NCBI GenBank assembly: GCA_039193195.1
Contig: JBCCWS010000006.1
Location: forward strand, 1 to 64,000
Length of the DNA: 64,000 bases
Direction of reading: 5' to 3'
Origin: Pseudomonadota bacterium
Lineage (GTDB): Bacteria; Pseudomonadota; Gammaproteobacteria; Steroidobacterales; JBCBZW01
Positions 1 through 64,000 of the stretch are shown here, in pieces; within the stretch, counting starts at the first letter, position 1; each line of letters opens with the position of its first letter. The position numbers were made by a program, and so were the translations under genes. A model generated the notes under the pieces. The model saw only the letters and a list, made by a program, of their open reading frames with translations, was not told the DNA's origin and searched no databases.

Positions 1-10
1 CTAGGACACG

Positions 11-361
11 CTACATCGTGTGCGTCGGACGGTCGTTGGTGAGCTTGCCAGCTAGGTAGTTCTCAATCTTCTCCTGGGTCGCGCCGCGGTCCTGCTCACT
101 AAACTGCACGCCTATGCCTGCCGTGCGCTTTCCTTGAGCACCCTTCGGCGTCATCCACACCACGCGGCCTGCCACGGGCAGCTTCTCTGGCTCATCCATC
201 AAGGTGAGCAGCATGAAGACCTCGTCACCTAGACGGTAAGAGCTGTTAGTCGGGATGAAGAGCCCTCCGTTCTTCACAAACGGCATGTACGCCAGGTACA
301 GGGCACTGGTGTCCTTGATCGTCAGACGCAGCAGACCAGGTTTGTTCGGAGCTATGGCCAT
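11..361 (-). CDS. pilZ: PilZ-domain type IV pilus assembly protein
   Basis: A 116-residue single-domain PilZ protein. Nearly the whole length matches the short type IV pilus PilZ, including the stretches AYMPFVKNGGLFIPT and PVAGRVVWMTPKGAQG. This family supports type IV pilus assembly. It differs from classical PilZ receptors in lacking the N-terminal RxxxR c-di-GMP motif, which I also do not see here. It is the last gene of the minus-strand fab-mltG-tmk-holB series, its usual position in Gammaproteobacteria. About 70 bases separate it from holB, so it could also have its own promoter. Start ATG at 361. Confidence 0.93.
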   Translation of the reverse strand: MAIAPNKPGLLRLTIKDTSALYLAYMPFVKNGGLFIPTNSSYRLGDEVFMLLTLMDEPEKLPVAGRVVWMTPKGAQGKRTAGIGVQFSEQDRGATQEKIENYLAGKLTNDRPTHTM

Positions 362-433
362 AGGTTAGATAGTGGCAGATGTGTTGCAACGGGCATAGTA
401 GCTAGATCACGCTCTCGGGCGGAGAAGTAGCGC

Positions 434-1495
434 TCATGACGGCCTGCGCCGGGTACGCGCCGGTCGCGTCACGCGGGCCCAGTCGATCAGCAGCCCCTCG
501 AGCAGCAGGCGCTGATTAGCTTGACCGCGCAGGGTTAGGGTCGCCTCTGCGAGGCGGTCAGAGAACCCGAAGAGATCACTCGCCGCTACCCACCGTGCAC
601 CTTGCGCGGCCAGCACGCGGTAGCTGGTGGCCATCTCGCTCGCGTTGTCCTCCCCGGCAGCGACCAATCCTTCCCGCGCGATGGCGTGCAGCGCCCCTTG
701 CCACCAGTTCACGATTCGGCCGATGTCGAGCTTCTCCCACCGGCCGGCGACGCTGATGGGCTCCGCCTTGCCCAGTGCGATCTGACCCAGTGCTTCGGCA
801 AGGTCCGCGGCCTGTTCCGCGAAACCGTCCTCGACCAGCCGCAGTGCCGCCAACGGCGATTGCCGTGCCAGTTGCAGCGCCTCGGTACTCGCCCCTACAT
901 CCACCCCTCGCTCAGCGAGCCATGAGCGCGCTTGCAATCCACCTGGCCCGGCCACGGACACTTGCTGGCATCGGCTACGAATCGTCGGCGCTAACGCGTC
1001 CGCCTGGTGTGTGATCAGCACCAACACCGCCCCCGACGGCGGCTCTTCGAGGGTCTTGAGGAGACTGTTCTGCGCGCTGATCGTCATCCCCTCCGCCGGG
1101 GTGATCAGCGCCACTCGGCTGCCACCGGCGTGGGGTTTCAGGGCGAGCTCCGCGGAGAGCTCTCGCACCTGATCCACCGAGATGGTGGCCTTGCCCTCCG
1201 CGGGGACCAGCCGCTGTAGGTCCGGATGATTGCCCACCGCCGTGAGACCGCAACCCCGACAACGTCCACAGGGCCGGGCCGACGCGTCCACACCTTCAGC
1301 CTCACACAACCATGCGTCGGCGAGCGCGTGCGCGAGGGCGTTCTTACCGATGCCTATCGGTCCGCTCAGGAGAAGCGCATGGGCAAGGGTCTGTGCAAAG
1401 CGGGCCCCGACCAGGCGAAGGTATAGGTCGTCGAGCCATGGCAGAGCTACGCGCTGACCTTGACCATCTGGCAAGTTAACGAATCCGCTAGCCAT
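434..1495 (-). CDS. holB: DNA polymerase III subunit delta-prime
   Basis: Clamp-loader subunit of the replicative polymerase, 353 residues from the chosen start. Visible features are a P-loop-like GPIGIGKN, a four-cysteine zinc module (CEAEG...PCGRCRGCG), the LLKTLEEPP sensor region and the SRC motif in IRSRCQQV. The P-loop ends in KN rather than K-T/S; delta-prime is normally not an active ATPase, so this is in keeping with the family. The open frame continues upstream to 1534, but ATG at 1495 (MASGFVNLPDG) overlaps the 3' end of tmk by 8 bases and gives a normal N-terminus, so I prefer it. Confidence 0.92.
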   Translation of the reverse strand: MASGFVNLPDGQGQRVALPWLDDLYLRLVGARFAQTLAHALLLSGPIGIGKNALAHALADAWLCEAEGVDASARPCGRCRGCGLTAVGNHPDLQRLVPAEGKATISVDQVRELSAELALKPHAGGSRVALITPAEGMTISAQNSLLKTLEEPPSGAVLVLITHQADALAPTIRSRCQQVSVAGPGGLQARSWLAERGVDVGASTEALQLARQSPLAALRLVEDGFAEQAADLAEALGQIALGKAEPISVAGRWEKLDIGRIVNWWQGALHAIAREGLVAAGEDNASEMATSYRVLAAQGARWVAASDLFGFSDRLAEATLTLRGQANQRLLLEGLLIDWARVTRPARTRRRPS

Positions 1496-2156
1496 GCGAC
1501 TTCCCGAGCCGCGGGTAGCGCGCCGCCAAACCATCTCGAACGCGCATAGCTACGGCCTCGGGCCCGCCATCGCCCGCATCGATGAGCAGGAATCGCTGCG
1601 GCTCGCGCCGAGCCAGCTCCAGGTAGCGATCGCGAACTCGCTGGAAGAAGGGCGCAGCCTGCTGTTCAAAACGATCGGCCTTGCCGTGGCGTGCGCGCGC
1701 GCGCGCGAGGGCGACGTCGACCGGCGCGTCTAATAGCACCGTGCAATCAGGTGCGACCAACTCCTCTGCGTGCACCCACTTTGCCAGCATTTCGATCCGC
1801 TCGTCGTCGAGGCCACGTCCAGCGCCCTGGTATGCGCGCGTCGCATCCGTAAAGCGATCACACACCACCCACTCGCCCCTGCGCAGGGCGGGGAGGATGC
1901 GATTCGTGATGTGGGTTTGTCTGGCAGCGAACATGAGCAACAACTCTGCCAATGGCGGAAGCTCGTCCCCCTCCGTCGCCAGCAGCACCTCACGGATGCG
2001 TTCGGCGCGTGGGGTTCCTCCCGGCTCGCGAGTGGCTACCACGCCGACACCGTGGGACTCAAGCCAGGCGCTTACGGTCGACACTTGAGTGCTCTTGCCC
2101 ACGCCCTCGATCCCCTCGAGCGTAATCAGCTGCCCGCGGCCCGTTCGACTACTCAT
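1488..2156 (-). CDS. tmk: Thymidylate kinase (dTMP kinase)
   Basis: Phosphorylates dTMP to dTDP in the cytoplasm. The 222-residue product has the P-loop EGIEGVGKSTQ, the TREPGGT loop and the DRF/DATRAYQGAGRGL substrate motif. The frame stays open to 2435, but that stretch is antisense-like sequence over mltG. ATG at 2156 (MSSRTGRGQLITLEG) gives the normal family length and overlaps the mltG stop by 8 bases, indicating translational coupling with mltG upstream and holB downstream. A GC-dinucleotide run lies inside the gene near 1692-1706. Confidence 0.95.
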   Translation of the reverse strand: MSSRTGRGQLITLEGIEGVGKSTQVSTVSAWLESHGVGVVATREPGGTPRAERIREVLLATEGDELPPLAELLLMFAARQTHITNRILPALRRGEWVVCDRFTDATRAYQGAGRGLDDERIEMLAKWVHAEELVAPDCTVLLDAPVDVALARARARHGKADRFEQQAAPFFQRVRDRYLELARREPQRFLLIDAGDGGPEAVAMRVRDGLAARYPRLGKSHG

Positions 2157-3225
2157 TCGCGCGTCCGTGCTGCTGCTGCCGTTGTCGCTGGAGGTAGCGA
2201 CGCACAGCGGCATTGTGTTCCTCCAGGGTCGCTGAAAACTGGTGGCTGCCATCACCCACCCCAGTCGCCACGAAGTAAAGCGCATCGCCCACGGCCGGGT
2301 GTGCGGCCGCCTGCAGGGCCGCCCGCCCCGCCATGGCGATCGGGGTCGGCGGCAGGCCGCTACGCGTGTAGGTGTTGTAGGGGGTATCCGTGCGCAGATG
2401 GGCGCGCGTGATATCGCCAGCGTAGGCATCGCCAAGGCCGTAGATCACAGTGGGGTCGCTCTGCAATCGCATGCTCCTGCGAAGGCGTCGCACAAATACC
2501 CCAGCGATCTTCTCGCGTTCCTCGGCGAGGCCCGTTTCCTTCTCCACGATGGAGGCGAGCACTAGCAGGTCACTGGCATTCTCCAGTGGCAGTGCCGTGT
2601 CTCTCGCCTCCCAATGCGCCATCAACGCTTCCCGCAGACGTGCGTGGGCGCGCTTGAGCAGCGCGATATCTTCGCTACCTTCGGGGAACTGATAGGTATC
2701 AGGAAAGAGCTGCCCTTCGAGGGTCGCCCAAGTGCATCCGTCGGGCGCACAGTCGGCGCGATACTCCAGGGCCTGCACGATGGCCGCCGGGCTGCTGGTC
2801 GCCGACGTCACGCGCACGTGGGGGTGCTCGCGAATCGCCCTGACCGCCTCGCGCACGGTCCAGCCCTCTATCAGCGTGACCTGATACTGAATCACCTCGC
2901 CGCTCACGAGCAGGGCCAGTAGGCCCGAAGGCGTCAGCGACTGGTCGAGGCGATACTGCCCCGCCTGAATCCGCGTCGCATCGCCCTGCCACCTCGCGAG
3001 CAGGCTCAACCAACGCGGATGGGTCAGCCAACCGCGCTCCGCGAGCTGTTGCGCCAAGTGCGTGAGAGAGGTTCCAGGCTCAACCTCCAGCACGGCATCA
3101 GCGGGAATTGGCAGTGGGGATTCCAACCAACGCCATACCGCATTGGCGCCCCACGCAGCCACGCCACCCAACCCGAGCAGCGCGATGACGGCAACCGCAA
3201 GCACGCGGGAAATGAGTGAGGTCAT
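2149..3225 (-). CDS. mltG: Endolytic murein transglycosylase MltG
   Basis: YceG/MltG cleaves nascent peptidoglycan and is thought to act as a terminase of glycan strand growth. The 358-residue protein has one N-terminal membrane segment (about residues 7-29), then the YceG domain with the catalytic glutamate in ASIVEKETG and the conserved SDPTVIYGLG and YNTYTRSGLPPTPI motifs. It is inner-membrane anchored with a periplasmic catalytic domain. Its start overlaps the pabC stop by 4 bases (ATGA), the arrangement usual for pabC-mltG-tmk-holB. Confidence 0.95.
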   Translation of the reverse strand: MTSLISRVLAVAVIALLGLGGVAAWGANAVWRWLESPLPIPADAVLEVEPGTSLTHLAQQLAERGWLTHPRWLSLLARWQGDATRIQAGQYRLDQSLTPSGLLALLVSGEVIQYQVTLIEGWTVREAVRAIREHPHVRVTSATSSPAAIVQALEYRADCAPDGCTWATLEGQLFPDTYQFPEGSEDIALLKRAHARLREALMAHWEARDTALPLENASDLLVLASIVEKETGLAEEREKIAGVFVRRLRRSMRLQSDPTVIYGLGDAYAGDITRAHLRTDTPYNTYTRSGLPPTPIAMAGRAALQAAAHPAVGDALYFVATGVGDGSHQFSATLEEHNAAVRRYLQRQRQQQHGRANE

Positions 3226-4064
3226 GCGTTCGGGACCCCAATTCGCTGACCTAGCGCTCGGCGCAAGCGCTCGATGCGACCATCGACGTCCGCCGAGCCC
3301 AAACGCAGAGCTTCGCCATCGATGCTGCCAACTTGGCGAACACCTGTTAAAGAGCTGCTCAGCATGACCGCATCGGCACGATGGCGAAGCGTATCCAGGG
3401 TGAGATCCTCATAGGCCACGGCCACGCCCTCATCGCGTGCAACCTCGAGCAGGGCCCGCCGCATGACCCCGGCAACCCCCGCCTGCTCCAGGGCAGGCGT
3501 CACCAGCGAGTCGCCTCGCAGGGCGAATACGTTCGCCGATGTGGCGCACACGATCGCCTCGCCAGCGGCACGCATGAGACCTTCGGTGACCTCGCCGCCC
3601 GTCCACTCACTACGCGCGAGCACCTGCGGTAGTCTGTTTAGGTGCTTCATACCCGCCAGGACGGGATTGACACTCAGCGGGGTGTCGCACACACGCACGG
3701 CTATCGGTGCCTGAGGCGCGTTGCACCAGGTGTCGGCGAAGCCGGCGGCCTGGCAGGTTTCCAAAAACAGACGCCGCGGGGTCACCGTGGGCGGGATCGC
3801 GTAGCCGCGGGGGCCACTGCCGCGAGTTAACAGCAGCTTTAACACACCATGATCCAGCACCCGAGCGCGTTGCTGAACGGTGGACTCCAGGGCTGGGCGA
3901 TCGATCGGCAGCGACAAGCGGGCGGCGTCGGAGCAGAGCCGGTCGAGATGATGATCGAGCAGGCGGACTCGACCGAAAACCACCGCCATGGTTTCGAACA
4001 AGCCATCACCATAGGCGAGCCCGCGGTCGTCCGCCGGCACGCTGACCCTGGATTGCTCGGGCAT
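3222..4064 (-). CDS. pabC: Aminodeoxychorismate lyase
   Basis: PLP-dependent fold-type IV enzyme that converts 4-amino-4-deoxychorismate to p-aminobenzoate and pyruvate for folate synthesis. The 280-residue protein carries the PLP-lysine region GMKHLNRLPQVLARSEW, an N-terminal DRGLAYGDGLFETM segment and the C-terminal SSSLTGVRQV segment. It lies between fabF and mltG as in many Gammaproteobacteria. A branched-chain aminotransferase-like activity is the main alternative for this fold, but length and context favour PabC. Confidence 0.92.
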   Translation of the reverse strand: MPEQSRVSVPADDRGLAYGDGLFETMAVVFGRVRLLDHHLDRLCSDAARLSLPIDRPALESTVQQRARVLDHGVLKLLLTRGSGPRGYAIPPTVTPRRLFLETCQAAGFADTWCNAPQAPIAVRVCDTPLSVNPVLAGMKHLNRLPQVLARSEWTGGEVTEGLMRAAGEAIVCATSANVFALRGDSLVTPALEQAGVAGVMRRALLEVARDEGVAVAYEDLTLDTLRHRADAVMLSSSLTGVRQVGSIDGEALRLGSADVDGRIERLRRALGQRIGVPNA

Positions 4065-4088
4065 GGGCGCCTTTCGACGGGGTCGAAG

Positions 4089-5327
4089 CTAGTCGACGCG
4101 TTTGAAGATCACGGTGCCGTTGGTGCCACCGAAGCCGAAGGAGTTGGACAGCACGACACTGAGGTTGGCTTCGCGGGCCGTGTGGGGCACGAAATCCAGG
4201 TCACACTGAGGATCCGGGTTATCCAAGTTGATGGTGGGCGGAATCACCCCCTCACCCAGCGCAAGCACCGAGAACAGAGCTTCGATCGAACCGGCTGCCC
4301 CCAACAGATGCCCCGTCACCGACTTGGTGGAGCTGACCGCGAGCCTGTTGGCGTGGTCGCCGAAGGTGCGCTTCATGGCGATCGTCTCAGCAATATCGCC
4401 CGCTGGGGTCGACGTAGCGTGGGCGTTGATGTAGTCAACGTCTTCCGGGTTGATCTTCGCATCGCGAAGAGCGGCCGTCATGCAACGGCGCGCCCCGTCA
4501 CCATCTTCCGAAGGCGAGGTCATGTGGTAGGCGTCAGCGCTCATGCCGAACCCAGCGTACTCGGCATAGATCTTCGCCCCGCGAGCCCGCGCGTGCTCGT
4601 GCTCCTCAAGCACCAGACAGGCCGCGCCGTCGCTCAGGACAAAGCCGTCCCGGTCCTTGTCCCAGGGGCGGCTCGCGAGCTGCGGTTCGTCGTTGCGGGT
4701 CGAGAGAGCGCGCGCCGAGCAGAAGCCGCCGAGGCCTAGCGTCGTGGTAGCCATCTCGGCACCGCCGGCGACCATGACGTCGGCATCGCCGTGCTGGACC
4801 ATCCGCGCGGCATGCCCAATGTTGTGCGTGCCCGTAGTGCACGCCGTGACCACACTAATGTTAGGTCCGCGCAGCTTGTACTTGATCGACAAGTTGCCGG
4901 CGACCATGTTGATGATGCTGGCTGGAACGAAGAAGGGCGATATCTTCCTCGGCCCCTTGTCCAGCGCCGCTTCGTAGTTGCGCTCTATCGTGCCAATACC
5001 GCCGATGCCCGCACTCACCGCGCAGCCGATGCGTTCGGCGAGCTCGTCGTCGATATCCTCAAAGCCAGCGTCCACGAGCGCGTCCGCACCGGCCGCGATA
5101 CCGTAGTGCATGAACGGGTCCATCTTCCGCGCTTCTTTAGGCTCGAGGTAGGCCCCAAGATCGAAGTCGCTGATCGTGCCGCCGAAGCGCGTGGTAAAGG
5201 CGCTGACGTCCATGGACGTGATCGGACCGATCCCGCTACGACCTTCTTTCACCGCGGACCAGGCCGCCTCGACCGTGTTGCCCACGGGCGATACGACGCC
5301 GAGTCCAGTGACTACGACTCGTCTCAT
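4089..5327 (-). CDS. fabF: Beta-ketoacyl-ACP synthase II
   Basis: Condensing enzyme of type II fatty-acid synthesis, elongating acyl-ACP with malonyl-ACP. 412 residues from the chosen start. The catalytic cysteine lies in [13 protein letters not shown], and the two active-site histidines in [11 protein letters not shown] and [14 protein letters not shown]-terminal [10 protein letters not shown] glycine-rich loop is present. The frame also allows TTG at 5336, but ATG at 5327 ([10 protein letters not shown]) has a GAGG ribosome-binding site at normal spacing, so I take the ATG. Downstream of acpP in the same operon. Confidence 0.95.
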
Positions 5328-5417
5328 GTTGCTCAACCTCGGCCTGGAAAGGCTGGCCGCAAGGCACGGTCCAGCCTGCGCTTGAAGGGACCCGCAGACC
5401 CGGGGAACCGAGCGACT

Positions 5418-5654
5418 CTAGTCGCTGGAACGATCCTTGATGTAGTCGACGGCCTGCTGCACCGTGGTGATTTTCTCGGCCTCTTCATCCGGGATTTCCA
5501 GCTCAAACTCCTCTTCGAGCGCCATGACCAGCTCAACGGTGTCGAGCGAATCGGCACCCAGATCATCGACGAAGGAAGCATCGCTGGTGACGGAGTCTTC
5601 CTTCACCCCGAGCTGCTCGGCGACAATCTTCTTGACCTGTTCTTCAATGCTCAT
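5418..5654 (-). CDS. acpP: Acyl carrier protein
   Basis: The 78-residue acidic carrier of fatty-acid synthesis. The phosphopantetheine attachment serine lies in the canonical [18 protein letters not shown]. Start ATG at 5654 (MSIEEQVKK), preceded by a GGGG ribosome-binding stretch. The open frame continues upstream to 5675, but those codons would remove the ribosome-binding site. Placed between fabG and fabF as usual. A perfect 8-bp hairpin sits in the leader region between fabG and this gene. Confidence 0.97.
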
Positions 5655-5719
5655 GTTCGTGTAGTTCCCCTTCAAGGATCTCGTGTAAACCCGGACCTCG
5701 GCCCGGGGCGGCTTCCGCT

Positions 5720-5749
5720 GCGGCGCTGCATTTTACGCAAAAGCGCCGC
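5720..5749. repeat. Perfect 8-bp inverted repeat in the fabG-acpP spacer
   Basis: GCGGCGCT at 5720-5727 pairs exactly with AGCGCCGC at 5742-5749 around a 14-base AT-rich loop. Neither strand has a T-run after the stem, so it does not look like an intrinsic terminator. It could be a processing or stability element that lets acpP be expressed more strongly than fabG, or a REP-like element. I see only this copy here. Confidence 0.5.
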
Positions 5750-5801
5750 CTGACTACTACTGGTTGGCACAGGGCTCGGGCGCGCTAGCACCCCATCAGC
5801 T

Positions 5802-6554
5802 CTATTGCATGTGCAGACCGCCGTTAACGTTCAGGGTCTCGCCGGTGATGTAGGCCGCACTGGGCGAAGCCAGAAACGCCACCGCCGCCGCGATGTCGTC
5901 CGCCGAGCCGAGGCGGGCCAGGGCGATCTGCCCCTGCAGGGCCTCTCGCTGCGCCTCGTCCAACGCATCGGTCATGTCCGTGGCGATGAAACCCGGCGCT
6001 ACCACGTTGACGGTGATGCCTCGCGAGCCTACTTCTCGCGCCAGGGACTTGCTGAAGCCGATGATCCCTGCTTTGGCGGCCGCGTAGTTGGCCTGGCCTG
6101 CGTTGCCCATCAGGCCCACCACGGACGCCACGTTGATGATCCGACCCTTGCGAGCCTTGGTCATGCCGCGCAAGGCGGCCTTGCACATCCGGTACATGGA
6201 CGTGAGGTTGGTGTTGAGCACCTCGTCCCACTCTCCACCTTTCATGCGCATCAGCAGGTTGTCGCGGGTAATGCCGGCGTTGTTCACGAGCAACGTTGGC
6301 GGACCCGCAAGCTCCTTGACCGCAGCAAAGGCCTCGGTAACAGAGTCATCGTTCGATACGTCGAGCACCAAACCGTGGCCCTTGGCCCCAGCCTCACGCA
6401 AAGCGGCTTCGACACCGTCTGCGCCACCCTGGGACGTTGCCGTGCCGATCACGACGGCACCTTGAGCCGCAAGTAGGCGTGCGATCGCGGCGCCGATCCC
6501 GCGCGACGCGCCGCTCACTAGGGCGATCTCACCCTCGAGCAATCGATCAACCAC
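5802..6554 (-). CDS. fabG: 3-oxoacyl-ACP reductase
   Basis: NADPH-dependent SDR enzyme that reduces beta-ketoacyl-ACP. 250 residues with the cofactor loop SGASRGIGAA, NNAGITRDNLLMRM, the catalytic serine in NVASVVGLMGN and the YAAAK tyrosine-lysine pair in NYAAAKAGIIGF. The C-terminal ITGETLNVNGGLHM is typical of FabG. Its start overlaps the fabD stop by 8 bases. Likely transcribed from upstream of fabD together with acpP and fabF. Confidence 0.96.
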   Translation of the reverse strand: MVDRLLEGEIALVSGASRGIGAAIARLLAAQGAVVIGTATSQGGADGVEAALREAGAKGHGLVLDVSNDDSVTEAFAAVKELAGPPTLLVNNAGITRDNLLMRMKGGEWDEVLNTNLTSMYRMCKAALRGMTKARKGRIINVASVVGLMGNAGQANYAAAKAGIIGFSKSLAREVGSRGITVNVVAPGFIATDMTDALDEAQREALQGQIALARLGSADDIAAAVAFLASPSAAYITGETLNVNGGLHMQ

Positions 6555-7503
6555 GGCTGAGCTCCCGCAGCGACGCGAGGGCCTCGTCCATGGTGGCGGG
6601 GTCGTAGATCCCGTGGATGGCCAGCTCGCGGCGTCGCTCGATCCGTCGATTGAGCCCCATCAACACCTTTCCCGGTCCACACTCGATCACCGCATTGACC
6701 CCTTCCTTCACCATTGAGCGAATCGTGTCGACCCAGCGCACGGGCTTGTACAGCTGCTGTACGAGCGCCTCACGAATGTCCTCGGGGTATCCGTGACGAC
6801 CGATGTCCACGGTGTAGATCTCCGGTACCAACGGATGGCGGAACAGGGTGTCTTCCAATCGTTCGCGCATTCGCTCCGCGGCCGGCCTCATCAAGGAGGA
6901 GTGGGAGGGCACGCTCACTTGCAGAAGCACCACGCGCTTGGCTCCCCTGTCGCGGGCCGACTGCATAGCACGCTCGACCGCACCCGCATGGCCAGCGATA
7001 ACGATTTGATTAGGCGCATTGAAATTGACCGGCTCGCAAACGCCTCCCTCGGCCACCGACTCCTCACACGCACTTGCCACCTGTCGATCGGTCAGCCCGA
7101 TGATCGCCGCCATCGCACCTTCGCCCGCAGGAACGGCCTCTTGCATGACGCGCCCTCGGTACTCGACCAGCTTGATCGCGGTGGTGAAGTCCAAGGAATC
7201 CGCACACACCAGCGCGGTGTACTCGCCCAGGCTGTGTCCGGACATGACGGTTGGTGAAGGGCCGCCACGGTTACGCCACACACGCCATGCGGCAACACCC
7301 GCTGCCAGCATGGCTGGCTGCGTGCGCTCCGTGCGCGCCAGCTCCTCCACTGGACCCGCTTGGGTCAAGGCCCAAAGGTCGTAACCGAGCGCGTCGGAGG
7401 CCTCTTCAAAGGTGTGATTTACCACCGGCTCGGCGGCGGCCAGCTCGGCGAGCATACCAACCGATTGTGACCCCTGCCCTGGGAACACGAAGGCTAGCGC
7501 CAT
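6547..7503 (-). CDS. fabD: Malonyl-CoA:ACP transacylase
   Basis: Loads malonate onto ACP. 318 residues with FVFPGQGSQSVGM at the N-terminus, the nucleophile serine in GHSLGEYTAL and the catalytic histidine in SVPSHSSLM. The open frame begins at 7515, but ATG at 7503 (MALAFVFPGQG) gives the standard N-terminus. In many relatives plsX, fabH and rpmF lie just upstream. Here a rhombosortase-like gene takes that place, so those genes must be elsewhere. Confidence 0.96.
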   Translation of the reverse strand: MALAFVFPGQGSQSVGMLAELAAAEPVVNHTFEEASDALGYDLWALTQAGPVEELARTERTQPAMLAAGVAAWRVWRNRGGPSPTVMSGHSLGEYTALVCADSLDFTTAIKLVEYRGRVMQEAVPAGEGAMAAIIGLTDRQVASACEESVAEGGVCEPVNFNAPNQIVIAGHAGAVERAMQSARDRGAKRVVLLQVSVPSHSSLMRPAAERMRERLEDTLFRHPLVPEIYTVDIGRHGYPEDIREALVQQLYKPVRWVDTIRSMVKEGVNAVIECGPGKVLMGLNRRIERRRELAIHGIYDPATMDEALASLRELSRG

Positions 7504-7533
7504 TACGGTCTCCAACGTCGCAAACGCGGAAGT

Positions 7534-8193
7534 TTACTGGCCCCGGCGCTGCACGCTCAACCGTTCGCGACAGGTTTCGTCGAGGGTCATCAGCAACCCG
7601 AAGGCTGTCAAACCACCCGCCGTACCGTAGAGGTGAGCCACCTCGATGACCGGCCCCCGAGAGGCGCTAGTCGACCAGGGCATGGGCCCAATCGACACCT
7701 CCCAAGCGAGCTTGGCCGCGAGCCCACCCAGCATAAGCGCGGCACCGGGCATGCGGGCCAGAGCCATCCAAGTCGCACCGGCGACGAACAGGCCGTGTTC
7801 CACCCCGGATAGGCCGACGTACCACCCCACCTGCGGCTGCCAGTAGTAGAGGCCCGCATCGATTGCCAAGCAACCCCCTAAAAATGCCGCCCACCAAGCG
7901 CGCACCGGTAGATTTCCCGCGAACAGTAACCAGATGAGCGCAAACGCCACCCCATCCAGCAGGAGATGGGCACCATTCATGTGTACGAGGTGGGCCGACA
8001 AGAGACGCCATGGCTGCGCGATGAGTAGCGGTAGATCACGTTCGTAGCGCAAAAGTAGCCGCCAGACGTTACCCCCTAGGGCGAATGCCAAGGCCAAGCC
8101 CACGGGCACTAAGACGCCAATCCAATCCGCGGCAGCCAGGCGCAGCATTTCGCGTCTGCGTGAGGTCCCAGATCTCATTGTCCACGGGTCCAT
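7534..8193 (-). CDS. Rhombosortase-like intramembrane serine protease
   Basis: Polytopic membrane protein of 219 residues in the rhomboid superfamily. Motifs that can be seen are LSAHLVHMNGAHLLLD (histidines 71 and 76), the nucleophile motif GLSGVEHGL with Ser129, and a late-helix histidine (His187) in EVAHLYGTAGG. That Ser-His pair with a short six-helix core fits rhombosortase, the protease that processes proteins bearing a GlyGly-CTERM tail before their secretion. The immediate neighbour on the other strand is a type II secretion pseudopilin operon, which supports this reading because GlyGly-CTERM proteins are associated with that system. An ordinary rhomboid is the alternative. No GlyGly-CTERM substrate is encoded in the window. 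Confidence 0.75.
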   Translation of the reverse strand: MDPWTMRSGTSRRREMLRLAAADWIGVLVPVGLALAFALGGNVWRLLLRYERDLPLLIAQPWRLLSAHLVHMNGAHLLLDGVAFALIWLLFAGNLPVRAWWAAFLGGCLAIDAGLYYWQPQVGWYVGLSGVEHGLFVAGATWMALARMPGAALMLGGLAAKLAWEVSIGPMPWSTSASRGPVIEVAHLYGTAGGLTAFGLLMTLDETCRERLSVQRRGQ

Positions 8194-8194
8194 T

Positions 8195-8203
8195 TGCTAG
8201 AAT
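8195..8203 (+). promoter_or_regulatory. Candidate extended -10 element for the gsp operon
   Basis: TGCTAGAAT matches the extended -10 consensus TGnTAnAAT on the plus strand, in the region between the diverging rhombosortase gene and gspG. A convincing -35 is not visible, as expected for extended -10 promoters. It would leave a leader of about 130 bases before gspG. Inference from sequence pattern only. Confidence 0.35.
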
Positions 8204-8336
8204 GGGGGGCTTCTTAGCCGTCGGCGGCAAGAGTACCCACTGAAGGGTCGTCGGCGCTCGCGCATCCCCGCACGTCTGCGGACGCGCGGCCCCCCAATAG
8301 TATGAACACGGTAACGAGATCAGGGAGTCTTGAGAG

Positions 8337-8774
8337 ATGATGAACGCAACGCCCCGAGTGGCGAAGGGCCGTCAACACGGATTTACGCTCATCGAAATTA
8401 TGGTAGTGGTCGTGATCCTCGGCATCCTGGCCACGTTGGTGCTGCCCAACGTCATGGGCCGCGCAGATGACGCTCGCGTGACAAAGGCCAAGTCTGACGT
8501 GCAGGCGCTCATGTCGGCGCTAAACCTCTACCGTCTGGATCATCTTCGCTACCCCGCCGCAGACGTCGGCCTCGAGGCGCTGGTGAACCCGCCTCCCGGC
8601 ACCACCCGCAATTACCTGCAGAAGAGCACCGTCCCTCGGGACCCTTGGGGCAACCCCTATCAGTACGTAAATCCCGGGGTTCGCGGTGAGATCGACGTGC
8701 TGAGCTTCGGCGCTGACGGTGCCCCCGGCGGCGAAGGCTTCAACGCCGATATCGGCAGCTGGGAAACGAGCTAA
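8337..8774 (+). CDS. gspG: Type II secretion major pseudopilin GspG
   Basis: Main building block of the periplasmic T2SS pseudopilus. 145 residues: a 15-residue positively charged leader ending in HG, prepilin peptidase cleavage before FTLIE (Glu at +5), a hydrophobic helix, then the GspG-specific C-terminus with PPGTTRNYLQKSTVPRDPWG and the calcium-site region SFGADGAPGGEG. First gene of gspGHIJKLMN. gspC, D, E and F are absent from this locus. Start ATG at 8337; a second ATG follows directly at 8340. Confidence 0.96.
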   Translation: MMNATPRVAKGRQHGFTLIEIMVVVVILGILATLVLPNVMGRADDARVTKAKSDVQALMSALNLYRLDHLRYPAADVGLEALVNPPPGTTRNYLQKSTVPRDPWGNPYQYVNPGVRGEIDVLSFGADGAPGGEGFNADIGSWETS

Positions 8775-8792
8775 CGGCTCGCGCACCGGTTA

Positions 8793-9419
8793 GTGCTCGT
8801 GCGTCGAAGGGTCAACACCGCGTCTTCCCGCGGCGGCTTCACCCTGATCGAGGTGATGGTGGTGATCGTGGTGATCTCCGTGCTCGCCACCTTTGCCGTG
8901 ATCTCCTTGCCGTCTAGCAGTGGCGATCGGATGCTCGAGCGCGAGGTAAATCGCCTGACCGCGCTGCTGCAGATGGCTAGCGAGGAGGCCTTGTTTCAAG
9001 GGCGCGACCTGGGCTTGCATATCGATCTAGCCGGCTACAGCTGGCACCAGTTCGACCCACAGGGCCTGGATTGGATTGCGCTCCAAGACATCGAGCAACT
9101 ACGACCACGCGAGCTGCCCGAGCTTGTGGAGTTCGAGCTAGTGGTCGAAGGGCGCGGGGCCAAGCTGACCCCGTCTGATAAGGAGCGCCGCCAGCTTCGC
9201 CAACGCGAGCGCGAGCAGCGGACGGACGCGGACGCAGCAGACGAGGACGGTGACAACCAGGTGCAAGCGAGTACCGTCACACCGCAAGTCATGGTCCTCG
9301 CGAGCGGTGAACTCACCCCCTTTACGCTCTACTTCCAGAGTGAGGTGTCCGAGCGACGCTACATCCTCACCGGGCAGCCCTTCGGCGCCCTCGAGGTCAC
9401 TCGTGAAGATGACCTCTGA
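8793..9419 (+). CDS. gspH: Type II secretion minor pseudopilin GspH
   Basis: 208 residues starting at GTG 8793, with a prepilin leader ending GG and cleavage before FTLIE, Glu at +5, then a GspH-like globular domain. A strongly charged stretch around residues 128-150 (KERRQLRQREREQRTDAD) makes it longer than typical GspH proteins. The C-terminal part (LYFQSEVSERRYILTGQPFG) fits the family. Minor pseudopilins of this type join the I-J-K tip. Follows gspG after 18 bases. Confidence 0.88.
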   Translation: MLVRRRVNTASSRGGFTLIEVMVVIVVISVLATFAVISLPSSSGDRMLEREVNRLTALLQMASEEALFQGRDLGLHIDLAGYSWHQFDPQGLDWIALQDIEQLRPRELPELVEFELVVEGRGAKLTPSDKERRQLRQREREQRTDADAADEDGDNQVQASTVTPQVMVLASGELTPFTLYFQSEVSERRYILTGQPFGALEVTREDDL

Positions 9420-9933
9420 GATGCGGCACACGCAACGCCCGCCCGGGTCGACTGGCGGCTTCACGCTGATCGAACTGTTGGTGGCCGTGACGGTGGTCGC
9501 CGTGAGCCTTGCGGCGGCGTTCCAGACCATCAATCAGGCGTCCTTCGGAACTGCGCGCATGCAGGAGCGCACGCTCGCGAGCTGGATTGCCCTCAACCGG
9601 ATCGCCGAGCTGCGACTGCAGCCGACCATCCCGGAGATCGGCCGATCAGATGGCGAAGTGGAGTTCGGGCCCGCGGAGTGGGTATGGGAGGCGGAGGTGA
9701 GCGCCACCCAGGTCGAGGCCCTGCGCCGCGTCGAAGTGGTGGTGCGGTACACACGGGATGGTGACTCCTTGGCGACGGTGGTCGGCTTCATCGGCCAGCC
9801 CCCCGCCCCCGGCGGTGCCCCCGCGCCCTGGGCTGGCATCCCCGGCGGACAGCCCGGGACGCCTGGCTTGCCGGGCAATCCGACCGACCCCCAGACTCCG
9901 CAGCCGGGTCAGCGTGGCGGCGAGGAGACCTAG
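9409..9933 (+). CDS. gspI: Type II secretion minor pseudopilin GspI
   Basis: Component of the pseudopilus tip. Prepilin cleavage site GG-FTLIELLVAVTVV followed by the GspI pattern (TLASWIALNRIAELRLQP). The ATG at 9409 overlaps gspH by 11 bases; ATG at 9421 directly after the gspH stop is the alternative, and I cannot settle between them. Unusual: after the globular domain come about 45 residues very rich in proline and glycine (APGGAPAPWAGIPGGQPGTP and onward), which ordinary GspI lacks. Confidence 0.88.
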   Translation: MTSEMRHTQRPPGSTGGFTLIELLVAVTVVAVSLAAAFQTINQASFGTARMQERTLASWIALNRIAELRLQPTIPEIGRSDGEVEFGPAEWVWEAEVSATQVEALRRVEVVVRYTRDGDSLATVVGFIGQPPAPGGAPAPWAGIPGGQPGTPGLPGNPTDPQTPQPGQRGGEET

Positions 9934-9934
9934 C

Positions 9935-10573
9935 ATGAGCCTCACCTGGCATGGTCGACCCTGTCGCAGCCGGGGGTTCACCCTGCTCGAGATCGTCGTG
10001 GTGGCCGGGATCTTCGCCATCTTCGGCCTGCTGGCCTTCGGTAGTCTCAACCGACTCCTACAGCAGGACGGCATCTTGCGCGCCTCGGCGGAGCGCCTCC
10101 AGGAGCTGCAGTTCGCCGTCCGATACATGGCCAGCGACCTTTATCAGGCGCAACCGCGCCCGGTGCGTGATCTCCTCGGCGACAGTCGGGTGCCCGCCAT
10201 GGTCTCCGGGGCCGCCAGTGAGTTCCCCCTGGAGTTCACGCGGGGCGGCTGGAGCAACACGATCGGCGCTAGACGCCCCACCCTGCAGCGCGTCGCCTAC
10301 CTAATCGACGACGGTTCGTTGGTGCGCGTGTACTGGCAGGTGCTCGACCGAACCCTCGGCAGCCAACCGGTGCGTATCGCCCTACTGGACGGCGTGGAGC
10401 AGATGACCATTAGATTCATGGACTCCACGCGAGCCTGGCAGACGGACTGGCCTCCCCTCAACACCGGAGGCGACCCCCAAGGACAGCTCTACGCGCGCCC
10501 GCTGGCGGTGGAATTCGTGCTCGTGATGGAAGATTTCGGACAGATCCGCCGCGTAGTGGAGCTGAGTCCGTGA
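9935..10573 (+). CDS. gspJ: Type II secretion minor pseudopilin GspJ
   Basis: 212 residues from ATG 9935, one base after the gspI stop. Leader ends in RG with cleavage before FTLLEIVVVAGIFAIF (Glu at +5). The body matches GspJ: ELQFAVRYMASDLYQAQPRP, YLIDDGSLVRVYW, and a C-terminal ALLDGVEQMTIRFMD. It forms the tip complex with GspI and GspK. The longer open frame upstream to 9758 is a shadow of gspI and lacks a better start. Confidence 0.92.
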   Translation: MSLTWHGRPCRSRGFTLLEIVVVAGIFAIFGLLAFGSLNRLLQQDGILRASAERLQELQFAVRYMASDLYQAQPRPVRDLLGDSRVPAMVSGAASEFPLEFTRGGWSNTIGARRPTLQRVAYLIDDGSLVRVYWQVLDRTLGSQPVRIALLDGVEQMTIRFMDSTRAWQTDWPPLNTGGDPQGQLYARPLAVEFVLVMEDFGQIRRVVELSP

Positions 10574-11547
10574 GGCCGACACACCCGCGACGACAAAGCG
10601 GAGCAGCGCTGCTCACAGCCATGCTCATCGCCGCGCTGGCGGCGGTGGTCATGATCGGCCTCTCGGACGCCTACCAGCTGCACTTCCGCCGCACCACCGT
10701 AATGGTGAGCTCGGAAGTCGCCATGCAGTACGCCCTAGGTGCCGAGAGCTGGGCCCACGACATCCTGCGCCAGGACCTGCAGGACACACAGTCCGATCAC
10801 CGCCTAGAAGCCTGGGCCAGCTCCCTCCCCCCGCTGCCCATCGACGACGGCCTGATCGAGGGCACACTCGAGGATCTCAACGGCCGCTTCAACCTCAACA
10901 ACCTCGCCGGTGGCCAGCAGCAGGCGGGCGCCGGTCAGCAGCAGGGCGGCGCAGGCCAGCAGCAAGGCATCGACGAAAACGCTGTCGCCCAGTTCCAACG
11001 CCTCCTGACGGCGCTCGAGATCGACCCCGCCCTCGCCTACGCTGCCGCCGACTGGATCGATTCGAACCAAGAGGTGGCCTTCCCGGACGGGGCCGAGGAC
11101 GACTTCTACACAGGCCAAGAACCCGCCTACCGTACGGCGAACGTGGCGATCACCAACCCCAGCGAGTTGCTTGCGATCGGCACCTTCGACGTGGCTGCCT
11201 GGCGTGCTTTGCGCCCCTATGTCACGGCCCTACCTCCAGGCACGGCGATCAACCCGAACACCGCACTGCCGGTGGTGCTGCAATCACTTTCGGAGAACAT
11301 TAGCCCGAGTGATGCGCAGGGGATCTTCGAGCAGGCGGGTATCACCCCCTACGAGAACCTGGACGATTTGAGTCAGCAGATCGGCCTGGAAGGTGGCGGC
11401 GCGGCGAGTGTCACGGTCAACTCCAACTACTTCCGTCTCATCGTGCGAGTCACCGTTGGTGCTACCCTGTTCACAATGTACAGTCTGCTCGAGCGCGACA
11501 ATCAGGGTCAGGTCTGGACCCGTTTCCGCACATTCCACACAGAATAA
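10570..11547 (+). CDS. gspK: Type II secretion minor pseudopilin GspK with glutamine-rich insertion
   Basis: Large tip pseudopilin, 325 residues, starting at GTG 10570 that overlaps the gspJ stop (GTGA). The leader ends QSG and the mature protein begins AALLTAM, without Glu at +5, which is normal for GspK. GspK hallmarks are GTLEDLNGRFNLNNL, ALAYAAADWIDSN and the LNINTA-like INPNTALPVVL. Directly after NLNNL there is an insertion of three Gln-rich repeats encoded by 10912-10968, at the edge of the region GspK uses for partner or calcium contacts. Confidence 0.92.
   Translation: MRPTHPRRQSGAALLTAMLIAALAAVVMIGLSDAYQLHFRRTTVMVSSEVAMQYALGAESWAHDILRQDLQDTQSDHRLEAWASSLPPLPIDDGLIEGTLEDLNGRFNLNNLAGGQQQAGAGQQQGGAGQQQGIDENAVAQFQRLLTALEIDPALAYAAADWIDSNQEVAFPDGAEDDFYTGQEPAYRTANVAITNPSELLAIGTFDVAAWRALRPYVTALPPGTAINPNTALPVVLQSLSENISPSDAQGIFEQAGITPYENLDDLSQQIGLEGGGAASVTVNSNYFRLIVRVTVGATLFTMYSLLERDNQGQVWTRFRTFHTE
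10912..10968 (+). repeat. In-frame 21-bp tandem repeat inside gspK
   Basis: Three consecutive copies of a 21-base unit: 10912-10932, 10933-10953 and a partial third copy 10954-10968. Each begins GG(C/T)CAGCAGCA and encodes GQQQ followed by small residues. The unit length is a multiple of three, so copy number can vary without frameshift. The neighbouring coding sequence has no such repetition. Confidence 0.85.
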
Positions 11548-11562
11548 TACTCCGAGCCCGCC

Positions 11563-12882
11563 ATGCCCGAACATCTGATCGTCCGTTTGCCCGCCGACCC
11601 GGACGCCGCGCCCGAAGTGCTGCGCGTCGGTGAAGGCGGTGCCGGCCACCCCGTGGAGATGGTGTCCCCCGATGAGCTGACGAGCCCACCGGTTGAAGGG
11701 ACCCGCGTCCTCGCCCTGGTGCCGGGCGAGCACGTCTTGCACAGAGTCACCAGCGTACCGGTAAAGGGGACCGCGAAGATCCTGGCCACCGTTCCCTTCG
11801 CCCTCGAGGAGCACATTGCGGAGGATGTAGGCACCCTGCACTTCGCTATCGGTGCGCGGGAGGACACCGGTGACGTGCCGGTTGCGGCGGTCGCCGCTGA
11901 CCTCATGGAGCAGTGGACCGAAACCCTGGCGGAGCTCAACCTCTCGGCCAAAGCGATGTTCGCCGAGTCCTCCCTTCTCCATCCGCCTGCGCGCACGGCG
12001 GTGGCCTTGATCGATGGCGAGCATCTGCAGCTCGCCGCCCACGGTCACCCCCCAGTGGTGGATCAAGTGGACAACTTGGAGTTGTTGCTGGATGCGCTAG
12101 GTGCGGGCGAAGACGCGCTTACGATGCCGGCCGATGAGCAGAATGAAGACGACGACGATGACGCCGAGGAGGATGCGAGCAATGCTGCCAGGAGCGCGCC
12201 TAGCATTCTGACGGTCTTCGCCGGCAGCGAAGACCTGCAGCGCCACGCCGCTATGCTGGATGCGCTTGAGCGCCGTCTGGAGCGGGTCGAGCGACGTGAG
12301 CTCACCGCGGGCGTCGCCCCCCTGCTCGCCCAGCAAGCCGCGCAGGAAGTCGAGGCGATCAATTTACTCCAAGGCGCCTACGCGCCTGCCTCACACTACG
12401 GTGCAGTGTGGCGCGAGTGGCGCGTGGCGGCGGTGCTGGCTGGGATCCTCTTTCTTACGGTCCTTGGCGGCAAGGGTGCACAGCTTTTGCAGTTGCGTGC
12501 GGAAGACGCCCGACTCACGGCCCAGGTATCCTCGGCGGCCAACCAGCTGTGCCCTGGCGGTATAACCGGCGTTTACAGCGTGCAGGAAGAACTCGGCCGA
12601 TGCCTGGGAGACGGCGCCGGTCCCGCGGAGGACGAACTGTTCCTGACCATGCTCGACGTGCTCGGTAGCGCGCTTAGGGATACCCCCAACACGCGGATCG
12701 AGGAAGTGCGCTTCGCCCGCCAGAAGATGGACCTAAAGCTGCTTGCCCCGAGCGTCGATACGCTCGATGAGATCAAGCGTATGGTGGCTGATCGCGGGGG
12801 TATCAACCTCGAGATAGAGCAGGTGAATCCGCAGGCGGATGAAGTTGAATTCCGCATCGAATTGACTAGGCCCAATGCATGA
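11563..12882 (+). CDS. gspL: Type II secretion inner-membrane platform protein GspL
   Basis: 439 residues. An N-terminal cytoplasmic actin-like domain (to about 240) recruits the GspE ATPase in known systems, a single membrane helix follows (about residues 286-303, VAAVLAGILFLTVLGG), then a small periplasmic ferredoxin-like domain. A highly acidic linker near residues 188-206 (NEDDDDDAEEDAS) separates the halves of the cytoplasmic domain. The stop overlaps the gspM start (ATGA). The cognate gspE is not in the window. Confidence 0.92.
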   Translation: MPEHLIVRLPADPDAAPEVLRVGEGGAGHPVEMVSPDELTSPPVEGTRVLALVPGEHVLHRVTSVPVKGTAKILATVPFALEEHIAEDVGTLHFAIGAREDTGDVPVAAVAADLMEQWTETLAELNLSAKAMFAESSLLHPPARTAVALIDGEHLQLAAHGHPPVVDQVDNLELLLDALGAGEDALTMPADEQNEDDDDDAEEDASNAARSAPSILTVFAGSEDLQRHAAMLDALERRLERVERRELTAGVAPLLAQQAAQEVEAINLLQGAYAPASHYGAVWREWRVAAVLAGILFLTVLGGKGAQLLQLRAEDARLTAQVSSAANQLCPGGITGVYSVQEELGRCLGDGAGPAEDELFLTMLDVLGSALRDTPNTRIEEVRFARQKMDLKLLAPSVDTLDEIKRMVADRGGINLEIEQVNPQADEVEFRIELTRPNA

Positions 12883-13352
12883 AAGAATGGTTCGAAGGAC
12901 TAGAAGCCCGTGAACGCTGGGTGCTGGTGATCGGCTCGATCATCGCCGTGATCAGCATCCTGTTTGGCGGCATCATCAGCCCTCTCTTCGGCGCTGTGGA
13001 CAAGCATCAGGCGAGTGTGCGGGAGCAAACCCGACTGCTGCAGTGGATTCAAGCCAACCAGGGGCGTGCCGTATCCCGCCCGGGCGATGGCCCCGTGAAC
13101 GGTAGTGCCGTGACTGAGCTCAGCCGTCAGGTGCGCAGCGCCGGATTGCAGGCGTATCTCGAGCAGAGCCGCCCAAACGGCAATAACGGCGTGCGGGCCG
13201 AGTTTCGCGAAGCACCCTTCGATGAGTTGATCAAATTGCTCGGTAACCTCGAGAGCAGTGCGTCCCTACGGGTGGTCGATGCGGCCGTGCAACCCGGAGA
13301 CGTCCCCGGCACCGGCAACTTCCGTATCACTCTGGCGCGCGCAGGATCCTAA
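12879..13352 (+). CDS. gspM: Type II secretion protein GspM
   Basis: 157-residue bitopic inner-membrane protein: short cytoplasmic segment (KEWFEGLEARERW), one membrane helix near residues 16-37 and a periplasmic domain ending in RVVDAAVQPGDVPGTGNFRITLARA. GspM partners GspL in the assembly platform. The LEARERWVLVIG signature and the 4-base overlap with gspL make the assignment secure despite low family conservation. Confidence 0.92.
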   Translation: MKEWFEGLEARERWVLVIGSIIAVISILFGGIISPLFGAVDKHQASVREQTRLLQWIQANQGRAVSRPGDGPVNGSAVTELSRQVRSAGLQAYLEQSRPNGNNGVRAEFREAPFDELIKLLGNLESSASLRVVDAAVQPGDVPGTGNFRITLARAGS

Positions 13353-13355
13353 GAA

Positions 13356-14123
13356 GTGAACGCCCAGGTTCGCAGGCTGCTGATGATCGGCGGTGCCGTG
13401 TTCGCGGTGGCGATGATCCTGCACATCCCGGCGGGGCCTGCCTTCGGCTGGGCTGGCCTGAATAGGCAAATCGCCATGCAAGGTGTGGCGGGCACGATCT
13501 GGTCCGGCTCTGCCAGCGCCGCGAGCATCAACGGGCCGGCCAATGGGTCGAAGCGAGGCGTGTACCTCGGGCGCTTGCGCTGGCAATTCCAGCCGCTTTC
13601 GCTCTTTCTGGGCCGCCTGGAGTATCTAGTGGAGGCGGATGGGCCTACCATCGCCGGCCTGCGCGGGCGGATCAGCCCCGCCAGCGGCGGCGCCGTGCGC
13701 CTAGTGGCCACGCGCGGGCGCGCGCGCATCGATGCGGTGGCACCCCTTCTTTCGGTCCCTATGCTGGGCGGACTGAGCGGCACCGTCGACTTCGAACTCG
13801 ACCATGTGGTGCTCAATGGTAACGAGGGTGGCGGCTGGCCCGAACGAGCGGATGGGCGTTTACAGCTACGCACGGTGAGCGTTCCCTTGCTCGGCAGCGA
13901 TTCGCTCGGCGACTTCGATCTGTCCTTCCACACGGAGCAGGCCACCGGTGACGTCCAGGTGGAGTACGCAGATACGCAAAGTGGACCGCTCGCCCTGCAG
14001 GGAACGGCCACCCTGCGTGCAGACGGTAGCCTGGATCGGGAGTGCGAATCACGTGCGCGGGCAGGCGCTAGCACTTCCCTAGCACAAGCTGCACCGCTGA
14101 TCTGTAGCAACGATTTCTTCTAG
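13356..14123 (+). CDS. gspN: Type II secretion protein GspN
   Basis: 255 residues from GTG 13356, three bases after gspM. One N-terminal membrane helix followed by a beta-rich periplasmic part with the GspN pattern GVAGTIWSGSASAASING and LRWQFQPLSLFLGRLEY. GspN is an accessory component found in a subset of T2SS. In the Xanthomonas-type order gspD follows gspN; here the operon ends and the stop codon is shared as CTAG with the opposite-strand addA-like gene. Confidence 0.88.
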   Translation: MNAQVRRLLMIGGAVFAVAMILHIPAGPAFGWAGLNRQIAMQGVAGTIWSGSASAASINGPANGSKRGVYLGRLRWQFQPLSLFLGRLEYLVEADGPTIAGLRGRISPASGGAVRLVATRGRARIDAVAPLLSVPMLGGLSGTVDFELDHVVLNGNEGGGWPERADGRLQLRTVSVPLLGSDSLGDFDLSFHTEQATGDVQVEYADTQSGPLALQGTATLRADGSLDRECESRARAGASTSLAQAAPLICSNDFF

Positions 14124-17100
14124 TCCACTGCCTCCGTGGTGCCATCCCCAGGAGTGACCTCGCGCCACTCACCGAGCAAGGGGAAGTACACCCCGGCGCG
14201 GTGCTCGCGTTCCGTCTCCAGCATTTGCGCCAAACGTAAGGCCAGCTGCAGCTCACGACCTACGGTTTTCGTCTCACTGCGCAAAAACTGCTCCAGGCCG
14301 CCGCCTTGGTGCTCAGAAGTACGCAGCTCGATCAGCCAACGCACTTGACCGATAATGAAGCTTAGGTCAACGCGAGCGCTGACTGCTCTTCCTTCGAACC
14401 AGCCCGATAGGGCCCAACCCGCCTGAGTCTGCGAACCTCGCTCGCCGAGCGCCCACCGCCCCTGCGGATCCTCCAGAGTCGATCGAATCGCGGTCAACGC
14501 CCGACGCGCCGCGTCGAGCAACGGATCGGCCCTCAGCCCTGCCCTGTGTAGGGCATCTACGACGCGCCGGTTGAGCGCCGCCGCCTCGCCCGCCGGCGTC
14601 GGCAGCGGGCCCTCCGCGGCCGCCATGCGCGCGAGCACCCAGTGGACCACTCGCCCCACGTGGCGCGCCACCTCGCCCGCACCCTCGCGAGGCAGGAGCA
14701 CCGACTCCTCCGTCACGGACGGGCGCGGCACCCGCACCACCTCGGGGACCGGCATGCGCTTTAAGGACCAGTCAGAGGGCAGCCGGTACAGCGCTTGGGG
14801 AGCCTGCGCCGTCGGCCGCACGGGCTGCGCTGAAGGAATCGCCTCGCACAGCGGGGACCACAGATCCGTCGCTCGAAGCCCCGGCTCCAACAGAGACAGC
14901 AAGGACCCGGGCGCGGGCCGGACGTGCTCATCGCTGCCAGCGGCGCTGCTGCTCGACGAGCGTAGCTCACCGGAAAGGTGTAGGGCCTCGCGCGCGCGCG
15001 TGAGCGCCACATACGCCAGTCGCAGCGCCTCGTCCCGGTCGAGCTGCCGCTCGCGGCCTCGCAGGTAATCACCTATCGGATCCGTCGCCCGCCGAGTGCC
15101 GATCGGCCCAACGAGCAGGCGATTGTGTTCGCCCGCCTCGGGGTCGATCTCACGCAGGGGCAGCTCAGCCACCTCGAGCAGGGCGCGCGGTGCCGCGCGG
15201 GGCGTGGCGCCCAGGCCAGGGACGACGACAACATCGAACTCCAGGCCCTTGGACTTGTGCATCGTCATTACCTGAAGTCGACCGTCTGCGCGCGGGTCGG
15301 GCTCCGCGTAGAGAGCCGTTAGGCCACGCTCCAGGGGCGCCAGATCGCGCAGGCGCCCCGTACGGTCCACCTGATCCAGCAGATCGAAGTAGCGGTGGAC
15401 GTTGGCGAGGGCCTGCTCGCTGAGCAAGGTCGCCGCACCGCCCATGGCCGTCCACGCACCCTCGACGGAGTCGCGCAGGCTCGCGGTACCCCGCTGACGC
15501 CAGGAATCCGCCAGTACGCCTTTCACGCGCGATAGGCGCCTGCGGCCATCTTCGCTCAGGCGTGCTCGACCGCGCTGGTCGATCACACAGTCCCAAACGG
15601 TCCGCCCACGATCCTCCAACACCAAGGCGTGCAGGTCGTGTAGGGTCATCCCACACCAGGGAGCGCGCAATACGGTCAACCAGGCGGCACGGTCGCCGAG
15701 GTGCCAGAGCGCACGGGTTAAGGCATGTACATCACGCACCTCGAGCGCGTCGCGAAGAGGCTCGATATCCACACCCAAGTAGGGCAAGCGCGCCGCGCGT
15801 AGGGCGGGCAAGATCTGCGCGAGGTGATCTCGGGCCCTCACCAGTACCGCCACGGATCGACCAGCCACGCTGAGGGCCTCTCGAACGCGCTCGACCACCC
15901 ACTGCGACTCGCCCTGCCTACTCCCCTCGCCACGCAAGGCTAATGTGATCGATGGTCCGACCTTCGCACCATCCCCTTCGCGCACCGGTTCGCTGGCTTC
16001 GAAGTGAACCTGCCCGGCCTCGTGACTTGCTTCGCCGTCCCGCTCGAGCGCTGCCATCGCCTCGTTGACCCACCGCACCAAGACCCCATCGGAGCGAAAG
16101 TTGCGGCGCAGCTGCAGCGAAGGCAGCACGAGATCCCCTACACCTTGGCGTTGCACCTGCGCGAACAACTGCACCTCAGCGTCCCGAAAGCGATAAATCG
16201 ACTGCATCGGATCACCGACAAGAAACAACGTCCGGTCAGGGTCGCCCGGCGACCAGGCACCGGTGAGCCCCCGAAGCAGCGCGAGTTGAGGGTGGGAGGT
16301 GTCTTGAAACTCGTCGACGAGGATGTGGCGCACCTGCTCGTCCAAATCGAGCGCAATCGCGCTCGCATCTGCCTGCGCGCCAACACCCACCTGGGCCGAC
16401 TCCCAGTCGAGGGCCCGTAGGGCGGCGTGCGACACTTCCGTGAAGTCGACCTCACCTCGATCGCCAAACACGATCTTCAGGTGCGCAACGGCTCGCGGCA
16501 GCAGCTGCATGAGCGCATCGACAAGACTCCATTGGGCATCGCTGTAGGTAGGTGCCGGCAAGCGGGCCAAGCCGTGGAGCTGCTGAACAAAACCCTCGTG
16601 GGACGCCATCGCGCGCAGCAGCTCCCGCATGCGCTCGCGTCGGTTCGCGCTGTGATTGTCACCCGCCCGAGGCGCAGGAAAGCCGATGCGTTTACTCACC
16701 TGGGCCCTCAACTCACCCTGGCGAGTCAGTAGCAGCTCGCGCACACCGCGCCAGACATCGAGGGACCGTGCCAAATCGCGCGACGCCGCGAGGTCGCGCA
16801 GACCCGCGCACGCCGTAATCGGCGAGTCACTACCCGCCCCCTTTAGCGCCTCACCAGCGACCGCCGCCAGGTATGTGAGCTCCGCCGCGTGCGCCGTTGG
16901 CAGCAACCGCGTGAGGCGTGCCAAATGCGCCTCACACACTGACTGTAGCCCCGACTCCAGTAGCTCTCGCCAAGCGACGCGCGCAAGGCCGGCGACACCG
17001 CCCACCACGTGGCGCAGCCAGCGATCGCGCACGGACAGCATGTGCGCTACGAGCACGATGGCACGCTCTTGATCACCGTCGAGATGCTCAAGCAAGCGCT

Positions 17101-17644
17101 GCTCTGGCGCCATCTCTTGCCCCGTCGTCTCACGCCCTGACCAACGATCGAACAAGGCGCGCGCCGCCTCGCCGTAAAGCACGTCCGGCCGCTCGCTGAT
17201 CGCATCTATCCCCACCAAGCGCGCGCTCAGGGGGTGGCGGCTGGCGATGTGCATGCACAGAGCATCGATGGTCTGAATCCGCAAGCGGGCAGGCGTAAGC
17301 ATCACACGCCAACCGCGCACGCGATCGCGTGAGACGACAGCGCTAGCGAGATCCCAGGTCTTGCGTGCATGGGGCTGGGACGGGGGCAGCGTGTGCTCTG
17401 CTCGATGCAAGGCGCCGAGAACTCGCTCGCGCATCTCCGCCGCCGCCTTCACTGTAAAGGTGATGGCAAGCACCTGTTCAGGTTGTTCGCAGCGTGCCAG
17501 CAGGGCCAAGAAACGCTGGATCAGCAGCTCCGTTTTGCCAGACCCCGCCGGAGCACGCACCACCCAAGAGCGTTCAGGGTCGATCGCCTGCGCCCGTGCC
17601 CGATGGTCAGCCTCGACCACCGTAGGATCTACGGGCCTGCTCAC
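14120..17644 (-). CDS. AddA/RecB-like UvrD-family helicase with atypical nuclease site
   Basis: 1174-residue superfamily 1A helicase with Walker A APAGSGKTELLIQR, Walker B LVDEFQDTSHPQLALL, and later helicase motifs (VGDPMQSIYRFRDAEV, MTMHKSKGLEFDVVVVPG, LAYVALTRAREALHL). It pairs with the AddB-like gene upstream, likely a double-strand-break end-processing complex. Start GTG 17644 overlaps the addB-like stop (GTGA); the open frame to 17740 is not needed. The C-terminal RecB-type nuclease region reads WLIELRTSEH where relatives, from memory, have IDYKTS. The catalytic lysine position is arginine (codon 14321-14323) and the aspartate is glutamate (14327-14329), so nuclease activity is doubtful. 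Confidence 0.88.
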   Translation of the reverse strand: MSRPVDPTVVEADHRARAQAIDPERSWVVRAPAGSGKTELLIQRFLALLARCEQPEQVLAITFTVKAAAEMRERVLGALHRAEHTLPPSQPHARKTWDLASAVVSRDRVRGWRVMLTPARLRIQTIDALCMHIASRHPLSARLVGIDAISERPDVLYGEAARALFDRWSGRETTGQEMAPEQRLLEHLDGDQERAIVLVAHMLSVRDRWLRHVVGGVAGLARVAWRELLESGLQSVCEAHLARLTRLLPTAHAAELTYLAAVAGEALKGAGSDSPITACAGLRDLAASRDLARSLDVWRGVRELLLTRQGELRAQVSKRIGFPAPRAGDNHSANRRERMRELLRAMASHEGFVQQLHGLARLPAPTYSDAQWSLVDALMQLLPRAVAHLKIVFGDRGEVDFTEVSHAALRALDWESAQVGVGAQADASAIALDLDEQVRHILVDEFQDTSHPQLALLRGLTGAWSPGDPDRTLFLVGDPMQSIYRFRDAEVQLFAQVQRQGVGDLVLPSLQLRRNFRSDGVLVRWVNEAMAALERDGEASHEAGQVHFEASEPVREGDGAKVGPSITLALRGEGSRQGESQWVVERVREALSVAGRSVAVLVRARDHLAQILPALRAARLPYLGVDIEPLRDALEVRDVHALTRALWHLGDRAAWLTVLRAPWCGMTLHDLHALVLEDRGRTVWDCVIDQRGRARLSEDGRRRLSRVKGVLADSWRQRGTASLRDSVEGAWTAMGGAATLLSEQALANVHRYFDLLDQVDRTGRLRDLAPLERGLTALYAEPDPRADGRLQVMTMHKSKGLEFDVVVVPGLGATPRAAPRALLEVAELPLREIDPEAGEHNRLLVGPIGTRRATDPIGDYLRGRERQLDRDEALRLAYVALTRAREALHLSGELRSSSSSAAGSDEHVRPAPGSLLSLLEPGLRATDLWSPLCEAIPSAQPVRPTAQAPQALYRLPSDWSLKRMPVPEVVRVPRPSVTEESVLLPREGAGEVARHVGRVVHWVLARMAAAEGPLPTPAGEAAALNRRVVDALHRAGLRADPLLDAARRALTAIRSTLEDPQGRWALGERGSQTQAGWALSGWFEGRAVSARVDLSFIIGQVRWLIELRTSEHQGGGLEQFLRSETKTVGRELQLALRLAQMLETEREHRAGVYFPLLGEWREVTPGDGTTEAVD

Positions 17645-20457
17645 GGCTGCTCCTGTCGGTCGTCGGTGTTCGCCGCAAGGGGTGGCATCTCGCCTATCTC
17701 CTCGCTCGATGCACTCATGGCTGCACCGGGAATTCGGCACAAGCTAGTGAGCTCACAGTACTGACAGGTCGCGCTGCCACGCACGGGCGATACGCGGGCA
17801 TCACCGCGTGCGAACTCATCGGCCAGGGAGGACAAGGTCGCGCGCCATTGAGCAAGTTGGTTGCTCCAGAGTGCGACTTTGTCGCCAGCTTCTGCGGGTG
17901 TTTCTAGGCCGGGCAGGACAGCCGCGTGCGCCCCCATTCCCACAAAGCGCTGCGCCCCCGCCGCGAGCACGGCGAATGCCACCGCGTCGGGCGACGGATC
18001 CAAAGCCAGGGCGTACAGCGGGAGCTGCGGCGCATCCGGCCGTGGGCCCTCCCATCGCCGTCGGGATGCGGCCTGCCCCGACTTGTAGTCGAGCACCAAG
18101 CGCCTACCGTCGCTCACTTCGTCCACGCGGTCGATACGCAACGAGAGACGCAACCCACCTAATATGAGCGTTTGTGTCTGCTCGATACCCACCACACGAA
18201 AGGGCTCGCGCTCCCCCTCACGCCTTAGCCAGTCGGCCAAGACGGCCGTCACCACTCGCCGCTCGACCTCCGCGAGCGCTGACGGCAGCTTAGCGTAGCC
18301 ACGGCGATCCAGCGCAGCTCTCTCCAGGGATAGTGCCTCCCCTAGGGTGGATTCTAGTGCGTCACTCTCAAGCAATCGCGCCAATCCCGCCGAATCCTCG
18401 AGTACGGACCAAACCGCCGCCAGCGTCTCATGCAGCAGCACCCCTCGCCGCAATGCGCCGCGCTGCCCTGGATCCGGCAAGGCACCAGCGGCGAGTCTGG
18501 AACTTGCGAACGCTCGGAAGGGACACTCCGCCTGCATGGCGATGACGCTCGCGCCGCCACGCGCCTGCGGCTCCAGGCCTGGCAAAGTTGTCCCCTCGTC
18601 CGACGCAGCCGATGCGCCAAGCGCGGGGCCCCGTTCATCGAGGAAGGGTTCGAGCCGTGCGGCCGGCACCGGTAGCCGCGGACTTCTACGCAGGGCACCG
18701 TGGATCACCTCTGGGTCGGGTGCTAGCGCATGCATCATCGGGCTGGGCGCACGCACCTGCTCGCCCAGGCGCGCCGCACTCGAGACAACCACCTGCGCGG
18801 CGCCGCGCAAGGCATGGCGCAAGGTGCGATGAGCCTGTTGTCGCTGGCCGCTTGCGCTCGCTTGCGGTAGCCCTAGGTATCTCGCCAGCGAGACGCCCAA
18901 CAGCGGCTGTGGTCGAGGCGGTGGCGGCCAGCTCAGAGCATCGAGCGACGGAATCCAAAGCGCATCTACATCGATTGCGAGCGCACTGCCCAAGGCGGCG
19001 ACCAGCACGGGCGTATCGCCTTGCTCCGGCTGAAAGGGCGCTGCTTGGAGCAACCGCTGCAAGCGCATCAGGGCCTGCTCGGCACTGAGCTTGGGCATTA
19101 GGTGAGCTACCTCGGCCAAGCGACTCAGGGCCGTATTGAACTCATCAGCAGCCTGTTGCTGAAGTAGCGACTCCAGGCGGCCCGGCCATCGGAACGCTTG
19201 CAGCAGGGTCCGAAAGTGCGCCACCCATTCATCAATGCCCAAGGTCCGGGCACACGCGAGAGCCAACTGCGCCTGCTCGAGGGCCTGCTCCAGCAGGAGC
19301 GGACGACGTCCGCGGCGCCCGTACTGGCGCAGGAGCGATGGCAGCTCCCTCACCTCCACCTGACGCCATCCATGCTCGCGCAACCAGACGTCGAAGAGAG
19401 CCCGGGCAGCAGATTCCTGCTGGCCACCATCCACAGACGGCTCGTGCAGCAAGGATGAGAACTCATCGGCGGCAAGACGCTCGCGCACCAATTGAAGAAC
19501 AGCCAGCGCCGAGCGCGCCAGCGGTTGGTCTGCCAATGGACCCTGCTGCGCAAAGCTCCAAGGTCTAGGCAGGGAGCTCATGCCAGGCAGCAGCGCGACC
19601 GGAACCAGCGCGTCGTCCAAGGCGCGCGCAATCCGCCGTCCTGCTTGGCTGTCGGGCGATACCCGCTGCGGTGGAGCGATCAGGATGGCGCCGCCGGCGT
19701 GGCGACGCAGAGCGTCGCGTACCCAGTCGCCGAGAGCGGAAAACTGAGAGGCGTCATCGGCGAAGCGAAGGTGGCGCAGACCTTCGCCGTCTACTGGCCG
19801 ACGTCTCGGTTGGCAGGCGCGCACCCGCAGGCCACGATCAGCAAGGCTCCGTAGCAGGGAGCGCTCCGCGGGCCGCAGGGCGTCGAAGCCGAACATCAAG
19901 ATGCTCCGTCCTCGGAGCGACACGCGAGCGACGGCCTGGCGCAAGGCACGGCCGGCCTGTGCCCGATCCACCCAACGCTGCTCTGCGAGTACAGCTTCGT
20001 AGCGGCGCGCCCAGCGCTGCAGGGCGGCGGGTTCGGGGCCAAAGCTAGCACCCTCGCTCAGTAGCAGATCGCGCGCGTTCCAGGCGTCGACGGTCTCCCA
20101 AGCGTCGACCGCCAGTCGGGCCAAGCGGGTTGCCTGCCCAGCATCATCATCCGGCCCGATCACCTGCTCCCAGATAAGCTCTTCGCGATAGCGATCGATG
20201 AACTCCCCCGGGTACCCCAAGGAACCGTCCCAAAGGAGGTACTCTTGCAGGCGGGCCAACCAACCTCCCCAACTCACGACGTCTGGGGTCGGCCAAACGG
20301 CGGCGGCGCGCGCTGTCGTCGCGCCGAGGGCCTCAGGGCGCTCCCTATGCTGAGCGCGCCAACGGGCATAACGTGCACGGAGGTGGCGTGCCGCCGTAGC
20401 GTTGGGCACAACGACTGTCGTGCCCTGATGAATTGCTTTGGTCAGCCGCGGGTCCAT
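17641..20457 (-). CDS. AddB-like PD-(D/E)XK nuclease, probable DNA repair protein
   Basis: 938 residues. N-terminal helicase-like half without a Walker A lysine (VVVPNATAARHLRARYARW), then a RecB-family nuclease with RIDRVDEV...LVLDYKSGQ and the downstream QLPLYALAL motif. Cysteines at the start of the domain (AECPFRAFA) and three in CQYCELTSLC suggest the iron-sulfur cluster seen in AddB-type nucleases. It resembles the gammaproteobacterial probable DNA repair protein family that sits beside a UvrD helicase. The nuclease site here is intact, unlike that of its partner. Translationally coupled to the helicase gene. Confidence 0.88.
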   Translation of the reverse strand: MDPRLTKAIHQGTTVVVPNATAARHLRARYARWRAQHRERPEALGATTARAAAVWPTPDVVSWGGWLARLQEYLLWDGSLGYPGEFIDRYREELIWEQVIGPDDDAGQATRLARLAVDAWETVDAWNARDLLLSEGASFGPEPAALQRWARRYEAVLAEQRWVDRAQAGRALRQAVARVSLRGRSILMFGFDALRPAERSLLRSLADRGLRVRACQPRRRPVDGEGLRHLRFADDASQFSALGDWVRDALRRHAGGAILIAPPQRVSPDSQAGRRIARALDDALVPVALLPGMSSLPRPWSFAQQGPLADQPLARSALAVLQLVRERLAADEFSSLLHEPSVDGGQQESAARALFDVWLREHGWRQVEVRELPSLLRQYGRRGRRPLLLEQALEQAQLALACARTLGIDEWVAHFRTLLQAFRWPGRLESLLQQQAADEFNTALSRLAEVAHLMPKLSAEQALMRLQRLLQAAPFQPEQGDTPVLVAALGSALAIDVDALWIPSLDALSWPPPPRPQPLLGVSLARYLGLPQASASGQRQQAHRTLRHALRGAAQVVVSSAARLGEQVRAPSPMMHALAPDPEVIHGALRRSPRLPVPAARLEPFLDERGPALGASAASDEGTTLPGLEPQARGGASVIAMQAECPFRAFASSRLAAGALPDPGQRGALRRGVLLHETLAAVWSVLEDSAGLARLLESDALESTLGEALSLERAALDRRGYAKLPSALAEVERRVVTAVLADWLRREGEREPFRVVGIEQTQTLILGGLRLSLRIDRVDEVSDGRRLVLDYKSGQAASRRRWEGPRPDAPQLPLYALALDPSPDAVAFAVLAAGAQRFVGMGAHAAVLPGLETPAEAGDKVALWSNQLAQWRATLSSLADEFARGDARVSPVRGSATCQYCELTSLCRIPGAAMSASSEEIGEMPPLAANTDDRQEQP

Positions 20458-20506
20458 CGCGCTGTCGTCCTCAAGCCCGGCGTGCGCCCTTCCCTGGCGC
20501 CGCGCC

Positions 20507-22483
20507 TTAGTCAGCCGCTCGCCGCTGCAACACCAGCATTGCTAGCGGCGGTAGATTCAACCGAAGCACGCCCGGCACCGCCTCGCCATCGTCGGCGGTG
20601 AACGACGGCGTCTGTGCGGTGGCCGCACCCTCCTCCTGGCGCAACGCTGCGGCATGGACGATGGCCGCCTCGGTCGAGGCTCCCACGGGGGCCGATCCTC
20701 CGTAGGCCGCCGCATCGCTGTTGAGGACGATCTCGTATTCACCGCTCACGGGGACCGTCAGCCCATAATCGGCACGCTCAACGGGCGTGAAGTTAAACGC
20801 AAAGACCAGTGTAGGGGCATTGGCGAAGCGCTCCGGATCGGCCTCGCGTGCGAAGGCGTAGACGCTGTGCGCGTGGTCGTCGACGACCAGCCACTGAAAG
20901 CCCCTGGGGTCCGCATCCATGGACCAGCAAGCGGGCTGAGCCCGATAGAACTGGTTCAGCGTTCGAACGTAGTCGAGCAACGCTCGATGACCAGGTTGCT
21001 CGAGCATATGCCAATCGAGACTGCGCTCTTCTGACCATTCCCGCTCCTGACCGAACTCACTACCCATGAAAAGTAGCTGCTTGCCCGGATGCGCGAGCTG
21101 CCAGCCCAAGTACAGACGAACTTGGGCCAGGCGCCAGAACGCATCCCCCTGCATCTTGGAAACCAGCGACCGCTTGCCGTGTACAAACTCATCGTGGGAC
21201 AAAGCGAGCAGGTAGTTCTCGCTGTAGGTGTAGACCATAGAGAAGGTGATCAAGTTCGCGTTCGCGGCACGGTGGACGGGATCGAGGGCCATGTAGCGTA
21301 AGGTGTCATTCATCCATCCCATGTTCCACTTGAAGCGGAAGCCGAGGCCGCCCTGATCCACGCCATGGGTTACGCCAGCAAAAGCCGTGGACTCCTCAGC
21401 GATCATCAAGGCATCTGGTCGGTAGCGGGAAACCGTCTCATTCAGTTCCTTGAGAAACTCGATCGCCTCGAGATTCTCTCGACCGCCATGCTTATTGCGG
21501 ATCCACTGCCCTTCTTCGCGGTTGTAGTCGAGGTAGAGCATGGAGGCGACGGCGTCCACGCGAAGACCGTCCACATGGTACCGGTCTAACCAAAAGAGTG
21601 CGTTAGCGACAAGGAAGTTGCGCACCTGCGGGCTGCCGTAGTCAAACACCTTGGTGCCCCACTCGCGATGCTCCCCCACCCGCGGGTCCGCGTACTCGTA
21701 GAGGCTAGTGCCGTCGAAGCGGGCGAGCCCATGGGCATCACGGGGAAAGTGAGCAGGCACCCAATCGAGGATCACGCCAACTCCGGCGCGATGGCAGGCA
21801 TCCACGAAGGACATGAAGTCCTGAGGCGATCCGTGGCGTGCCGTAGGTGCGTAGTAGCCAACCACCTGGTAACCCCACGAGGCATCGAGGGGGTGCTCGG
21901 CTACGCCCATGAGCTCGATATGGGTGTAACCAAGATCTGCGACGTAGGGGACCAACTCCTGTGCGAGTTCCCCCCAGGTGAACATGCGCTCTTCCTCCCC
22001 AGTGCCAATCCGCTTCCAGGACCCCGGATGCACCTCGTAGATGTTCATCGCTTCGCACCAGGGTCGTTCAGCCCGTCCCTGCACCCATTGCGCATCGCCC
22101 CAGGCGTAACCGTTCAGGTCGCTCACGATCGACGCGTTGGCCGGGCGAAGCTCCATGGCGAACCCCAGGGGGTCACACTTCATGTGCATCTCGCCATCAG
22201 CACCACGAACGGCGTACTTGTACATCTCGCCGGGTGAAACGCCGGGGATCCACAGCTCATGGACGCCCGCATTCTCCAGTCGATGCATGATGTGCTCTGC
22301 GCAATTCCAGCCGTTGAAATTGCCGACGACAGCAACCTGGCGCGCGTGGGGTGCCCAGACGGCAAAGTAGGTGCCCGCGACACCGTCGCGAACCCCGGGA
22401 TGGGCGCCAAGCTTCTCGTAGAGTTCGTAGTGCTGGCCGATGCCGAACAGATAGCTGTCGAAGTCGCTGAGTCCTACCGGCAT
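20507..22483 (-). CDS. glgB: 1,4-alpha-glucan branching enzyme
   Basis: Introduces alpha-1,6 branches in glycogen. An N-terminal CBM48 domain (FAVWAPHARQVAVVGNFNGW) precedes the GH13 barrel with the nucleophile aspartate in GLRVDAVASMLYLDY, the acid/base glutamate in MIAEESTAF and the transition-state aspartate in LSHDEFVHGKRSL. I choose ATG 22483 (MPVGLSDFDSYLFG) because GAGG lies seven bases upstream; ATG 22525 is an in-frame alternative adding 14 residues. Downstream of glgP; no glgA or glgC nearby. Confidence 0.94.
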   Translation of the reverse strand: MPVGLSDFDSYLFGIGQHYELYEKLGAHPGVRDGVAGTYFAVWAPHARQVAVVGNFNGWNCAEHIMHRLENAGVHELWIPGVSPGEMYKYAVRGADGEMHMKCDPLGFAMELRPANASIVSDLNGYAWGDAQWVQGRAERPWCEAMNIYEVHPGSWKRIGTGEEERMFTWGELAQELVPYVADLGYTHIELMGVAEHPLDASWGYQVVGYYAPTARHGSPQDFMSFVDACHRAGVGVILDWVPAHFPRDAHGLARFDGTSLYEYADPRVGEHREWGTKVFDYGSPQVRNFLVANALFWLDRYHVDGLRVDAVASMLYLDYNREEGQWIRNKHGGRENLEAIEFLKELNETVSRYRPDALMIAEESTAFAGVTHGVDQGGLGFRFKWNMGWMNDTLRYMALDPVHRAANANLITFSMVYTYSENYLLALSHDEFVHGKRSLVSKMQGDAFWRLAQVRLYLGWQLAHPGKQLLFMGSEFGQEREWSEERSLDWHMLEQPGHRALLDYVRTLNQFYRAQPACWSMDADPRGFQWLVVDDHAHSVYAFAREADPERFANAPTLVFAFNFTPVERADYGLTVPVSGEYEIVLNSDAAAYGGSAPVGASTEAAIVHAAALRQEEGAATAQTPSFTADDGEAVPGVLRLNLPPLAMLVLQRRAAD

Positions 22484-22547
22484 CGCTTCGCCTCGCAGCC
22501 TTGGCCATGTTCCCGGCGACAGCATGCCATCGCCGGCTCGTCCTGTC

Positions 22548-25112
22548 CTACAGCCAGCGCATCAGCCCCATCTCGAAGCGGTGCGTCAATAGGGGATGCC
22601 ACGGGAAGATGCGGATGCGGTAGCACTGAAGCCCGGCCAAGGGGGGCTGGTAGTCCAAGCGGTAAGACATGAAACCCGCGCCCCCCCCAACGGCAGCGTC
22701 GAACTGCTGGCTCGCGTGTACTTGCAGCTCGCCCTCAGCGTCTTCCACACCGGTGACGCATTCCACCACGAGGTCCGAGGCATCGAGTTCACCCAGGGCG
22801 ACCGTCACCTCGAGGGGCAGGGTGTCGCCCTCGCCGATCGCCGACGGCTGAGCCGACTCCATCGTTGCACTGACGGTGGGCCAGGCGCGCTCGATGCGAG
22901 ACCGCCACTCCGCCAGACGACGTGCCCAGAGGAAATGCTCCCCGTCTAAGCGGCGGCGCTGAGCGGCCGCCGGACCGTAGAACCCTCGTAGGTAGTCCTC
23001 GAGCATCCGCTGAGCGTTGAAGCGAGGCAGTATGCTGGCCATGGACGCCTTCGTGACCGCCACCCAATCGTCCGAATAACCGTGCTCTTCACGCTTGAAA
23101 TAGAGCGGGATGATCTGATGCTCTAGCAAGTCGAGCATCTCTTGACTCTCGACCACATCGCGCGTTTGCGGATCGTCTTCGGGACCATGGGCGGCCACCG
23201 CAAAGCCGTTCTCGCCGTTGTAACCCTCGCCCCACCAGCCGTCTAGGATGCTGAGGTTCACGGCGCCATTCATCGCCGCTTTTTGACCCGAGGTGCCGCT
23301 GGCCTCCATCGGGTACTCGGGCGTGTTCAGCCACACATCCACACCGGGGTAGAGGGTGCGAGCGAGGGACAGATCGTAGTTCTCGAGAAGCAGTAGGCGA
23401 CCCAGAAACTCCGGTCGCTTGGAGATGGCGTGCACCTGGCGAATGAGATCCTGCCCGGGTACATCCGACGGATGCGCCTTCCCGGCGAACACCAGGATCA
23501 CCGGTCGCGCCTCATCGTTCAGCAACCGAGCCAGGCGATCGAGGTCGCGCAGCAAGAGGGTCGCCCGCTTGTAGGTTGCGAAACGACGGGCGAAGCCGAG
23601 CACCAGCACGTCGCGATCGGCGGGGCGCAGTTGCGCCGTCAGGCGGGCGATCTGCGGCTCGCTGGCACCGTGGCGCTTGGCCTGAATCGTCACCCGATGC
23701 GCCATGTCCTCGAGCAGGCGCGCCTTGAGCGACTGAGTGATACTCCAGAAACTGTGATTGGGGATCTTGGCCGGCACTTCAGCCCAATACTCGGCGTTGC
23801 TAAGTTCGTTCCGCCAACCACCGCCGAGCATCACGTCGAAGTGGGCGCTCCAGTCTTCGGCGAGGAAGGTCGGCAGGTGCACGCCGTTCGTCACGTAGGC
23901 GATCGGGTTTTCCTCAGGCGGCACCTCAGGCCAGATGTACTGTTCCATCTGGGAGACCACGCCACCGTGGATGCGACTCACGCCGTTGCGAAAGCGCGAG
24001 CCGCGCAGCCCCAGCGCCGTCATGTTGAAGCTATTTGGATGATTAGGGGCCGCACCGAGAGCTAACAGTTGCGGCAGCTCGAGACCCAGTGCCTCGGCGA
24101 ATGGCGTGAAGTACTCGGCCATCATCCCGTGGTCGAACACATCGTGGCCGGCGGGCACGGGAGTATGCGTAGTGAACACGGTGCCAGCCGCCACCGACTC
24201 GACAGCTGTCTCGAAATCCAGGCCCTCGCCCGCAACCCGTTCACGACAGCGCTCCAGAATCTGGAAGGCCGCATGGCCCTCGTTGATGTGCCAGACCGTC
24301 GGGCGCAAGCCGAGTGCACGCATCGCGCGCACGCCACCGATGCCGAGCACGATCTCCTGCTGGATTCGGGTAGTGCGGTCCCCACCGTAGAGCTGATAGG
24401 AAATCCGCCGATCCTGCTCGCTGTTCTCCTCCACATCCGTGTCCAGCAAATACAGGCTGATGTGACCGCAGCGGGCGCGCCAAATGCGCAGCGCGATCTC
24501 CCGCCCGGGTAGGCTCACGCTGGTGCGCAGCTCCTGACCTTCCTCGCCTCGGCATATCTCGAGCGGTACATCTGCGTAGTCGGTTGGCCGGTAGCGGGCC
24601 ACCTGGTTGCCGTGCGCATCGATCTCCTGCGAGAAGAAACCCAGGCGGTAGAGCATGCCGATAGCCACGAAAGGCACGCCCATGTCGCTGGCTGCTTTAC
24701 AATGGTCCCCGGCCAGGACGCCGAGCCCACCCGAGTAGAGCGGGAAGCTCTCGTGGATGCCGTACTCGAAGCAGGAGTAGGCCACCAAATCCTGCTCTGG
24801 ATCGAGCGTGTCGGTAACCTGTGGCGCACGGGCAGACTCGCGGTAGCTATCGTAGGCCGACAGGACGCGAGTGTACTCGCGCATGTAAACGCGATCGGCC
24901 GCCGCCCCATCGAGGCGTGCCTGCGCCACGCGACGCAGGAACACCCGGGGCGTGTGTCCGCAGTCGTTCCATAGCTGCGGGTCCAGGCGCGCATACAGGG
25001 CGCGCACCGACGGATCCCAGCTGTAGTAGAGATCGTTGGCCAGCTCGTCCAAACGGGCGAGCGAATCCGGTAACCGAGGGCGAACCTCGAGGTAAAAGCT
25101 AGTGCCTGGCAT
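22548..25112 (-). CDS. glgP: Alpha-glucan phosphorylase
   Basis: 854-residue GT35 enzyme that releases glucose-1-phosphate from alpha-1,4-glucan. Belongs to the bacterial/archaeal alpha-glucan phosphorylase type that begins with the DUF3417-like segment (LPDSLARLDELANDLYYSWDPSVRALY). PLP-site motif EASGTSGQKAAMNGAVNLS is intact. ILVFAGKAHPSDVPGQDLI and GGLGVLAGDHCKAASDMGVP are typical. The C-terminal about 120 residues form a beta-rich extension normal for this type. Transcribed with glgB, so the pair likely remodels stored glucan. Confidence 0.94.
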   Translation of the reverse strand: MPGTSFYLEVRPRLPDSLARLDELANDLYYSWDPSVRALYARLDPQLWNDCGHTPRVFLRRVAQARLDGAAADRVYMREYTRVLSAYDSYRESARAPQVTDTLDPEQDLVAYSCFEYGIHESFPLYSGGLGVLAGDHCKAASDMGVPFVAIGMLYRLGFFSQEIDAHGNQVARYRPTDYADVPLEICRGEEGQELRTSVSLPGREIALRIWRARCGHISLYLLDTDVEENSEQDRRISYQLYGGDRTTRIQQEIVLGIGGVRAMRALGLRPTVWHINEGHAAFQILERCRERVAGEGLDFETAVESVAAGTVFTTHTPVPAGHDVFDHGMMAEYFTPFAEALGLELPQLLALGAAPNHPNSFNMTALGLRGSRFRNGVSRIHGGVVSQMEQYIWPEVPPEENPIAYVTNGVHLPTFLAEDWSAHFDVMLGGGWRNELSNAEYWAEVPAKIPNHSFWSITQSLKARLLEDMAHRVTIQAKRHGASEPQIARLTAQLRPADRDVLVLGFARRFATYKRATLLLRDLDRLARLLNDEARPVILVFAGKAHPSDVPGQDLIRQVHAISKRPEFLGRLLLLENYDLSLARTLYPGVDVWLNTPEYPMEASGTSGQKAAMNGAVNLSILDGWWGEGYNGENGFAVAAHGPEDDPQTRDVVESQEMLDLLEHQIIPLYFKREEHGYSDDWVAVTKASMASILPRFNAQRMLEDYLRGFYGPAAAQRRRLDGEHFLWARRLAEWRSRIERAWPTVSATMESAQPSAIGEGDTLPLEVTVALGELDASDLVVECVTGVEDAEGELQVHASQQFDAAVGGGAGFMSYRLDYQPPLAGLQCYRIRIFPWHPLLTHRFEMGLMRWL

Positions 25113-25274
25113 GGAGTCCTCGAATCAGGGCAGTCGACGCGGCGCTGATTTTCTGTGAAGCCGCAATTCGGGCAGCAACGATACTCGCAGCAGCCCCCGA
25201 ATGACAGCCACCAGGCCCGGCCGAGAGCACCAAGTTGGCGCGCTCCGGGTGGGCCGGCTCAAGGGACTGACAAG

Positions 25275-26345
25275 ATGCCTGAGCATGATGGATTTATGGT
25301 CTACGGCGCCTACGGCTACACGGGCGAGTTGATCGCCAGACGCTGTGTCGAACGCGGCTTACGGCCCCTACTCGGCGGGCGCGACAGCGCACGCCTGTGC
25401 GCCCTCGCCGCCGCTCTACGGCTACCTGCCCGAACCTGCGCCCTCGAGGGCCCAGGACTGCCCGACGCCCTGCAGGGCGTGCAGCTGGTACTGCACTGTG
25501 CGGGACCGTTTTCAGCCACTGCACGACCAATGCTCGAGGCGGCGCTGTCGGTCGGCGCCCACTACCTGGACATCACGGGCGAGGTCGCCGTATTTGAACT
25601 TGCCTTGGCGATGGATGCGCGCGCTCGCGAGGCCGGCGTCGTCGTGTGCCCGGGCGTGGGTTTCGACGTGGTCCCCACAGACTGCATCGCCATGACCCTT
25701 GCCGCTGCCTTGCCTAGCGCCAGTCGCCTGTCGCTCGCCTTCGATACGCGATCCCGCTTGAGCCCGGGGACGACGAAGACCTCCATCGAGGGCCTGGTGG
25801 CGGGCGGGCGCGCGCGCGTCGATGGCAGGTTGATCCGCGAACCCCTGGCCCATCGCTCGCGTTCCATCGACTTCGGCGCCGGCGAGAAGCTCGCTATGGC
25901 GATCACCTGGGGCGACCTAGTGACGGCTTGGCACAGCACGGGCATACCAAATGTCGATGTCTACGTGCCGATCTCTCCGCGGGCCCTGCGGCGCCTGCGA
26001 CAACTCAGGATGCTCAGTCCCCTGCTCCACCTTCCCGGCGCCCTCTGGGCAGCGAAGGAAGTGGCGGGTCAGCGGGTTCACGGACCCGATTCGCCGGCGC
26101 GGGCAGCCCACGGGACCGCGCTTTGGGGCGAGGTGGCGGAGTCGGAACCTGGCGGCGCGCGCAAGATTGCTCGCCTGAGCACTGCCAACGGCTACGAGGT
26201 CACGATCGAGGCGGCGCTGGCCATCGCCCAGCACGTCCTGCAGGTGCGCCCCAGCGGCGGTTACTACACGCCGGGTCAGCTCATGGGTGCAGAGTTCGTC
26301 AGCGAACTGCCGGGATCGAGTGCGATCGTGGTGACGGACCCCTAG
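25275..26345 (+). CDS. Saccharopine-dehydrogenase-like oxidoreductase
   Basis: 356 residues from ATG 25275 (MPEHDGFMVYGAYGYTG). An N-terminal Rossmann fold with GAYGYTGELIARRCVERG is followed by CAGPFSATARPMLEAAL, GAHYLDITGEV and CPGVGFDVVPTDC, the pattern of the saccharopine-dehydrogenase-like/trans-acting enoyl reductase family. The substrate is unknown; members act in lipid or polyketide metabolism. The frame extends to 25155, but the upstream part is low-complexity and lacks family similarity. Stop codon shared as CTAG with the convergent sulfotransferase. Confidence 0.82.
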   Translation: MPEHDGFMVYGAYGYTGELIARRCVERGLRPLLGGRDSARLCALAAALRLPARTCALEGPGLPDALQGVQLVLHCAGPFSATARPMLEAALSVGAHYLDITGEVAVFELALAMDARAREAGVVVCPGVGFDVVPTDCIAMTLAAALPSASRLSLAFDTRSRLSPGTTKTSIEGLVAGGRARVDGRLIREPLAHRSRSIDFGAGEKLAMAITWGDLVTAWHSTGIPNVDVYVPISPRALRRLRQLRMLSPLLHLPGALWAAKEVAGQRVHGPDSPARAAHGTALWGEVAESEPGGARKIARLSTANGYEVTIEAALAIAQHVLQVRPSGGYYTPGQLMGAEFVSELPGSSAIVVTDP

Positions 26346-27613
26346 GCGATGTTTAGCCAGCGACGGTAGTCCGCGTAGCGCTCCGCCTCCTGGTGCGGAT
26401 TCAGCCCGAAGCCCTCTAGGGAATAGCGGTGGCGCCCGTGACGCCCCTGGGGATTGGACGCTAGGTACCCCTGCATGCGCTCTCTGGCGAGATCGCCGAG
26501 CGACAGACCCGCGTGGGCATAGAGGTCTGCGATCACTCCCATGGGGTCGGCCAGGAGTCGTGAGTAGTGCAGATCCAGGACGCGCTGATCGAGGCTCGCG
26601 TCTGCCTGGCGCCGGGCCATGGTCCGGGCGAGCGCTCGCCCCCAACGATTACTCCAATCGACGGCTACCTCCTGCACATCCACCTGCTGGCTGAACGCCT
26701 TGCGCAAGATCACCCCATGGCTGCTGATCGACGCCACCACCTCCAGTGGGTCGCGGTGAGTCTGCACGAGCACGGCATCTGGGTAGACTGCTAACAAGGC
26801 GTCGAGCGCGAACAGGTGACCGGGTGCCTTTAAGACCCAGGGCCTGGGCGCGAAGGGGCCGGAACCGGCCGCCTCACGATCCTCCGCCTGCAGGTGCTGG
26901 AGGAATCGGCGATGGAAGGCATAGGCCGGGACTTGATCGCTACCCTCCAGCCAGTTCTGATACCCGGGCAACCGATGGGTCGTGTGAAACTCGATGCTCT
27001 GCAAGGTGTAGGCGGTGATCGCGATGCACTCCTGCGGCAAGCTGGCGCTCACCTCGTGCACGGTGCGAAAGGCCGGTGCCAAACGGTGCACCCACTGCAG
27101 GCGCTTCGCCACGGCCGCGCGACGCGCTCCTCGCGACAGGGCGCCCGGCTGCGGGGTGGGCATCATCACCTCGAAAGTCCAAGGCACGCGCACCTGCGGA
27201 TCTTGCGCGATCAAGTTGTGCAGCAAGGTGGTGCCAGTACGCGGCAATCCGAAGATGAAGACGGGACGCTCGACCGGCTCCAGCGCGCCTACGTTCCGCG
27301 GTTGGTGCCAGCGCCCGGTGAGGCGTAGGCGCGCGGCAAGCAGTTCTAGCAGGTGCTCGCGCATCGCCGTGCGGCCGGTCTGGCTGGCGTGGGACTCGGC
27401 GAGGAAGTCCTCGCTCAGGCGCCGCAGGGGCTCGTCGAGCGGCGGCGCGCCAAAGTCGTAGCTTCCAATAGCCCGTCGGCGGGCCCCTTGTCGCAGTGCT
27501 TCCGGTCGGAACGCCTGATCGCCGCGCAACCCGATGGCAGACGCCGCGGCGCCCAACCCGTTGTAGGCGCCGACATACCAAGGACCTTGGTCGAAATGGG
27601 CCGACTCACTCAT
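26342..27613 (-). CDS. Sulfotransferase family protein
   Basis: 423-residue PAPS-dependent sulfotransferase-fold protein. The 5'-phosphosulfate loop reads FIFGLPRTGTTLLHNLIAQD, and the 3'-phosphate region is near VLVQTHRDPLEVVASISSH. This long bacterial type is common in Gammaproteobacteria and Actinobacteria and its acceptors are mostly unknown. Convergent with the saccharopine-dehydrogenase-like gene, divergent from squalene synthase, so a link to a hydroxylated lipid acceptor is possible but not shown. Confidence 0.82.
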   Translation of the reverse strand: MSESAHFDQGPWYVGAYNGLGAAASAIGLRGDQAFRPEALRQGARRRAIGSYDFGAPPLDEPLRRLSEDFLAESHASQTGRTAMREHLLELLAARLRLTGRWHQPRNVGALEPVERPVFIFGLPRTGTTLLHNLIAQDPQVRVPWTFEVMMPTPQPGALSRGARRAAVAKRLQWVHRLAPAFRTVHEVSASLPQECIAITAYTLQSIEFHTTHRLPGYQNWLEGSDQVPAYAFHRRFLQHLQAEDREAAGSGPFAPRPWVLKAPGHLFALDALLAVYPDAVLVQTHRDPLEVVASISSHGVILRKAFSQQVDVQEVAVDWSNRWGRALARTMARRQADASLDQRVLDLHYSRLLADPMGVIADLYAHAGLSLGDLARERMQGYLASNPQGRHGRHRYSLEGFGLNPHQEAERYADYRRWLNIA

Positions 27614-27904
27614 GCACCAGGCTCTCCCGTCGCGATCGAAGATGCCCAGCCCACGTGGGCCGGGAGCTGGCGGGGCAGATCCAGCGAGGGGCGCACCATA
27701 CCGTGGCCGAATTACTTCGGCAATCAGCGTCTTGCAGCATACTGCGGTGCACCTCTCAGGCGACCGCAGCTTGTGGTGCAGAGCAGCAAGTTAGCATGGC
27801 GTTGGGGGCCGCAGGTGTGGTACTTTCGCGGCCGCACTGCGCAGAAGATCCCGCCCACGCGCGTCGTTTCGCGCCCGATCGAACCGAGCGAGCATCCGTC
27901 GTAC

Positions 27905-29056
27905 ATGTCCAGTGGTACCGAGACCGGTCAACTCAGGAGCAATTCCACCGCCGGAGTCACGTCGGCTACCACCGCCCCCTCCTCGGCCCCCAAGACCCGA
28001 TCGACGCAGCAGCACGTGGCGTATCAGGATCAAGTGCTGCCGGAGGTTTCGCGCACCTTCGCCCTGACCATTCCACAGCTACCGGGCGACCTGCGCACGG
28101 TGGTGACAAACGCCTACCTGCTGTGCCGAATCGCCGACACGATCGAGGACGACGGCGGGCTCAGCGTCGCTGCCAAGCACGCGCTGCACGAGCAGTTCAT
28201 CGAGGTTATCGCAGGCACCCGCAACGCGCGCACATTCAGCGACGAGGTGGTGCCGATGGTGAGCAAGGACATGCTGGCGGCGGAGATCGAACTGATCGCC
28301 CACACCGATCGGGTGGTGGCGGTAACACACAGCTTCAACGCCTCACAGCGTGCGGCCCTCGAGCGCTGCGTGACGATTATGTGCGAGGGCATGCCGCGCT
28401 TTCAGAACCACAAGAGCCTGCGTGGCCTCAGGGACCTCGAAGAGCTCAACGAATACTGCTACTACGTGGCCGGCGTCGTCGGCGAGATGCTAACCGAACT
28501 GTTCATCGACTACTCCCCGGCTATCGCCGAGCGAGGCGACGACATGCGCCGCTTGGCGATCTGCTTCGGTCAGGGGCTACAGATGACGAACATCCTAAAG
28601 GACGTCTGGGAAGACCGTCGCACGGACACCTGTTGGTTGCCAAGGGATGTGTTCGACGCGCTGGGCTTCGACCTGGCAGACCTGACCCCGGGCAAGCACG
28701 TGGCCGCGTTTGGCGAGGGCATGCGCGAGCTCATCGGCGTGGCCCACAGCCACCTGCGGCGGGCACTCGAATACACCCTGCTGATCCCCGCCAGTGAGCG
28801 GGGCTTGCGTCGCTTCTGCCTGTGGGCCATTGGCTTGGCCATCTTCACCCTACGCAAGGTCAACAGCAACCCGGCCTTCAACCGGGGCCAGGAAGTGAAG
28901 GTCTCGCGCAACACGGTGCGAGCGACGGTGTTGGTGGGCTCCCTTGCCGCCGGCAGCGACGGAGCCATCCGTTTCCTGTTCGATCGGATCGCCCAAGGCC
29001 TTCCACTCGCGCCGATGGGTGAGCCGCTGACAGCGCCCACGAGCGCGAACGCGTAA
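27905..29056 (+). CDS. Squalene synthase (farnesyl-diphosphate farnesyltransferase)
   Basis: 383 residues. Head-to-head condensation of two farnesyl diphosphates. The first aspartate motif is CRIADTIEDD (Asp78, Asp82) and the second TNILKDVWED (Asp233, Asp237), with SRTFALTIPQLPGDLR at the N-terminus and RKVNSNPAFNRGQEVKVSR near the end. The single-enzyme squalene synthase type fits better than the three-enzyme HpnC/D/E route, of which no other member is present. A phytoene synthase is the main alternative; the hopanoid genes downstream favour squalene. First gene of the plus-strand cluster; ATG at 27905, no strong ribosome-binding site. Confidence 0.85.
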   Translation: MSSGTETGQLRSNSTAGVTSATTAPSSAPKTRSTQQHVAYQDQVLPEVSRTFALTIPQLPGDLRTVVTNAYLLCRIADTIEDDGGLSVAAKHALHEQFIEVIAGTRNARTFSDEVVPMVSKDMLAAEIELIAHTDRVVAVTHSFNASQRAALERCVTIMCEGMPRFQNHKSLRGLRDLEELNEYCYYVAGVVGEMLTELFIDYSPAIAERGDDMRRLAICFGQGLQMTNILKDVWEDRRTDTCWLPRDVFDALGFDLADLTPGKHVAAFGEGMRELIGVAHSHLRRALEYTLLIPASERGLRRFCLWAIGLAIFTLRKVNSNPAFNRGQEVKVSRNTVRATVLVGSLAAGSDGAIRFLFDRIAQGLPLAPMGEPLTAPTSANA

Positions 29057-29062
29057 GGCACC

Positions 29063-29860
29063 GTGGCGAGTCGTGACGGCCGGGCACCCGCCGCGGCCGC
29101 CCGGGAGGGCGCCGAGTCGCCAACGCGCACTGCCATCACCCCGCAAGCCCTCACCCTGCTGTGCGCCCTGCCTCGCGAAGCCGCAGCACTGTGCAACGCG
29201 CGCCTGTCGATCGGACGATCCCAGCCCCTTGCCGACCAGATCGCGATCTTTGTGAGCGGCCCGGGACCTGACGCCGCGCGAGACGCCGTCACCGCCCTTG
29301 GCCGCTCGACAGACGGCACGCCAGCCCTGCTCGGCTTCGGCGTGGCCGGTGCCCTGACACCCGATCTGGTTGCTGGCGATGTGCTCCTCGCAAGCGAGTT
29401 GATCGATGATAGCTGCTCCCAGGTCCTGGCCCTAGATCCGCCGCCATCCTCGTTCCGCGATCGACTGCAGGATGGTGGGTTGAGGCTCCGTACCGGCACA
29501 CTCGTCAGCACGGACACGGTGGTCAGCACCCCGCAGGCCAAGAACGCCCTGCGCGAGCGATGGCGCGCCGCTAGCGCCGTTGACATGGAGAGCGCTGCCT
29601 ACGCCCGCGAGGCCCAGCGTCTGGGCATGCCTTTCTCCACCTTTCGCGTCATCATCGACGAGGCCGACATGGCCATTCCGCGGGCGGCCGCCTCCAGCCT
29701 GGGTGCCGATGGTGAGACCCACTTGCCTACCCTGTTGCTCAGGCTGCTTCGAGATCCTGCTCAACTGCCAGCGCTCATGCGCCTCGGCCGGGCCTGGCGG
29801 CGCGCCCAGGCGAGCCTGCACGCCTGTGGTCGACTGCTCAGCGAGCCTGGCCACCCTTAG
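29063..29860 (+). CDS. hpnG: Hopanoid-associated nucleoside phosphorylase HpnG
   Basis: 265 residues of the PNP/UDP phosphorylase fold. LGFGVAGALTPDLVAGDVLLA and the purine-site motif AVDMESAAYAREA are visible. HpnG converts adenosylhopane to the ribosylhopane/phosphoribohopane intermediate by removing adenine. GTG start at 29063, six bases after the squalene synthase stop. Its presence with HpnH makes C35 bacteriohopanepolyol synthesis likely. Confidence 0.88.
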   Translation: MASRDGRAPAAAAREGAESPTRTAITPQALTLLCALPREAAALCNARLSIGRSQPLADQIAIFVSGPGPDAARDAVTALGRSTDGTPALLGFGVAGALTPDLVAGDVLLASELIDDSCSQVLALDPPPSSFRDRLQDGGLRLRTGTLVSTDTVVSTPQAKNALRERWRAASAVDMESAAYAREAQRLGMPFSTFRVIIDEADMAIPRAAASSLGADGETHLPTLLLRLLRDPAQLPALMRLGRAWRRAQASLHACGRLLSEPGHP

Positions 29861-29869
29861 CCGCACGCC

Positions 29870-32518
29870 ATGGCCACGTCCTCCCACAGTGATCCGTTCT
29901 CACCTAACAACGCGCTAGGGCGTGGGCTCGCACGTGGAACCGCGATGATCCAACGCAGCGCGTGGATGTGGGTGCTGCTCGCCTTCGCTCTGAGCGCCGC
30001 CGCCGGCTGGTACACGGTGAACAACATCGGTATCAACACGGATACCACCGACATGATCTCCGCGGACCTGGACTGGCGCGGAGACTTCATCGAGTTTCGC
30101 GAGGCGTTTCCGATCCTCTGGCGCTCGCTCGTCGTCGTGATCGACGGCGACAGCGCCGACCTCGCGGAGAAGGCCCAGCGCACCTTACTGCTCGAGATCG
30201 CCTCTCGCGAGGACCTGTTCGCCCTCAGCGATGGCGAGAGCAGTGAGGACTACTTTGCGCGGCAGGGGTTGCTGTACCAGGACACGCAGCAGCTGCAGCA
30301 GCTCGGCGATCGCCTGGCGCAGATTCAGCCCTTTCTCGGGCGCCTGTCGCGCGACCCCACCCTGCGTGGCTTCGCCGAATTGTTCACCCTGCTCAATCGA
30401 GCTGCTGACCAAGGCAGCGACCTGGATGCGCAGCCCCTAATGCGGGAACTAACTTCCGCCCTCGACGCAGCCAGCGAGCGGCGTTTCCACCGCTTCCCCT
30501 GGCTCGAACTGATGGACGCGGACGGCGAAGTCGAGGCTAGCGAACGCCGCCGGGTAATCCTGCTCGAACCGCGCCTCGACAGCGCATTGGTAGCACCCGC
30601 ACGACCAGCGATCGAGTTCATCTATACGCTCACAAAGGACCTTGAACTCGATCCGGACCACGGCGTGGAGGTTCGCCTGACCGGCCCGGTCGCCCTCGAG
30701 TACGAGGAGCTTCGCAGCGTCAGCCAAGGGGCGGCCGTGGCCGGCATGCTGGCGCTCGGCATGGTGCTGGCGGTGCTCTTGTGGGGCCTACGATCAGCGA
30801 CGCTGGTCCTCGCCTCTCTCATCACCTTACTTCTCGGGCTCGTATTGACCGCCGCCTTCGCCGCTTTCTCCGTGGGACGGTTGAATCTGATCTCCATCGC
30901 CTTCGCGGTGCTCTACATCGGGCTCGGCATCGATTTCAGCGTGCACTACTGCCTGCGCTATCGGGAGCTCCTACGCGAGGGGGTTGACGGTGCCCAGGCC
31001 CTGCGAACAGCGAGTAGCGATGTGGGGGCGTCGCTGATCCTGTGCGCAGTGACCACCTCGATAGGCTTCTTCGCGTTCTACCCCACCGCCTTCACGGGCG
31101 TATCGGAACTTGGACTCATCTCGGGCACGGGGATGTACATCTCGCTGCTGGCTAACCTCATTGTGTTGCCTGCGCTGCTCCACGTGCTGCCCACGCCCAG
31201 ACCCACGGCGGACCAGCCCCTTGGATCAAGCTCCGGGCGGGCGGCTCGGGGTGCCTGGCCCCAACGCCACCCCCGCCTAGTAGTGAGCCTAGCGGTAGCG
31301 CTCGGTGCCGGCGCTGTCGCTATGCTGATGCTAGTACGTTTCGACCCGAATCCGCTGAACCTTCGCGACCCCGATTCACCCTCGGTCACCGCCTACCGAG
31401 ATCTACTTGGCGAACCGCAGACTTCACCGCTGATCTTGAGCGTACTGGCCAGCGACCTACAGGCAGCGCAGGCGGTGGCAGAGCGGAGCGATGGCCTGCC
31501 GCTCGTGCAGAGTGCGCGCACTCGCCGCAACTTCGTGCCCTCGGAACAAGAGGAGCGCCTCGCCCTTATCGAGGAACTCGGGTTCATCATCGGGCCGGAC
31601 TTGACGGTTGCCGACCCGCAGGACCTCGACCAGGCTCAGCGCCTGAACGCCCTGATGACCCTCGGCAACGCCCTTGAGGAGCTCGCCAGCGACGGTGACC
31701 CGGGGGCGACTCAAGCCCTCGCGGCCCTCGAGCGCTATCGCCGTGGGGACCCCAGCGGACCCGCCCTCGATACGCTGGAGCGAAGCCTAATAGAGGGATT
31801 TGCTCCGCAGCTAAGACGACTAACGACGGCTCTAACAGCCAGCCCGGTCACCCTCGACAGCTTGCCCACGACGCTGAGCGTTCGCTGGCGGGCCGTGGAC
31901 GGGCGGGAACGAGTAGAGCTGCGCCCGGTAGAAAATCTCGCTGACAACGCAGCGATGGCACGCTTCGTCGATCAGGTGCGCGGCGAGCACCCGCGCGCGA
32001 CGGGGTTACCTGTGGTTCAGCTCGGTGCCGGCGCCGCCGTTGTACAGGCCTTCGTGCAGGCGATCGTGACCGCGTTGATCCTGGTGAGTGTGTTGTTGCT
32101 GCTCCTGCTACGCTCGCCTCTGGCCACCTTCCAGGTGATGGCGCCTGTTCTACTCGCCTCCGTGTTCACTGCCGCGGCCACCGTGCTGCTTGGCGTAGAC
32201 TTCAACTTTGCGAACATCATCGCCCTCCCCCTGCTGCTCGGGATGGGCGTGGACAACGGCATTCACCTGGTGCATCGCTATCGCAGCGCGCCGCCCGGCG
32301 ACGGCAACCTGCTCGCCACCAGCACGGCGCGGGCCGTGATCTTCAGTGCCCTCACCACCATCGTGAGCTTCGGCAACCTGGCCACGTCCGCGCATCCGGG
32401 CACCGCCAGCATGGGCCTCGTCCTCGCGGTCGGCCTTGGCCTCATCCTCCTGTGCACCTTGCTCGTCTTGCCAGCCGTGTTGAGCCTCGGCAGCACCACC
32501 GACGAGGCCACACCTTGA
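29870..32518 (+). CDS. hpnN: Hopanoid transporter HpnN, RND/MMPL family
   Basis: 882-residue RND-type membrane protein made of two repeats, each with one leading helix, a large periplasmic loop and a block of five helices. Typical strings are LYIGLGIDFSVHYCLRYREL in the first half and LLGMGVDNGIHLVHRYRS in the second. HpnN moves hopanoids from the inner to the outer membrane in Rhodopseudomonas and Burkholderia. Ten bases after hpnG; the stop overlaps the TTG start of hpnA. Confidence 0.88.
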   Translation: MATSSHSDPFSPNNALGRGLARGTAMIQRSAWMWVLLAFALSAAAGWYTVNNIGINTDTTDMISADLDWRGDFIEFREAFPILWRSLVVVIDGDSADLAEKAQRTLLLEIASREDLFALSDGESSEDYFARQGLLYQDTQQLQQLGDRLAQIQPFLGRLSRDPTLRGFAELFTLLNRAADQGSDLDAQPLMRELTSALDAASERRFHRFPWLELMDADGEVEASERRRVILLEPRLDSALVAPARPAIEFIYTLTKDLELDPDHGVEVRLTGPVALEYEELRSVSQGAAVAGMLALGMVLAVLLWGLRSATLVLASLITLLLGLVLTAAFAAFSVGRLNLISIAFAVLYIGLGIDFSVHYCLRYRELLREGVDGAQALRTASSDVGASLILCAVTTSIGFFAFYPTAFTGVSELGLISGTGMYISLLANLIVLPALLHVLPTPRPTADQPLGSSSGRAARGAWPQRHPRLVVSLAVALGAGAVAMLMLVRFDPNPLNLRDPDSPSVTAYRDLLGEPQTSPLILSVLASDLQAAQAVAERSDGLPLVQSARTRRNFVPSEQEERLALIEELGFIIGPDLTVADPQDLDQAQRLNALMTLGNALEELASDGDPGATQALAALERYRRGDPSGPALDTLERSLIEGFAPQLRRLTTALTASPVTLDSLPTTLSVRWRAVDGRERVELRPVENLADNAAMARFVDQVRGEHPRATGLPVVQLGAGAAVVQAFVQAIVTALILVSVLLLLLLRSPLATFQVMAPVLLASVFTAAATVLLGVDFNFANIIALPLLLGMGVDNGIHLVHRYRSAPPGDGNLLATSTARAVIFSALTTIVSFGNLATSAHPGTASMGLVLAVGLGLILLCTLLVLPAVLSLGSTTDEATP

Positions 32519-33504
32519 CCACGCTGGTGACCGGCGCCACTGGGTTCGTTGGCGCCGCCGTGGTACGTGCCCTGCTCGGCGAGGGTCGACATGTACGCGT
32601 GACTGCGCGGCCCACAAGCGACTTACGCAACCTGGAGGGCTTAGACGTCGAGCGGGTGACCGCCGACCTTACCGATGCCGCCTCGCTGATCGAGGCCGTC
32701 CGAGGTTGTTCGGCCGTATTCCACGTGGCGGCCGACTATCGCCTGTGGATCCCCGAACCAGAGGAGATCTACCGCACCAACGTAGAGGGCACGCGCTTGC
32801 TGCTGCGCGCCGCCCACGCTGAGGGGGTTGAGCGCATCGTGTACACCAGCAGCGTCGCAACCTTGGGCATTCCAGCGGGAGGTGTGCCGGGGGATGAGCG
32901 CACCCCAGTGAGCCTCGACGACATGATCGGTCACTACAAGCGCTCAAAGTATCTCGCAGAGCGCGCCGCCGTCGAGATTGCCAAGGAGGACGGTGCCCCC
33001 GTAGTCATCGTCAACCCATCGACCCCGGTCGGACCTCGCGACATCCGTCCCACGCCGACAGGCAAGATCATCGTCGATGCGGCCACGGGGCGCATGCCCG
33101 CTTACGTCGAGACGGGGCTGAACGTGGTCCATGTGGATGACGTGGCCCAGGGACACCTTCTGGCAGAGCGCCACGGCGCGATCGGCGAAACCTACGTGCT
33201 CGGTGGCGATGATATGAGCCTGATCGAAATCATCTCCGCCGTGACGTGCTTGCGAGGGCGCACAGCACCTTCCCTGCGCCTGCCGCACATCGTGCCGACG
33301 CTCGCCGCCTACGCCACCGAGGCGGCGGCGCACCTGTTCGGCTTTACCCCGACGCTCACGGTGGAAAGCGCGCGCATGGCGCGCAAGCTGATGTACTTCA
33401 ACAGCGCCAAGGCGCGCCAGGCGTTGCGCTACTCGCCCCGCCCGGCACGGGAGGCCTTACAGGACGCCGTCGCGTGGTTCGAGCAGCACGGCTATCTGCG
33501 CTAA
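32515..33504 (+). CDS. hpnA: Hopanoid-associated sugar epimerase HpnA
   Basis: 329-residue extended SDR protein. NAD-binding loop VTGATGFVGAAVV, YTSSVATLG, the catalytic tyrosine-lysine pair in HYKRSKYLAE and NPSTPVGPRDIRPTPTG, all typical for HpnA. The start is most likely TTG 32515, whose last bases form the hpnN stop (TTGA). The open frame further upstream runs inside hpnN. The enzyme is linked to hopanoid sugar side chains; its exact substrate is unclear. Followed by an intrinsic terminator. Confidence 0.88.
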   Translation: MTTLVTGATGFVGAAVVRALLGEGRHVRVTARPTSDLRNLEGLDVERVTADLTDAASLIEAVRGCSAVFHVAADYRLWIPEPEEIYRTNVEGTRLLLRAAHAEGVERIVYTSSVATLGIPAGGVPGDERTPVSLDDMIGHYKRSKYLAERAAVEIAKEDGAPVVIVNPSTPVGPRDIRPTPTGKIIVDAATGRMPAYVETGLNVVHVDDVAQGHLLAERHGAIGETYVLGGDDMSLIEIISAVTCLRGRTAPSLRLPHIVPTLAAYATEAAAHLFGFTPTLTVESARMARKLMYFNSAKARQALRYSPRPAREALQDAVAWFEQHGYLR

Positions 33505-33507
33505 GCG

Positions 33508-33536
33508 TGGCGCGCCAGGAGTTTCGCGCCATTTTT
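33508..33536 (+). terminator. Intrinsic terminator after hpnA
   Basis: TGGCGCG (33508-33514) pairs perfectly with CGCGCCA (33525-33531) across a 10-base loop and is followed at once by TTTTT (33532-33536). It starts four bases after the hpnA stop. It would end the squalene synthase-hpnG-hpnN-hpnA transcript before the mevalonate genes. Confidence 0.75.
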
Positions 33537-33582
33537 CATTATCATTACGTTCCGATTCACCTGGTTGTCGCCTCGGGGGACG

Positions 33583-33611
33583 TTGACAACACGGGCCCAT
33601 CGGCATAGCCC
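33583..33611 (+). promoter_or_regulatory. Weak candidate promoter for the mevalonate genes
   Basis: A perfect -35 hexamer TTGACA at 33583-33588 is followed after 17 bases by TAGCCC, a poor -10. It lies in the 173-base spacer between the hpnA terminator and the decarboxylase gene, where a promoter would be expected. Pattern-based only. Confidence 0.25.
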
Positions 33612-33677
33612 TCCAGATCTTTCGACCACATCACACATGATCCTTTCTGTTCGAGCAGCGCGCGCGAGGCTAAATCC

Positions 33678-34673
33678 GTGCCAGCGGTAAGCGCCGTCGC
33701 CGGCGCCAACATCGCCCTGGTGAAGTACTGGGGCAAGCGGTCCGTGGCGGGTAACTTGCCCGCCGTCGGGTCCCTGTCCATCACCTTGGCCGGCTTGACC
33801 ACGCGCACACGGGTGGCCCCTGACCCACAGCTCGAGGCCGATCAGCTCGCGCTCAACGGGCGAGGGGATGAGAAACAGCGGGCACGAGTCAGCGCCACCC
33901 TGGCGCGAGTGCGAGCCTCGAGCGGAGATGCCCTGCCCTTCGCTCGGGTGGACTCGCACAACGACTTTCCTACTGGTGCGGGCCTTGCGAGTTCGGCCTC
34001 GGGCTTCGCCGCGCTGGTCTTCGCGGCCGCCCACGCCTATGGGGCGCCCCTCGATGCCGCCCGCCTGAGCGCGCTCGCCCGCGAGGGGTCGGGATCGGCT
34101 GCACGATCGATCTTCGGTGGCTTCGTTGAGATGGCCCGAGGGAGCCGCGAGGACGGCAGCGACGCCGTTGCCGCACCGCTGATGGACGCGGCCGACTGGC
34201 CCCTGGAGGTCGTCGTCGCCATTACGGCCAGCGGCGAGAAGGAAATAGGCTCAACCGAGGGCATGAACCTCACGGCGGATACCTCCGCGTACTGGTCCGG
34301 CTGGCTGTCCGCGCAAGAGCGGGATCTGAGCGAAGCGCGACAAGCCGTACTCGGGCGCGACTTCGACAAGCTGGCTGAGGTAAGTGAGCTGTCCTGCCTA
34401 AAGATGCACGGACTCGCGATGTCCGCACGGCCGGGACTCCTGTACTGGAACGGTGCCACCGTCGAGTGCATTCACCGCATCCGAGATCTGCGCCGCAGGC
34501 AGGCCTTGGCCGTGTTCTTCACAGTGGATGCGGGACCGCAGGTAAAGGCGGTCTGCGCCCCCGCCCACGTACCTGCAGTGCGCGAGGCCCTAGCGAGCGT
34601 CCAGGGCGTCCAGCGGGTCATTCATACACCCCTAGGGCCCGGCGCACAGCTCGTCGCGGATAGCTCGGCGTGA
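33678..34673 (+). CDS. mvaD: Diphosphomevalonate decarboxylase
   Basis: Last step of the classical mevalonate route: ATP-dependent decarboxylation of mevalonate diphosphate to IPP. 331 residues of the GHMP superfamily with ANIALVKYWGKR, GSLSITLAGLTT, the phosphate loop GAGLASSASGFAAL and AVFFTVDAGPQVKAV. GTG start at 33678. The stop overlaps the GTG start of the following fusion gene by 4 bases, so the enzymes are translationally coupled. Confidence 0.92.
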   Translation: MPAVSAVAGANIALVKYWGKRSVAGNLPAVGSLSITLAGLTTRTRVAPDPQLEADQLALNGRGDEKQRARVSATLARVRASSGDALPFARVDSHNDFPTGAGLASSASGFAALVFAAAHAYGAPLDAARLSALAREGSGSAARSIFGGFVEMARGSREDGSDAVAAPLMDAADWPLEVVVAITASGEKEIGSTEGMNLTADTSAYWSGWLSAQERDLSEARQAVLGRDFDKLAEVSELSCLKMHGLAMSARPGLLYWNGATVECIHRIRDLRRRQALAVFFTVDAGPQVKAVCAPAHVPAVREALASVQGVQRVIHTPLGPGAQLVADSSA

Positions 34674-37600
34674 TCATCCGCAGCACCGCCCCGGGCAAAC
34701 TGATCGTGCTTGGTGAGTACGCCGTGCTGGAAGGGGCGCCGGCCTTAGTGCTAGCCGTCGATCGCCGCGCGCGGGTGCGGCTGGAGACGCGGGACGCCCG
34801 CCCGGGTGAGCTGCCTGCCCAGGTGGCAGCCGTGATCGACGCACACCTGCGCGCTCCCGAGCGTTTTCGTGCCGTCGGCCACTACCGCGAACAAGCCGTT
34901 CAATGGCGCGCGTCATCGGACGCCCTAGAGCGCCGACTAGGCCTGGTCAGCACACTGCTAGAGGCGCTCCTACCACTAGCGACGGCAAAAGCGCAGCAAA
35001 ATTGTCGCTCCTTTCGGATAAGCATTGAATCGATTGAGTTTTTTCAAGAAAATAGGGGTGGGCACTGGCGTAAGCTGGGGCTCGGGTCGAGCGCCGCAGT
35101 CACGGTAGCTGCCGCCTCGGCATTGCTGGAGCTGATCGGCCGTGAGCCCTTTGGTCGAGATGCCACGGGGCTAGCCGCGCTGCTCGATATGCACCGGCAG
35201 TTTCAGGGCGGGCGCGGCAGCGGGGTCGACCTGGCGGCGAGCCTCTTCGGCGGTGCCGTCGAGTATCGGCTAGAGAAGGCAGGCCTCGAGGATGACGATC
35301 CTGACCCGGTAGTAACACCTGTGGCGGGCGCGGCAACCCTGCCAGCCCAGCTGCAGCTGCAGCCGGTCTGGACCGGCACAAGCGCATCGACGGGGGAGTT
35401 CTTGGCCACGCTGGCGGCTTGGCGATCGACGCACCGCCAGGAGTACGCCGAGCGCATGGATACGATGGCAGCGCTGGCACGGGCAGGTGTCGACGCCTGT
35501 CGAGCGGACGATGCGCCGGGTTTCTTGGGCTGCGTGCGCGAGTACACGCAGGCCCTTGCGGCGCTCGGGACGGCCAGTGGATTGGACATCGTCAGCCGCG
35601 ATCACGCTGACCTGCAGGAGTGCGCGGACACCACCGGCGTGGTGTACAAGCCCTGCGGCGCCGGCGGTGGCGATCTCGGCCTGGCGCTCAGCACGGACCC
35701 AGCGGCGATGGAGAAGTTTCGCCAGCTGGTGCGCGAACGGGGCTACCAGCCGTTAGATCTGGCGGTGGATCCGAAGGGATTGGAAGTGGAGACGGAGTCA
35801 AACGTGCAAAGCTCACGGATACCGGAGTTCTACAAGCTGTCGGTCGAAGACCGGGTAAAGAAGGTCAGGGAGAAGGGCCTGCTCTCCAAAGCGGACTACC
35901 AGGCACTCGCCAGCGGCGAACACACGCTCAGCATCCAGAACGCCGACAAGATGATCGAAAACGTCATCGGCGTGATGGGCTTGCCGGTTGGCCTAGGCCT
36001 GAACTTCCTGATCAACGACCGGGAGTACGTCGTGCCCCTGGTGGTCGAGGAGCCCTCCATCGTCGCCGCCCTGTCCTCCTCCGCGAAAGTCGTGCGTGCT
36101 GCCGGTGGCTTTATCACCGAGAGCACAGATCCGATCCTCATCGGACAGATTCAAGTGGTCGGCGTGCCACATCCTTCGAAGGCGCGTGCTGCCCTGCTCT
36201 CCAATCGCGACGAAGTAGTCAATCTCGCCAATAGCTTGCACCCGAACATGGTGGCCCGCGGCGGCGGCGCACGAGACCTCGAGGTATTCATCCACCCCTC
36301 GCCGTCCGGCGGCAACGACATGCTCGTGGGCCACCTGCTCGTGGATACGCGCGACGCAATGGGTGCCAACCTGGTCAACACCATGTGCGAAGGTGTGGCC
36401 TCCTTGGTCGAGAACATCACGGGCGGCAAGGTCTTCTTGCGGATCCTGTCCAATCTGACCGACCGCGCCATGGTGAAGGCGAAGGCCGTCATTCCTGTGG
36501 AGCAGCTTGCCGGCAAGGGCTTCTCCGGAGAACAGGTGCGCGATGGCATCATCCTCGCCTCTGAGTTTGCAGCCGTCGACCCCTACCGCGCCTCCACCCA
36601 CAATAAGGGCGTGATGAATGGCATCGACGCCCTCGCCCTCGCCACTGGCAACGACTGGCGCGCCATCGAGGCGGCGGCGCATGCCTACGCCGCCCGTGGC
36701 AATCGCTACACCTCGCTCACCCACTGGAACAGCAACGATAACGGTGATCTCGTCGGCTCCCTGGAAATGCCGATCAAGGTAGGCACGGTCGGCGGACCGC
36801 TGCAGTCCAATCCCACCGTGGCCGTCAATCTGCGCCTGCTGGGTGTGCGCACCGCTCGAGAGCTAGCGGAAGTGATGGGTGCCGTCGGCCTCGGCCAAAA
36901 CTTCTCTGCCTTGCGCGCGCTGAGTACCGAGGGCATTCAGCAAGGGCACATGACCTTGCACGCGCGAAGCTGCGCCCACGCAGCCGGTGCACCGCCGGAG
37001 CTGTTCGAGGCGGTAGTGGAGCGCTTGATCGAGTCCCACCAGATCAAGATCTGGCGAGCGCGCGAGATAATCGCTGAGCTGTCCGCACAGCAGGCGGAGA
37101 GCGCCCCCACGGCCCCGAAGGAAATCGTACGTAACAAGCGTCGCAGCTCTACCGCGGCTGGACACGGCAAGGCGATCCTATTAGGCGAACACGCAGTCGT
37201 GTATGGGCGCCATGCGGTGGCAGCTCCTGTGCCCCTCGCCATCGAGGCAAGGGTCGAGGATGCCGACGAAGGCGTCTCTCTGTTGATTCCCCGTTGGGGC
37301 GTAGAACAGCGCATGCACCCGGACGCCGCACAGCCCCAGTCGTTCCACAAGCCGAGTGGGCTCATTCTGCAAAAGCTCGGACTGACTGACCGACCGATGC
37401 GCATCGAGGTGTTCCCCAACGTCCCCCGAGCGATGGGATTGGGGGGCTCCGCGGCCGTTGCAGTTGCCATCATCCGCGCACTGAACGAACATTTCGGGTT
37501 GGGCTTATCGGATGCGCAGGTGAATGACCTCGCCTTCGAGTCTGAGAAGGTGGCGCACGGCACACCGTCAGGGGTAGACAATACACTCGCCACGTACGGT

Positions 37601-38065
37601 CGCTTCATGCTCTATCGTCCCGGCGATCCGCCGGTGATGAAGGAGCTAACGGTGTCCGAGCCAATCCCTGTAGTGGTCGGCATGACGGGCGTTGAGAGCC
37701 TAACAGCGAAGATGGTAGCGCGTGTTCGCGCCGCTTGGGAGCGCAACCCCAAGCGCTACGAGCGCATCTTTGACGAAATCGACTCGCTGACCCTGCAAGG
37801 CATTCGCGCGATCGATGACAACGACCTGGATCAGCTCGGTGAGTTGATGAACATCTGCCAGGGCTTCCTAAACGCGCTACAGGTGTCGTGCTGGGAGGTT
37901 GAGGAGTTGATCCAAATCGCACGCGAGAATGGTGCGGTGGGCGCTAAGCTCACAGGCGGCGGCGGCGGTGGTTCGATCATCGCCATCTGCCCCGAGGATT
38001 CGGATCGCGTGGTAAGGGCCATGCAGGACGCTGGCTATCAGGCGATGGAGGTGAAAATTGGATAA
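34670..38065 (+). CDS. Trifunctional phosphomevalonate kinase / HMG-CoA reductase / mevalonate kinase fusion
   Basis: One uninterrupted 1131-residue ORF with three enzymes. Residues 1-370: phosphomevalonate kinase (APGKLIVLGEYAVLEG; ATP loop KLGLGSSAAVTVA at 135-147). Residues about 378-805: class II HMG-CoA reductase with ENVIGVMGLPVG, the catalytic Glu in VEEPSIVAA (460/461), Lys646 in HNKG, Asp662 in GNDWRA and His764 in TLHAR; DTRDAMGANLVNT is the dinucleotide region. Residues about 828-1131: mevalonate kinase (GHGKAILLGEHAVVYG, PRAMGLGGSAAVAVA, HGTPSGVDNT, KLTGGGGGGS). No methionine lies at either junction. All catalytic motifs look intact, so three pathway steps are probably channelled. 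Overlaps mvaD by 4 bases and idi by 8. Confidence 0.9.
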   Translation: MIIRSTAPGKLIVLGEYAVLEGAPALVLAVDRRARVRLETRDARPGELPAQVAAVIDAHLRAPERFRAVGHYREQAVQWRASSDALERRLGLVSTLLEALLPLATAKAQQNCRSFRISIESIEFFQENRGGHWRKLGLGSSAAVTVAAASALLELIGREPFGRDATGLAALLDMHRQFQGGRGSGVDLAASLFGGAVEYRLEKAGLEDDDPDPVVTPVAGAATLPAQLQLQPVWTGTSASTGEFLATLAAWRSTHRQEYAERMDTMAALARAGVDACRADDAPGFLGCVREYTQALAALGTASGLDIVSRDHADLQECADTTGVVYKPCGAGGGDLGLALSTDPAAMEKFRQLVRERGYQPLDLAVDPKGLEVETESNVQSSRIPEFYKLSVEDRVKKVREKGLLSKADYQALASGEHTLSIQNADKMIENVIGVMGLPVGLGLNFLINDREYVVPLVVEEPSIVAALSSSAKVVRAAGGFITESTDPILIGQIQVVGVPHPSKARAALLSNRDEVVNLANSLHPNMVARGGGARDLEVFIHPSPSGGNDMLVGHLLVDTRDAMGANLVNTMCEGVASLVENITGGKVFLRILSNLTDRAMVKAKAVIPVEQLAGKGFSGEQVRDGIILASEFAAVDPYRASTHNKGVMNGIDALALATGNDWRAIEAAAHAYAARGNRYTSLTHWNSNDNGDLVGSLEMPIKVGTVGGPLQSNPTVAVNLRLLGVRTARELAEVMGAVGLGQNFSALRALSTEGIQQGHMTLHARSCAHAAGAPPELFEAVVERLIESHQIKIWRAREIIAELSAQQAESAPTAPKEIVRNKRRSSTAAGHGKAILLGEHAVVYGRHAVAAPVPLAIEARVEDADEGVSLLIPRWGVEQRMHPDAAQPQSFHKPSGLILQKLGLTDRPMRIEVFPNVPRAMGLGGSAAVAVAIIRALNEHFGLGLSDAQVNDLAFESEKVAHGTPSGVDNTLATYGRFMLYRPGDPPVMKELTVSEPIPVVVGMTGVESLTAKMVARVRAAWERNPKRYERIFDEIDSLTLQGIRAIDDNDLDQLGELMNICQGFLNALQVSCWEVEELIQIARENGAVGAKLTGGGGGGSIIAICPEDSDRVVRAMQDAGYQAMEVKIG

Positions 38066-38615
38066 CCGCGCGGCGGCGATCAAACACGAGGTCGTGTCCT
38101 CGGAGGACGAGGAGCTGATCCTCGTCGACGAGCAGGACCAGGAGATCGGCTTTCTGAGCAAGGGTGCCTGCCATGACGGCGATGGCATCCTGCACCGGGC
38201 CTTCTCCGTCTTCGTGTTCGACAGCACCGGACGGGTACTGCTTCAACAGCGCAGTGAGCAAAAGCGCCTCTGGGGCGGCTATTGGGCCAACAGCTGCTGT
38301 AGCCACCCACGTCGCGGCGAGAGCATGGCGGAGGCCTCCGTGCGCCGACTGCATCAGGAGCTGCACCTAAACTGCGAACTGCACTTCCTATACAAATTCA
38401 TCTATCAGGCATCCTTTGGCTCAGAAGGCGCCGAGCACGAGTTGTGCTGGGTATACAAAGGGGTGACCGATGAGGCGCCGGTGGTCAACGCCAACGAGAT
38501 CGCCGACTATCGCTACGTGACCCCTGCGGAGCTGGACGCGGAGATCGCCGCGTACCCGGAGCGCTTCACGCCCTGGCTGATGCTGGAGTGGGAACGGGTG
38601 CGCGAGACCCTCTAG
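38058..38615 (+). CDS. idi: Isopentenyl-diphosphate delta-isomerase, type I
   Basis: Interconverts IPP and DMAPP. 185-residue Nudix-fold enzyme with the catalytic cysteine in WANSCCSHPRRGES and the catalytic glutamate in AEHELCWVYKG. The start is TTG at 38058, overlapping the fusion gene; a strong GGAGGTG at 38047-38053 sits five bases upstream and no ATG exists nearby, which decides the start. An isomerase is needed in a mevalonate-only organism, so its place here completes the route. Confidence 0.93.
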   Translation: MDNRAAAIKHEVVSSEDEELILVDEQDQEIGFLSKGACHDGDGILHRAFSVFVFDSTGRVLLQQRSEQKRLWGGYWANSCCSHPRRGESMAEASVRRLHQELHLNCELHFLYKFIYQASFGSEGAEHELCWVYKGVTDEAPVVNANEIADYRYVTPAELDAEIAAYPERFTPWLMLEWERVRETL

Positions 38616-38707
38616 GCAAGGGCAAGAACACATACACGACTCGGTGCTCGCCGCCTGAACGGTGAGCCCTCTCGAACGCACGGAAAATACAAAAAACGGA
38701 GGTTTCG

Positions 38708-39859
38708 ATGGGCATTCCCGCGATCCAGACATACAAGGTAGCGAAGTACCTGCTCGGCAAGAAGCTGAGCGGCGTCAAGCGCTATCCGCTGGTGCTGATG
38801 CTCGAGCCGCTGTTCCAGTGCAATCTGGCCTGCGCCGGTTGCGGTAAGATCGACTATCCGGACGACATCCTCGCCAAGCGCGTCGGGGTGGATGAGGCGC
38901 TCAAGGCGGTCGACGAGTGCGACGCGCCGATGGTATCGATCCCAGGCGGTGAACCACTCATTCACAAGGAGATGCCCGAGATCGTGCGTGGCATCATCGA
39001 ACGCAAGAAGTTCGTTTACTTGTGCACTAACGCGATCCTGCTGCAGAAGAAGCTCAAGGATTACGAGCCGTCGCCCTATCTCACCTTCTCCGTGCATCTC
39101 GACGGCAACGAAGAGCGCCACGACGAGTCGGTGTGCCGTGATGGCGTGTACGTAAAGGCGATCAATGCCATCAAGGCGGCCACGGAGCGCGGCTTCCGCG
39201 TGACGATCAACTGCACGCTCTTCGCTGGCGAGGACCCCAAGGAGGTCGCGGAGTTCTTCGATACGGTAGCCGAGCTCGACGTCGAGGGCATCACGGTGTC
39301 CCCCGGTTACAGCTACGAGCATGCGCCTAAGCAAGACGTGTTCTTGGGCCGCACCACCTCGCGCAATCTGTTCCGGGACATCTTCCGCATCGGCAAGCAG
39401 GGCAAGCACAAGTGGACCTTCAACCACTCGAGCCTGTTCCTCGACTTCCTCGCTGGCAACCAGAAGTATCAGTGCACCCCCTGGAGCAACCCCACCTACA
39501 ACATCTTCGGTTGGCAGAAGCCGTGCTACCTAATGGCAGAGGAGGGCTACACCTCTAGCTTCGCCAAGCTGATGGAAGAGACCAACTGGCAACGCTACGG
39601 CACCGGCCGCCATCCGAAGTGCGACAACTGCATGGCGCACTGTGGCTACGAGGGTACGTCAGTCGTTGACACCTTCAACAATCCGCTCAAGGCCCTGTGG
39701 GTTGCCATGCGCGGACCGAAGACCGAGGGACCCATGGCGCCCGATTTCCCCGTCCTCTACGACGGCTCGACGAACGAGGAAGACGGTGCTGGAGGCGCGA
39801 TCGCCAGCATTCCCGTCGGCAGCATCGGCCAGCGCGCCAGCGCCTCGCGCGACGACTAA
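38708..39859 (+). CDS. hpnH: Adenosyl-hopene transferase HpnH (radical SAM)
   Basis: 383 residues. The radical SAM cluster motif CNLACAGC (CxxxCxxC) is followed by SIPGGEPLIHKEM, and the C-terminal part carries the HpnH cysteines (CDNCMAHCGYEGT). HpnH joins the 5'-deoxyadenosyl radical to diploptene, giving adenosylhopane, the first committed step of C35 hopanoids. A near-ideal ribosome-binding site (CGGAGG) precedes ATG 38708. Lies 92 bases after idi. Confidence 0.94.
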   Translation: MGIPAIQTYKVAKYLLGKKLSGVKRYPLVLMLEPLFQCNLACAGCGKIDYPDDILAKRVGVDEALKAVDECDAPMVSIPGGEPLIHKEMPEIVRGIIERKKFVYLCTNAILLQKKLKDYEPSPYLTFSVHLDGNEERHDESVCRDGVYVKAINAIKAATERGFRVTINCTLFAGEDPKEVAEFFDTVAELDVEGITVSPGYSYEHAPKQDVFLGRTTSRNLFRDIFRIGKQGKHKWTFNHSSLFLDFLAGNQKYQCTPWSNPTYNIFGWQKPCYLMAEEGYTSSFAKLMEETNWQRYGTGRHPKCDNCMAHCGYEGTSVVDTFNNPLKALWVAMRGPKTEGPMAPDFPVLYDGSTNEEDGAGGAIASIPVGSIGQRASASRDD

Positions 39860-39931
39860 GCGACCGCGCTGCGACGCGCGCATGCCCCACCACGTGCAGT
39901 CGCGGCAGCGGCCACCGGCACCCTCACGCTG

Positions 39932-41065
39932 ATGGCCGCTTTTCTTTTCGTCGGCGCCGTTGCGGCCGCAATCATGTGGGTCGCCCTGCTGCTGCTGCCG
40001 TGGCAGCCCTGGCGCACGCGCGAACGCCTGAACAGCATCCAGTCCCCGCCCACGGCAGACCCGGGGGTGGGGGTTACCGCGGTGGTCCCAGCCCGCAACG
40101 AGGCGGCACACATACGGCAAACGCTCGCCGGACTGCGCGAGCAGAGTGCGCAGCTGCGCATCCTCATCGTCGACGACCAGTCGACCGACGACACCGCCAA
40201 CATCGCTCGCAGCGTACCCGACGTGGAAGTGCTCGCCGGACAGCCCTTGCCGATGGGGTGGACGGGCAAGCTTTGGGCCCTCCATCAGGGCATCGCCGAG
40301 GTACGGACCCCGTTCGTGCTCTTGGTCGACGCAGACATCACCCTGGGGTCAGGCGTCCTCGCAGCGTTGCGCGATCGGCAAGCAGGCAGCGGCGCAGGCC
40401 TGGTGTCGGTGATGGCATCGCTCGCCATGGAGAGCTTCTGGGAGCAGTTGCTGATGCCGGCCTTCGTCTACTTCTTCAAGCTGATCTATCCATTTGCCCT
40501 CGCGAACGGCACCTGCAAGCGCTTTCACGCCGGCGCTGGGGGCTGCATGCTGCTTCGTGCCGACGCGCTCGACGCCGTGGGGGGTGTCGCGAGCCTGCGC
40601 GAGGCCGTGATCGACGATTGCACCATTGCCCGGCGCATCAAGGACGCCGGCTATCGCATATGGATCGGCCTCTCGCGGCAGGTAGTCAGTACCCGCCGGT
40701 ACCGCCGCTTGAGCGACACCTGGGCCATGGTGGCGCGCACGGCCTACACTCAATTGGGTGAGTCCCCGTGGGCGCTGCTGGCCTGTACGGCAGCGATGGT
40801 CGCAAGCTTGCTGGTGCCCGTGGCAGCGCTGCTTCTCTCCACCGATCTACAGACGCGCCTCGCCGCCCTGATCGCGCTCGCAGCGATGGCCATCAGCTAT
40901 GCCCCTACGATTCGCTTCTACGGGCTGCCGTGGGCTCTGGCGCTCACCCTGCCGCCAGTCGCCAGTCTGTACCTCGCCATGACCTGGAGCTCGGCATGGA
41001 GCAGCTGGCGTGGCATTCGGGCCCGCTGGAAGGATCGCGAGTACGCGAGGATTGTCACACGGTAG
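39932..41065 (+). CDS. hpnB: Hopene-associated glycosyltransferase HpnB
   Basis: 377-residue GT2-family membrane glycosyltransferase. One N-terminal helix, then the nucleotide-sugar domain with AVVPARNEAAHI, LIVDDQSTDDTA and LLVDADITLGSGV, the motif VIDDCTIARRIKDAG, and two to three C-terminal helices. The N-terminal GWTGKLWAL and AGAGGCMLLRADAL strings fit HpnB, which is found in hopanoid clusters; its sugar donor and acceptor are not established. Follows hpnH. Confidence 0.86.
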   Translation: MAAFLFVGAVAAAIMWVALLLLPWQPWRTRERLNSIQSPPTADPGVGVTAVVPARNEAAHIRQTLAGLREQSAQLRILIVDDQSTDDTANIARSVPDVEVLAGQPLPMGWTGKLWALHQGIAEVRTPFVLLVDADITLGSGVLAALRDRQAGSGAGLVSVMASLAMESFWEQLLMPAFVYFFKLIYPFALANGTCKRFHAGAGGCMLLRADALDAVGGVASLREAVIDDCTIARRIKDAGYRIWIGLSRQVVSTRRYRRLSDTWAMVARTAYTQLGESPWALLACTAAMVASLLVPVAALLLSTDLQTRLAALIALAAMAISYAPTIRFYGLPWALALTLPPVASLYLAMTWSSAWSSWRGIRARWKDREYARIVTR

Positions 41066-41093
41066 TGTTTCCCCAGTGAGTGAGGTCTTCCAG

Positions 41094-41765
41094 ATGAGTC
41101 ATCCGCAGCGAGTTTCAGCACCTGCTACGGCTATCGCGCTGTCGGCAATACTGGCCTGGCTGCCTAACCCGTGCCTTGCGGATCATCACGCCGCCACCCC
41201 GGCGCCGCACCAGGCCAGCGCGCCAGTCGCAGTGGTGGATGCGCTACAAGGCAGGCTCCTCGCCTATATGGGCAGCGCGGCAAGCACCGATTTGGCAAAT
41301 CAGGGTGCGGCCGTTGCGACGCTCAACCAAGCGGTGCTGGATAGCCACGACTTTGCCTACATCTCGCGCATTGTGCTCGGCCGCGCATGGCGTGTGTTGG
41401 AGGATGCAGACCGTGAGCGCTTCATCGAAAGCTTCACTGCGCTGAGTTTGGCCACGTACGCCAGGCGCTTCGCCGAGTTCGCCGGCGAGCGCTTCACCAT
41501 TACGGACGAGCGCGACGGGAGCTTTGGACAACGCCGCGTAAGCGCGGAACTGATCACGCCCGCGAAGCGCCATAGCTTCGACTACCTGTTGCGCCAATCA
41601 GGCGAGCAGTGGCGCATCGTCAATATCATCGTGGACGGCGTGAGCGATTTGGCCCTGAAGCGAGCGGAGTACTCAACCCTGATCACTGAGAGTGGGTTCG
41701 AGGGCCTTATCGAGGAACTGGAGCGTCAGCGCCTGGCGCTGGCAGAGCGATCCAGCGAGGCCTAG
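41094..41765 (+). CDS. hpnM: MlaC/Ttg2D-family phospholipid-binding protein (HpnM)
   Basis: 223 residues starting at ATG 41094 with GAGG upstream. A signal peptide (AIALSAILAWLPNPCLA) is followed by the MlaC-like domain: FAYISRIVLGRAWRVLEDADRERFIESF and YARRFAEFAGERFTI, IVNIIVDGVSDLALKRAEY. In hopanoid loci this gene is called hpnM and is thought to carry lipids across the periplasm together with HpnN. Shares its stop (CTAG) with the convergent lipoprotein gene. Confidence 0.88.
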   Translation: MSHPQRVSAPATAIALSAILAWLPNPCLADHHAATPAPHQASAPVAVVDALQGRLLAYMGSAASTDLANQGAAVATLNQAVLDSHDFAYISRIVLGRAWRVLEDADRERFIESFTALSLATYARRFAEFAGERFTITDERDGSFGQRRVSAELITPAKRHSFDYLLRQSGEQWRIVNIIVDGVSDLALKRAEYSTLITESGFEGLIEELERQRLALAERSSEA

Positions 41766-42169
41766 GCCGATCCGCTGGCAGCGGCCAGCAGCGTTTCCAG
41801 CGCCGCGGTCTCCCGCTCGCACGACTCCAGCGCACGCGCGAAGGCCAGCTGGTCCCCCAGATCCACCGATTCTCCGTCACGATGACGCACGGCTACCGCA
41901 TCGACGGGCGCGCAGGCGCTGTTCATCGTCTCCTCAGCGCCAAGCAGCTTCTCGGCGACCTCAGGAGCCTCTGCCTCGAGAAAGGGCAAGGCTTCGAGCA
42001 AAGCGCTGCTCGCCGCGTTATGGCGACGAAACACCTCACCGGCGTAAGCGCGAATCGACTCCCCGCGCAATCGCTCCGTACTGCCGTCCGGGAGCGTACG
42101 GATGACACTCACGCAGGCACTGAGAGCCACGGTGGACAAGAGCCCAAAGACAACCGGGGAGGCGCGCAT
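41762..42169 (-). CDS. Small putative lipoprotein of unknown function
   Basis: 135 residues with an N-terminal lipoprotein signal (LLSTVALSAC, Cys19 as lipidation site). The mature part is alpha-helical and acidic, with several cysteines (SACAPVDAV, LESCERET). I recognise no family. It is encoded on the strand opposite the hopanoid operon and ends exactly on the hpnM stop. Start ATG 42169. Confidence 0.65.
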   Translation of the reverse strand: MRASPVVFGLLSTVALSACVSVIRTLPDGSTERLRGESIRAYAGEVFRRHNAASSALLEALPFLEAEAPEVAEKLLGAEETMNSACAPVDAVAVRHRDGESVDLGDQLAFARALESCERETAALETLLAAASGSA

Positions 42170-42223
42170 TGAGAAACGGGACGCCGGGAAGAGCTCGCGG
42201 CGTCGAGGGTGACTCAGGGCGGA

Positions 42224-42430
42224 CTACCCGCTGTGAGGTTGGCGGGTAGCGGGAGGAAGCTCCTCCTCGTCCAGGTCGATCTGCTTCAGCACCTCTTCGC
42301 GATGCACGGAAATCGAACGTGGCGCCTCTACCCCGAAACGCACTGAGTTCCCCGTTACGGACAGCACCACAATGCGGATGTTGCCACCCACTACGATCGC
42401 TTCCCCGATTCGCCGGCTGAGCACAAGCAT
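42224..42430 (-). CDS. csrA: Carbon storage regulator CsrA
   Basis: 68-residue RNA-binding post-transcriptional regulator. MLVLSRRIGEAIVVG starts the protein, with the RNA-contact residues in GNSVRFGVEAPRSISVHREEV. The C-terminal tail is a little longer than E. coli CsrA. AGGGA precedes the ATG at 42430. In Proteobacteria CsrA controls glycogen, motility and biofilm genes; glgB/glgP elsewhere in this window are plausible but unproven targets. Confidence 0.96.
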   Translation of the reverse strand: MLVLSRRIGEAIVVGGNIRIVVLSVTGNSVRFGVEAPRSISVHREEVLKQIDLDEEELPPATRQPHSG

Positions 42431-42568
42431 GACAATCCCTCGCTCGTAAATCCCTGTCCCGTGAGCTGAGCTCGCGGCCTCACGCTCGACCCGGCCGAGC
42501 TGGCCCCGAATCGAGCAAATCCCCCGTCCGCTGTAACCGACGCGCGCTTACGAACCACACGCATCATC

Positions 42569-43273
42569 ATGAGCCGACGAATCCTAATCATCGAAGACGA
42601 GCCCGATATCGCCCGCCTCCTTCGGCTGCACCTACGCGAGCTGGCGGAGGATCCGCAGATTGCCAGCGACGGCAGCGAAGGGCTCAGACTTGCCCTCGCC
42701 TCGCGCTGGGACCTGATCCTGCTGGATCTTCGCCTGCCCGGCGTCGACGGCCTGGAAATATGCCGCCGGCTTCGCGAACAGCCGTATTATGTACCCATCG
42801 TAATGCTCACATCCAAGTCTGGTGAAGGCGATCGGGCGAGCGGTCTCGATATCGGTGCCGACGACTACATCACCAAGCCCTTCAGCATTCCCGAGCTTTT
42901 GGCGCGCATAAAAGCCATTTTCCGCCGGGTCGAGCTCCTCGAACGCGGTGACGAGCCGGCCAGCGAGCTGCGCGCCGGCGCGCTGCAAATCGACCTCGAT
43001 CGGCGCGAAGTGCACGTCGATGAAAAGCCGATCGATCTGACCGCGAAGGAATTCGACCTACTTACGCACTTCGCGCGCGCGCCTGGCAAGGTGTTCACCC
43101 GCGCGCAGCTCCTCGACTCGGTGTGGGGATACGGCCATGATGGCTACGAACACACCGTAAACACCCACATCAACAGGCTACGCGCCAAAGTGGAGCCAGA
43201 CCCCTCAAATCCGACCTACGTGGTGACCGTGTGGGGTGTCGGTTACAAGTTCGGCGTCGACATCGGCCCCTGA
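42569..43273 (+). CDS. OmpR-family response regulator
   Basis: 234 residues: receiver domain with phosphoacceptor Asp53 in DLILLDLRLPG, switch residues in MLTSKSG and KPF, then a winged-helix output domain (LTAKEFDLLTHFARAPGKVFTRAQLL, VNTHINRLRAKVE, VWGVGYKFG). The downstream histidine kinase begins 31 bases after the stop. Divergent from csrA. Target genes are not evident. Confidence 0.93.
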   Translation: MSRRILIIEDEPDIARLLRLHLRELAEDPQIASDGSEGLRLALASRWDLILLDLRLPGVDGLEICRRLREQPYYVPIVMLTSKSGEGDRASGLDIGADDYITKPFSIPELLARIKAIFRRVELLERGDEPASELRAGALQIDLDRREVHVDEKPIDLTAKEFDLLTHFARAPGKVFTRAQLLDSVWGYGHDGYEHTVNTHINRLRAKVEPDPSNPTYVVTVWGVGYKFGVDIGP

Positions 43274-43304
43274 GCGCCGGCGCCCTTCGCCCCGCTTGCC
43301 CCCT

Positions 43305-44792
43305 ATGCTTAAGTCCCTGTACGGAAAGCTCGCTCTCTCCCTGCTGGTGCTCGTCTCCCTGCTCGGCGTCGCGTTCCTCTTCGTGGTGCGCTTCGCGGCC
43401 GACTACTACTACCAGGAAATCACCCAGCGTCTGAATAGCAGCATCGTGGAGTACATCCTCCAACACGAGGTGCTGATGCAGGACGGCGAGCCTAACCTCT
43501 CGGACTGGAAGGACCTCGCCCACACGGTGATGATCGTGAACCCGACGGTCGAGGTGTACCTCCTCGATCCCGACGGCCGCCTCCTCGCCTACGACGCACC
43601 AGAAGAGAAGATCCGCCGACGCCAGGTGGATGTTGCCCCCATCGAGCAGTTCCTCGCTGCCAACGCACCCATGCCGACGCGCGGCGATGACCCGCGCAGC
43701 GACGACGCGCGCAAGCTTTTCGCCGCCGCCGCCCTCGAAGAGGACGGTGAGCTCTCGGGCTACGTCTATGCCATCTTGAGTAGTGAGCGCTACCAAGCCG
43801 TGGCCCAGAACATCGCCAGCAATTTCATGCTGCGCCTAAGCTTGATCGGCGTGGTGGTGAGCGCCCTGTTCGCGTTCCTCGCGGGCCTGCTCATCTTCAA
43901 CCTCCTAACCCGTAGACTACGTCAACTAACGCGGACCGTGGAGGCTTACCGCGCCAGCGACTTCTCGGCCAGCGAGCCGCCGCGCCTGGGGCGCGCGAAC
44001 GGCGATGAGGTGGACCGTCTCGCCCTCGCCTACAGCGACATGTCCGAACGCATCATCGAGCAGGTGAACGCCCTAAAGCGATTGGACGGGTTGCGTCGCG
44101 AGCTCGTCACCAACGTCTCGCACGATCTACGCACGCCGCTGGCTGCGATGCTTGGCTACATTGAGACCCTGCAGTTGAAGCAACCTGAACTCGATGACGA
44201 GGGACGCCAGCACTACCTCACCATCGCGCGGCGCCACGGCGAGCAGCTCAACCGTTTGGTCGATCAGCTGTTCGAGCTCTCGCAGCTCGATTCGGAACAG
44301 GACGGCGCCAAGGCCGAGCCCTTCTCCCTGACCGAGCTGATCTTCGACATCACCCAGACCTATCAACTGCGCGCCGAGGCCTCGCGGATCACCCTGGAGG
44401 CTGATCTGGACCGAGACACGCCGTGGGTGGTGGCGGACATCGCGTTGATCCAGCGCGTGCTGGAGAACCTGATCGACAATGCGATCAAGCACACGGACCC
44501 GAGCGACCGGGTGATCGTGCGTGCCCGCGGTGCCGAGGCCGACCTCGATGGCGAGGTCCTGGTGACGGTCGAGGACACGGGCCGCGGAATCCCGGCGGCA
44601 GACCTTCCCCACGTGTTTGAGCGGCTCTACCGAGCGCCGGATCCAGGATCGGGGGCGGCGGCCAACCGCACCGGCTTAGGCCTTGCCATCGTCAAGCGCG
44701 CCATCGATCTGCACGCGCGCGAAATCACGGTGACGAGCGCGCCTGGTGAAGGGACGACCTTCCGCTTCACTCTGCCGGCGCACCGGGCCTGA
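43305..44792 (+). CDS. Sensor histidine kinase
   Basis: 495-residue membrane sensor from ATG 43305 (MLKSLYGKLALSLLVLVSL). Two membrane helices bracket a periplasmic domain of about 160 residues, then HAMP, the phosphoacceptor histidine in VTNVSHDLRTPLAAM, and an HATPase domain with NLIDNAIKHTD and VEDTGRGIP, TGLGLAIVKR. The open frame upstream to 43236 overlaps the regulator and is unnecessary. Forms a pair with the regulator before it. The stimulus is unknown. Confidence 0.92.
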   Translation: MLKSLYGKLALSLLVLVSLLGVAFLFVVRFAADYYYQEITQRLNSSIVEYILQHEVLMQDGEPNLSDWKDLAHTVMIVNPTVEVYLLDPDGRLLAYDAPEEKIRRRQVDVAPIEQFLAANAPMPTRGDDPRSDDARKLFAAAALEEDGELSGYVYAILSSERYQAVAQNIASNFMLRLSLIGVVVSALFAFLAGLLIFNLLTRRLRQLTRTVEAYRASDFSASEPPRLGRANGDEVDRLALAYSDMSERIIEQVNALKRLDGLRRELVTNVSHDLRTPLAAMLGYIETLQLKQPELDDEGRQHYLTIARRHGEQLNRLVDQLFELSQLDSEQDGAKAEPFSLTELIFDITQTYQLRAEASRITLEADLDRDTPWVVADIALIQRVLENLIDNAIKHTDPSDRVIVRARGAEADLDGEVLVTVEDTGRGIPAADLPHVFERLYRAPDPGSGAAANRTGLGLAIVKRAIDLHAREITVTSAPGEGTTFRFTLPAHRA

Positions 44793-44808
44793 GGCATTCG
44801 CGCCAACC

Positions 44809-47643
44809 TCAGCGACCGCCGAAGCGATGGCCGAGGCGTAGCCAGGCGGTACGCCCGAGCAAGGGGTAGGTGGTGACGTCGGTATTGGCTTCGTCGGCGT
44901 TGGCGAAGAACGGGGGATCGCGGTCGCTCACGTTGTCTACGCCGAGGGTCACCCGGGTGCCGACATCGAAATCACGGCTGATGGTGACATCGTGGTAGAC
45001 GCGAGCGCCGATGGCGCGCGTCGTGTTGGCGGTGACCTCGCCGCCGCGTTCGCGAAGGGCGCCGATCCACAGGGCCTCGTAGCCAGCGCTCCAGCGACCG
45101 CGGCTCACGCCGAGGCGGTAGTTGCCTCGCCAGCGGGGGATGGCGCCGAAGCGATCGGGATCGAACTCGCCCACGCCTACGAAGGGTTCGGCGCCCGGGA
45201 ACGCGATGAGATCTCGGCGCAGCACACGGCTCAAGGTCACGTTGTGCGTCAGGGTGAGATCACTAGGACCCCCATGTTCCGCCAGAACCGAGAGATCCAT
45301 TCCGCGCGCTGTCTCCTGGGCAATGTTCTGCAGAGCCGTTTCGATCTGCATGATGTTGCCGGCGCCATCGCGTTGGATCCGGTCGCAGAACACGGCCTGG
45401 CCCGTCGCCAGACACTGGGAGAGGACCGTGTTGCCGCCGAGCGCTCCGATCGCACCGTCGATCTCGATGTCGTAGTAGTCGAGGGCTACCTCCAGGGCGT
45501 AGGGGGTTGCCGCTCGCCAGCTGATACCGGCGGTGATGATCTGCGCCTCCTCCGGCGCAAGCTGCGGGTTGCCACCCCCTAGCTGAGGCGTCTCGTTGCC
45601 CGTTTGATCGAAGCTGCCGTCGGCGGGCACGCCCTGGGCGATGCAGCGCTCGATCGCGCTCGCGCTCAAGGGGGAGAAATCGGCGCACGGATCGTCGATC
45701 GCCGGATTGGACTGGGTGACGCCGCCGAACAGCTCACCCACGTTTGGCGCACGAAACGCCTGGGACCAGGCAGCGCGCACCACCACCGGGGACACCGGCT
45801 GCCAGTGCAGACCTACGTCGAACACGCTGCGCGAGTCGAAGCTCGAGTAGTCGACCAAGCGCGTGCCCAGCTCCAGCTCGAGGGCCTGTGCGAACGGCTG
45901 GTTCACCACCAAGGGCACACCCAATTCAAGGTACACCTCGTTGCTCTCGAAGCTGCCTTCGGTGATGGCCCGCGCCGCGCCGCTGGTATTGCCCGCAAGG
46001 GTCTGGGCGTCGGGCTGGTCGCGTCCTTCCTCGCGCCGGTACTCGTAGCCCACCGCCATGGAGAGATCACCTGCCCACAGGCGCAGGGGGCTGCCCCCGG
46101 CGTTCAGGGACACGACGGTCTGCTCGTTGACGCCGACGTCCTCGAGGTCCGCGCCGATGAACGCCAGCATGGCGCTATCGATGCTGCCAGGCCCGCCGAA
46201 CAGGTTCAGGGGCACGCAGTCGGCAATCGGCGCGGTGGGCGTACCGCAGGTAGCGCGTCCGGCCGAATCGATGAACGACGGGCCCAGAGCGGCACGCAGG
46301 CGATCGTCCAGCAGGTCGCCCGTTTGCCGCTGTTTGGTCTCGTTGCGCGCTTGGTTCAGGCTCGCATCCCATCGCCAGTTGCCTAGATCGCCCCGCGCCC
46401 CAAGCACGCCGCGCCACGCGCGGTTATCCTGGATAAACTCCCGCGGCCCGGCTTCCACCAGGCGACGTCGTACATCGGTCAGCGTTTCGCCGAAGGGGTT
46501 GAAGAGGTTGGTCGCATCGACCACCACGTCCGTCTCGCGGCTGGTGAACAGGGGTAAGGGCGCCAGCTGCTGATCCGAGTCCCGTCGGTGGTACAAGGCC
46601 TCGGCGAATAATTCCGTTCGCTGACCGATCGGCAAGGTCGCTTCGATGAAGGCGCTAAGCCTGCGCGAGTCCTGCACCAGGTCCTCGAAGGGGTTGAAAT
46701 TGAAGCGATCGGTCTGCGGGCCGTCAGAGATAAAGGGCCGAAAGTCGCTCGCCTGCGCGCCGTCTTCGCCCTCGATAAGGGTCAGGCGACCATCGCTGGT
46801 GCGGAAGTTCCCCTGCGGTGGCGCAGAACTGCCGTCGGGAACGATCTCATTGTCGGGGCCCTGGACGGTCAGGAGTTGGGAGGAAAACCCGCGATCGCCC
46901 TTGCTCACGGCCTGTTGATCGCTGATCTGCAGGCCGCCGAGCACCTGCGCACGGCCGATGGATCGTCCGGCGGTAACTTGCAGGGAGACGCTCTCACCGT
47001 CGCCACGGTCAGTGCTACCACCAGTAAGCTGCACGCTCACCCCCTCGAAGCGCGATCGGGTGATCAGATTGATGACCCCTGCAACGGCATCCGCACCGTA
47101 CTCGACGGACGCTCCCGTCTTCAGGATCTCCACCCGCTCGATCCACGCGAGGGGGATCATGCCGAGGTCCACGATGCCGCTGGCACCGCTCCCGCCTGGA
47201 ACGAAGCGTCGACCATTTAGGAGTATTAGGGTGCGCTGCTCGCCGAGGCCGCGCAGTTCGATGGACTCGGTGCCGCGAGAGAAGCCACCGCCAGCGCCGC
47301 GCGCGCCCACACCGGTGCTGATGGGCGAGCCCCCGACGAAGGGTAGCTCCTGCAGCAGCTCGCCGATGCTCGCCACCCCGCTGCGCTCGAGCACATCACG
47401 CTCGATCGTGGTCACCGGGTAGGCGCCTTCGATCAAGGTCTGCTCGAGGCGCGAGCCGGTGACTATCACGTTCTCGATGGCCCCAGTCTCTGGCGCGTTC
47501 GGTGCCTGCTCCGTGGCAGCGGGCTGACCCGAGGCGACCGGAATGGCGGCCACGAGCAGTGCAGCCAGCGTTGGCACGAGGGCCAATTGACACAACGTGC
47601 GGGGGCGTGCGACCAGGTTGTCCGGGGGGCGGAAAGGGTGCAT
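44809..47643 (-). CDS. TonB-dependent outer-membrane receptor
   Basis: 944 residues: signal peptide (LALVPTLAALLVAAIPVASG), a plug domain (VIVTGSRLEQTLIEGAYPVTT, IELRGLGEQRTLILLNGRR, VEYGADAVAGVINLITRS) and a long beta-barrel ending in LGRTAWLRLGHRFGGR. The size and plug sequences are those of the peptide/oligomer-type receptors common in Xanthomonadales-like bacteria. The substrate cannot be told. The upstream spacer carries a PmrA-like box beside a two-component system, suggesting regulated uptake. Converges with the first histidine kinase. Confidence 0.92.
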   Translation of the reverse strand: MHPFRPPDNLVARPRTLCQLALVPTLAALLVAAIPVASGQPAATEQAPNAPETGAIENVIVTGSRLEQTLIEGAYPVTTIERDVLERSGVASIGELLQELPFVGGSPISTGVGARGAGGGFSRGTESIELRGLGEQRTLILLNGRRFVPGGSGASGIVDLGMIPLAWIERVEILKTGASVEYGADAVAGVINLITRSRFEGVSVQLTGGSTDRGDGESVSLQVTAGRSIGRAQVLGGLQISDQQAVSKGDRGFSSQLLTVQGPDNEIVPDGSSAPPQGNFRTSDGRLTLIEGEDGAQASDFRPFISDGPQTDRFNFNPFEDLVQDSRRLSAFIEATLPIGQRTELFAEALYHRRDSDQQLAPLPLFTSRETDVVVDATNLFNPFGETLTDVRRRLVEAGPREFIQDNRAWRGVLGARGDLGNWRWDASLNQARNETKQRQTGDLLDDRLRAALGPSFIDSAGRATCGTPTAPIADCVPLNLFGGPGSIDSAMLAFIGADLEDVGVNEQTVVSLNAGGSPLRLWAGDLSMAVGYEYRREEGRDQPDAQTLAGNTSGAARAITEGSFESNEVYLELGVPLVVNQPFAQALELELGTRLVDYSSFDSRSVFDVGLHWQPVSPVVVRAAWSQAFRAPNVGELFGGVTQSNPAIDDPCADFSPLSASAIERCIAQGVPADGSFDQTGNETPQLGGGNPQLAPEEAQIITAGISWRAATPYALEVALDYYDIEIDGAIGALGGNTVLSQCLATGQAVFCDRIQRDGAGNIMQIETALQNIAQETARGMDLSVLAEHGGPSDLTLTHNVTLSRVLRRDLIAFPGAEPFVGVGEFDPDRFGAIPRWRGNYRLGVSRGRWSAGYEALWIGALRERGGEVTANTTRAIGARVYHDVTISRDFDVGTRVTLGVDNVSDRDPPFFANADEANTDVTTYPLLGRTAWLRLGHRFGGR

Positions 47644-47731
47644 CGAGAGCTGTACCTCAGGGCCTGCTTCGTGCCGCGTCCTGCAGCCGAAAGCTTTATT
47701 CTTGGTGTGCTCTCAATGCTGCGTTCAGGAT

Positions 47732-47748
47732 CTTAAGAAGACATTAAC
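47732..47748 (-). promoter_or_regulatory. PmrA/QseB-type response-regulator box
   Basis: Read on the minus strand: GTTAAT, five bases, CTTAAG. This matches the direct-repeat box CTTAAT-N5-CTTAAG at 11 of 12 defined positions. It lies between the end of the sensor gene and the start of the TonB receptor, and the adjacent regulator belongs to the QseB/PmrA-like branch. A clear -10 is not seen. Confidence 0.5.
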
Positions 47749-47759
47749 TGGGTCACCGT

Positions 47760-49193
47760 TCACAGTCTTTTCGTGCGCTTACCGACACTTGGAAGCACCA
47801 GGGAGACGGTGAGGCCACGCCCACCTCGTCCATCGTCGAAATCAAGCGTCGCCTTATGCAACTGAGCGATACGCCTGGCGATGGTGAGGCCAAGCCCTGT
47901 GCCCGTCTGATCGTGGCGTTCGCCGCGGGCGAAGGGTTGGCCGAGTCGTCGTCTCAGCTCCGCGTCGATGCCAGGACCGTCGTCGCGCACCTGGAGCCGC
48001 ACGCCTGCATCCTCGCGCGTGACGTCCACCTCGACACGGCCGCCCGCTGGCGTGTAGCGAAGGGCGTTGTCGACCAGATTGCGGAGCAACACCTGGAGCA
48101 GCACCGGATCGACTTGCACCTCGCCAGGTTCCTCTTCTCCCGCCTCAAGCTGCAACTGCACCTCGCGCGCGAGGCCGAGGGAGGCCTGATCCGCCAGCAC
48201 TTCGCGCAGCAGGGGCATCAGGGCTACCGATTGGGTCGGTAAGCTGCCGCCGGCATCGGCCGCGTCCACGCCGGCCAGGCTCAACAGCTGCGCCAGCACG
48301 CGCTCGGCTCGCTCCGTTTCGGCGACGATCGCGCTCATAGGCCTACGTACCGCCTCGCCAGGCTCTGCACCCAGCGCCTGCTCGGCGCGCAGGCGCACCG
48401 TCGCCAACGGCGTACGAAGTTCGTGGGCAGCTTCTGCGCTGAAGCGCCGCTCCTGGTCGATCAGACGCCGTTGCCGCGCGAGCAGATCGTTCATCGCGCT
48501 GAGCAAGGGGCGCACCTCCAGCGCCCCCGGCGCCTCGGGCAACGGGGAAAGATCACCGGGCGCCCGAGCACGAAGCTCCGCCGCCAGATCGCGCAACGGG
48601 GCGAGTCCACGACGCAGGCCCCACCACACCACCGCGCCGGTGAGCGGCACCACCAACAGCCACCACGCCACCGATGGCAACAGGGTGTCGAGCACGATCG
48701 CCCGTCGCGCGGCCAGGGGTTGGCCAACGCAGACCGTGGCGAGAGGCTCCCCGCCCCAAGTCGTGTACACCTGCCAGCGCCTGCCATCGCCAGCCTCGAT
48801 CATCGCGAGCCCCGGCGACGTGCAGGCATCGGGCTGATCCAGCGCGCCCCCGCGCGAGGCGCGGGCTTCGATGATGCCGGGCCGAGCGAAGCGGTAGGCC
48901 AAACTTCCGGACCATGCCTCGAGGGTGTCTTGGGAGGTCCCCGCTGCCGCACCCACGGATTCGAACAGTTCCGCCAGCTCGCGATCGATGTTCTCCGCGT
49001 TCGCTTCGGTGCCCGTTCGGGGCTCCGCAAGCACCCAGAGCAACAGCACGCGTGCGCTCTCGGCCAGCTGCGTATCGAGGAACGCGGCGATACGGTTACT
49101 CGCCGCCACGTAGCCCGTCCCCGCTGCCGCCGCTGCGATGAGCAGCAACGCCGGCAACAGCAGCGTGAGCAGTCGGCGGCGGATGGAGCTCAC
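47760..49193 (-). CDS. Sensor histidine kinase, QseC/PmrB-like
   Basis: 477 residues. Two membrane helices (about 7-28 and 165-185) enclose a periplasmic sensor domain, then HAMP, the histidine box in FSAEAAHELRTPLATV, and HATPase with NLVDNALRYTPAGG, VRDDGPGID and TGTGLGLTIARR. The RLIDQERRFSAEAAHELRTPLA string is characteristic of QseC-like sensors. GTG start overlaps the stop of the upstream regulator by 4 bases. A divalent metal or antimicrobial signal is possible by family, not shown here. Confidence 0.92.
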   Translation of the reverse strand: MSSIRRRLLTLLLPALLLIAAAAAGTGYVAASNRIAAFLDTQLAESARVLLLWVLAEPRTGTEANAENIDRELAELFESVGAAAGTSQDTLEAWSGSLAYRFARPGIIEARASRGGALDQPDACTSPGLAMIEAGDGRRWQVYTTWGGEPLATVCVGQPLAARRAIVLDTLLPSVAWWLLVVPLTGAVVWWGLRRGLAPLRDLAAELRARAPGDLSPLPEAPGALEVRPLLSAMNDLLARQRRLIDQERRFSAEAAHELRTPLATVRLRAEQALGAEPGEAVRRPMSAIVAETERAERVLAQLLSLAGVDAADAGGSLPTQSVALMPLLREVLADQASLGLAREVQLQLEAGEEEPGEVQVDPVLLQVLLRNLVDNALRYTPAGGRVEVDVTREDAGVRLQVRDDGPGIDAELRRRLGQPFARGERHDQTGTGLGLTIARRIAQLHKATLDFDDGRGGRGLTVSLVLPSVGKRTKRL

Positions 49194-49897
49194 GAGGACG
49201 GCGGCTCGTCATGCGAGGGGTTGGGCGCCTCGAGGACATAGCCGATGCCGTGCACGGTGCGGATCACGCTTGCGTCGAGCTTGCGCCGCAAGCGGTGGAT
49301 GTAGACATCGAGCGTGTTGCTGCCAGGCGTGCGCGCCGACCTTGCCAAAACCGCCTCCAGGCGGTCTCGCGGCATAACGCGACCGGCCTGACGGAGCAGG
49401 CACTCGAGCAAGTCGTACTCGCTCGCCGTCAGACTCACGGCCCGACCCAGGTACTGAGCGCCGCGCGGATCTTGCGTCAGCTGCAGCCCGCCCACGGCCA
49501 TCGGCTCCTCGCCGCCGCCCGCGTCGCGACGAAGACGCGCACGAATCCGAGCCAGCAGTTCCGCCAGATGGAATGGCTTGACCAGGTAATCGTCCGCCCC
49601 CGCATCCAGGCCGCGCACGCGGTCTTCCGGGCCGTCGCGCGCGGTCAATACGAGGACGGGAGTGTCGAGGCCGCCGCGGCGCGCCTTCTCCAGCACCTCC
49701 AGCCCGTCGAGCCCGGGCAGACCGAGGTCCAGGATCACCAGATCGAGGCTGGGAGCACTCGCCCAGGCGTTGGCAGCAGCGTCGCCGGTGCGCGTCCAAC
49801 TCACGCGGTAACCGGCCGCTTCCAAGGCGTCACGAACGGCGGCCCCGAGGGACGCGTCATCCTCGGCCAACAGCAGGTGAGGTGAGGGTTCACTCAT
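49190..49897 (-). CDS. OmpR-family response regulator, QseB/PmrA-like
   Basis: 235 residues from ATG 49897 (MSEPSPHLLLAEDD). Receiver domain with Asp57 in LDLVILDLGLPGLDGLEVL, LTARDGPEDRVRGLDAGADDYLVKPF, then a winged helix (LTASEYDLLECLLRQAGRVMPRD, LDVYIHRLRRKLD, VHGIGYVL). Partner of the sensor encoded directly downstream. The nearby box at 47732-47748 fits binding by this type of regulator. An ATG at 49912 is the alternative start. Confidence 0.93.
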   Translation of the reverse strand: MSEPSPHLLLAEDDASLGAAVRDALEAAGYRVSWTRTGDAAANAWASAPSLDLVILDLGLPGLDGLEVLEKARRGGLDTPVLVLTARDGPEDRVRGLDAGADDYLVKPFHLAELLARIRARLRRDAGGGEEPMAVGGLQLTQDPRGAQYLGRAVSLTASEYDLLECLLRQAGRVMPRDRLEAVLARSARTPGSNTLDVYIHRLRRKLDASVIRTVHGIGYVLEAPNPSHDEPPSS

Positions 49898-50019
49898 CAG
49901 CGATCGCGGCACTTAGCGTTCGGCGGATACAAATCACTTTCATGCTAGGGTGCTGTCGGCGCGGGCCCCGGCCCGACGATCACCGTAAGGGTAACCATTC
50001 GACGCTCGAGGTATACAAC

Positions 50020-50559
50020 GTGAATCACCGGTGCCATCTACTGCTGTCGCTGATCGCCTGCGCCCTGGCGTGCCATACGGCCTACGCCGACCACGATCAG
50101 CCCAGTATCCAACGCTACCCACTGCCGAACGATAACCCTTTCCCCATCGCCCTCGCCGTGGAGACCCCACCGGGCACCACCCTGATTCACCACAGCGGCT
50201 TGGTGCCGGGGCCCGCAGACCCGACCGCCACGCGCGGCTCGCGGGCCTTTTGGGGTGACACCAAAACCCAGGCCATGAGCGTCTTCTCTCGCATGGAGCA
50301 GTCGCTGACAGGGTTGGGATTGGGCTTCGGCGATGTGATCAAGATGACCGTGTTCCTGGTCGGCGATGAGGCCAAAGGCGGTCGGATGGACTTCGGCGGC
50401 TTCATGGAAGCCTACACCCAGTACTTCGGCACCGAAGAGCAACCCAATTTGCCTGCCCGCTCCGCCGTGCAGGTGGCAGGACTCGCCGGCGACGGCATGC
50501 TGGTGGAGATCGAAGTGATCCTCGCCCGCCCGCTCTCCCCTGGCGACCACCACCACTAG
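50020..50559 (+). CDS. Exported RidA-family protein
   Basis: 179 residues from GTG 50020, with GAGG eight bases upstream. A signal peptide (LLLSLIACALACHTAYA) precedes a YjgF/RidA domain containing HHSGLVPG, TKTQAMSVFSRMEQSLTGLG, VIKMTVFLVGD and PARSAVQVAGLAGDGMLVEIEVI. The RidA arginine and glutamate used in enamine hydrolysis appear present (PARSAV, EIEVI). Ordinary RidA acts in the cytoplasm; the leader points to a periplasmic variant. The product ends in HHH. Confidence 0.82.
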   Translation: MNHRCHLLLSLIACALACHTAYADHDQPSIQRYPLPNDNPFPIALAVETPPGTTLIHHSGLVPGPADPTATRGSRAFWGDTKTQAMSVFSRMEQSLTGLGLGFGDVIKMTVFLVGDEAKGGRMDFGGFMEAYTQYFGTEEQPNLPARSAVQVAGLAGDGMLVEIEVILARPLSPGDHHH

Positions 50560-50565
50560 CGTCCA

Positions 50566-51417
50566 GTGATCGAACCCTCCGCCTCCGGTCCGACGAGCCT
50601 GCGCACCCGCTATCCGCAACGGATCGTCTGCTTGACCGAGGAAACCACCGAGACCCTTTACCTCCTCGGTGAGCAGTCACGCATCGTGGGCATCTCAGGC
50701 TTCACCGTACGCCCGCCGCAAGCGCGGCGGGAGAAGCCCAGGGTCTCGGCCTTCACCAGCGCCAAGATCGACAAGATCCTGGCTCTCGAGCCCGACCTCG
50801 TGCTGGGGTTCTCGGATCTGCAGGCGGATATCGCCTCGGAGCTGATCCGCGCGGGGGTGGCCGTCCACGTGTTTAACCAGCGCAGCGTTGAGCAGATCCT
50901 AGACATGATCGTGGTGCTCGGCGGCCTGATCGGTTGCCACGCACGCGCGGAGCGCTTGGTCCAGGAGCTCGAAATGGGCCTTGAGGAGGTTAAGACCCTG
51001 GCCCGGGAACTCCCCCGCCGCCCTCGCGTCTACTTCGAAGAATGGGATGAGCCACCTATTGCTGCCATCAGGTGGGTATCGGAGCTGCTGCAGCTAGCGG
51101 GCGGCGACAACGTTTTCATTGATTTGGCCCAGAAACCGCTCGGAAAAGACCGAATCATCGCCGCTCATCAAGAGATCATCGACACCGCGCCGGACATCAT
51201 CATCGGCTCCTGGTGCGGTAAGAAGTTTCGCCCCGAACGGGTGGCCGAGCGTCCGGGTTACGACATCGTCCCCGCGGTTCGCTACGGGCACCTGTACGAG
51301 GTGAAATCGGCGATCATCCTGCAGCCCGGCCCCGCCGCCCTGACCGACGGCGTACGCGCCCTAGCCGACATCTTTCAACGCTGGGCGGAAGACCCAGACG
51401 CTATCGGGAACGGCTAG
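50566..51417 (+). CDS. BtuF-like ABC-type periplasmic-binding fold protein without signal peptide
   Basis: 283 residues beginning at GTG 50566. Fold of the cobalamin/iron-siderophore binding proteins: RIVCLTEETTETLYLLGEQSRIVGISGF, KILALEPDLVLGFSD, VHVFNQRSVEQILDMIVVLG and RVYFEEWDEPPIAAI. No signal peptide or lipobox is visible, and no ABC permease or ATPase is adjacent. A cytoplasmic cobalamin-binding protein is the usual database label for such genes; the ligand here is unknown. Six bases after ridA. Confidence 0.78.
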   Translation: MIEPSASGPTSLRTRYPQRIVCLTEETTETLYLLGEQSRIVGISGFTVRPPQARREKPRVSAFTSAKIDKILALEPDLVLGFSDLQADIASELIRAGVAVHVFNQRSVEQILDMIVVLGGLIGCHARAERLVQELEMGLEEVKTLARELPRRPRVYFEEWDEPPIAAIRWVSELLQLAGGDNVFIDLAQKPLGKDRIIAAHQEIIDTAPDIIIGSWCGKKFRPERVAERPGYDIVPAVRYGHLYEVKSAIILQPGPAALTDGVRALADIFQRWAEDPDAIGNG

Positions 51418-51443
51418 ATCGCCCCCACCCCCCTGAGTCCCCC

Positions 51444-51771
51444 ATGAGTCGCATCTACAACGTCAGCGCTCGGCCCGCCGCGCCGACCCAGGCCGTTTTC
51501 AAACGCACCCCCGCATTCGAACGGTGGCAAGTTGGCGAGGACGCCGCTTACCTGCACCACCACACCCACGCCAAGGCGGACTCGATGACCGCCCACCTAC
51601 GCGTGCTGCCTCGCCGGCGCTGAAGAAGCCAGCATGTCGTCGCCAAAGGGTCACCGCTGCGTCGGCGGCATGCGCGCCAGCCTCAACGACGCGATGCCTT
51701 AGGAACACGTGGACGCCCTCTTGGCGTACACGCAGGACTTTTAACGCCTCCACGGCCAACGAAACGAATAA
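51444..51771 (+). pseudogene. serC: Decayed phosphoserine aminotransferase (serC) remnant
   Basis: Three collinear pieces of SerC survive in about 330 bases instead of roughly 1080. From ATG 51444, MSRIYNVSARPAAPTQAVFK matches the SerC N-terminus. In the same frame, RWQVGEDAAYLHH matches the mid-protein WQLSDNAAYMHY region of E. coli SerC. After a frame change, KGHRCVGGMRASLNDAMP (codons from 51646) matches the C-terminus, followed by stop TAG at 51700, EHVDALLAYTQDF, stop TAA at 51742 and a final TAA at 51769. Two large internal deletions, a frameshift and two in-frame stops leave no function. serA follows 8 bases later, the usual serC-serA order. Confidence 0.85.
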
Positions 51772-51778
51772 CACCGCT

Positions 51779-52942
51779 ATGTACAGGATTCTCAAACTCA
51801 ACAACATCGCCGCCACCGGCCTCGCTGAGTTGCCCCACGATCGCTACGAGATCGGCACGGAGATCTCTCAACCGGATGGGATCCTCGTGCGCTCGACGAA
51901 GATGCACGACATGGAACTGCCCGCGTCCCTCAAGGCCGTGGCCCGCGCCGGTGCCGGCGTCAACAACATCCCCGTGGAGGCGCTCACTGCGCGCGGCATC
52001 CCCGTTTTCAACGCCCCCGGTGCCAATGCCAATGCGGTCAAGGAGCTTGTGCTAGCGGGCATGTTGCTGGCCTGTCGCAACGTCTGTCCCGCCTGGGACT
52101 ACGCGCGCCAGCTCGACGGCGACGACGACGCGCTGCACCGGGCGGTCGAAGCCGGTAAGAAGCAGTTCGCCGGCTTCGAGCTACCGGGCCGCACGCTCGG
52201 CATCGTCGGTCTCGGCGCCATCGGTGTGCAGGTAGCGAATGCCGCCCTCGCCCTTGGCATGCGGGTGATCGGGCACGACCCGACCATCACCGTGGAGCGC
52301 GCCTGGCAGCTCTCGGCCCAGGTCGAGCAAGCCGGCAGCGTAGACGAGGTGGTTGCCGCCGCAGAATTCATCACCTTCCACGTCCCCCTTATCCCCTCCA
52401 CCCGCCATCTGCTCAACGAGGCACGCCTGCAGCGCATGCGTAAGGGCGCGGTGGTGTTGAACTTCGCGCGCCAGGGCATCGTCGACGACGAAGCCGCCCT
52501 TCGCGCCCTTGACGACGGGCCCCTGTACGGCTACGTGTGCGATTTCCCCACCGTGGCCCTGAACGCCCATCCGCGCGTCGTCGCCCTGCCCCACCTCGGC
52601 GCCTCGACAACGGAAGCCGAGAGTAACTGCGCGGTGATGGTGGCACAGCAACTGCGCGACTATCTCGAGCACGGCAATGTGCGCAACTCGGTCAACTTCC
52701 CCAGCATCTCGCTACCGCGCGGGTCAGAGCGACGCCTGGCGGTCGTGCACCAGAACCAGCCCGATATGGTCGGTCAGCTGTCCCATCACTTGGGCGAAGC
52801 GCGGGTGAACATCGTACGCATGCTCAACGAATCTCGTGACCAACTCGCCTGCACCATCATCGATGTGGATGGGGAGCTATCGGAATCGCTGCTGGACGCC
52901 TTGGCCGCGGTGCCTGGGGTATTGAGTCTTCGGGTGCTCTAG
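51779..52942 (+). CDS. serA: D-3-phosphoglycerate dehydrogenase
   Basis: First step of serine synthesis from 3-phosphoglycerate. 387 residues from ATG 51779 (MYRILKLNNI). Substrate domain with RAGAGVNNIPVEAL, NAD loop TLGIVGLGAIGVQVA, catalytic region FARQGIVDDEA and the histidine in LPHLGASTTEAE, followed by a C-terminal ACT domain (VVHQNQPDMVGQLSHHLGE, TIIDVDGELS) for serine feedback. The protein is the short type with ACT but no intervening domain. The reading frame continues upstream through the serC remnant, which is not coding. Confidence 0.93.
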   Translation: MYRILKLNNIAATGLAELPHDRYEIGTEISQPDGILVRSTKMHDMELPASLKAVARAGAGVNNIPVEALTARGIPVFNAPGANANAVKELVLAGMLLACRNVCPAWDYARQLDGDDDALHRAVEAGKKQFAGFELPGRTLGIVGLGAIGVQVANAALALGMRVIGHDPTITVERAWQLSAQVEQAGSVDEVVAAAEFITFHVPLIPSTRHLLNEARLQRMRKGAVVLNFARQGIVDDEAALRALDDGPLYGYVCDFPTVALNAHPRVVALPHLGASTTEAESNCAVMVAQQLRDYLEHGNVRNSVNFPSISLPRGSERRLAVVHQNQPDMVGQLSHHLGEARVNIVRMLNESRDQLACTIIDVDGELSESLLDALAAVPGVLSLRVL

Positions 52943-53119
52943 TCGCCCGCCCCTTCTTTGAGCGCCCGCCAGCGGATTCGTCACCGGGGCGCGCTTAGCG
53001 TTGCCGATTCGTGTATCCAGCGACGCTCCGCGGTTCCGCACATGGCCAGCGCCCCCTCGACAAGCTAGCCCTGAGGTCCGATGATCTGAGGGTGTGCTCG
53101 AACCCGTGCGGCGCTAGCC

Positions 53120-54193
53120 ATGTCAGCAAACGTCCCAAGCCCTTCCACTCCGGCGCCGCCACGGCCACGCCGCCAGCCGGCGAAACCGACCAACCAACCG
53201 TCAGCAAACCGGCCACCTCCGCCCCTCACGCACCACGACATCATGGCCCTGATGCCGCCGTTCACGCGCGCCGGCGAGGTACTCGATCTGGAGCGCAGCG
53301 ACCGTGCGCGACGCATCCTCACCTTTAAACAAGCGAAGCTCGACGGCGGCGATGCGCATCCCCCACTGACCGCCTCCCTGCGTTTGGAGCTGCCCGCGTT
53401 CGGGCGGCCGCGACGGCTGGTGCGCACCCTCACCGCGCAAGGCTCGGCGGCGACGACGGCGACGATGACGGTCGAGGGCAAGGAACTCGAGACCATGCTC
53501 GGGCACGTGCGCGCGATGTCGCCTGCCAGGCAGATCATCTGTCGCGACGGCATCGTGCTCACCCGCAGCTACCTCGTGTCGCTAGAGGAAGACTCGCCCG
53601 TGCCCACGCTGGTGGCAGCGAACGCCCTCTTCGACAACCTCTCACTGGGCGTTACCAAAGAGCGCGGCGGCGTGGTGTACCCGCTGACGCTGGTGCCCGT
53701 GGATGGCCGCAGGTTGAACCTACCGCAAGACTTTTTCGCTGTGCTGAACCCAAGTTGGCGTCCCCTAAAGCAAGTGGAACGGGGCGGCGCGTGGCTCGGC
53801 GGCGTGCGCCCGCCGCAGCGCGAACCTGATCGCACAACGCGTCTGGAGCAACACTTGGGCCAGGCGATCGCCCATTGCCGAGCGACCTTCGCGAGTGATC
53901 CCCGCCAGTTCCACCGCACCCACCAGCGCGCTCGGTGGCGAGTGGTGGGCCAGCGCATCCTTCCCCTCTGTACTAGTGTGCTCGTGGCAGGTGGTGTCGT
54001 AGGGCTCGCGCTCGCGCTACCTAAGACTGCCCTATGGCACATGGTGATGTCGCAGGTCCCGATCGTTCTAATCTGCGTGATCTCTCTGTTCAAGGAACCG
54101 CCGAAGCTGGAGGTCCCTCCCTTGCCATCCCCACTCGCGCGATCCGCCTGGCCCCACGAAGCTGCGGCGACACACGAGGCTGCGGGTACCTAG
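53120..54193 (+). CDS. Uncharacterised protein with two C-terminal membrane helices
   Basis: 357 residues; I recognise no family. Residues 1-36 are a proline-rich disordered start (PSTPAPPRPRRQPAKPTNQP), the middle (about 40-260) is a soluble mixed domain, and two hydrophobic helices lie near residues 281-300 and 305-322 (VLVAGGVVGLALALP; VMSQVPIVLICVISLF), with a short basic/acidic tail. Such a C-terminal anchor suggests a cytoplasmic domain at the membrane. Shares its stop CTAG with the convergent SnoaL-like gene. Confidence 0.6.
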   Translation: MSANVPSPSTPAPPRPRRQPAKPTNQPSANRPPPPLTHHDIMALMPPFTRAGEVLDLERSDRARRILTFKQAKLDGGDAHPPLTASLRLELPAFGRPRRLVRTLTAQGSAATTATMTVEGKELETMLGHVRAMSPARQIICRDGIVLTRSYLVSLEEDSPVPTLVAANALFDNLSLGVTKERGGVVYPLTLVPVDGRRLNLPQDFFAVLNPSWRPLKQVERGGAWLGGVRPPQREPDRTTRLEQHLGQAIAHCRATFASDPRQFHRTHQRARWRVVGQRILPLCTSVLVAGGVVGLALALPKTALWHMVMSQVPIVLICVISLFKEPPKLEVPPLPSPLARSAWPHEAAATHEAAGT

Positions 54194-54936
54194 AATTTGC
54201 CGCCATTGACGTCCTTGGCCGGGACAGGTTCTCCGTTGTCCCAGTGCTCGACGATCTTGCCGTCGTCGAGGCGGAATATGTCTGCCTGACACATCGCCTG
54301 CCTGCCTAGATCGGCCTTGCAAAGCGTGGCGACGAAGTTGCCCTCGCCCACACAGAGCACGACCTCTTGGTAGCACAGGGCGCGCGCGAGGAACGCATCG
54401 ATGCCGTCCCCGTGCTGGGGATTGTGTTGGCGGAGGTCTTCGGCAACGTAGGGCGCCAATGCCGTTGCAGACGTGTCGGGATTGGCGATCATGCGCTCTA
54501 GCATCGTCATCACTCTTGCCTTGTTGCCGTCGGTCAAGTGGTGGTCGACGGTTTCCGTAGGTCCATCCACCTGCGTACGCCCCGTCGCGCCGGGGCCGCT
54601 GAACGCCGTGATGACATCCCAGTGTTCGATGATCTTGTCGTCGGCGTCGGTATCGAAGAAGTCGGTGGTGACCCACTGGGTATCGCCCATCTTCTGGTAC
54701 GCGTGGAGGAATACGTACTGACCGTCCGTCCAGGCGCGAGGGATCTCGATGTGGCGCTCAGGATTGCGCTTTAGGAACTCGCTGAAGAAGGCGATGAAGC
54801 CCTCGCGTCCGTCAGCGACGCCGGTGCTGTGTTGAGTGTAGCGCTCGCCCGTGTAGGCGTTGACCGCTTGCACCGGATGGCCGTCGCGAATCCCTTCGAG
54901 ATAGAGGCGACGGGCGTGGTCGAGCTTACGGTTCAT
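54190..54936 (-). CDS. Tandem SnoaL/NTF2-like domain protein
   Basis: 248 residues holding two copies of the SnoaL-like cone fold. First copy about 8-120 (YTQHSTGVADGREGFIAFFSEF, DKIIEHWDVI), second about 140-243 (LRQHNPQHGDGIDAFLARAL, DGKIVEHWDNGEPVP). The duplicated K-I-(I/V)-EHWD motif is plain. Family members include polyketide cyclases, dehydratases and many unassigned enzymes. Divergent from an AraC regulator over a spacer with an inverted repeat, so it is probably that regulator's target. Start ATG 54936 with AGGA upstream. Confidence 0.8.
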   Translation of the reverse strand: MNRKLDHARRLYLEGIRDGHPVQAVNAYTGERYTQHSTGVADGREGFIAFFSEFLKRNPERHIEIPRAWTDGQYVFLHAYQKMGDTQWVTTDFFDTDADDKIIEHWDVITAFSGPGATGRTQVDGPTETVDHHLTDGNKARVMTMLERMIANPDTSATALAPYVAEDLRQHNPQHGDGIDAFLARALCYQEVVLCVGEGNFVATLCKADLGRQAMCQADIFRLDDGKIVEHWDNGEPVPAKDVNGGKF

Positions 54937-55014
54937 GTGCGGTGTTTCCTCGGGTCTTCACGAGAGGTCGTTAGTCGAGCACGGGTGGGTCCTGGGAGCA
55001 AAGGTGTACTTAGG

Positions 55015-55035
55015 CCATTTTAGGGTTAAAAATGG
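55015..55035. promoter_or_regulatory. Inverted repeat operator between SnoaL-like and AraC genes
   Basis: CCATTTT (55015-55021) and AAAATGG (55029-55035) form a perfect 7-bp inverted repeat in an AT-rich island of a GC-rich genome. GGCCATTTTA at 55013-55022 recurs directly at 55064-55073, 51 bases on. This arrangement of a palindrome plus a direct repeat in a divergent spacer is what an autoregulated regulator site would look like. Confidence 0.5.
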
Positions 55036-55039
55036 ACAG

Positions 55040-55894
55040 ATGACCCCGAAAACTCACAGATTTGGCCATTTTAATGGTTTGAATTCACCACCTCGTCAGC
55101 TCACCTGGTCGCCGCAGGGGGCCGCGAGGCAGCTCGAGATCCTGGACCGAGCGACCCTGTTCAAACGCATTCCCCGTGCGCTCCTCACCCAACCGGAACG
55201 ATTGGACTTCCAGCTGGTGATCGTCTGCTACAGCGGCGCGGGCGAGCATGCCGTCGACGGGGTGACGGTGCCTGTGGGGCAAGGCGTGGTGCTGCACATT
55301 CAGCCAGGGCAGATCCATCAATGGGCGGGTGGTGCGACCTACGGAGCGTGGCTGATCCTGGCGTATCAGTTGCCGCTCGTGCCGGTGTCGCGCACGGTGG
55401 GGCCTCGCGTCAGACATGTCAGCCAGGGCGCCCTGCGCACGACAAGCAGCCTAGTAAAGCTCATCGGGCAACCGCCTGCTCGGGCGGAGGATCGGCTGGC
55501 GGCGGAGCGTGCCGTCGCCGATCTACTCGCGATCACCCTCCGCCTCACCGCGCCTGACCCACTGCCTGCCGGCCCCTACGCCGCCCTGTACCTGGCCCTT
55601 CGCAATGACGTGGCCACCTGGCCCGATGTGCGCCTCAACCTCTCCCAGCGCGCGGCCCGCCTGGGCTGTAGCAGCCGCACGCTGACCCGCGCGTGTCTGG
55701 CGATATCCGGGCGCACCGCGAAGCAGGAGACCGACGCCTTACTGGCCCTGGAGGCACGGCGCCTACTCGCCGTGCCCGCCTTGTCCGTGACGCAAATCGC
55801 CACCGCTCTAGGCTTCAGCGAAGCCACGAACTTCACCAAGTTCGTTAGGCGTACCACGGGTGCACCACCCGCTACTTGGCGACGTCGAGCCTAG
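55040..55894 (+). CDS. AraC-family transcriptional regulator
   Basis: 284 residues from ATG 55040. An N-terminal cupin-like sensing half (VICYSGAGEHAVDGVTV, QGVVLHIQPGQIHQWAGGATYGAWL) precedes a C-terminal double helix-turn-helix (RAARLGCSSRTLTRACLAI; VTQIATALGFSEATNFTKFVRRTTGAPPATWR). The ATG position is uncertain: a frame from 54935 also exists but overlaps the divergent promoter region, and a TTG start near 55079 is possible. Likely controls the SnoaL-like gene opposite and itself. Confidence 0.82.
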   Translation: MTPKTHRFGHFNGLNSPPRQLTWSPQGAARQLEILDRATLFKRIPRALLTQPERLDFQLVIVCYSGAGEHAVDGVTVPVGQGVVLHIQPGQIHQWAGGATYGAWLILAYQLPLVPVSRTVGPRVRHVSQGALRTTSSLVKLIGQPPARAEDRLAAERAVADLLAITLRLTAPDPLPAGPYAALYLALRNDVATWPDVRLNLSQRAARLGCSSRTLTRACLAISGRTAKQETDALLALEARRLLAVPALSVTQIATALGFSEATNFTKFVRRTTGAPPATWRRRA

Positions 55895-56078
55895 CCGCGG
55901 AGCGCCAAGACATCAACATCTCACCTGTGGAAGACTGACTGCACGACTTTGTCCCCAGTGCCCGATGCAAATACTGAAGACCGATACCCGCCGTCACCTG
56001 ACACGGCTTCTAGCATCGCTGAGGCACCCGCTCAGCAGTCCAGAGCGGACGGACGTCAGCGATGCGGGCACGGCACGC

Positions 56079-56990
56079 TCAGGTGGCCAGCGATCGTCCA
56101 AGGAGCGACAGGGAGAGCACCGATGCGCTGTCGCTGATCGCCGTCGCCTGCCAGTCCGCAGCGGAACGATCGTAGGGGACGATAGCGAGGTCTAGGAGGT
56201 TGCAGGGAGGCAACTGCGAGTCGCGGGCAAGGATGAGCAACAAGGGCTTTCCCATCCCCTCGGCCATGCCCACCTCGTGAAGCACGTTAGCGTTGCTCGT
56301 CGTAAGATCTGCGAGAACGACACCGGACTTGCGCATGAGCAGACCGATCAGCGCCTGATAGTTTTCCCGGGCGAGGCCACCCCAGGCGCGCAGAGCGTGT
56401 AACCCGAGTTCCCTCAGCAAGGGCCGGTAGAAGTCGCTGAAGTAGGTGTCAAAGGGAGGCTGAAAGGGCATAGCGACAAAGGCCGTTCGCGAGGCCATCT
56501 CCGCTGGCGCAATAGCGGCATGTAAGAACTTAAGCCCCGCGGTGTGCAGCTCATCCGCTGACACCCACCCGTTCTCGCAGGGCACCACGGCAGCCGCGAA
56601 CGCATCTAGCGCCCCGTCGGCAACGCCGAGGTTCTTCAGGTGCGCACACGCCGTCTGCTCCGCCTTCGCTGCCGCGTCCGGATCAACGCCCCGAAGGATC
56701 ACGAAGTGGAACGCCGCGGCGGTCATCAACGCTACATCGCAGATCGCCTCCGACGCCTGCGCGACCTGGAACAGCGTCTCCTGCATCACGCGCGGCGTCG
56801 CGTCGGGGGCTGGTGGCTTCGAGGGGAGGATCGGCAGGCAACCGATCTCCTCGAGGAACGCGTTCATCCGACCCGCCAGTACCGGGTAGTGGCCCACGGC
56901 GTGGCGCGCCGGCGCGCCGGACAAGAAGTAGCCGAGCATGCCGCCGTTGTAGCGTATGTAGAGGGAATCCAAATCGTCCCGGAGCTCCAT
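56079..56990 (-). CDS. Unknown protein with 2-deoxyribosyltransferase/TIR-like C-terminal domain
   Basis: 303 residues. Residues about 168-275 read RTAFVAMPFQPPFDTYFSDF ... LADLTTSNANVLHEVGMAEG, the pattern (FVxMPF ... aDLTxxNxNVxyElGxA) of nucleoside 2-deoxyribosyltransferase-like/TIR-like domains. Such domains occur in nucleotide-sensing and anti-phage proteins. The glutamate in LHEVGMA occupies the usual active-site position. Residues 1-160 are alpha-helical with no match I know. It stands alone between spacers, with no obvious partner. Substrate or effector role is unknown. Confidence 0.6.
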   Translation of the reverse strand: MELRDDLDSLYIRYNGGMLGYFLSGAPARHAVGHYPVLAGRMNAFLEEIGCLPILPSKPPAPDATPRVMQETLFQVAQASEAICDVALMTAAAFHFVILRGVDPDAAAKAEQTACAHLKNLGVADGALDAFAAAVVPCENGWVSADELHTAGLKFLHAAIAPAEMASRTAFVAMPFQPPFDTYFSDFYRPLLRELGLHALRAWGGLARENYQALIGLLMRKSGVVLADLTTSNANVLHEVGMAEGMGKPLLLILARDSQLPPCNLLDLAIVPYDRSAADWQATAISDSASVLSLSLLGRSLAT

Positions 56991-57375
56991 TCTGCCTGCC
57001 CTCTCAAGTTGCCATGGCTAGCTGATCCTAGCCGGACTGAGGGGCGCTTCCGATCTTCGGGGCCGCGCCCGCAGCACCCTCGCTCACCGAGCCCGGCCTC
57101 GACGTGGCGCGGATCGCTATCGCGAGCTTGCTTTACTGAGCTCGCGACTAAGGTTGCTAGGGGCATTGCACGCCGGCGCTGTCGATCTCCGCGACAAGCG
57201 CTCGTTCGGCGCGACTCGTCCGCAACTAGCGTGTGAAACGGCGGTTGCCGCCCCCGCCCAACGTGCCACGTGCTCCTGCCGGTGTACCCGCGCCTTCGGG
57301 AGTAGGCGCCTGCCCAGCCGACGTACACCAGCTGGCGAGATCGCGCCCAATGAGTGGCCTCGACCCCGCGCGACC
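56991..57375. other. Intergenic stretch, 385 bases
   Basis: No gene supported. Two perfect hairpins are present: GGCTAG/CTAGCC at 57016-57033 and CGCGAGCT/AGCTCGCG at 57121-57146 with a 10-base loop; neither is followed by a T-run. A minus-strand frame near 57240-57360 contains a short LASW...GNRRFTR pattern loosely like an IS110 transposase end, too weak to call. Confidence 0.5.
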
Positions 57376-59601
57376 CTACGCTTTGAGTTGATCGCCGATC
57401 GGCAACCTACGCAGTCGCTTACCTGTAGCAGCATAGATCGCATTGGTCAGGGCGGGCGCAGCGCTCGGCAACCCCATCTCCCCGGCTCCGGTGGGCGTGT
57501 CGTCGTAGTTGAGCACGTGCGCCTCGAAGCGAGCCGGGAACGCCGCGATCTGGGCCAGGGGGTAGTCGTGGAAGTTGCTCTGCTCGATCTGCCCGTCGCG
57601 TACGGTGATCTCCAGGCCTAGCGCCGTGCTCAACCCATCCACCGTACCCCCCTGGAGCTGCGCCTCGACCGCATTCGGGTGAACCGCGAAGCCGACATCC
57701 ATCGCCGCGACGATGCACTCGATCGCGAGATCACCGGTGCTGGAGACGCTAACCTCGATGGCGTGTGCCGCGTAACCACCGAAGGTGAAATGGGTCGCGA
57801 TACCGACGCCGCGCCCGGCGCCTCGCGCCCGCCCGTAATCGATGCGCTCAGCAACGAATCGGGTGAGCCTGGCAAGGCGCCCCGGATTGAAGGTAGGCCC
57901 GCCGTGGTTAGCACAAGGCAGCTCGCGAGGCTCGCCGAGCAAACGTAGCCTCAGGGCGAGCGGGTCCTCCCCGATCTCATGGGCGAGCTCATCCAGGAAG
58001 CTCTGTACGACAAACGCATTCGCCGTGTGGGCCGGCGCACGCCAGGATCCTCGCGGTACGCCGATCGTGTTGTGGTGATACTCGAGCTGGAGGTTCGGCA
58101 CGATGTGACGGGGGAAGTCATCGGAGTACAGCTCCGCTTGCCAAAGGCGCTCATCAGGCATATCGGGGCGCCGGTAGTACTTCGAGGCGCTGACCAAGCG
58201 ATGGGCCCAGGCGGTGACCGCGCCGCGCTCGTCGAGCCCGACCTTCAATTCGTGGGTGCCCGCCGGTCGGTAGAAGTCATTCTTGATGTCGTCCTCGCGG
58301 GTCCACTGCAGCTTGATCGGCCACCCCGTGCGTTTGGAGATCATGGCCGCTTCAGCCACGTAGTCGTTGGTCAGGCGTCGTCCGAAGCCGCCGCCCACGC
58401 GGGGGAACTCCACGTGGATCTGATCTCGCTCGAGCCCCGTCACCGCGGCGGCGGCGCGCGAGGCACCGCTCGGTGACTGCGTTGGCGCGATGATATGACA
58501 GCGATCCTCCTGCACGTGGGCGAAGGCGTTCTGTGGCTCGAGCGGCGCATGGCTCACGAAGGGCACTTGGTAGCGCCGCACCAGCTGCGTGCTCGCCGCG
58601 GCGAAGGCTTGTTCGAAATGGCCGTCGTCGAGGGCGAGCTGACCTCGGGTGGCAAGCATGCGATCGTTCTCTGCCCAGAACCGTTCTGAGCTATCTTGCG
58701 CACTAGGTCCGGGCTCCCATTCAACACGGACCGCGGCCCTTCCCTTGATAGCCGCCCAGGTAGACTCGGCCACCACGGCAACGCCGCTCGCGAGGATCTC
58801 GTAAGGCTCGCCCATGGCGGGCCCTTCGATCTCGAACACGTCCAGCACACCGCGCACCTGACGTGCTGCCGTGTCGTCGAAGGACCGCACACTGCCGTTG
58901 AGCCAAGGGCTTCGTGCGATCACCGCGTAGCGCATGCCGGCGACCCGCGTGTCGACCCCGTAGCGGGCCTGACCGGTGACGATCTCCCGCGTCTGCACGT
59001 TGTGCTGACGCTTGCCGATGATGCGGTACTCGTCGGGCGACTTGAGCTCAGCGGGCGCCTTGGCCTCCGGCAACTCGGCGGCGTCCGCGACCAGCGCGGC
59101 GTAAGGTAAGGACGTATCGAGGCGCTCGCAAACCACGATTCCATCCTCGGTGTGACACTCGGCAACGGGGACGCCCAGGCGGGCAGCACCAGCCCGCACG
59201 AGTCGTTCTCGTGCCGCCGCACCTATCTTTTTCATTAGCTCGAGGTTCGCCGTAAGACCGGTGCTGCCGCCCACGCCTTGGACGCCGTACTTCCAAGTGA
59301 ATCCATCGTTAGTGCGCACCAGACCCAACGGCATCGGCGTCACCTCGACCTGCGCCCAGGGTACATCCAGCTCCTCAGCCACGACCATCGGCAATGCCGT
59401 GCGCACCCCCTGACCGATCTCCGGTTGGGACGACCCGATGCGCACGCGGTTGTCCCGGCCGATCTCGACAAAGAAGCCTAGCTGCCGCGCATCGTGCGCA
59501 TCCCCGAGCACCGGTATGCCGAGCACGAGTGCCCCGCTCGCGCTGGCCCCAGCGATGAGAAACGCTCGGCGCGTCAATATGGGCGAGTGATCAAGGGCCA
59601 T
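57376..59601 (-). CDS. Molybdopterin subunit of xanthine-dehydrogenase-family hydroxylase (IorB-like)
   Basis: 741 residues. A twin-arginine signal ([20 protein letters not shown]) sends the folded cofactor protein to the periplasm. Body has the aldehyde oxidase/xanthine dehydrogenase molybdenum-binding halves: [60 protein letters not shown] and [20 protein letters not shown] with the catalytic glutamate in the GAGEMG string. Resembles isoquinoline 1-oxidoreductase beta subunits; the true substrate is unknown. Start overlaps the iron-sulfur subunit by 11 bases. No cytochrome partner or cofactor insertase is adjacent. Confidence 0.9.
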
Positions 59602-60106
59602 CGGTCGTCTCCGCTGGTCGAGCAGCAGCGGGGGACCGTTCAGTCTCTGCCGCCATCAGGGCAGCAGCTCGATGAATGCCCTCGCGGATGCGCGGATAGG
59701 TGCCGCAGCGACATCGATTGGTGAAGTGGCGATCGATGTCGCCATCGGTGGGCGTCGGCCACCTCGCGAGAAAGTCCGCCGCCGCCATGATCTGACCTGC
59801 CTGGCAATAGCCGCACTGAGGCACGTCCAAGGTCAGCCACGCCTCCTGCACGGGGTGAAGTGCGCCTTCCTTGGGGGCCAGGCCTTCAATAGTGGTCACG
59901 GCGCTACCTGCCACCTCGCTCACCGGCACCGTGCAGGCCCGCTGCGCCCGTCCGTCGAGATGGACCGTGCAGGCACCGCACTGCCCGATGCCGCAGCCAA
60001 ATTTAGTGCCCGTGAGCCCCAGGGAGTCCCGCAAGACCCACAGCAACGGCGTGTCGCCGTCCCCGCTGAAGGTGATTGGAACGCGGTTGACGGTGAACGC
60101 AATCAT
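59591..60106 (-). CDS. [2Fe-2S] subunit of xanthine-dehydrogenase-family hydroxylase (IorA-like)
   Basis: 171 residues from ATG 60106 with GGAGG upstream. The plant-type ferredoxin cluster motif [16 protein letters not shown] with a fourth Cys in RACTVP, then the second cluster in [10 protein letters not shown] and [15 protein letters not shown]. Electron-transfer partner of the molybdopterin subunit downstream. The open frame upstream to 60160 is not needed. Confidence 0.92.
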
Positions 60107-60625
60107 CGGTGAGCCTCCGAGGCGACGCTGACGCAACCTGGTGTTGGACTTGCCCCTCAAGTGCCTGGTTCGCTTCCATTCACCCGCTTCGGCGTGCGTC
60201 AGTTGCCGCTTGGCCCGTCCGCTGCCGCGGTTAACCTGGTTGCTTAACGAGGCTAGCGCGAGGCTGAAGGAGGAGGGGTAGAGAAACCAACCACTGGCTT
60301 GCGCGCTAGATGCGCCGGATCAAGCTCATCCAAGCGCTTGCATTAGACGTCCTCGCTCATAGAACACGTGCACTGGGCGCCGGGGATCAGAACACACGCC
60401 GGTGATCTGACTCACATCTTCACTACTCTCGTAGGTGATCTCCATTGCCCTCACCATCGGAGTGCTTCTGCAGAAGAGCGCGTGTTTGCGCAGGGCCGAG
60501 GTACATGCCAACCGTGTATGAGATTGGATTCGAGGCCATCGCAGTTGGAGTCCAAGGCTCACGAGAGTTCCCAGACCCAGCAAACCCCACATCTTGGACT
60601 AGCCGGCTCTGCCTACCAAGCAGAG
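60107..60625. other. Intergenic stretch, 519 bases
   Basis: Holds the upstream region of the hydroxylase genes and the 3' flank of the caspase gene. No gene is convincing. A 43-codon minus-strand frame at 60326-60457 (ending HVFYERGRLMQALG) has no recognisable match. An imperfect hairpin lies at about 60308-60350. Base composition falls toward the caspase gene. Confidence 0.4.
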
Positions 60626-63600
60626 TCAGCGCTCCCTGCTTGCTGCAGCTGCTTGAGCTCCAGTGCGCACCAACGTCTCCCCCTGACCCAAACGGGAGAA
60701 GTCGAATACGATCGGTTGCTGATCGCGCCAGTCAATCGTATCCACACGCGCACCGGGAAGAGGAGTCGGCGGATCATTCCCCTCCTCCCCAGCCATCTCG
60801 ACTCCACGACCGGCTACCCCCGTTTGCGTAGTTGGGTCACTCAGTAAACGGGGAACGCGTGTCACCGGATACTGGAGCCACTCCTGCACCACGATGCGTC
60901 CATCCACAGGGCGATAATCCGCAGCTCCCTCCTGCAGGCCCTCCTTGATGAGGGAGTAGGTGAGCAATCCGTGCTCCAGGTCATCTGCCTCAATAGCTAC
61001 CTGATCTTGCTGAGCAGCTGCCAGCACGCGCATGCCCTTATCGTAGGACAATTGCCCAAGCCCCTGACTGCCCAAAGGGCCGGGCTTGAAGCGCTCTTGC
61101 TCCACAACGCGAGCAGAGTAGCAAGCGTCTACGACCAGCAGCATCTCCCCGGCATCTACATCTCCAAGCCATAGGGTCAAGTCGGCGCTGGAGATGGCCT
61201 GCGGGCGGAGGTCAGCTAGGCTCCGGCTGGAATCGTCACCAACGTTGCTCGGTATCAAGTAGAGCTCACCGTCTTCATCAGCGTAGCCATGGCCGGAGTA
61301 GGTAATCACAACAAGGTCGTCGGGGGAGGCACGGCGCAGACCTTCGGCACCTGACACACCCCTCAGCCGATCGCGCGCACGCGCGTCCCCGGACAAGGCC
61401 CGCAAGGCGTCTCGCACCTTTTCCTTTGTCGCATCAGCTGCTCCGTTCACTTTTGAAACAAGGGAGACGCTTACTGCCTCGTCGAACGCTCCACTCTTGC
61501 GAGCTGCCTCTCTCAGGCCCCTCAGCGCCAAATCCGCATCGTTGGCGGCGTGCTTCAAGCGCAGCCCCGAGTGTTCGCTATCCGACACTCCGATCGAAAT
61601 CACGAATAGTCGCCTAATGCCTGACGAGCGTGCCTTCGGTAGAGCAAGCCTAGCCTTCGCAGACACGCTCTTAACGTTGTCTGAATTCAGCGCGTACGCG
61701 CTGAATTCGACAGACGCCCCCTCCACCGACGCGGTTGGAAGCTCCACCTGAAACTCCTGCGTATAATTTCCCTTGGCATCAAAGTCAAGGTTGCCCAGGC
61801 CTGCGGGTGCGTATGCGACAAGTCGATGATCACGAAACAGGCGCAGTGCAGCACCACCTGATCGATACTCCCTCCCTCCCACGACTGTACTCGCCTCACG
61901 TACGCTAACCTTGATTCTCGCCTTGCCTTGCCCGATCACGACTGCCTCGTCGATAGTGACCACTGGCAAGGCGCGATTGCGATTGTGCAATGGCGGCACT
62001 GCCACTAAAGACTCGCCAGCGACCAACTTCGGGAGAAGCTGAGGTTCATAGTACTCCCGCATATACAGCTCTAGCGGCCGTGAGCGGAGCGGCTCGTCGC
62101 TGAGTACCCAATGAACTTCCTCGATATCTTCCAGCCACCTAGAATCAAAGTGTCCTTCGGGTGTCACCGCCAGCCAATCCTCATCGTTTGGCACGACCAC
62201 GCTACCGAGCTCCATATCCGCGTCCACATCGAACACTCTTATGCGGTTCTCTGCACCGCCGAGTGCCAGCAGACGACCAGTCGCGCTGTAGGAGAGATTT
62301 CCCCAGAAATCCGTGTACTGGGTTGAGCGACGCACCGAATCCGAATCTAAGTCCCAATGCTGAAGAGATCGACTAGTCGTGATCGTGAGCACGTTGCTGG
62401 TTGGTCTAAAGATGAAATCGCTAAGTGACGCATCTCCCACTGGCAACTCCCAGCGCATCCGACCAGAAGCCAACTCCCATACTTTGATACTCTGTTCTTC
62501 TACAATCGCTAGTGAACCACTGTCCCCGCTGAACACCAGCTTATTGCTAGCGTAGCCAAGTTCTCCGCCCTTAACACTCTTGGAGAAGAGCTCGCGCCAG
62601 CTACTAGTGTCGAGCACGACAACACGGCTCTCTGCGCCACGCCGAAACGGGTTGAAGCCCCCCGGGCTCTCCCGCATACCGAGGCGACGCCCGTCGGGGC
62701 TGAACGCAGCAGAGAATACGTCTTTGCGCTCCAGTAGGACTGCCCCGGTGAGCGGATCAACGACACGGAATTGGTTCTGCTCCTGCTCGTTGGTGAACAG
62801 CGCAAGCAGCCCCCCACTGCGACTGAACTGGCCGGCAGCATAGGCCGCCTCCGGCTTTGACCTCGAAGCGCTCTCGAGAGGAAACTCCTGGGTAACGCGA
62901 CCTGAATCGAGCTCGCTTACCACTACCTTGGAAGACCCGCCCTTGCTCTGCACCTCCGCCAACAAACGTGCGTCGGAACTCACTGGCGAATAATTGAAGA
63001 ACGAGCTTACCTGCGACACCCGACGCGGAGGCAAGCCGCTACGCAAATCCCATACTGCGGTGCCCCCAGTTAGCGTTGCGGTGATCAGCGTACTATCGTC
63101 GTCACCGAACACCGGCACCGACCCCATCGGCAGCGGCACGGGGAATCCAAACGAGAGATCCCGTTTGGAGACAGCGAGGGAAGAAACACGTTCTCCCTCG
63201 CGGGCGTGCCAACGGGAAACCGTTTTGAAGTCCTCGACCATGTCTAGGGTAGAGCCATCACGGCTAAACTTCACGGGGGCATTTAGCATCGCGTACTGTG
63301 ACGCTTCGCGGAGAGCGGCCAACACGCCGCCTTTTCCTTCCTCTCCCACCGCATCGACAGGACTATTGTCCTCCTCAATAATCCCGCCGACTTCATACAG
63401 TGGAGTTCCGCCCTCAAGAAGCGATAGTACCGAGACCTTGCCATCTCCACGACCATACGCTAGCAACTCTCCGTCCGGCGAGAGTGCGATACTGCGAATT
63501 CCCCCCAGCAGTAGGGCACCGAAGCCGCCGTCCAAGACCTGCTTCGCTCGCTGCCCGAGATCGCATACCCCCGCCACCTGGTTGCGCCCCTCAATCGCCG

Positions 63601-64000
63601 CGGTGACCTTACTGTTTGCGGTGAGGTCCCCAAGCGTGTCCAGCACCCCCGTTGCCTCGAAGGGTTTGTCGCACACATTGCTCACTGGCGGCTTCCCGAG
63701 CATCCTGCCGTCCAAACCGTAGAGCTGCACCGAACCGTTGTTGCTCCCCAAGGCGAGCGTCTGCCCATCTGGGCTGAATTGCAGTTCTGTCACCCGACCA
63801 ACCTTCGCCGTAAAGGTTCGGGGTGACTTGGCACCAACGGGCTCGAACAGCTCGACTTTACGCTCCCCTACGGCCGCTGCCACCAGCGTTCCATCAGGGC
63901 TCATTGCTACTGCCGCCACCGCTGCCCCTTCCTCCGCGGGGCGCACTAGAGTGCCCGTAGCGACCTCCCAAACCGAAACCCCCCGCTTTCCGCCGTGTAC
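60626..64000 (-). CDS. WD40 beta-propeller/caspase-like peptidase, 5' end beyond window
   Basis: At least 1124 residues; the frame is open to the right edge of the window (HGGKRGVSVWEVATGTLVRPAEEG is continuous), so the start lies outside. The upstream part is many WD40 repeats (MSPDGTLVAAAVGE, FSPDGQTLALGSNNGSVQLYG, ALSPDGELLAYGRGDGKVSVL). The C-terminal part is a C14 caspase-like domain (RRLFVISIGVSDSEHSGLRL) with the catalytic His in TYSGHGYA (codon 61289-61291) and Cys in VVDACYSA (61121-61123). GC content is visibly below the neighbours, hinting at transfer. In such proteins the propeller is thought to sense and the peptidase to execute; the trigger and target are unknown. Confidence 0.85.
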   Translation of the reverse strand, partial: VHGGKRGVSVWEVATGTLVRPAEEGAAVAAVAMSPDGTLVAAAVGERKVELFEPVGAKSPRTFTAKVGRVTELQFSPDGQTLALGSNNGSVQLYGLDGRMLGKPPVSNVCDKPFEATGVLDTLGDLTANSKVTAAIEGRNQVAGVCDLGQRAKQVLDGGFGALLLGGIRSIALSPDGELLAYGRGDGKVSVLSLLEGGTPLYEVGGIIEEDNSPVDAVGEEGKGGVLAALREASQYAMLNAPVKFSRDGSTLDMVEDFKTVSRWHAREGERVSSLAVSKRDLSFGFPVPLPMGSVPVFGDDDSTLITATLTGGTAVWDLRSGLPPRRVSQVSSFFNYSPVSSDARLLAEVQSKGGSSKVVVSELDSGRVTQEFPLESASRSKPEAAYAAGQFSRSGGLLALFTNEQEQNQFRVVDPLTGAVLLERKDVFSAAFSPDGRRLGMRESPGGFNPFRRGAESRVVVLDTSSWRELFSKSVKGGELGYASNKLVFSGDSGSLAIVEEQSIKVWELASGRMRWELPVGDASLSDFIFRPTSNVLTITTSRSLQHWDLDSDSVRRSTQYTDFWGNLSYSATGRLLALGGAENRIRVFDVDADMELGSVVVPNDEDWLAVTPEGHFDSRWLEDIEEVHWVLSDEPLRSRPLELYMREYYEPQLLPKLVAGESLVAVPPLHNRNRALPVVTIDEAVVIGQGKARIKVSVREASTVVGGREYRSGGAALRLFRDHRLVAYAPAGLGNLDFDAKGNYTQEFQVELPTASVEGASVEFSAYALNSDNVKSVSAKARLALPKARSSGIRRLFVISIGVSDSEHSGLRLKHAANDADLALRGLREAARKSGAFDEAVSVSLVSKVNGAADATKEKVRDALRALSGDARARDRLRGVSGAEGLRRASPDDLVVITYSGHGYADEDGELYLIPSNVGDDSSRSLADLRPQAISSADLTLWLGDVDAGEMLLVVDACYSARVVEQERFKPGPLGSQGLGQLSYDKGMRVLAAAQQDQVAIEADDLEHGLLTYSLIKEGLQEGAADYRPVDGRIVVQEWLQYPVTRVPRLLSDPTTQTGVAGRGVEMAGEEGNDPPTPLPGARVDTIDWRDQQPIVFDFSRLGQGETLVRTGAQAAAASRER

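What the first reader, a model, noticed from the sequence alone, without database searches (positions are those of the whole stretch)
60626..64000. Low-GC WD40-caspase gene at the window edge
A long propeller joined to a caspase-like peptidase with intact His and Cys, in a gene whose composition differs from its neighbours, looks like transferred accessory material. Such proteins are candidates for regulated cell death or defence, and the upstream partners lie outside the window.
Basis: partly seen in the sequence, partly recalled or inferred. Interest (0 to 1): 0.58.

Follow-up and report, generated by a model that had tools for sequence, protein, structure and literature searches.

The report
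Exported caspase paired with membrane TIR
The gene at the window edge makes a caspase-like protease that appears to be sent out of the cytoplasm, and its neighbour just outside the window makes a membrane-spanning TIR protein, so together they look like a possible death or defence switch working across the cell membrane.

Summary
Window 60626-64000 (-) is the 3' part of a 1,437-codon WD40-caspase gene (contig C6:60626-64939) with His1217 and Cys1273 intact; its GC (0.594) is below all 76 background ORFs compared.
The protein starts with a signal-peptide-like segment, so propeller and caspase are probably periplasmic. The gene directly upstream (C6:65040-66083, GC 0.596) encodes TIR, one transmembrane helix and a DUF4384-like domain, predicted TIR-inside.
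A diverged paralogous pair (48% / 34% identity) lies on contig C55. A third locus (C5) has a TIR-TM gene upstream of an exported, degenerate caspase. In relatives the same caspase family is mostly exported, and 5 of 12 readable loci carry a further caspase-family gene instead.
The full TIR-TM-DUF4384 architecture was found in 0 of 368 other genomes of the class, and the caspase family in 0 of 245 of the order. The single sister genome lacks the pair, and synteny breaks beside it.
Best reading: a horizontally acquired operon in which a periplasmic propeller-caspase controls a cytosolic TIR NADase. The domains are solid; the cross-membrane mechanism is inferred.

The parts
60626..64000 (-). WD40-caspase gene, in-window part; the gene continues beyond the window to contig position C6:64939 (same numbering), 1,437 aa in all. 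Outside the window it holds the rest of the WD40 region, an N-terminal domain (res 27-190, C6:64370-64861) and a signal-peptide-like start (res 1-26, C6:64862-64939). The upstream TIR-TM-DUF4384-like gene, C6:65040-66083 (-), is also outside the window and so has no row here
62060..64000 (-). WD40 propeller region, in-window part (res about 314-960 of a region res about 197-960)
61643..61963 (-). beta-sandwich linker domain (res about 993-1099) between propeller and caspase
   Evidence: model secondary structure
60830..61612 (-). caspase-like domain (res about 1110-1370)
61289..61291 (-). codon of the catalytic His1217 (SGHG)
61121..61123 (-). codon of the catalytic Cys1273 (DACYS)

Best explanation
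A horizontally acquired two-gene operon forms a death or defence switch that spans the inner membrane. The second gene makes an exported protein whose N-terminal domain and WD40 propellers sense something in the periplasm (phage adsorption, envelope damage or a foreign protein) and carry a caspase-like protease. The first gene makes an inner-membrane protein with a TIR NADase domain in the cytoplasm and a DUF4384-like domain in the periplasm. On activation the caspase binds or cuts the periplasmic DUF4384-like domain, the TIR domains cluster, NAD+ is consumed and the cell dies or stops growing. Shown here: domains, catalytic residues, gene order, a second diverged copy of the pair, sporadic distribution. 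Inferred: export, topology, physical contact, protease-to-TIR direction, NADase activity, the stimulus, and death as the outcome.
For: Upstream TIR_2 at 1.4e-19 with one hydrophobic helix. Charges flanking the helix (RARR before, acidic after; RRARRR before in the C55 copy) predict TIR inside, read by eye. Diverged paralogous pair on C55, same order and strand, 34-base gap; its DUF4384 is above Pfam's cut-off (28.5 of 27 bits) and aligns with the window copy at E 6e-10. 9 of 11 WD40-caspases have a signal-like segment by the threshold used. Relatives carry a further caspase-family gene in 5 of 12 loci with readable flanks, one of them with a clear DUF4384 (5.3e-7), so DUF4384 is probably on the caspase's side of the membrane. 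A third locus on C5 has a TIR-TM gene upstream of an exported caspase-family gene. TIR genes lie upstream, same strand, within 3 kb of 3 of 6 caspase genes; Poisson expectation 0.05, P 2e-5 (post hoc, two of the three are paralogues). Both pair genes share the atypical GC.
Against: The window copy alone is below Pfam's DUF4384 cut-off (15.2 and 16.8 of 27 bits). The C55 TM helix is under my threshold (1.32). The C5 caspase has lost both catalytic motifs (read by eye), so proteolysis is not needed in every such pair. The fusion was found in no other genome of 368, so the TIR link rests on one genome. 5 of 12 loci have neither a second caspase nor a TIR gene next door by Pfam. This genome has 38 TIR_2 matches, so TIR neighbours are commoner here than usual. 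No experiment links any member to defence.
Confidence: 0.45

Rival explanations
1. Periplasmic protease module with a non-signalling tether: the exported WD40-caspase is itself the effector and cuts periplasmic or incoming proteins; the TIR-TM protein is a separate co-transferred gene or a localisation anchor, and TIR does not respond to the caspase.
For: Relatives carry only exported caspase partners or none; the Acidobacteria and Bradyrhizobium copies stand alone. Some plasmid copies lie near lysozyme or amidase genes.
Against: The TIR-TM-DUF4384 partner is kept beside the caspase in two copies that have diverged to 48% and 34% identity, each with the W+4 Glu.
Confidence: 0.25
2. Scaffold model: propeller and caspase fold act as a non-proteolytic receptor; ligand binding is passed to DUF4384 and TIR by contact alone, the protease being dispensable.
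For: The C5 pair couples a TIR-TM protein to a caspase-family protein that lacks both catalytic motifs (by eye; Pfam matches only positions 1-63 of 233).
Against: His and Cys are invariant in 12 of 12 aligned WD40-caspases.
Confidence: 0.2
3. Chance neighbours in an accessory region of a genome rich in TIR and conflict genes.
For: 38 TIR_2 matches in this genome; the C55 copy sits beside a SEFIR/TIR protein and an AAA ATPase of MoxR look.
Against: Same order, strand and short gap in both copies (100 and 34 bases); shared unusual GC in the window pair; the only two TIR-DUF4384 fusions found are exactly these two neighbours.
Confidence: 0.1

Closest known systems
EACC1-caspase two-gene membrane system (System 4, Kaur et al. 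2020, PMC7159879; section 33 read in full)
   Same: 5' gene with a single TM helix and domains on both sides of the membrane, 3' gene with a caspase-type protease; membrane sensor-to-effector logic; NCBIfam's nearest caspase model is the EACC1-associated one.
   Different: There the caspase is frequently N-terminal with variable C-terminal effectors and the small EACC1 is the constant part. Here the caspase is C-terminal behind an exported propeller and the 5' gene carries a TIR effector and a DUF4384-like domain; no EACC1 match at E 1 or below.
WD40-containing prokaryotic metacaspases / orthocaspases (Asplund-Samuelsson et al. 2012, PMC3501461; passages read)
   Same: WD40 is the commonest partner domain of prokaryotic metacaspases there (10.9%); that paper notes that single N-terminal helices may be signal peptides.
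   Different: No TIR-TM partner is described in the passages I saw; here export and a membrane partner define the unit.
Exported caspase-DUF4384 proteins (this genome C36, Desulfuromonas L058)
   Same: Same DUF4384 domain, apparently on the outer side of the membrane, next to the same WD40-caspase family in L058.
   Different: In the window and C55 pairs the partner has TIR plus a TM helix in place of the caspase part.
Thoeris ThsB and other TIR NADase defence proteins
   Same: TIR domain with the conserved Glu four residues after W.
   Different: No ThsA-type partner seen; ThsB_TIR scores under its cut-off (17.6 of 21.2 bits).

Membership tests
Prokaryotic caspase homologue (C14 / metacaspase type) | caspase (p20-type) fold | tested here: met
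   Foldseek MALT1 prob 1.00, E 9.7e-5; VIA Z about 12 to legumain and metacaspase. Model mean pLDDT only 58.8.
Prokaryotic caspase homologue (C14 / metacaspase type) | His-Cys dyad | tested here: met
   invariant in 12 of 12 sequences; codons checked
Prokaryotic caspase homologue (C14 / metacaspase type) | curated model score above its cut-off | tested here: not met
   PF00656 20.5 of 21.4 bits; NCBIfam caspase_w_EACC1 53.7 of 140 bits. I therefore call it caspase-like, by fold and dyad.
Prokaryotic caspase homologue (C14 / metacaspase type) | proteolytic activity | not testable with these tools
   -
TIR NADase | TIR domain above cut-off | tested here: met
   PF13676 71.3 of 28 bits; PDB matches of the two-row profile include the NAD+ hydrolase AbTIR 8g83, E 3.1e-6
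TIR NADase | catalytic Glu (position recalled, not from a call) | tested here: met
   W66-E70 in the window copy, same spacing in C55
TIR NADase | NAD+ cleavage | not testable with these tools
   -
DUF4384 domain (PF14326) | score above Pfam's cut-off | tested here: inconclusive
   C55 partner 28.5 of 27 bits met; window partner 15.2 and 16.8 of 27 not met; the two align at E 6e-10
EACC1-caspase system | 5' gene encodes EACC1 (single TM helix with short extensions) | tested here: inconclusive
   no EACC1 match at E 1 or below in Pfam or NCBIfam, but I did not check that either library holds an EACC1 model
EACC1-caspase system | caspase at the N-terminus of the 3' gene product (frequent) | tested here: not met
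   caspase match at res 1203-1342 of 1437
Thoeris | ThsB-type TIR above cut-off, with a ThsA gene | tested here: not met
   ThsB_TIR 17.6 of 21.2 bits; no ThsA seen among the ORFs of L005 that I read

The most novel reading that the evidence does not exclude
Bacteria have a caspase-to-TIR relay that crosses the inner membrane: an exported propeller-caspase reads an extracytoplasmic signal and switches on a cytosolic TIR NADase through a membrane-spanning DUF4384 partner. The DUF4384 partner is an exchangeable socket: a caspase effector outside in some lineages, a TIR effector inside in this one.
Probability: 0.35. Interest if true: 0.8.

Novelty: new variant of a known kind. Interest (0 to 1): 0.52.

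Why it matters
Known TIR defence systems, as I recall them, sense threats inside the cell. A TIR protein wired to an exported caspase would let a cell respond before or during entry, and would give a simple two-gene case in which the old question of what exported bacterial caspases do can be tested directly. DUF4384 appears in only 5 papers of the library searched, so a role for it as the coupling domain would be new.

Tried and rejected
Searches that found nothing: genome-contig scan with the two-row alignment A3 (204 pattern matches, none confirmed); viral contigs with A5 and A2; phage records. The genome-contig scan with A4 gave 5 loci; one (L061, archaeal MAG, 22% identity) was left out as too weak. 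The order of G133 holds only that genome. G089 and G093 matches are other, more distant caspases and were dropped. The phylum sample gave 8 other genomes with weaker matches (7.7e-22 to 3.9e-28 and similar) whose neighbours I did not examine. Of the 10 plasmid records, 6 were opened; H3, H7, H9 and H10 were not.

Extending DUF4384 to the Marinobacterium, Sulfitobacter and R. leguminosarum partners: the ends look alike by eye, but my profile scored Marinobacterium at E 0.086 and the others at or below the level of shuffled controls, and Pfam found no DUF4384 in them. So I claim DUF4384 only for C55, C36 and Desulfuromonas, and by homology for the window copy. The N-terminal domain resembles TolB-N/CsgG-type domains by eye; no match in Pfam at E 10 or PDB at E 1, so this is not claimed. 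A lipoprotein signal was considered and not favoured (no good lipobox by eye). A tree of 12 sequences supports only the sister relation of the two copies of this genome (99/100) and one rhizobial pair; deeper forks are weak, so the direction of the partner swap is not shown.

Structure prediction takes only window sequence and loci of certain tools, so the N-terminal domain (res 1-313) and the TIR protein were not modelled and not submitted.

Correction to my notebook: says 10 of 11 WD40-caspases have a signal-like segment; the script's threshold gives 9 of 11 (Bradyrhizobium has one by eye only, R. leguminosarum Tp73_4 none as annotated).

Full report
What is there. The window is the first 64,000 bases of contig C6 (220,078 bases) of a 6.71-Mb genome in 113 contigs. 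The class is Gammaproteobacteria, inferred from G133, a same-class genome whose 4,539-base contig matches a named MAG contig of that length. The reported open frame is the 3' part of a gene of 1,437 codons, C6:60626-64939 (-). The protein reads: signal-like segment (res 6-24), a domain of about 165 residues with no Pfam or PDB match, WD40 repeats (about 197-960), a predicted beta-sandwich linker, and a caspase-like domain. His1217 and Cys1273 are intact and invariant in 12 of 12 aligned relatives. The predicted C-terminal part (mean pLDDT 58.8, better in the core) matches MALT1, legumain, metacaspases and caspase-7. The curated caspase models score just below (Pfam) or well below (NCBIfam) their cut-offs.

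The missing partner. The next gene upstream on the same strand, C6:65040-66083, ends 100 bases before the caspase start. It encodes TIR (PF13676 1.4e-19), a strong hydrophobic helix (res 147-165, mean 2.57) and a DUF4384-like domain. The basic residues before the helix and acidic ones after it predict TIR inside and DUF4384 outside (by eye). W66 and E70 keep the spacing of TIR NADases (catalytic position recalled). Beyond it lie a siderophore-interacting protein, a 3,314-aa PKS-like ORF (by eye), an ABC transporter and further large ORFs.

A second copy and a third relative in the same genome. On C55 a WD40-caspase of 1,425 aa (48% identical) follows a TIR-TM-DUF4384 gene (34% identical) with a 34-base gap. 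That DUF4384 passes Pfam's cut-off, and the two DUF4384-like domains align at E 6e-10. Its TM helix is below my threshold (1.32) but follows RRARRR. On C5 (L009) a TIR-TM gene (11863-12723 -) lies upstream of a small exported-looking protein and an exported-looking caspase-family protein whose catalytic motifs are lost by eye. PF00656 and the two pairs give 6 caspase-family genes in this genome; 3 have a TIR gene upstream on the same strand within 3 kb (Poisson expectation 0.05, P 2e-5). That test was made after seeing the data, two of the three are paralogues, and conflict genes cluster, so it is indicative only. Of 38 TIR_2 matches, 10 have a helix of at least 1.6 after the TIR domain, among them the window's and the C5 one. 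Of the other 8 I looked at the downstream side of 7, some of them near contig ends: none has a recognisable caspase there (by eye).

Relatives. One genome-contig scan, a class search and a plasmid search gave, with this genome's own two, twelve loci with readable flanks: window, C55, G091, Desulfuromonas, Marinobacterium, Acidobacteria, and six plasmid regions. By Pfam, 5 of 12 have a further caspase-family or WD40-caspase gene next door or within two genes (Desulfuromonas, Marinobacterium, Sulfitobacter, R. leguminosarum Tp73_4 and WSM1325), 2 of 12 have the TIR-TM partner, and 5 of 12 have neither (of these G091 has broken caspase-like and DUF4384-like pieces by eye). Of 11 full-length WD40-caspases, 9 have a signal-like segment; of 8 non-TIR partners, 7 do. 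Desulfuromonas and Marinobacterium loci also have CHASE2 membrane proteins. One plasmid copy (Rhizobium CC1099) lies near patatin, DncV-like and ThiF genes of CBASS type.

Distribution and transfer. In 368 other genomes of the class the TIR-TM-DUF4384 profile has matches at 1e-25 in 9, and none of them reaches the DUF4384 part (they end at or before position 190 of 374); only this genome's two copies span the full length. The caspase profile finds 0 of 245 other genomes of the order at 1e-30 and, with the earlier two-row profile, 2 strong relatives in 368 of the class (G133 and the broken G091). The only same-genus genome has the neighbouring oxidoreductase (86% identity) and an AraC gene, but a GNAT gene and, by eye, pheT/pheS/infC/thrS genes where the pair lies here. 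Both pair genes have lower GC than all 76 background ORFs; the C55 pair is normal (0.639, 0.632), so low GC is not a property of the family.

How it most likely works. The DUF4384 domain keeps company with exported caspases elsewhere, and here it is fused through a helix to a cytosolic TIR. The simplest account is a periplasmic sensor-protease that acts on the periplasmic end of a TIR receptor, leading to NAD+ loss. The degenerate C5 caspase favours contact over cutting in at least that pair; the intact dyads in the WD40 family favour cutting.

What is known. The nearest published design is the EACC1-caspase two-gene membrane system (PMC7159879, section 33 read in full; other passages). WD40-metacaspases and their possible signal peptides are described in PMC3501461 (passages). 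An extracellular WD40 with a cytosolic protease is proposed for cyanobacteria in PMC7475262 (passages). PMC6426788 and PMC8195603 were seen as passages. Searches listed no paper whose title or abstract start describes a TIR-DUF4384 protein or its pairing with an exported caspase; these are listings only, and the library lacks most subscription journals.

Noticed in passing
whole genome G000: 38 TIR_2 matches at E 1e-3. In a 274-genome class sample it has the most first-look candidates of the rows I saw (44; next 35 and 21; scoring there was capped at 15).
   Followed up: partly
L007:8037-17384 (G000 C36:44037-53384): Row of zf-HC2 protein, caspase-DUF4384, ShlB-type outer-membrane transporter and a protein with a two-partner-secretion domain and a CHAT protease domain: looks like an exported protease system.
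   Followed up: no
L009:8869-12723 (G000 C5): TIR-TM gene, exported-looking carboxypeptidase-regulatory-like protein and exported-looking caspase-family protein lacking both catalytic motifs by eye.
   Followed up: partly
L013:1-6102 (G000 C55:15001-21102): SEFIR/TIR protein, AAA ATPase of MoxR look and an FGE-sulfatase-like protein (last by eye) downstream of the C55 pair: resembles MoxR-centred conflict systems.
   Followed up: no
window 56079-56990 (-): 303-aa gene with a weak nucleoside deoxyribosyltransferase-like match between the AraC and oxidoreductase genes, which are adjacent in the same-genus genome.
   Followed up: no
L046:4868-11685 (G091): Broken WD40-caspase and caspase/DUF4384-like pieces next to each other: a decaying copy in a single-contig genome.
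   Followed up: no
L103:427-11750 (Rhizobium CC1099 plasmid): CBASS-like genes (patatin, DncV-like, ThiF) near a WD40-caspase that is followed by an exported-looking unknown also found beside the S. fredii copy.
   Followed up: no
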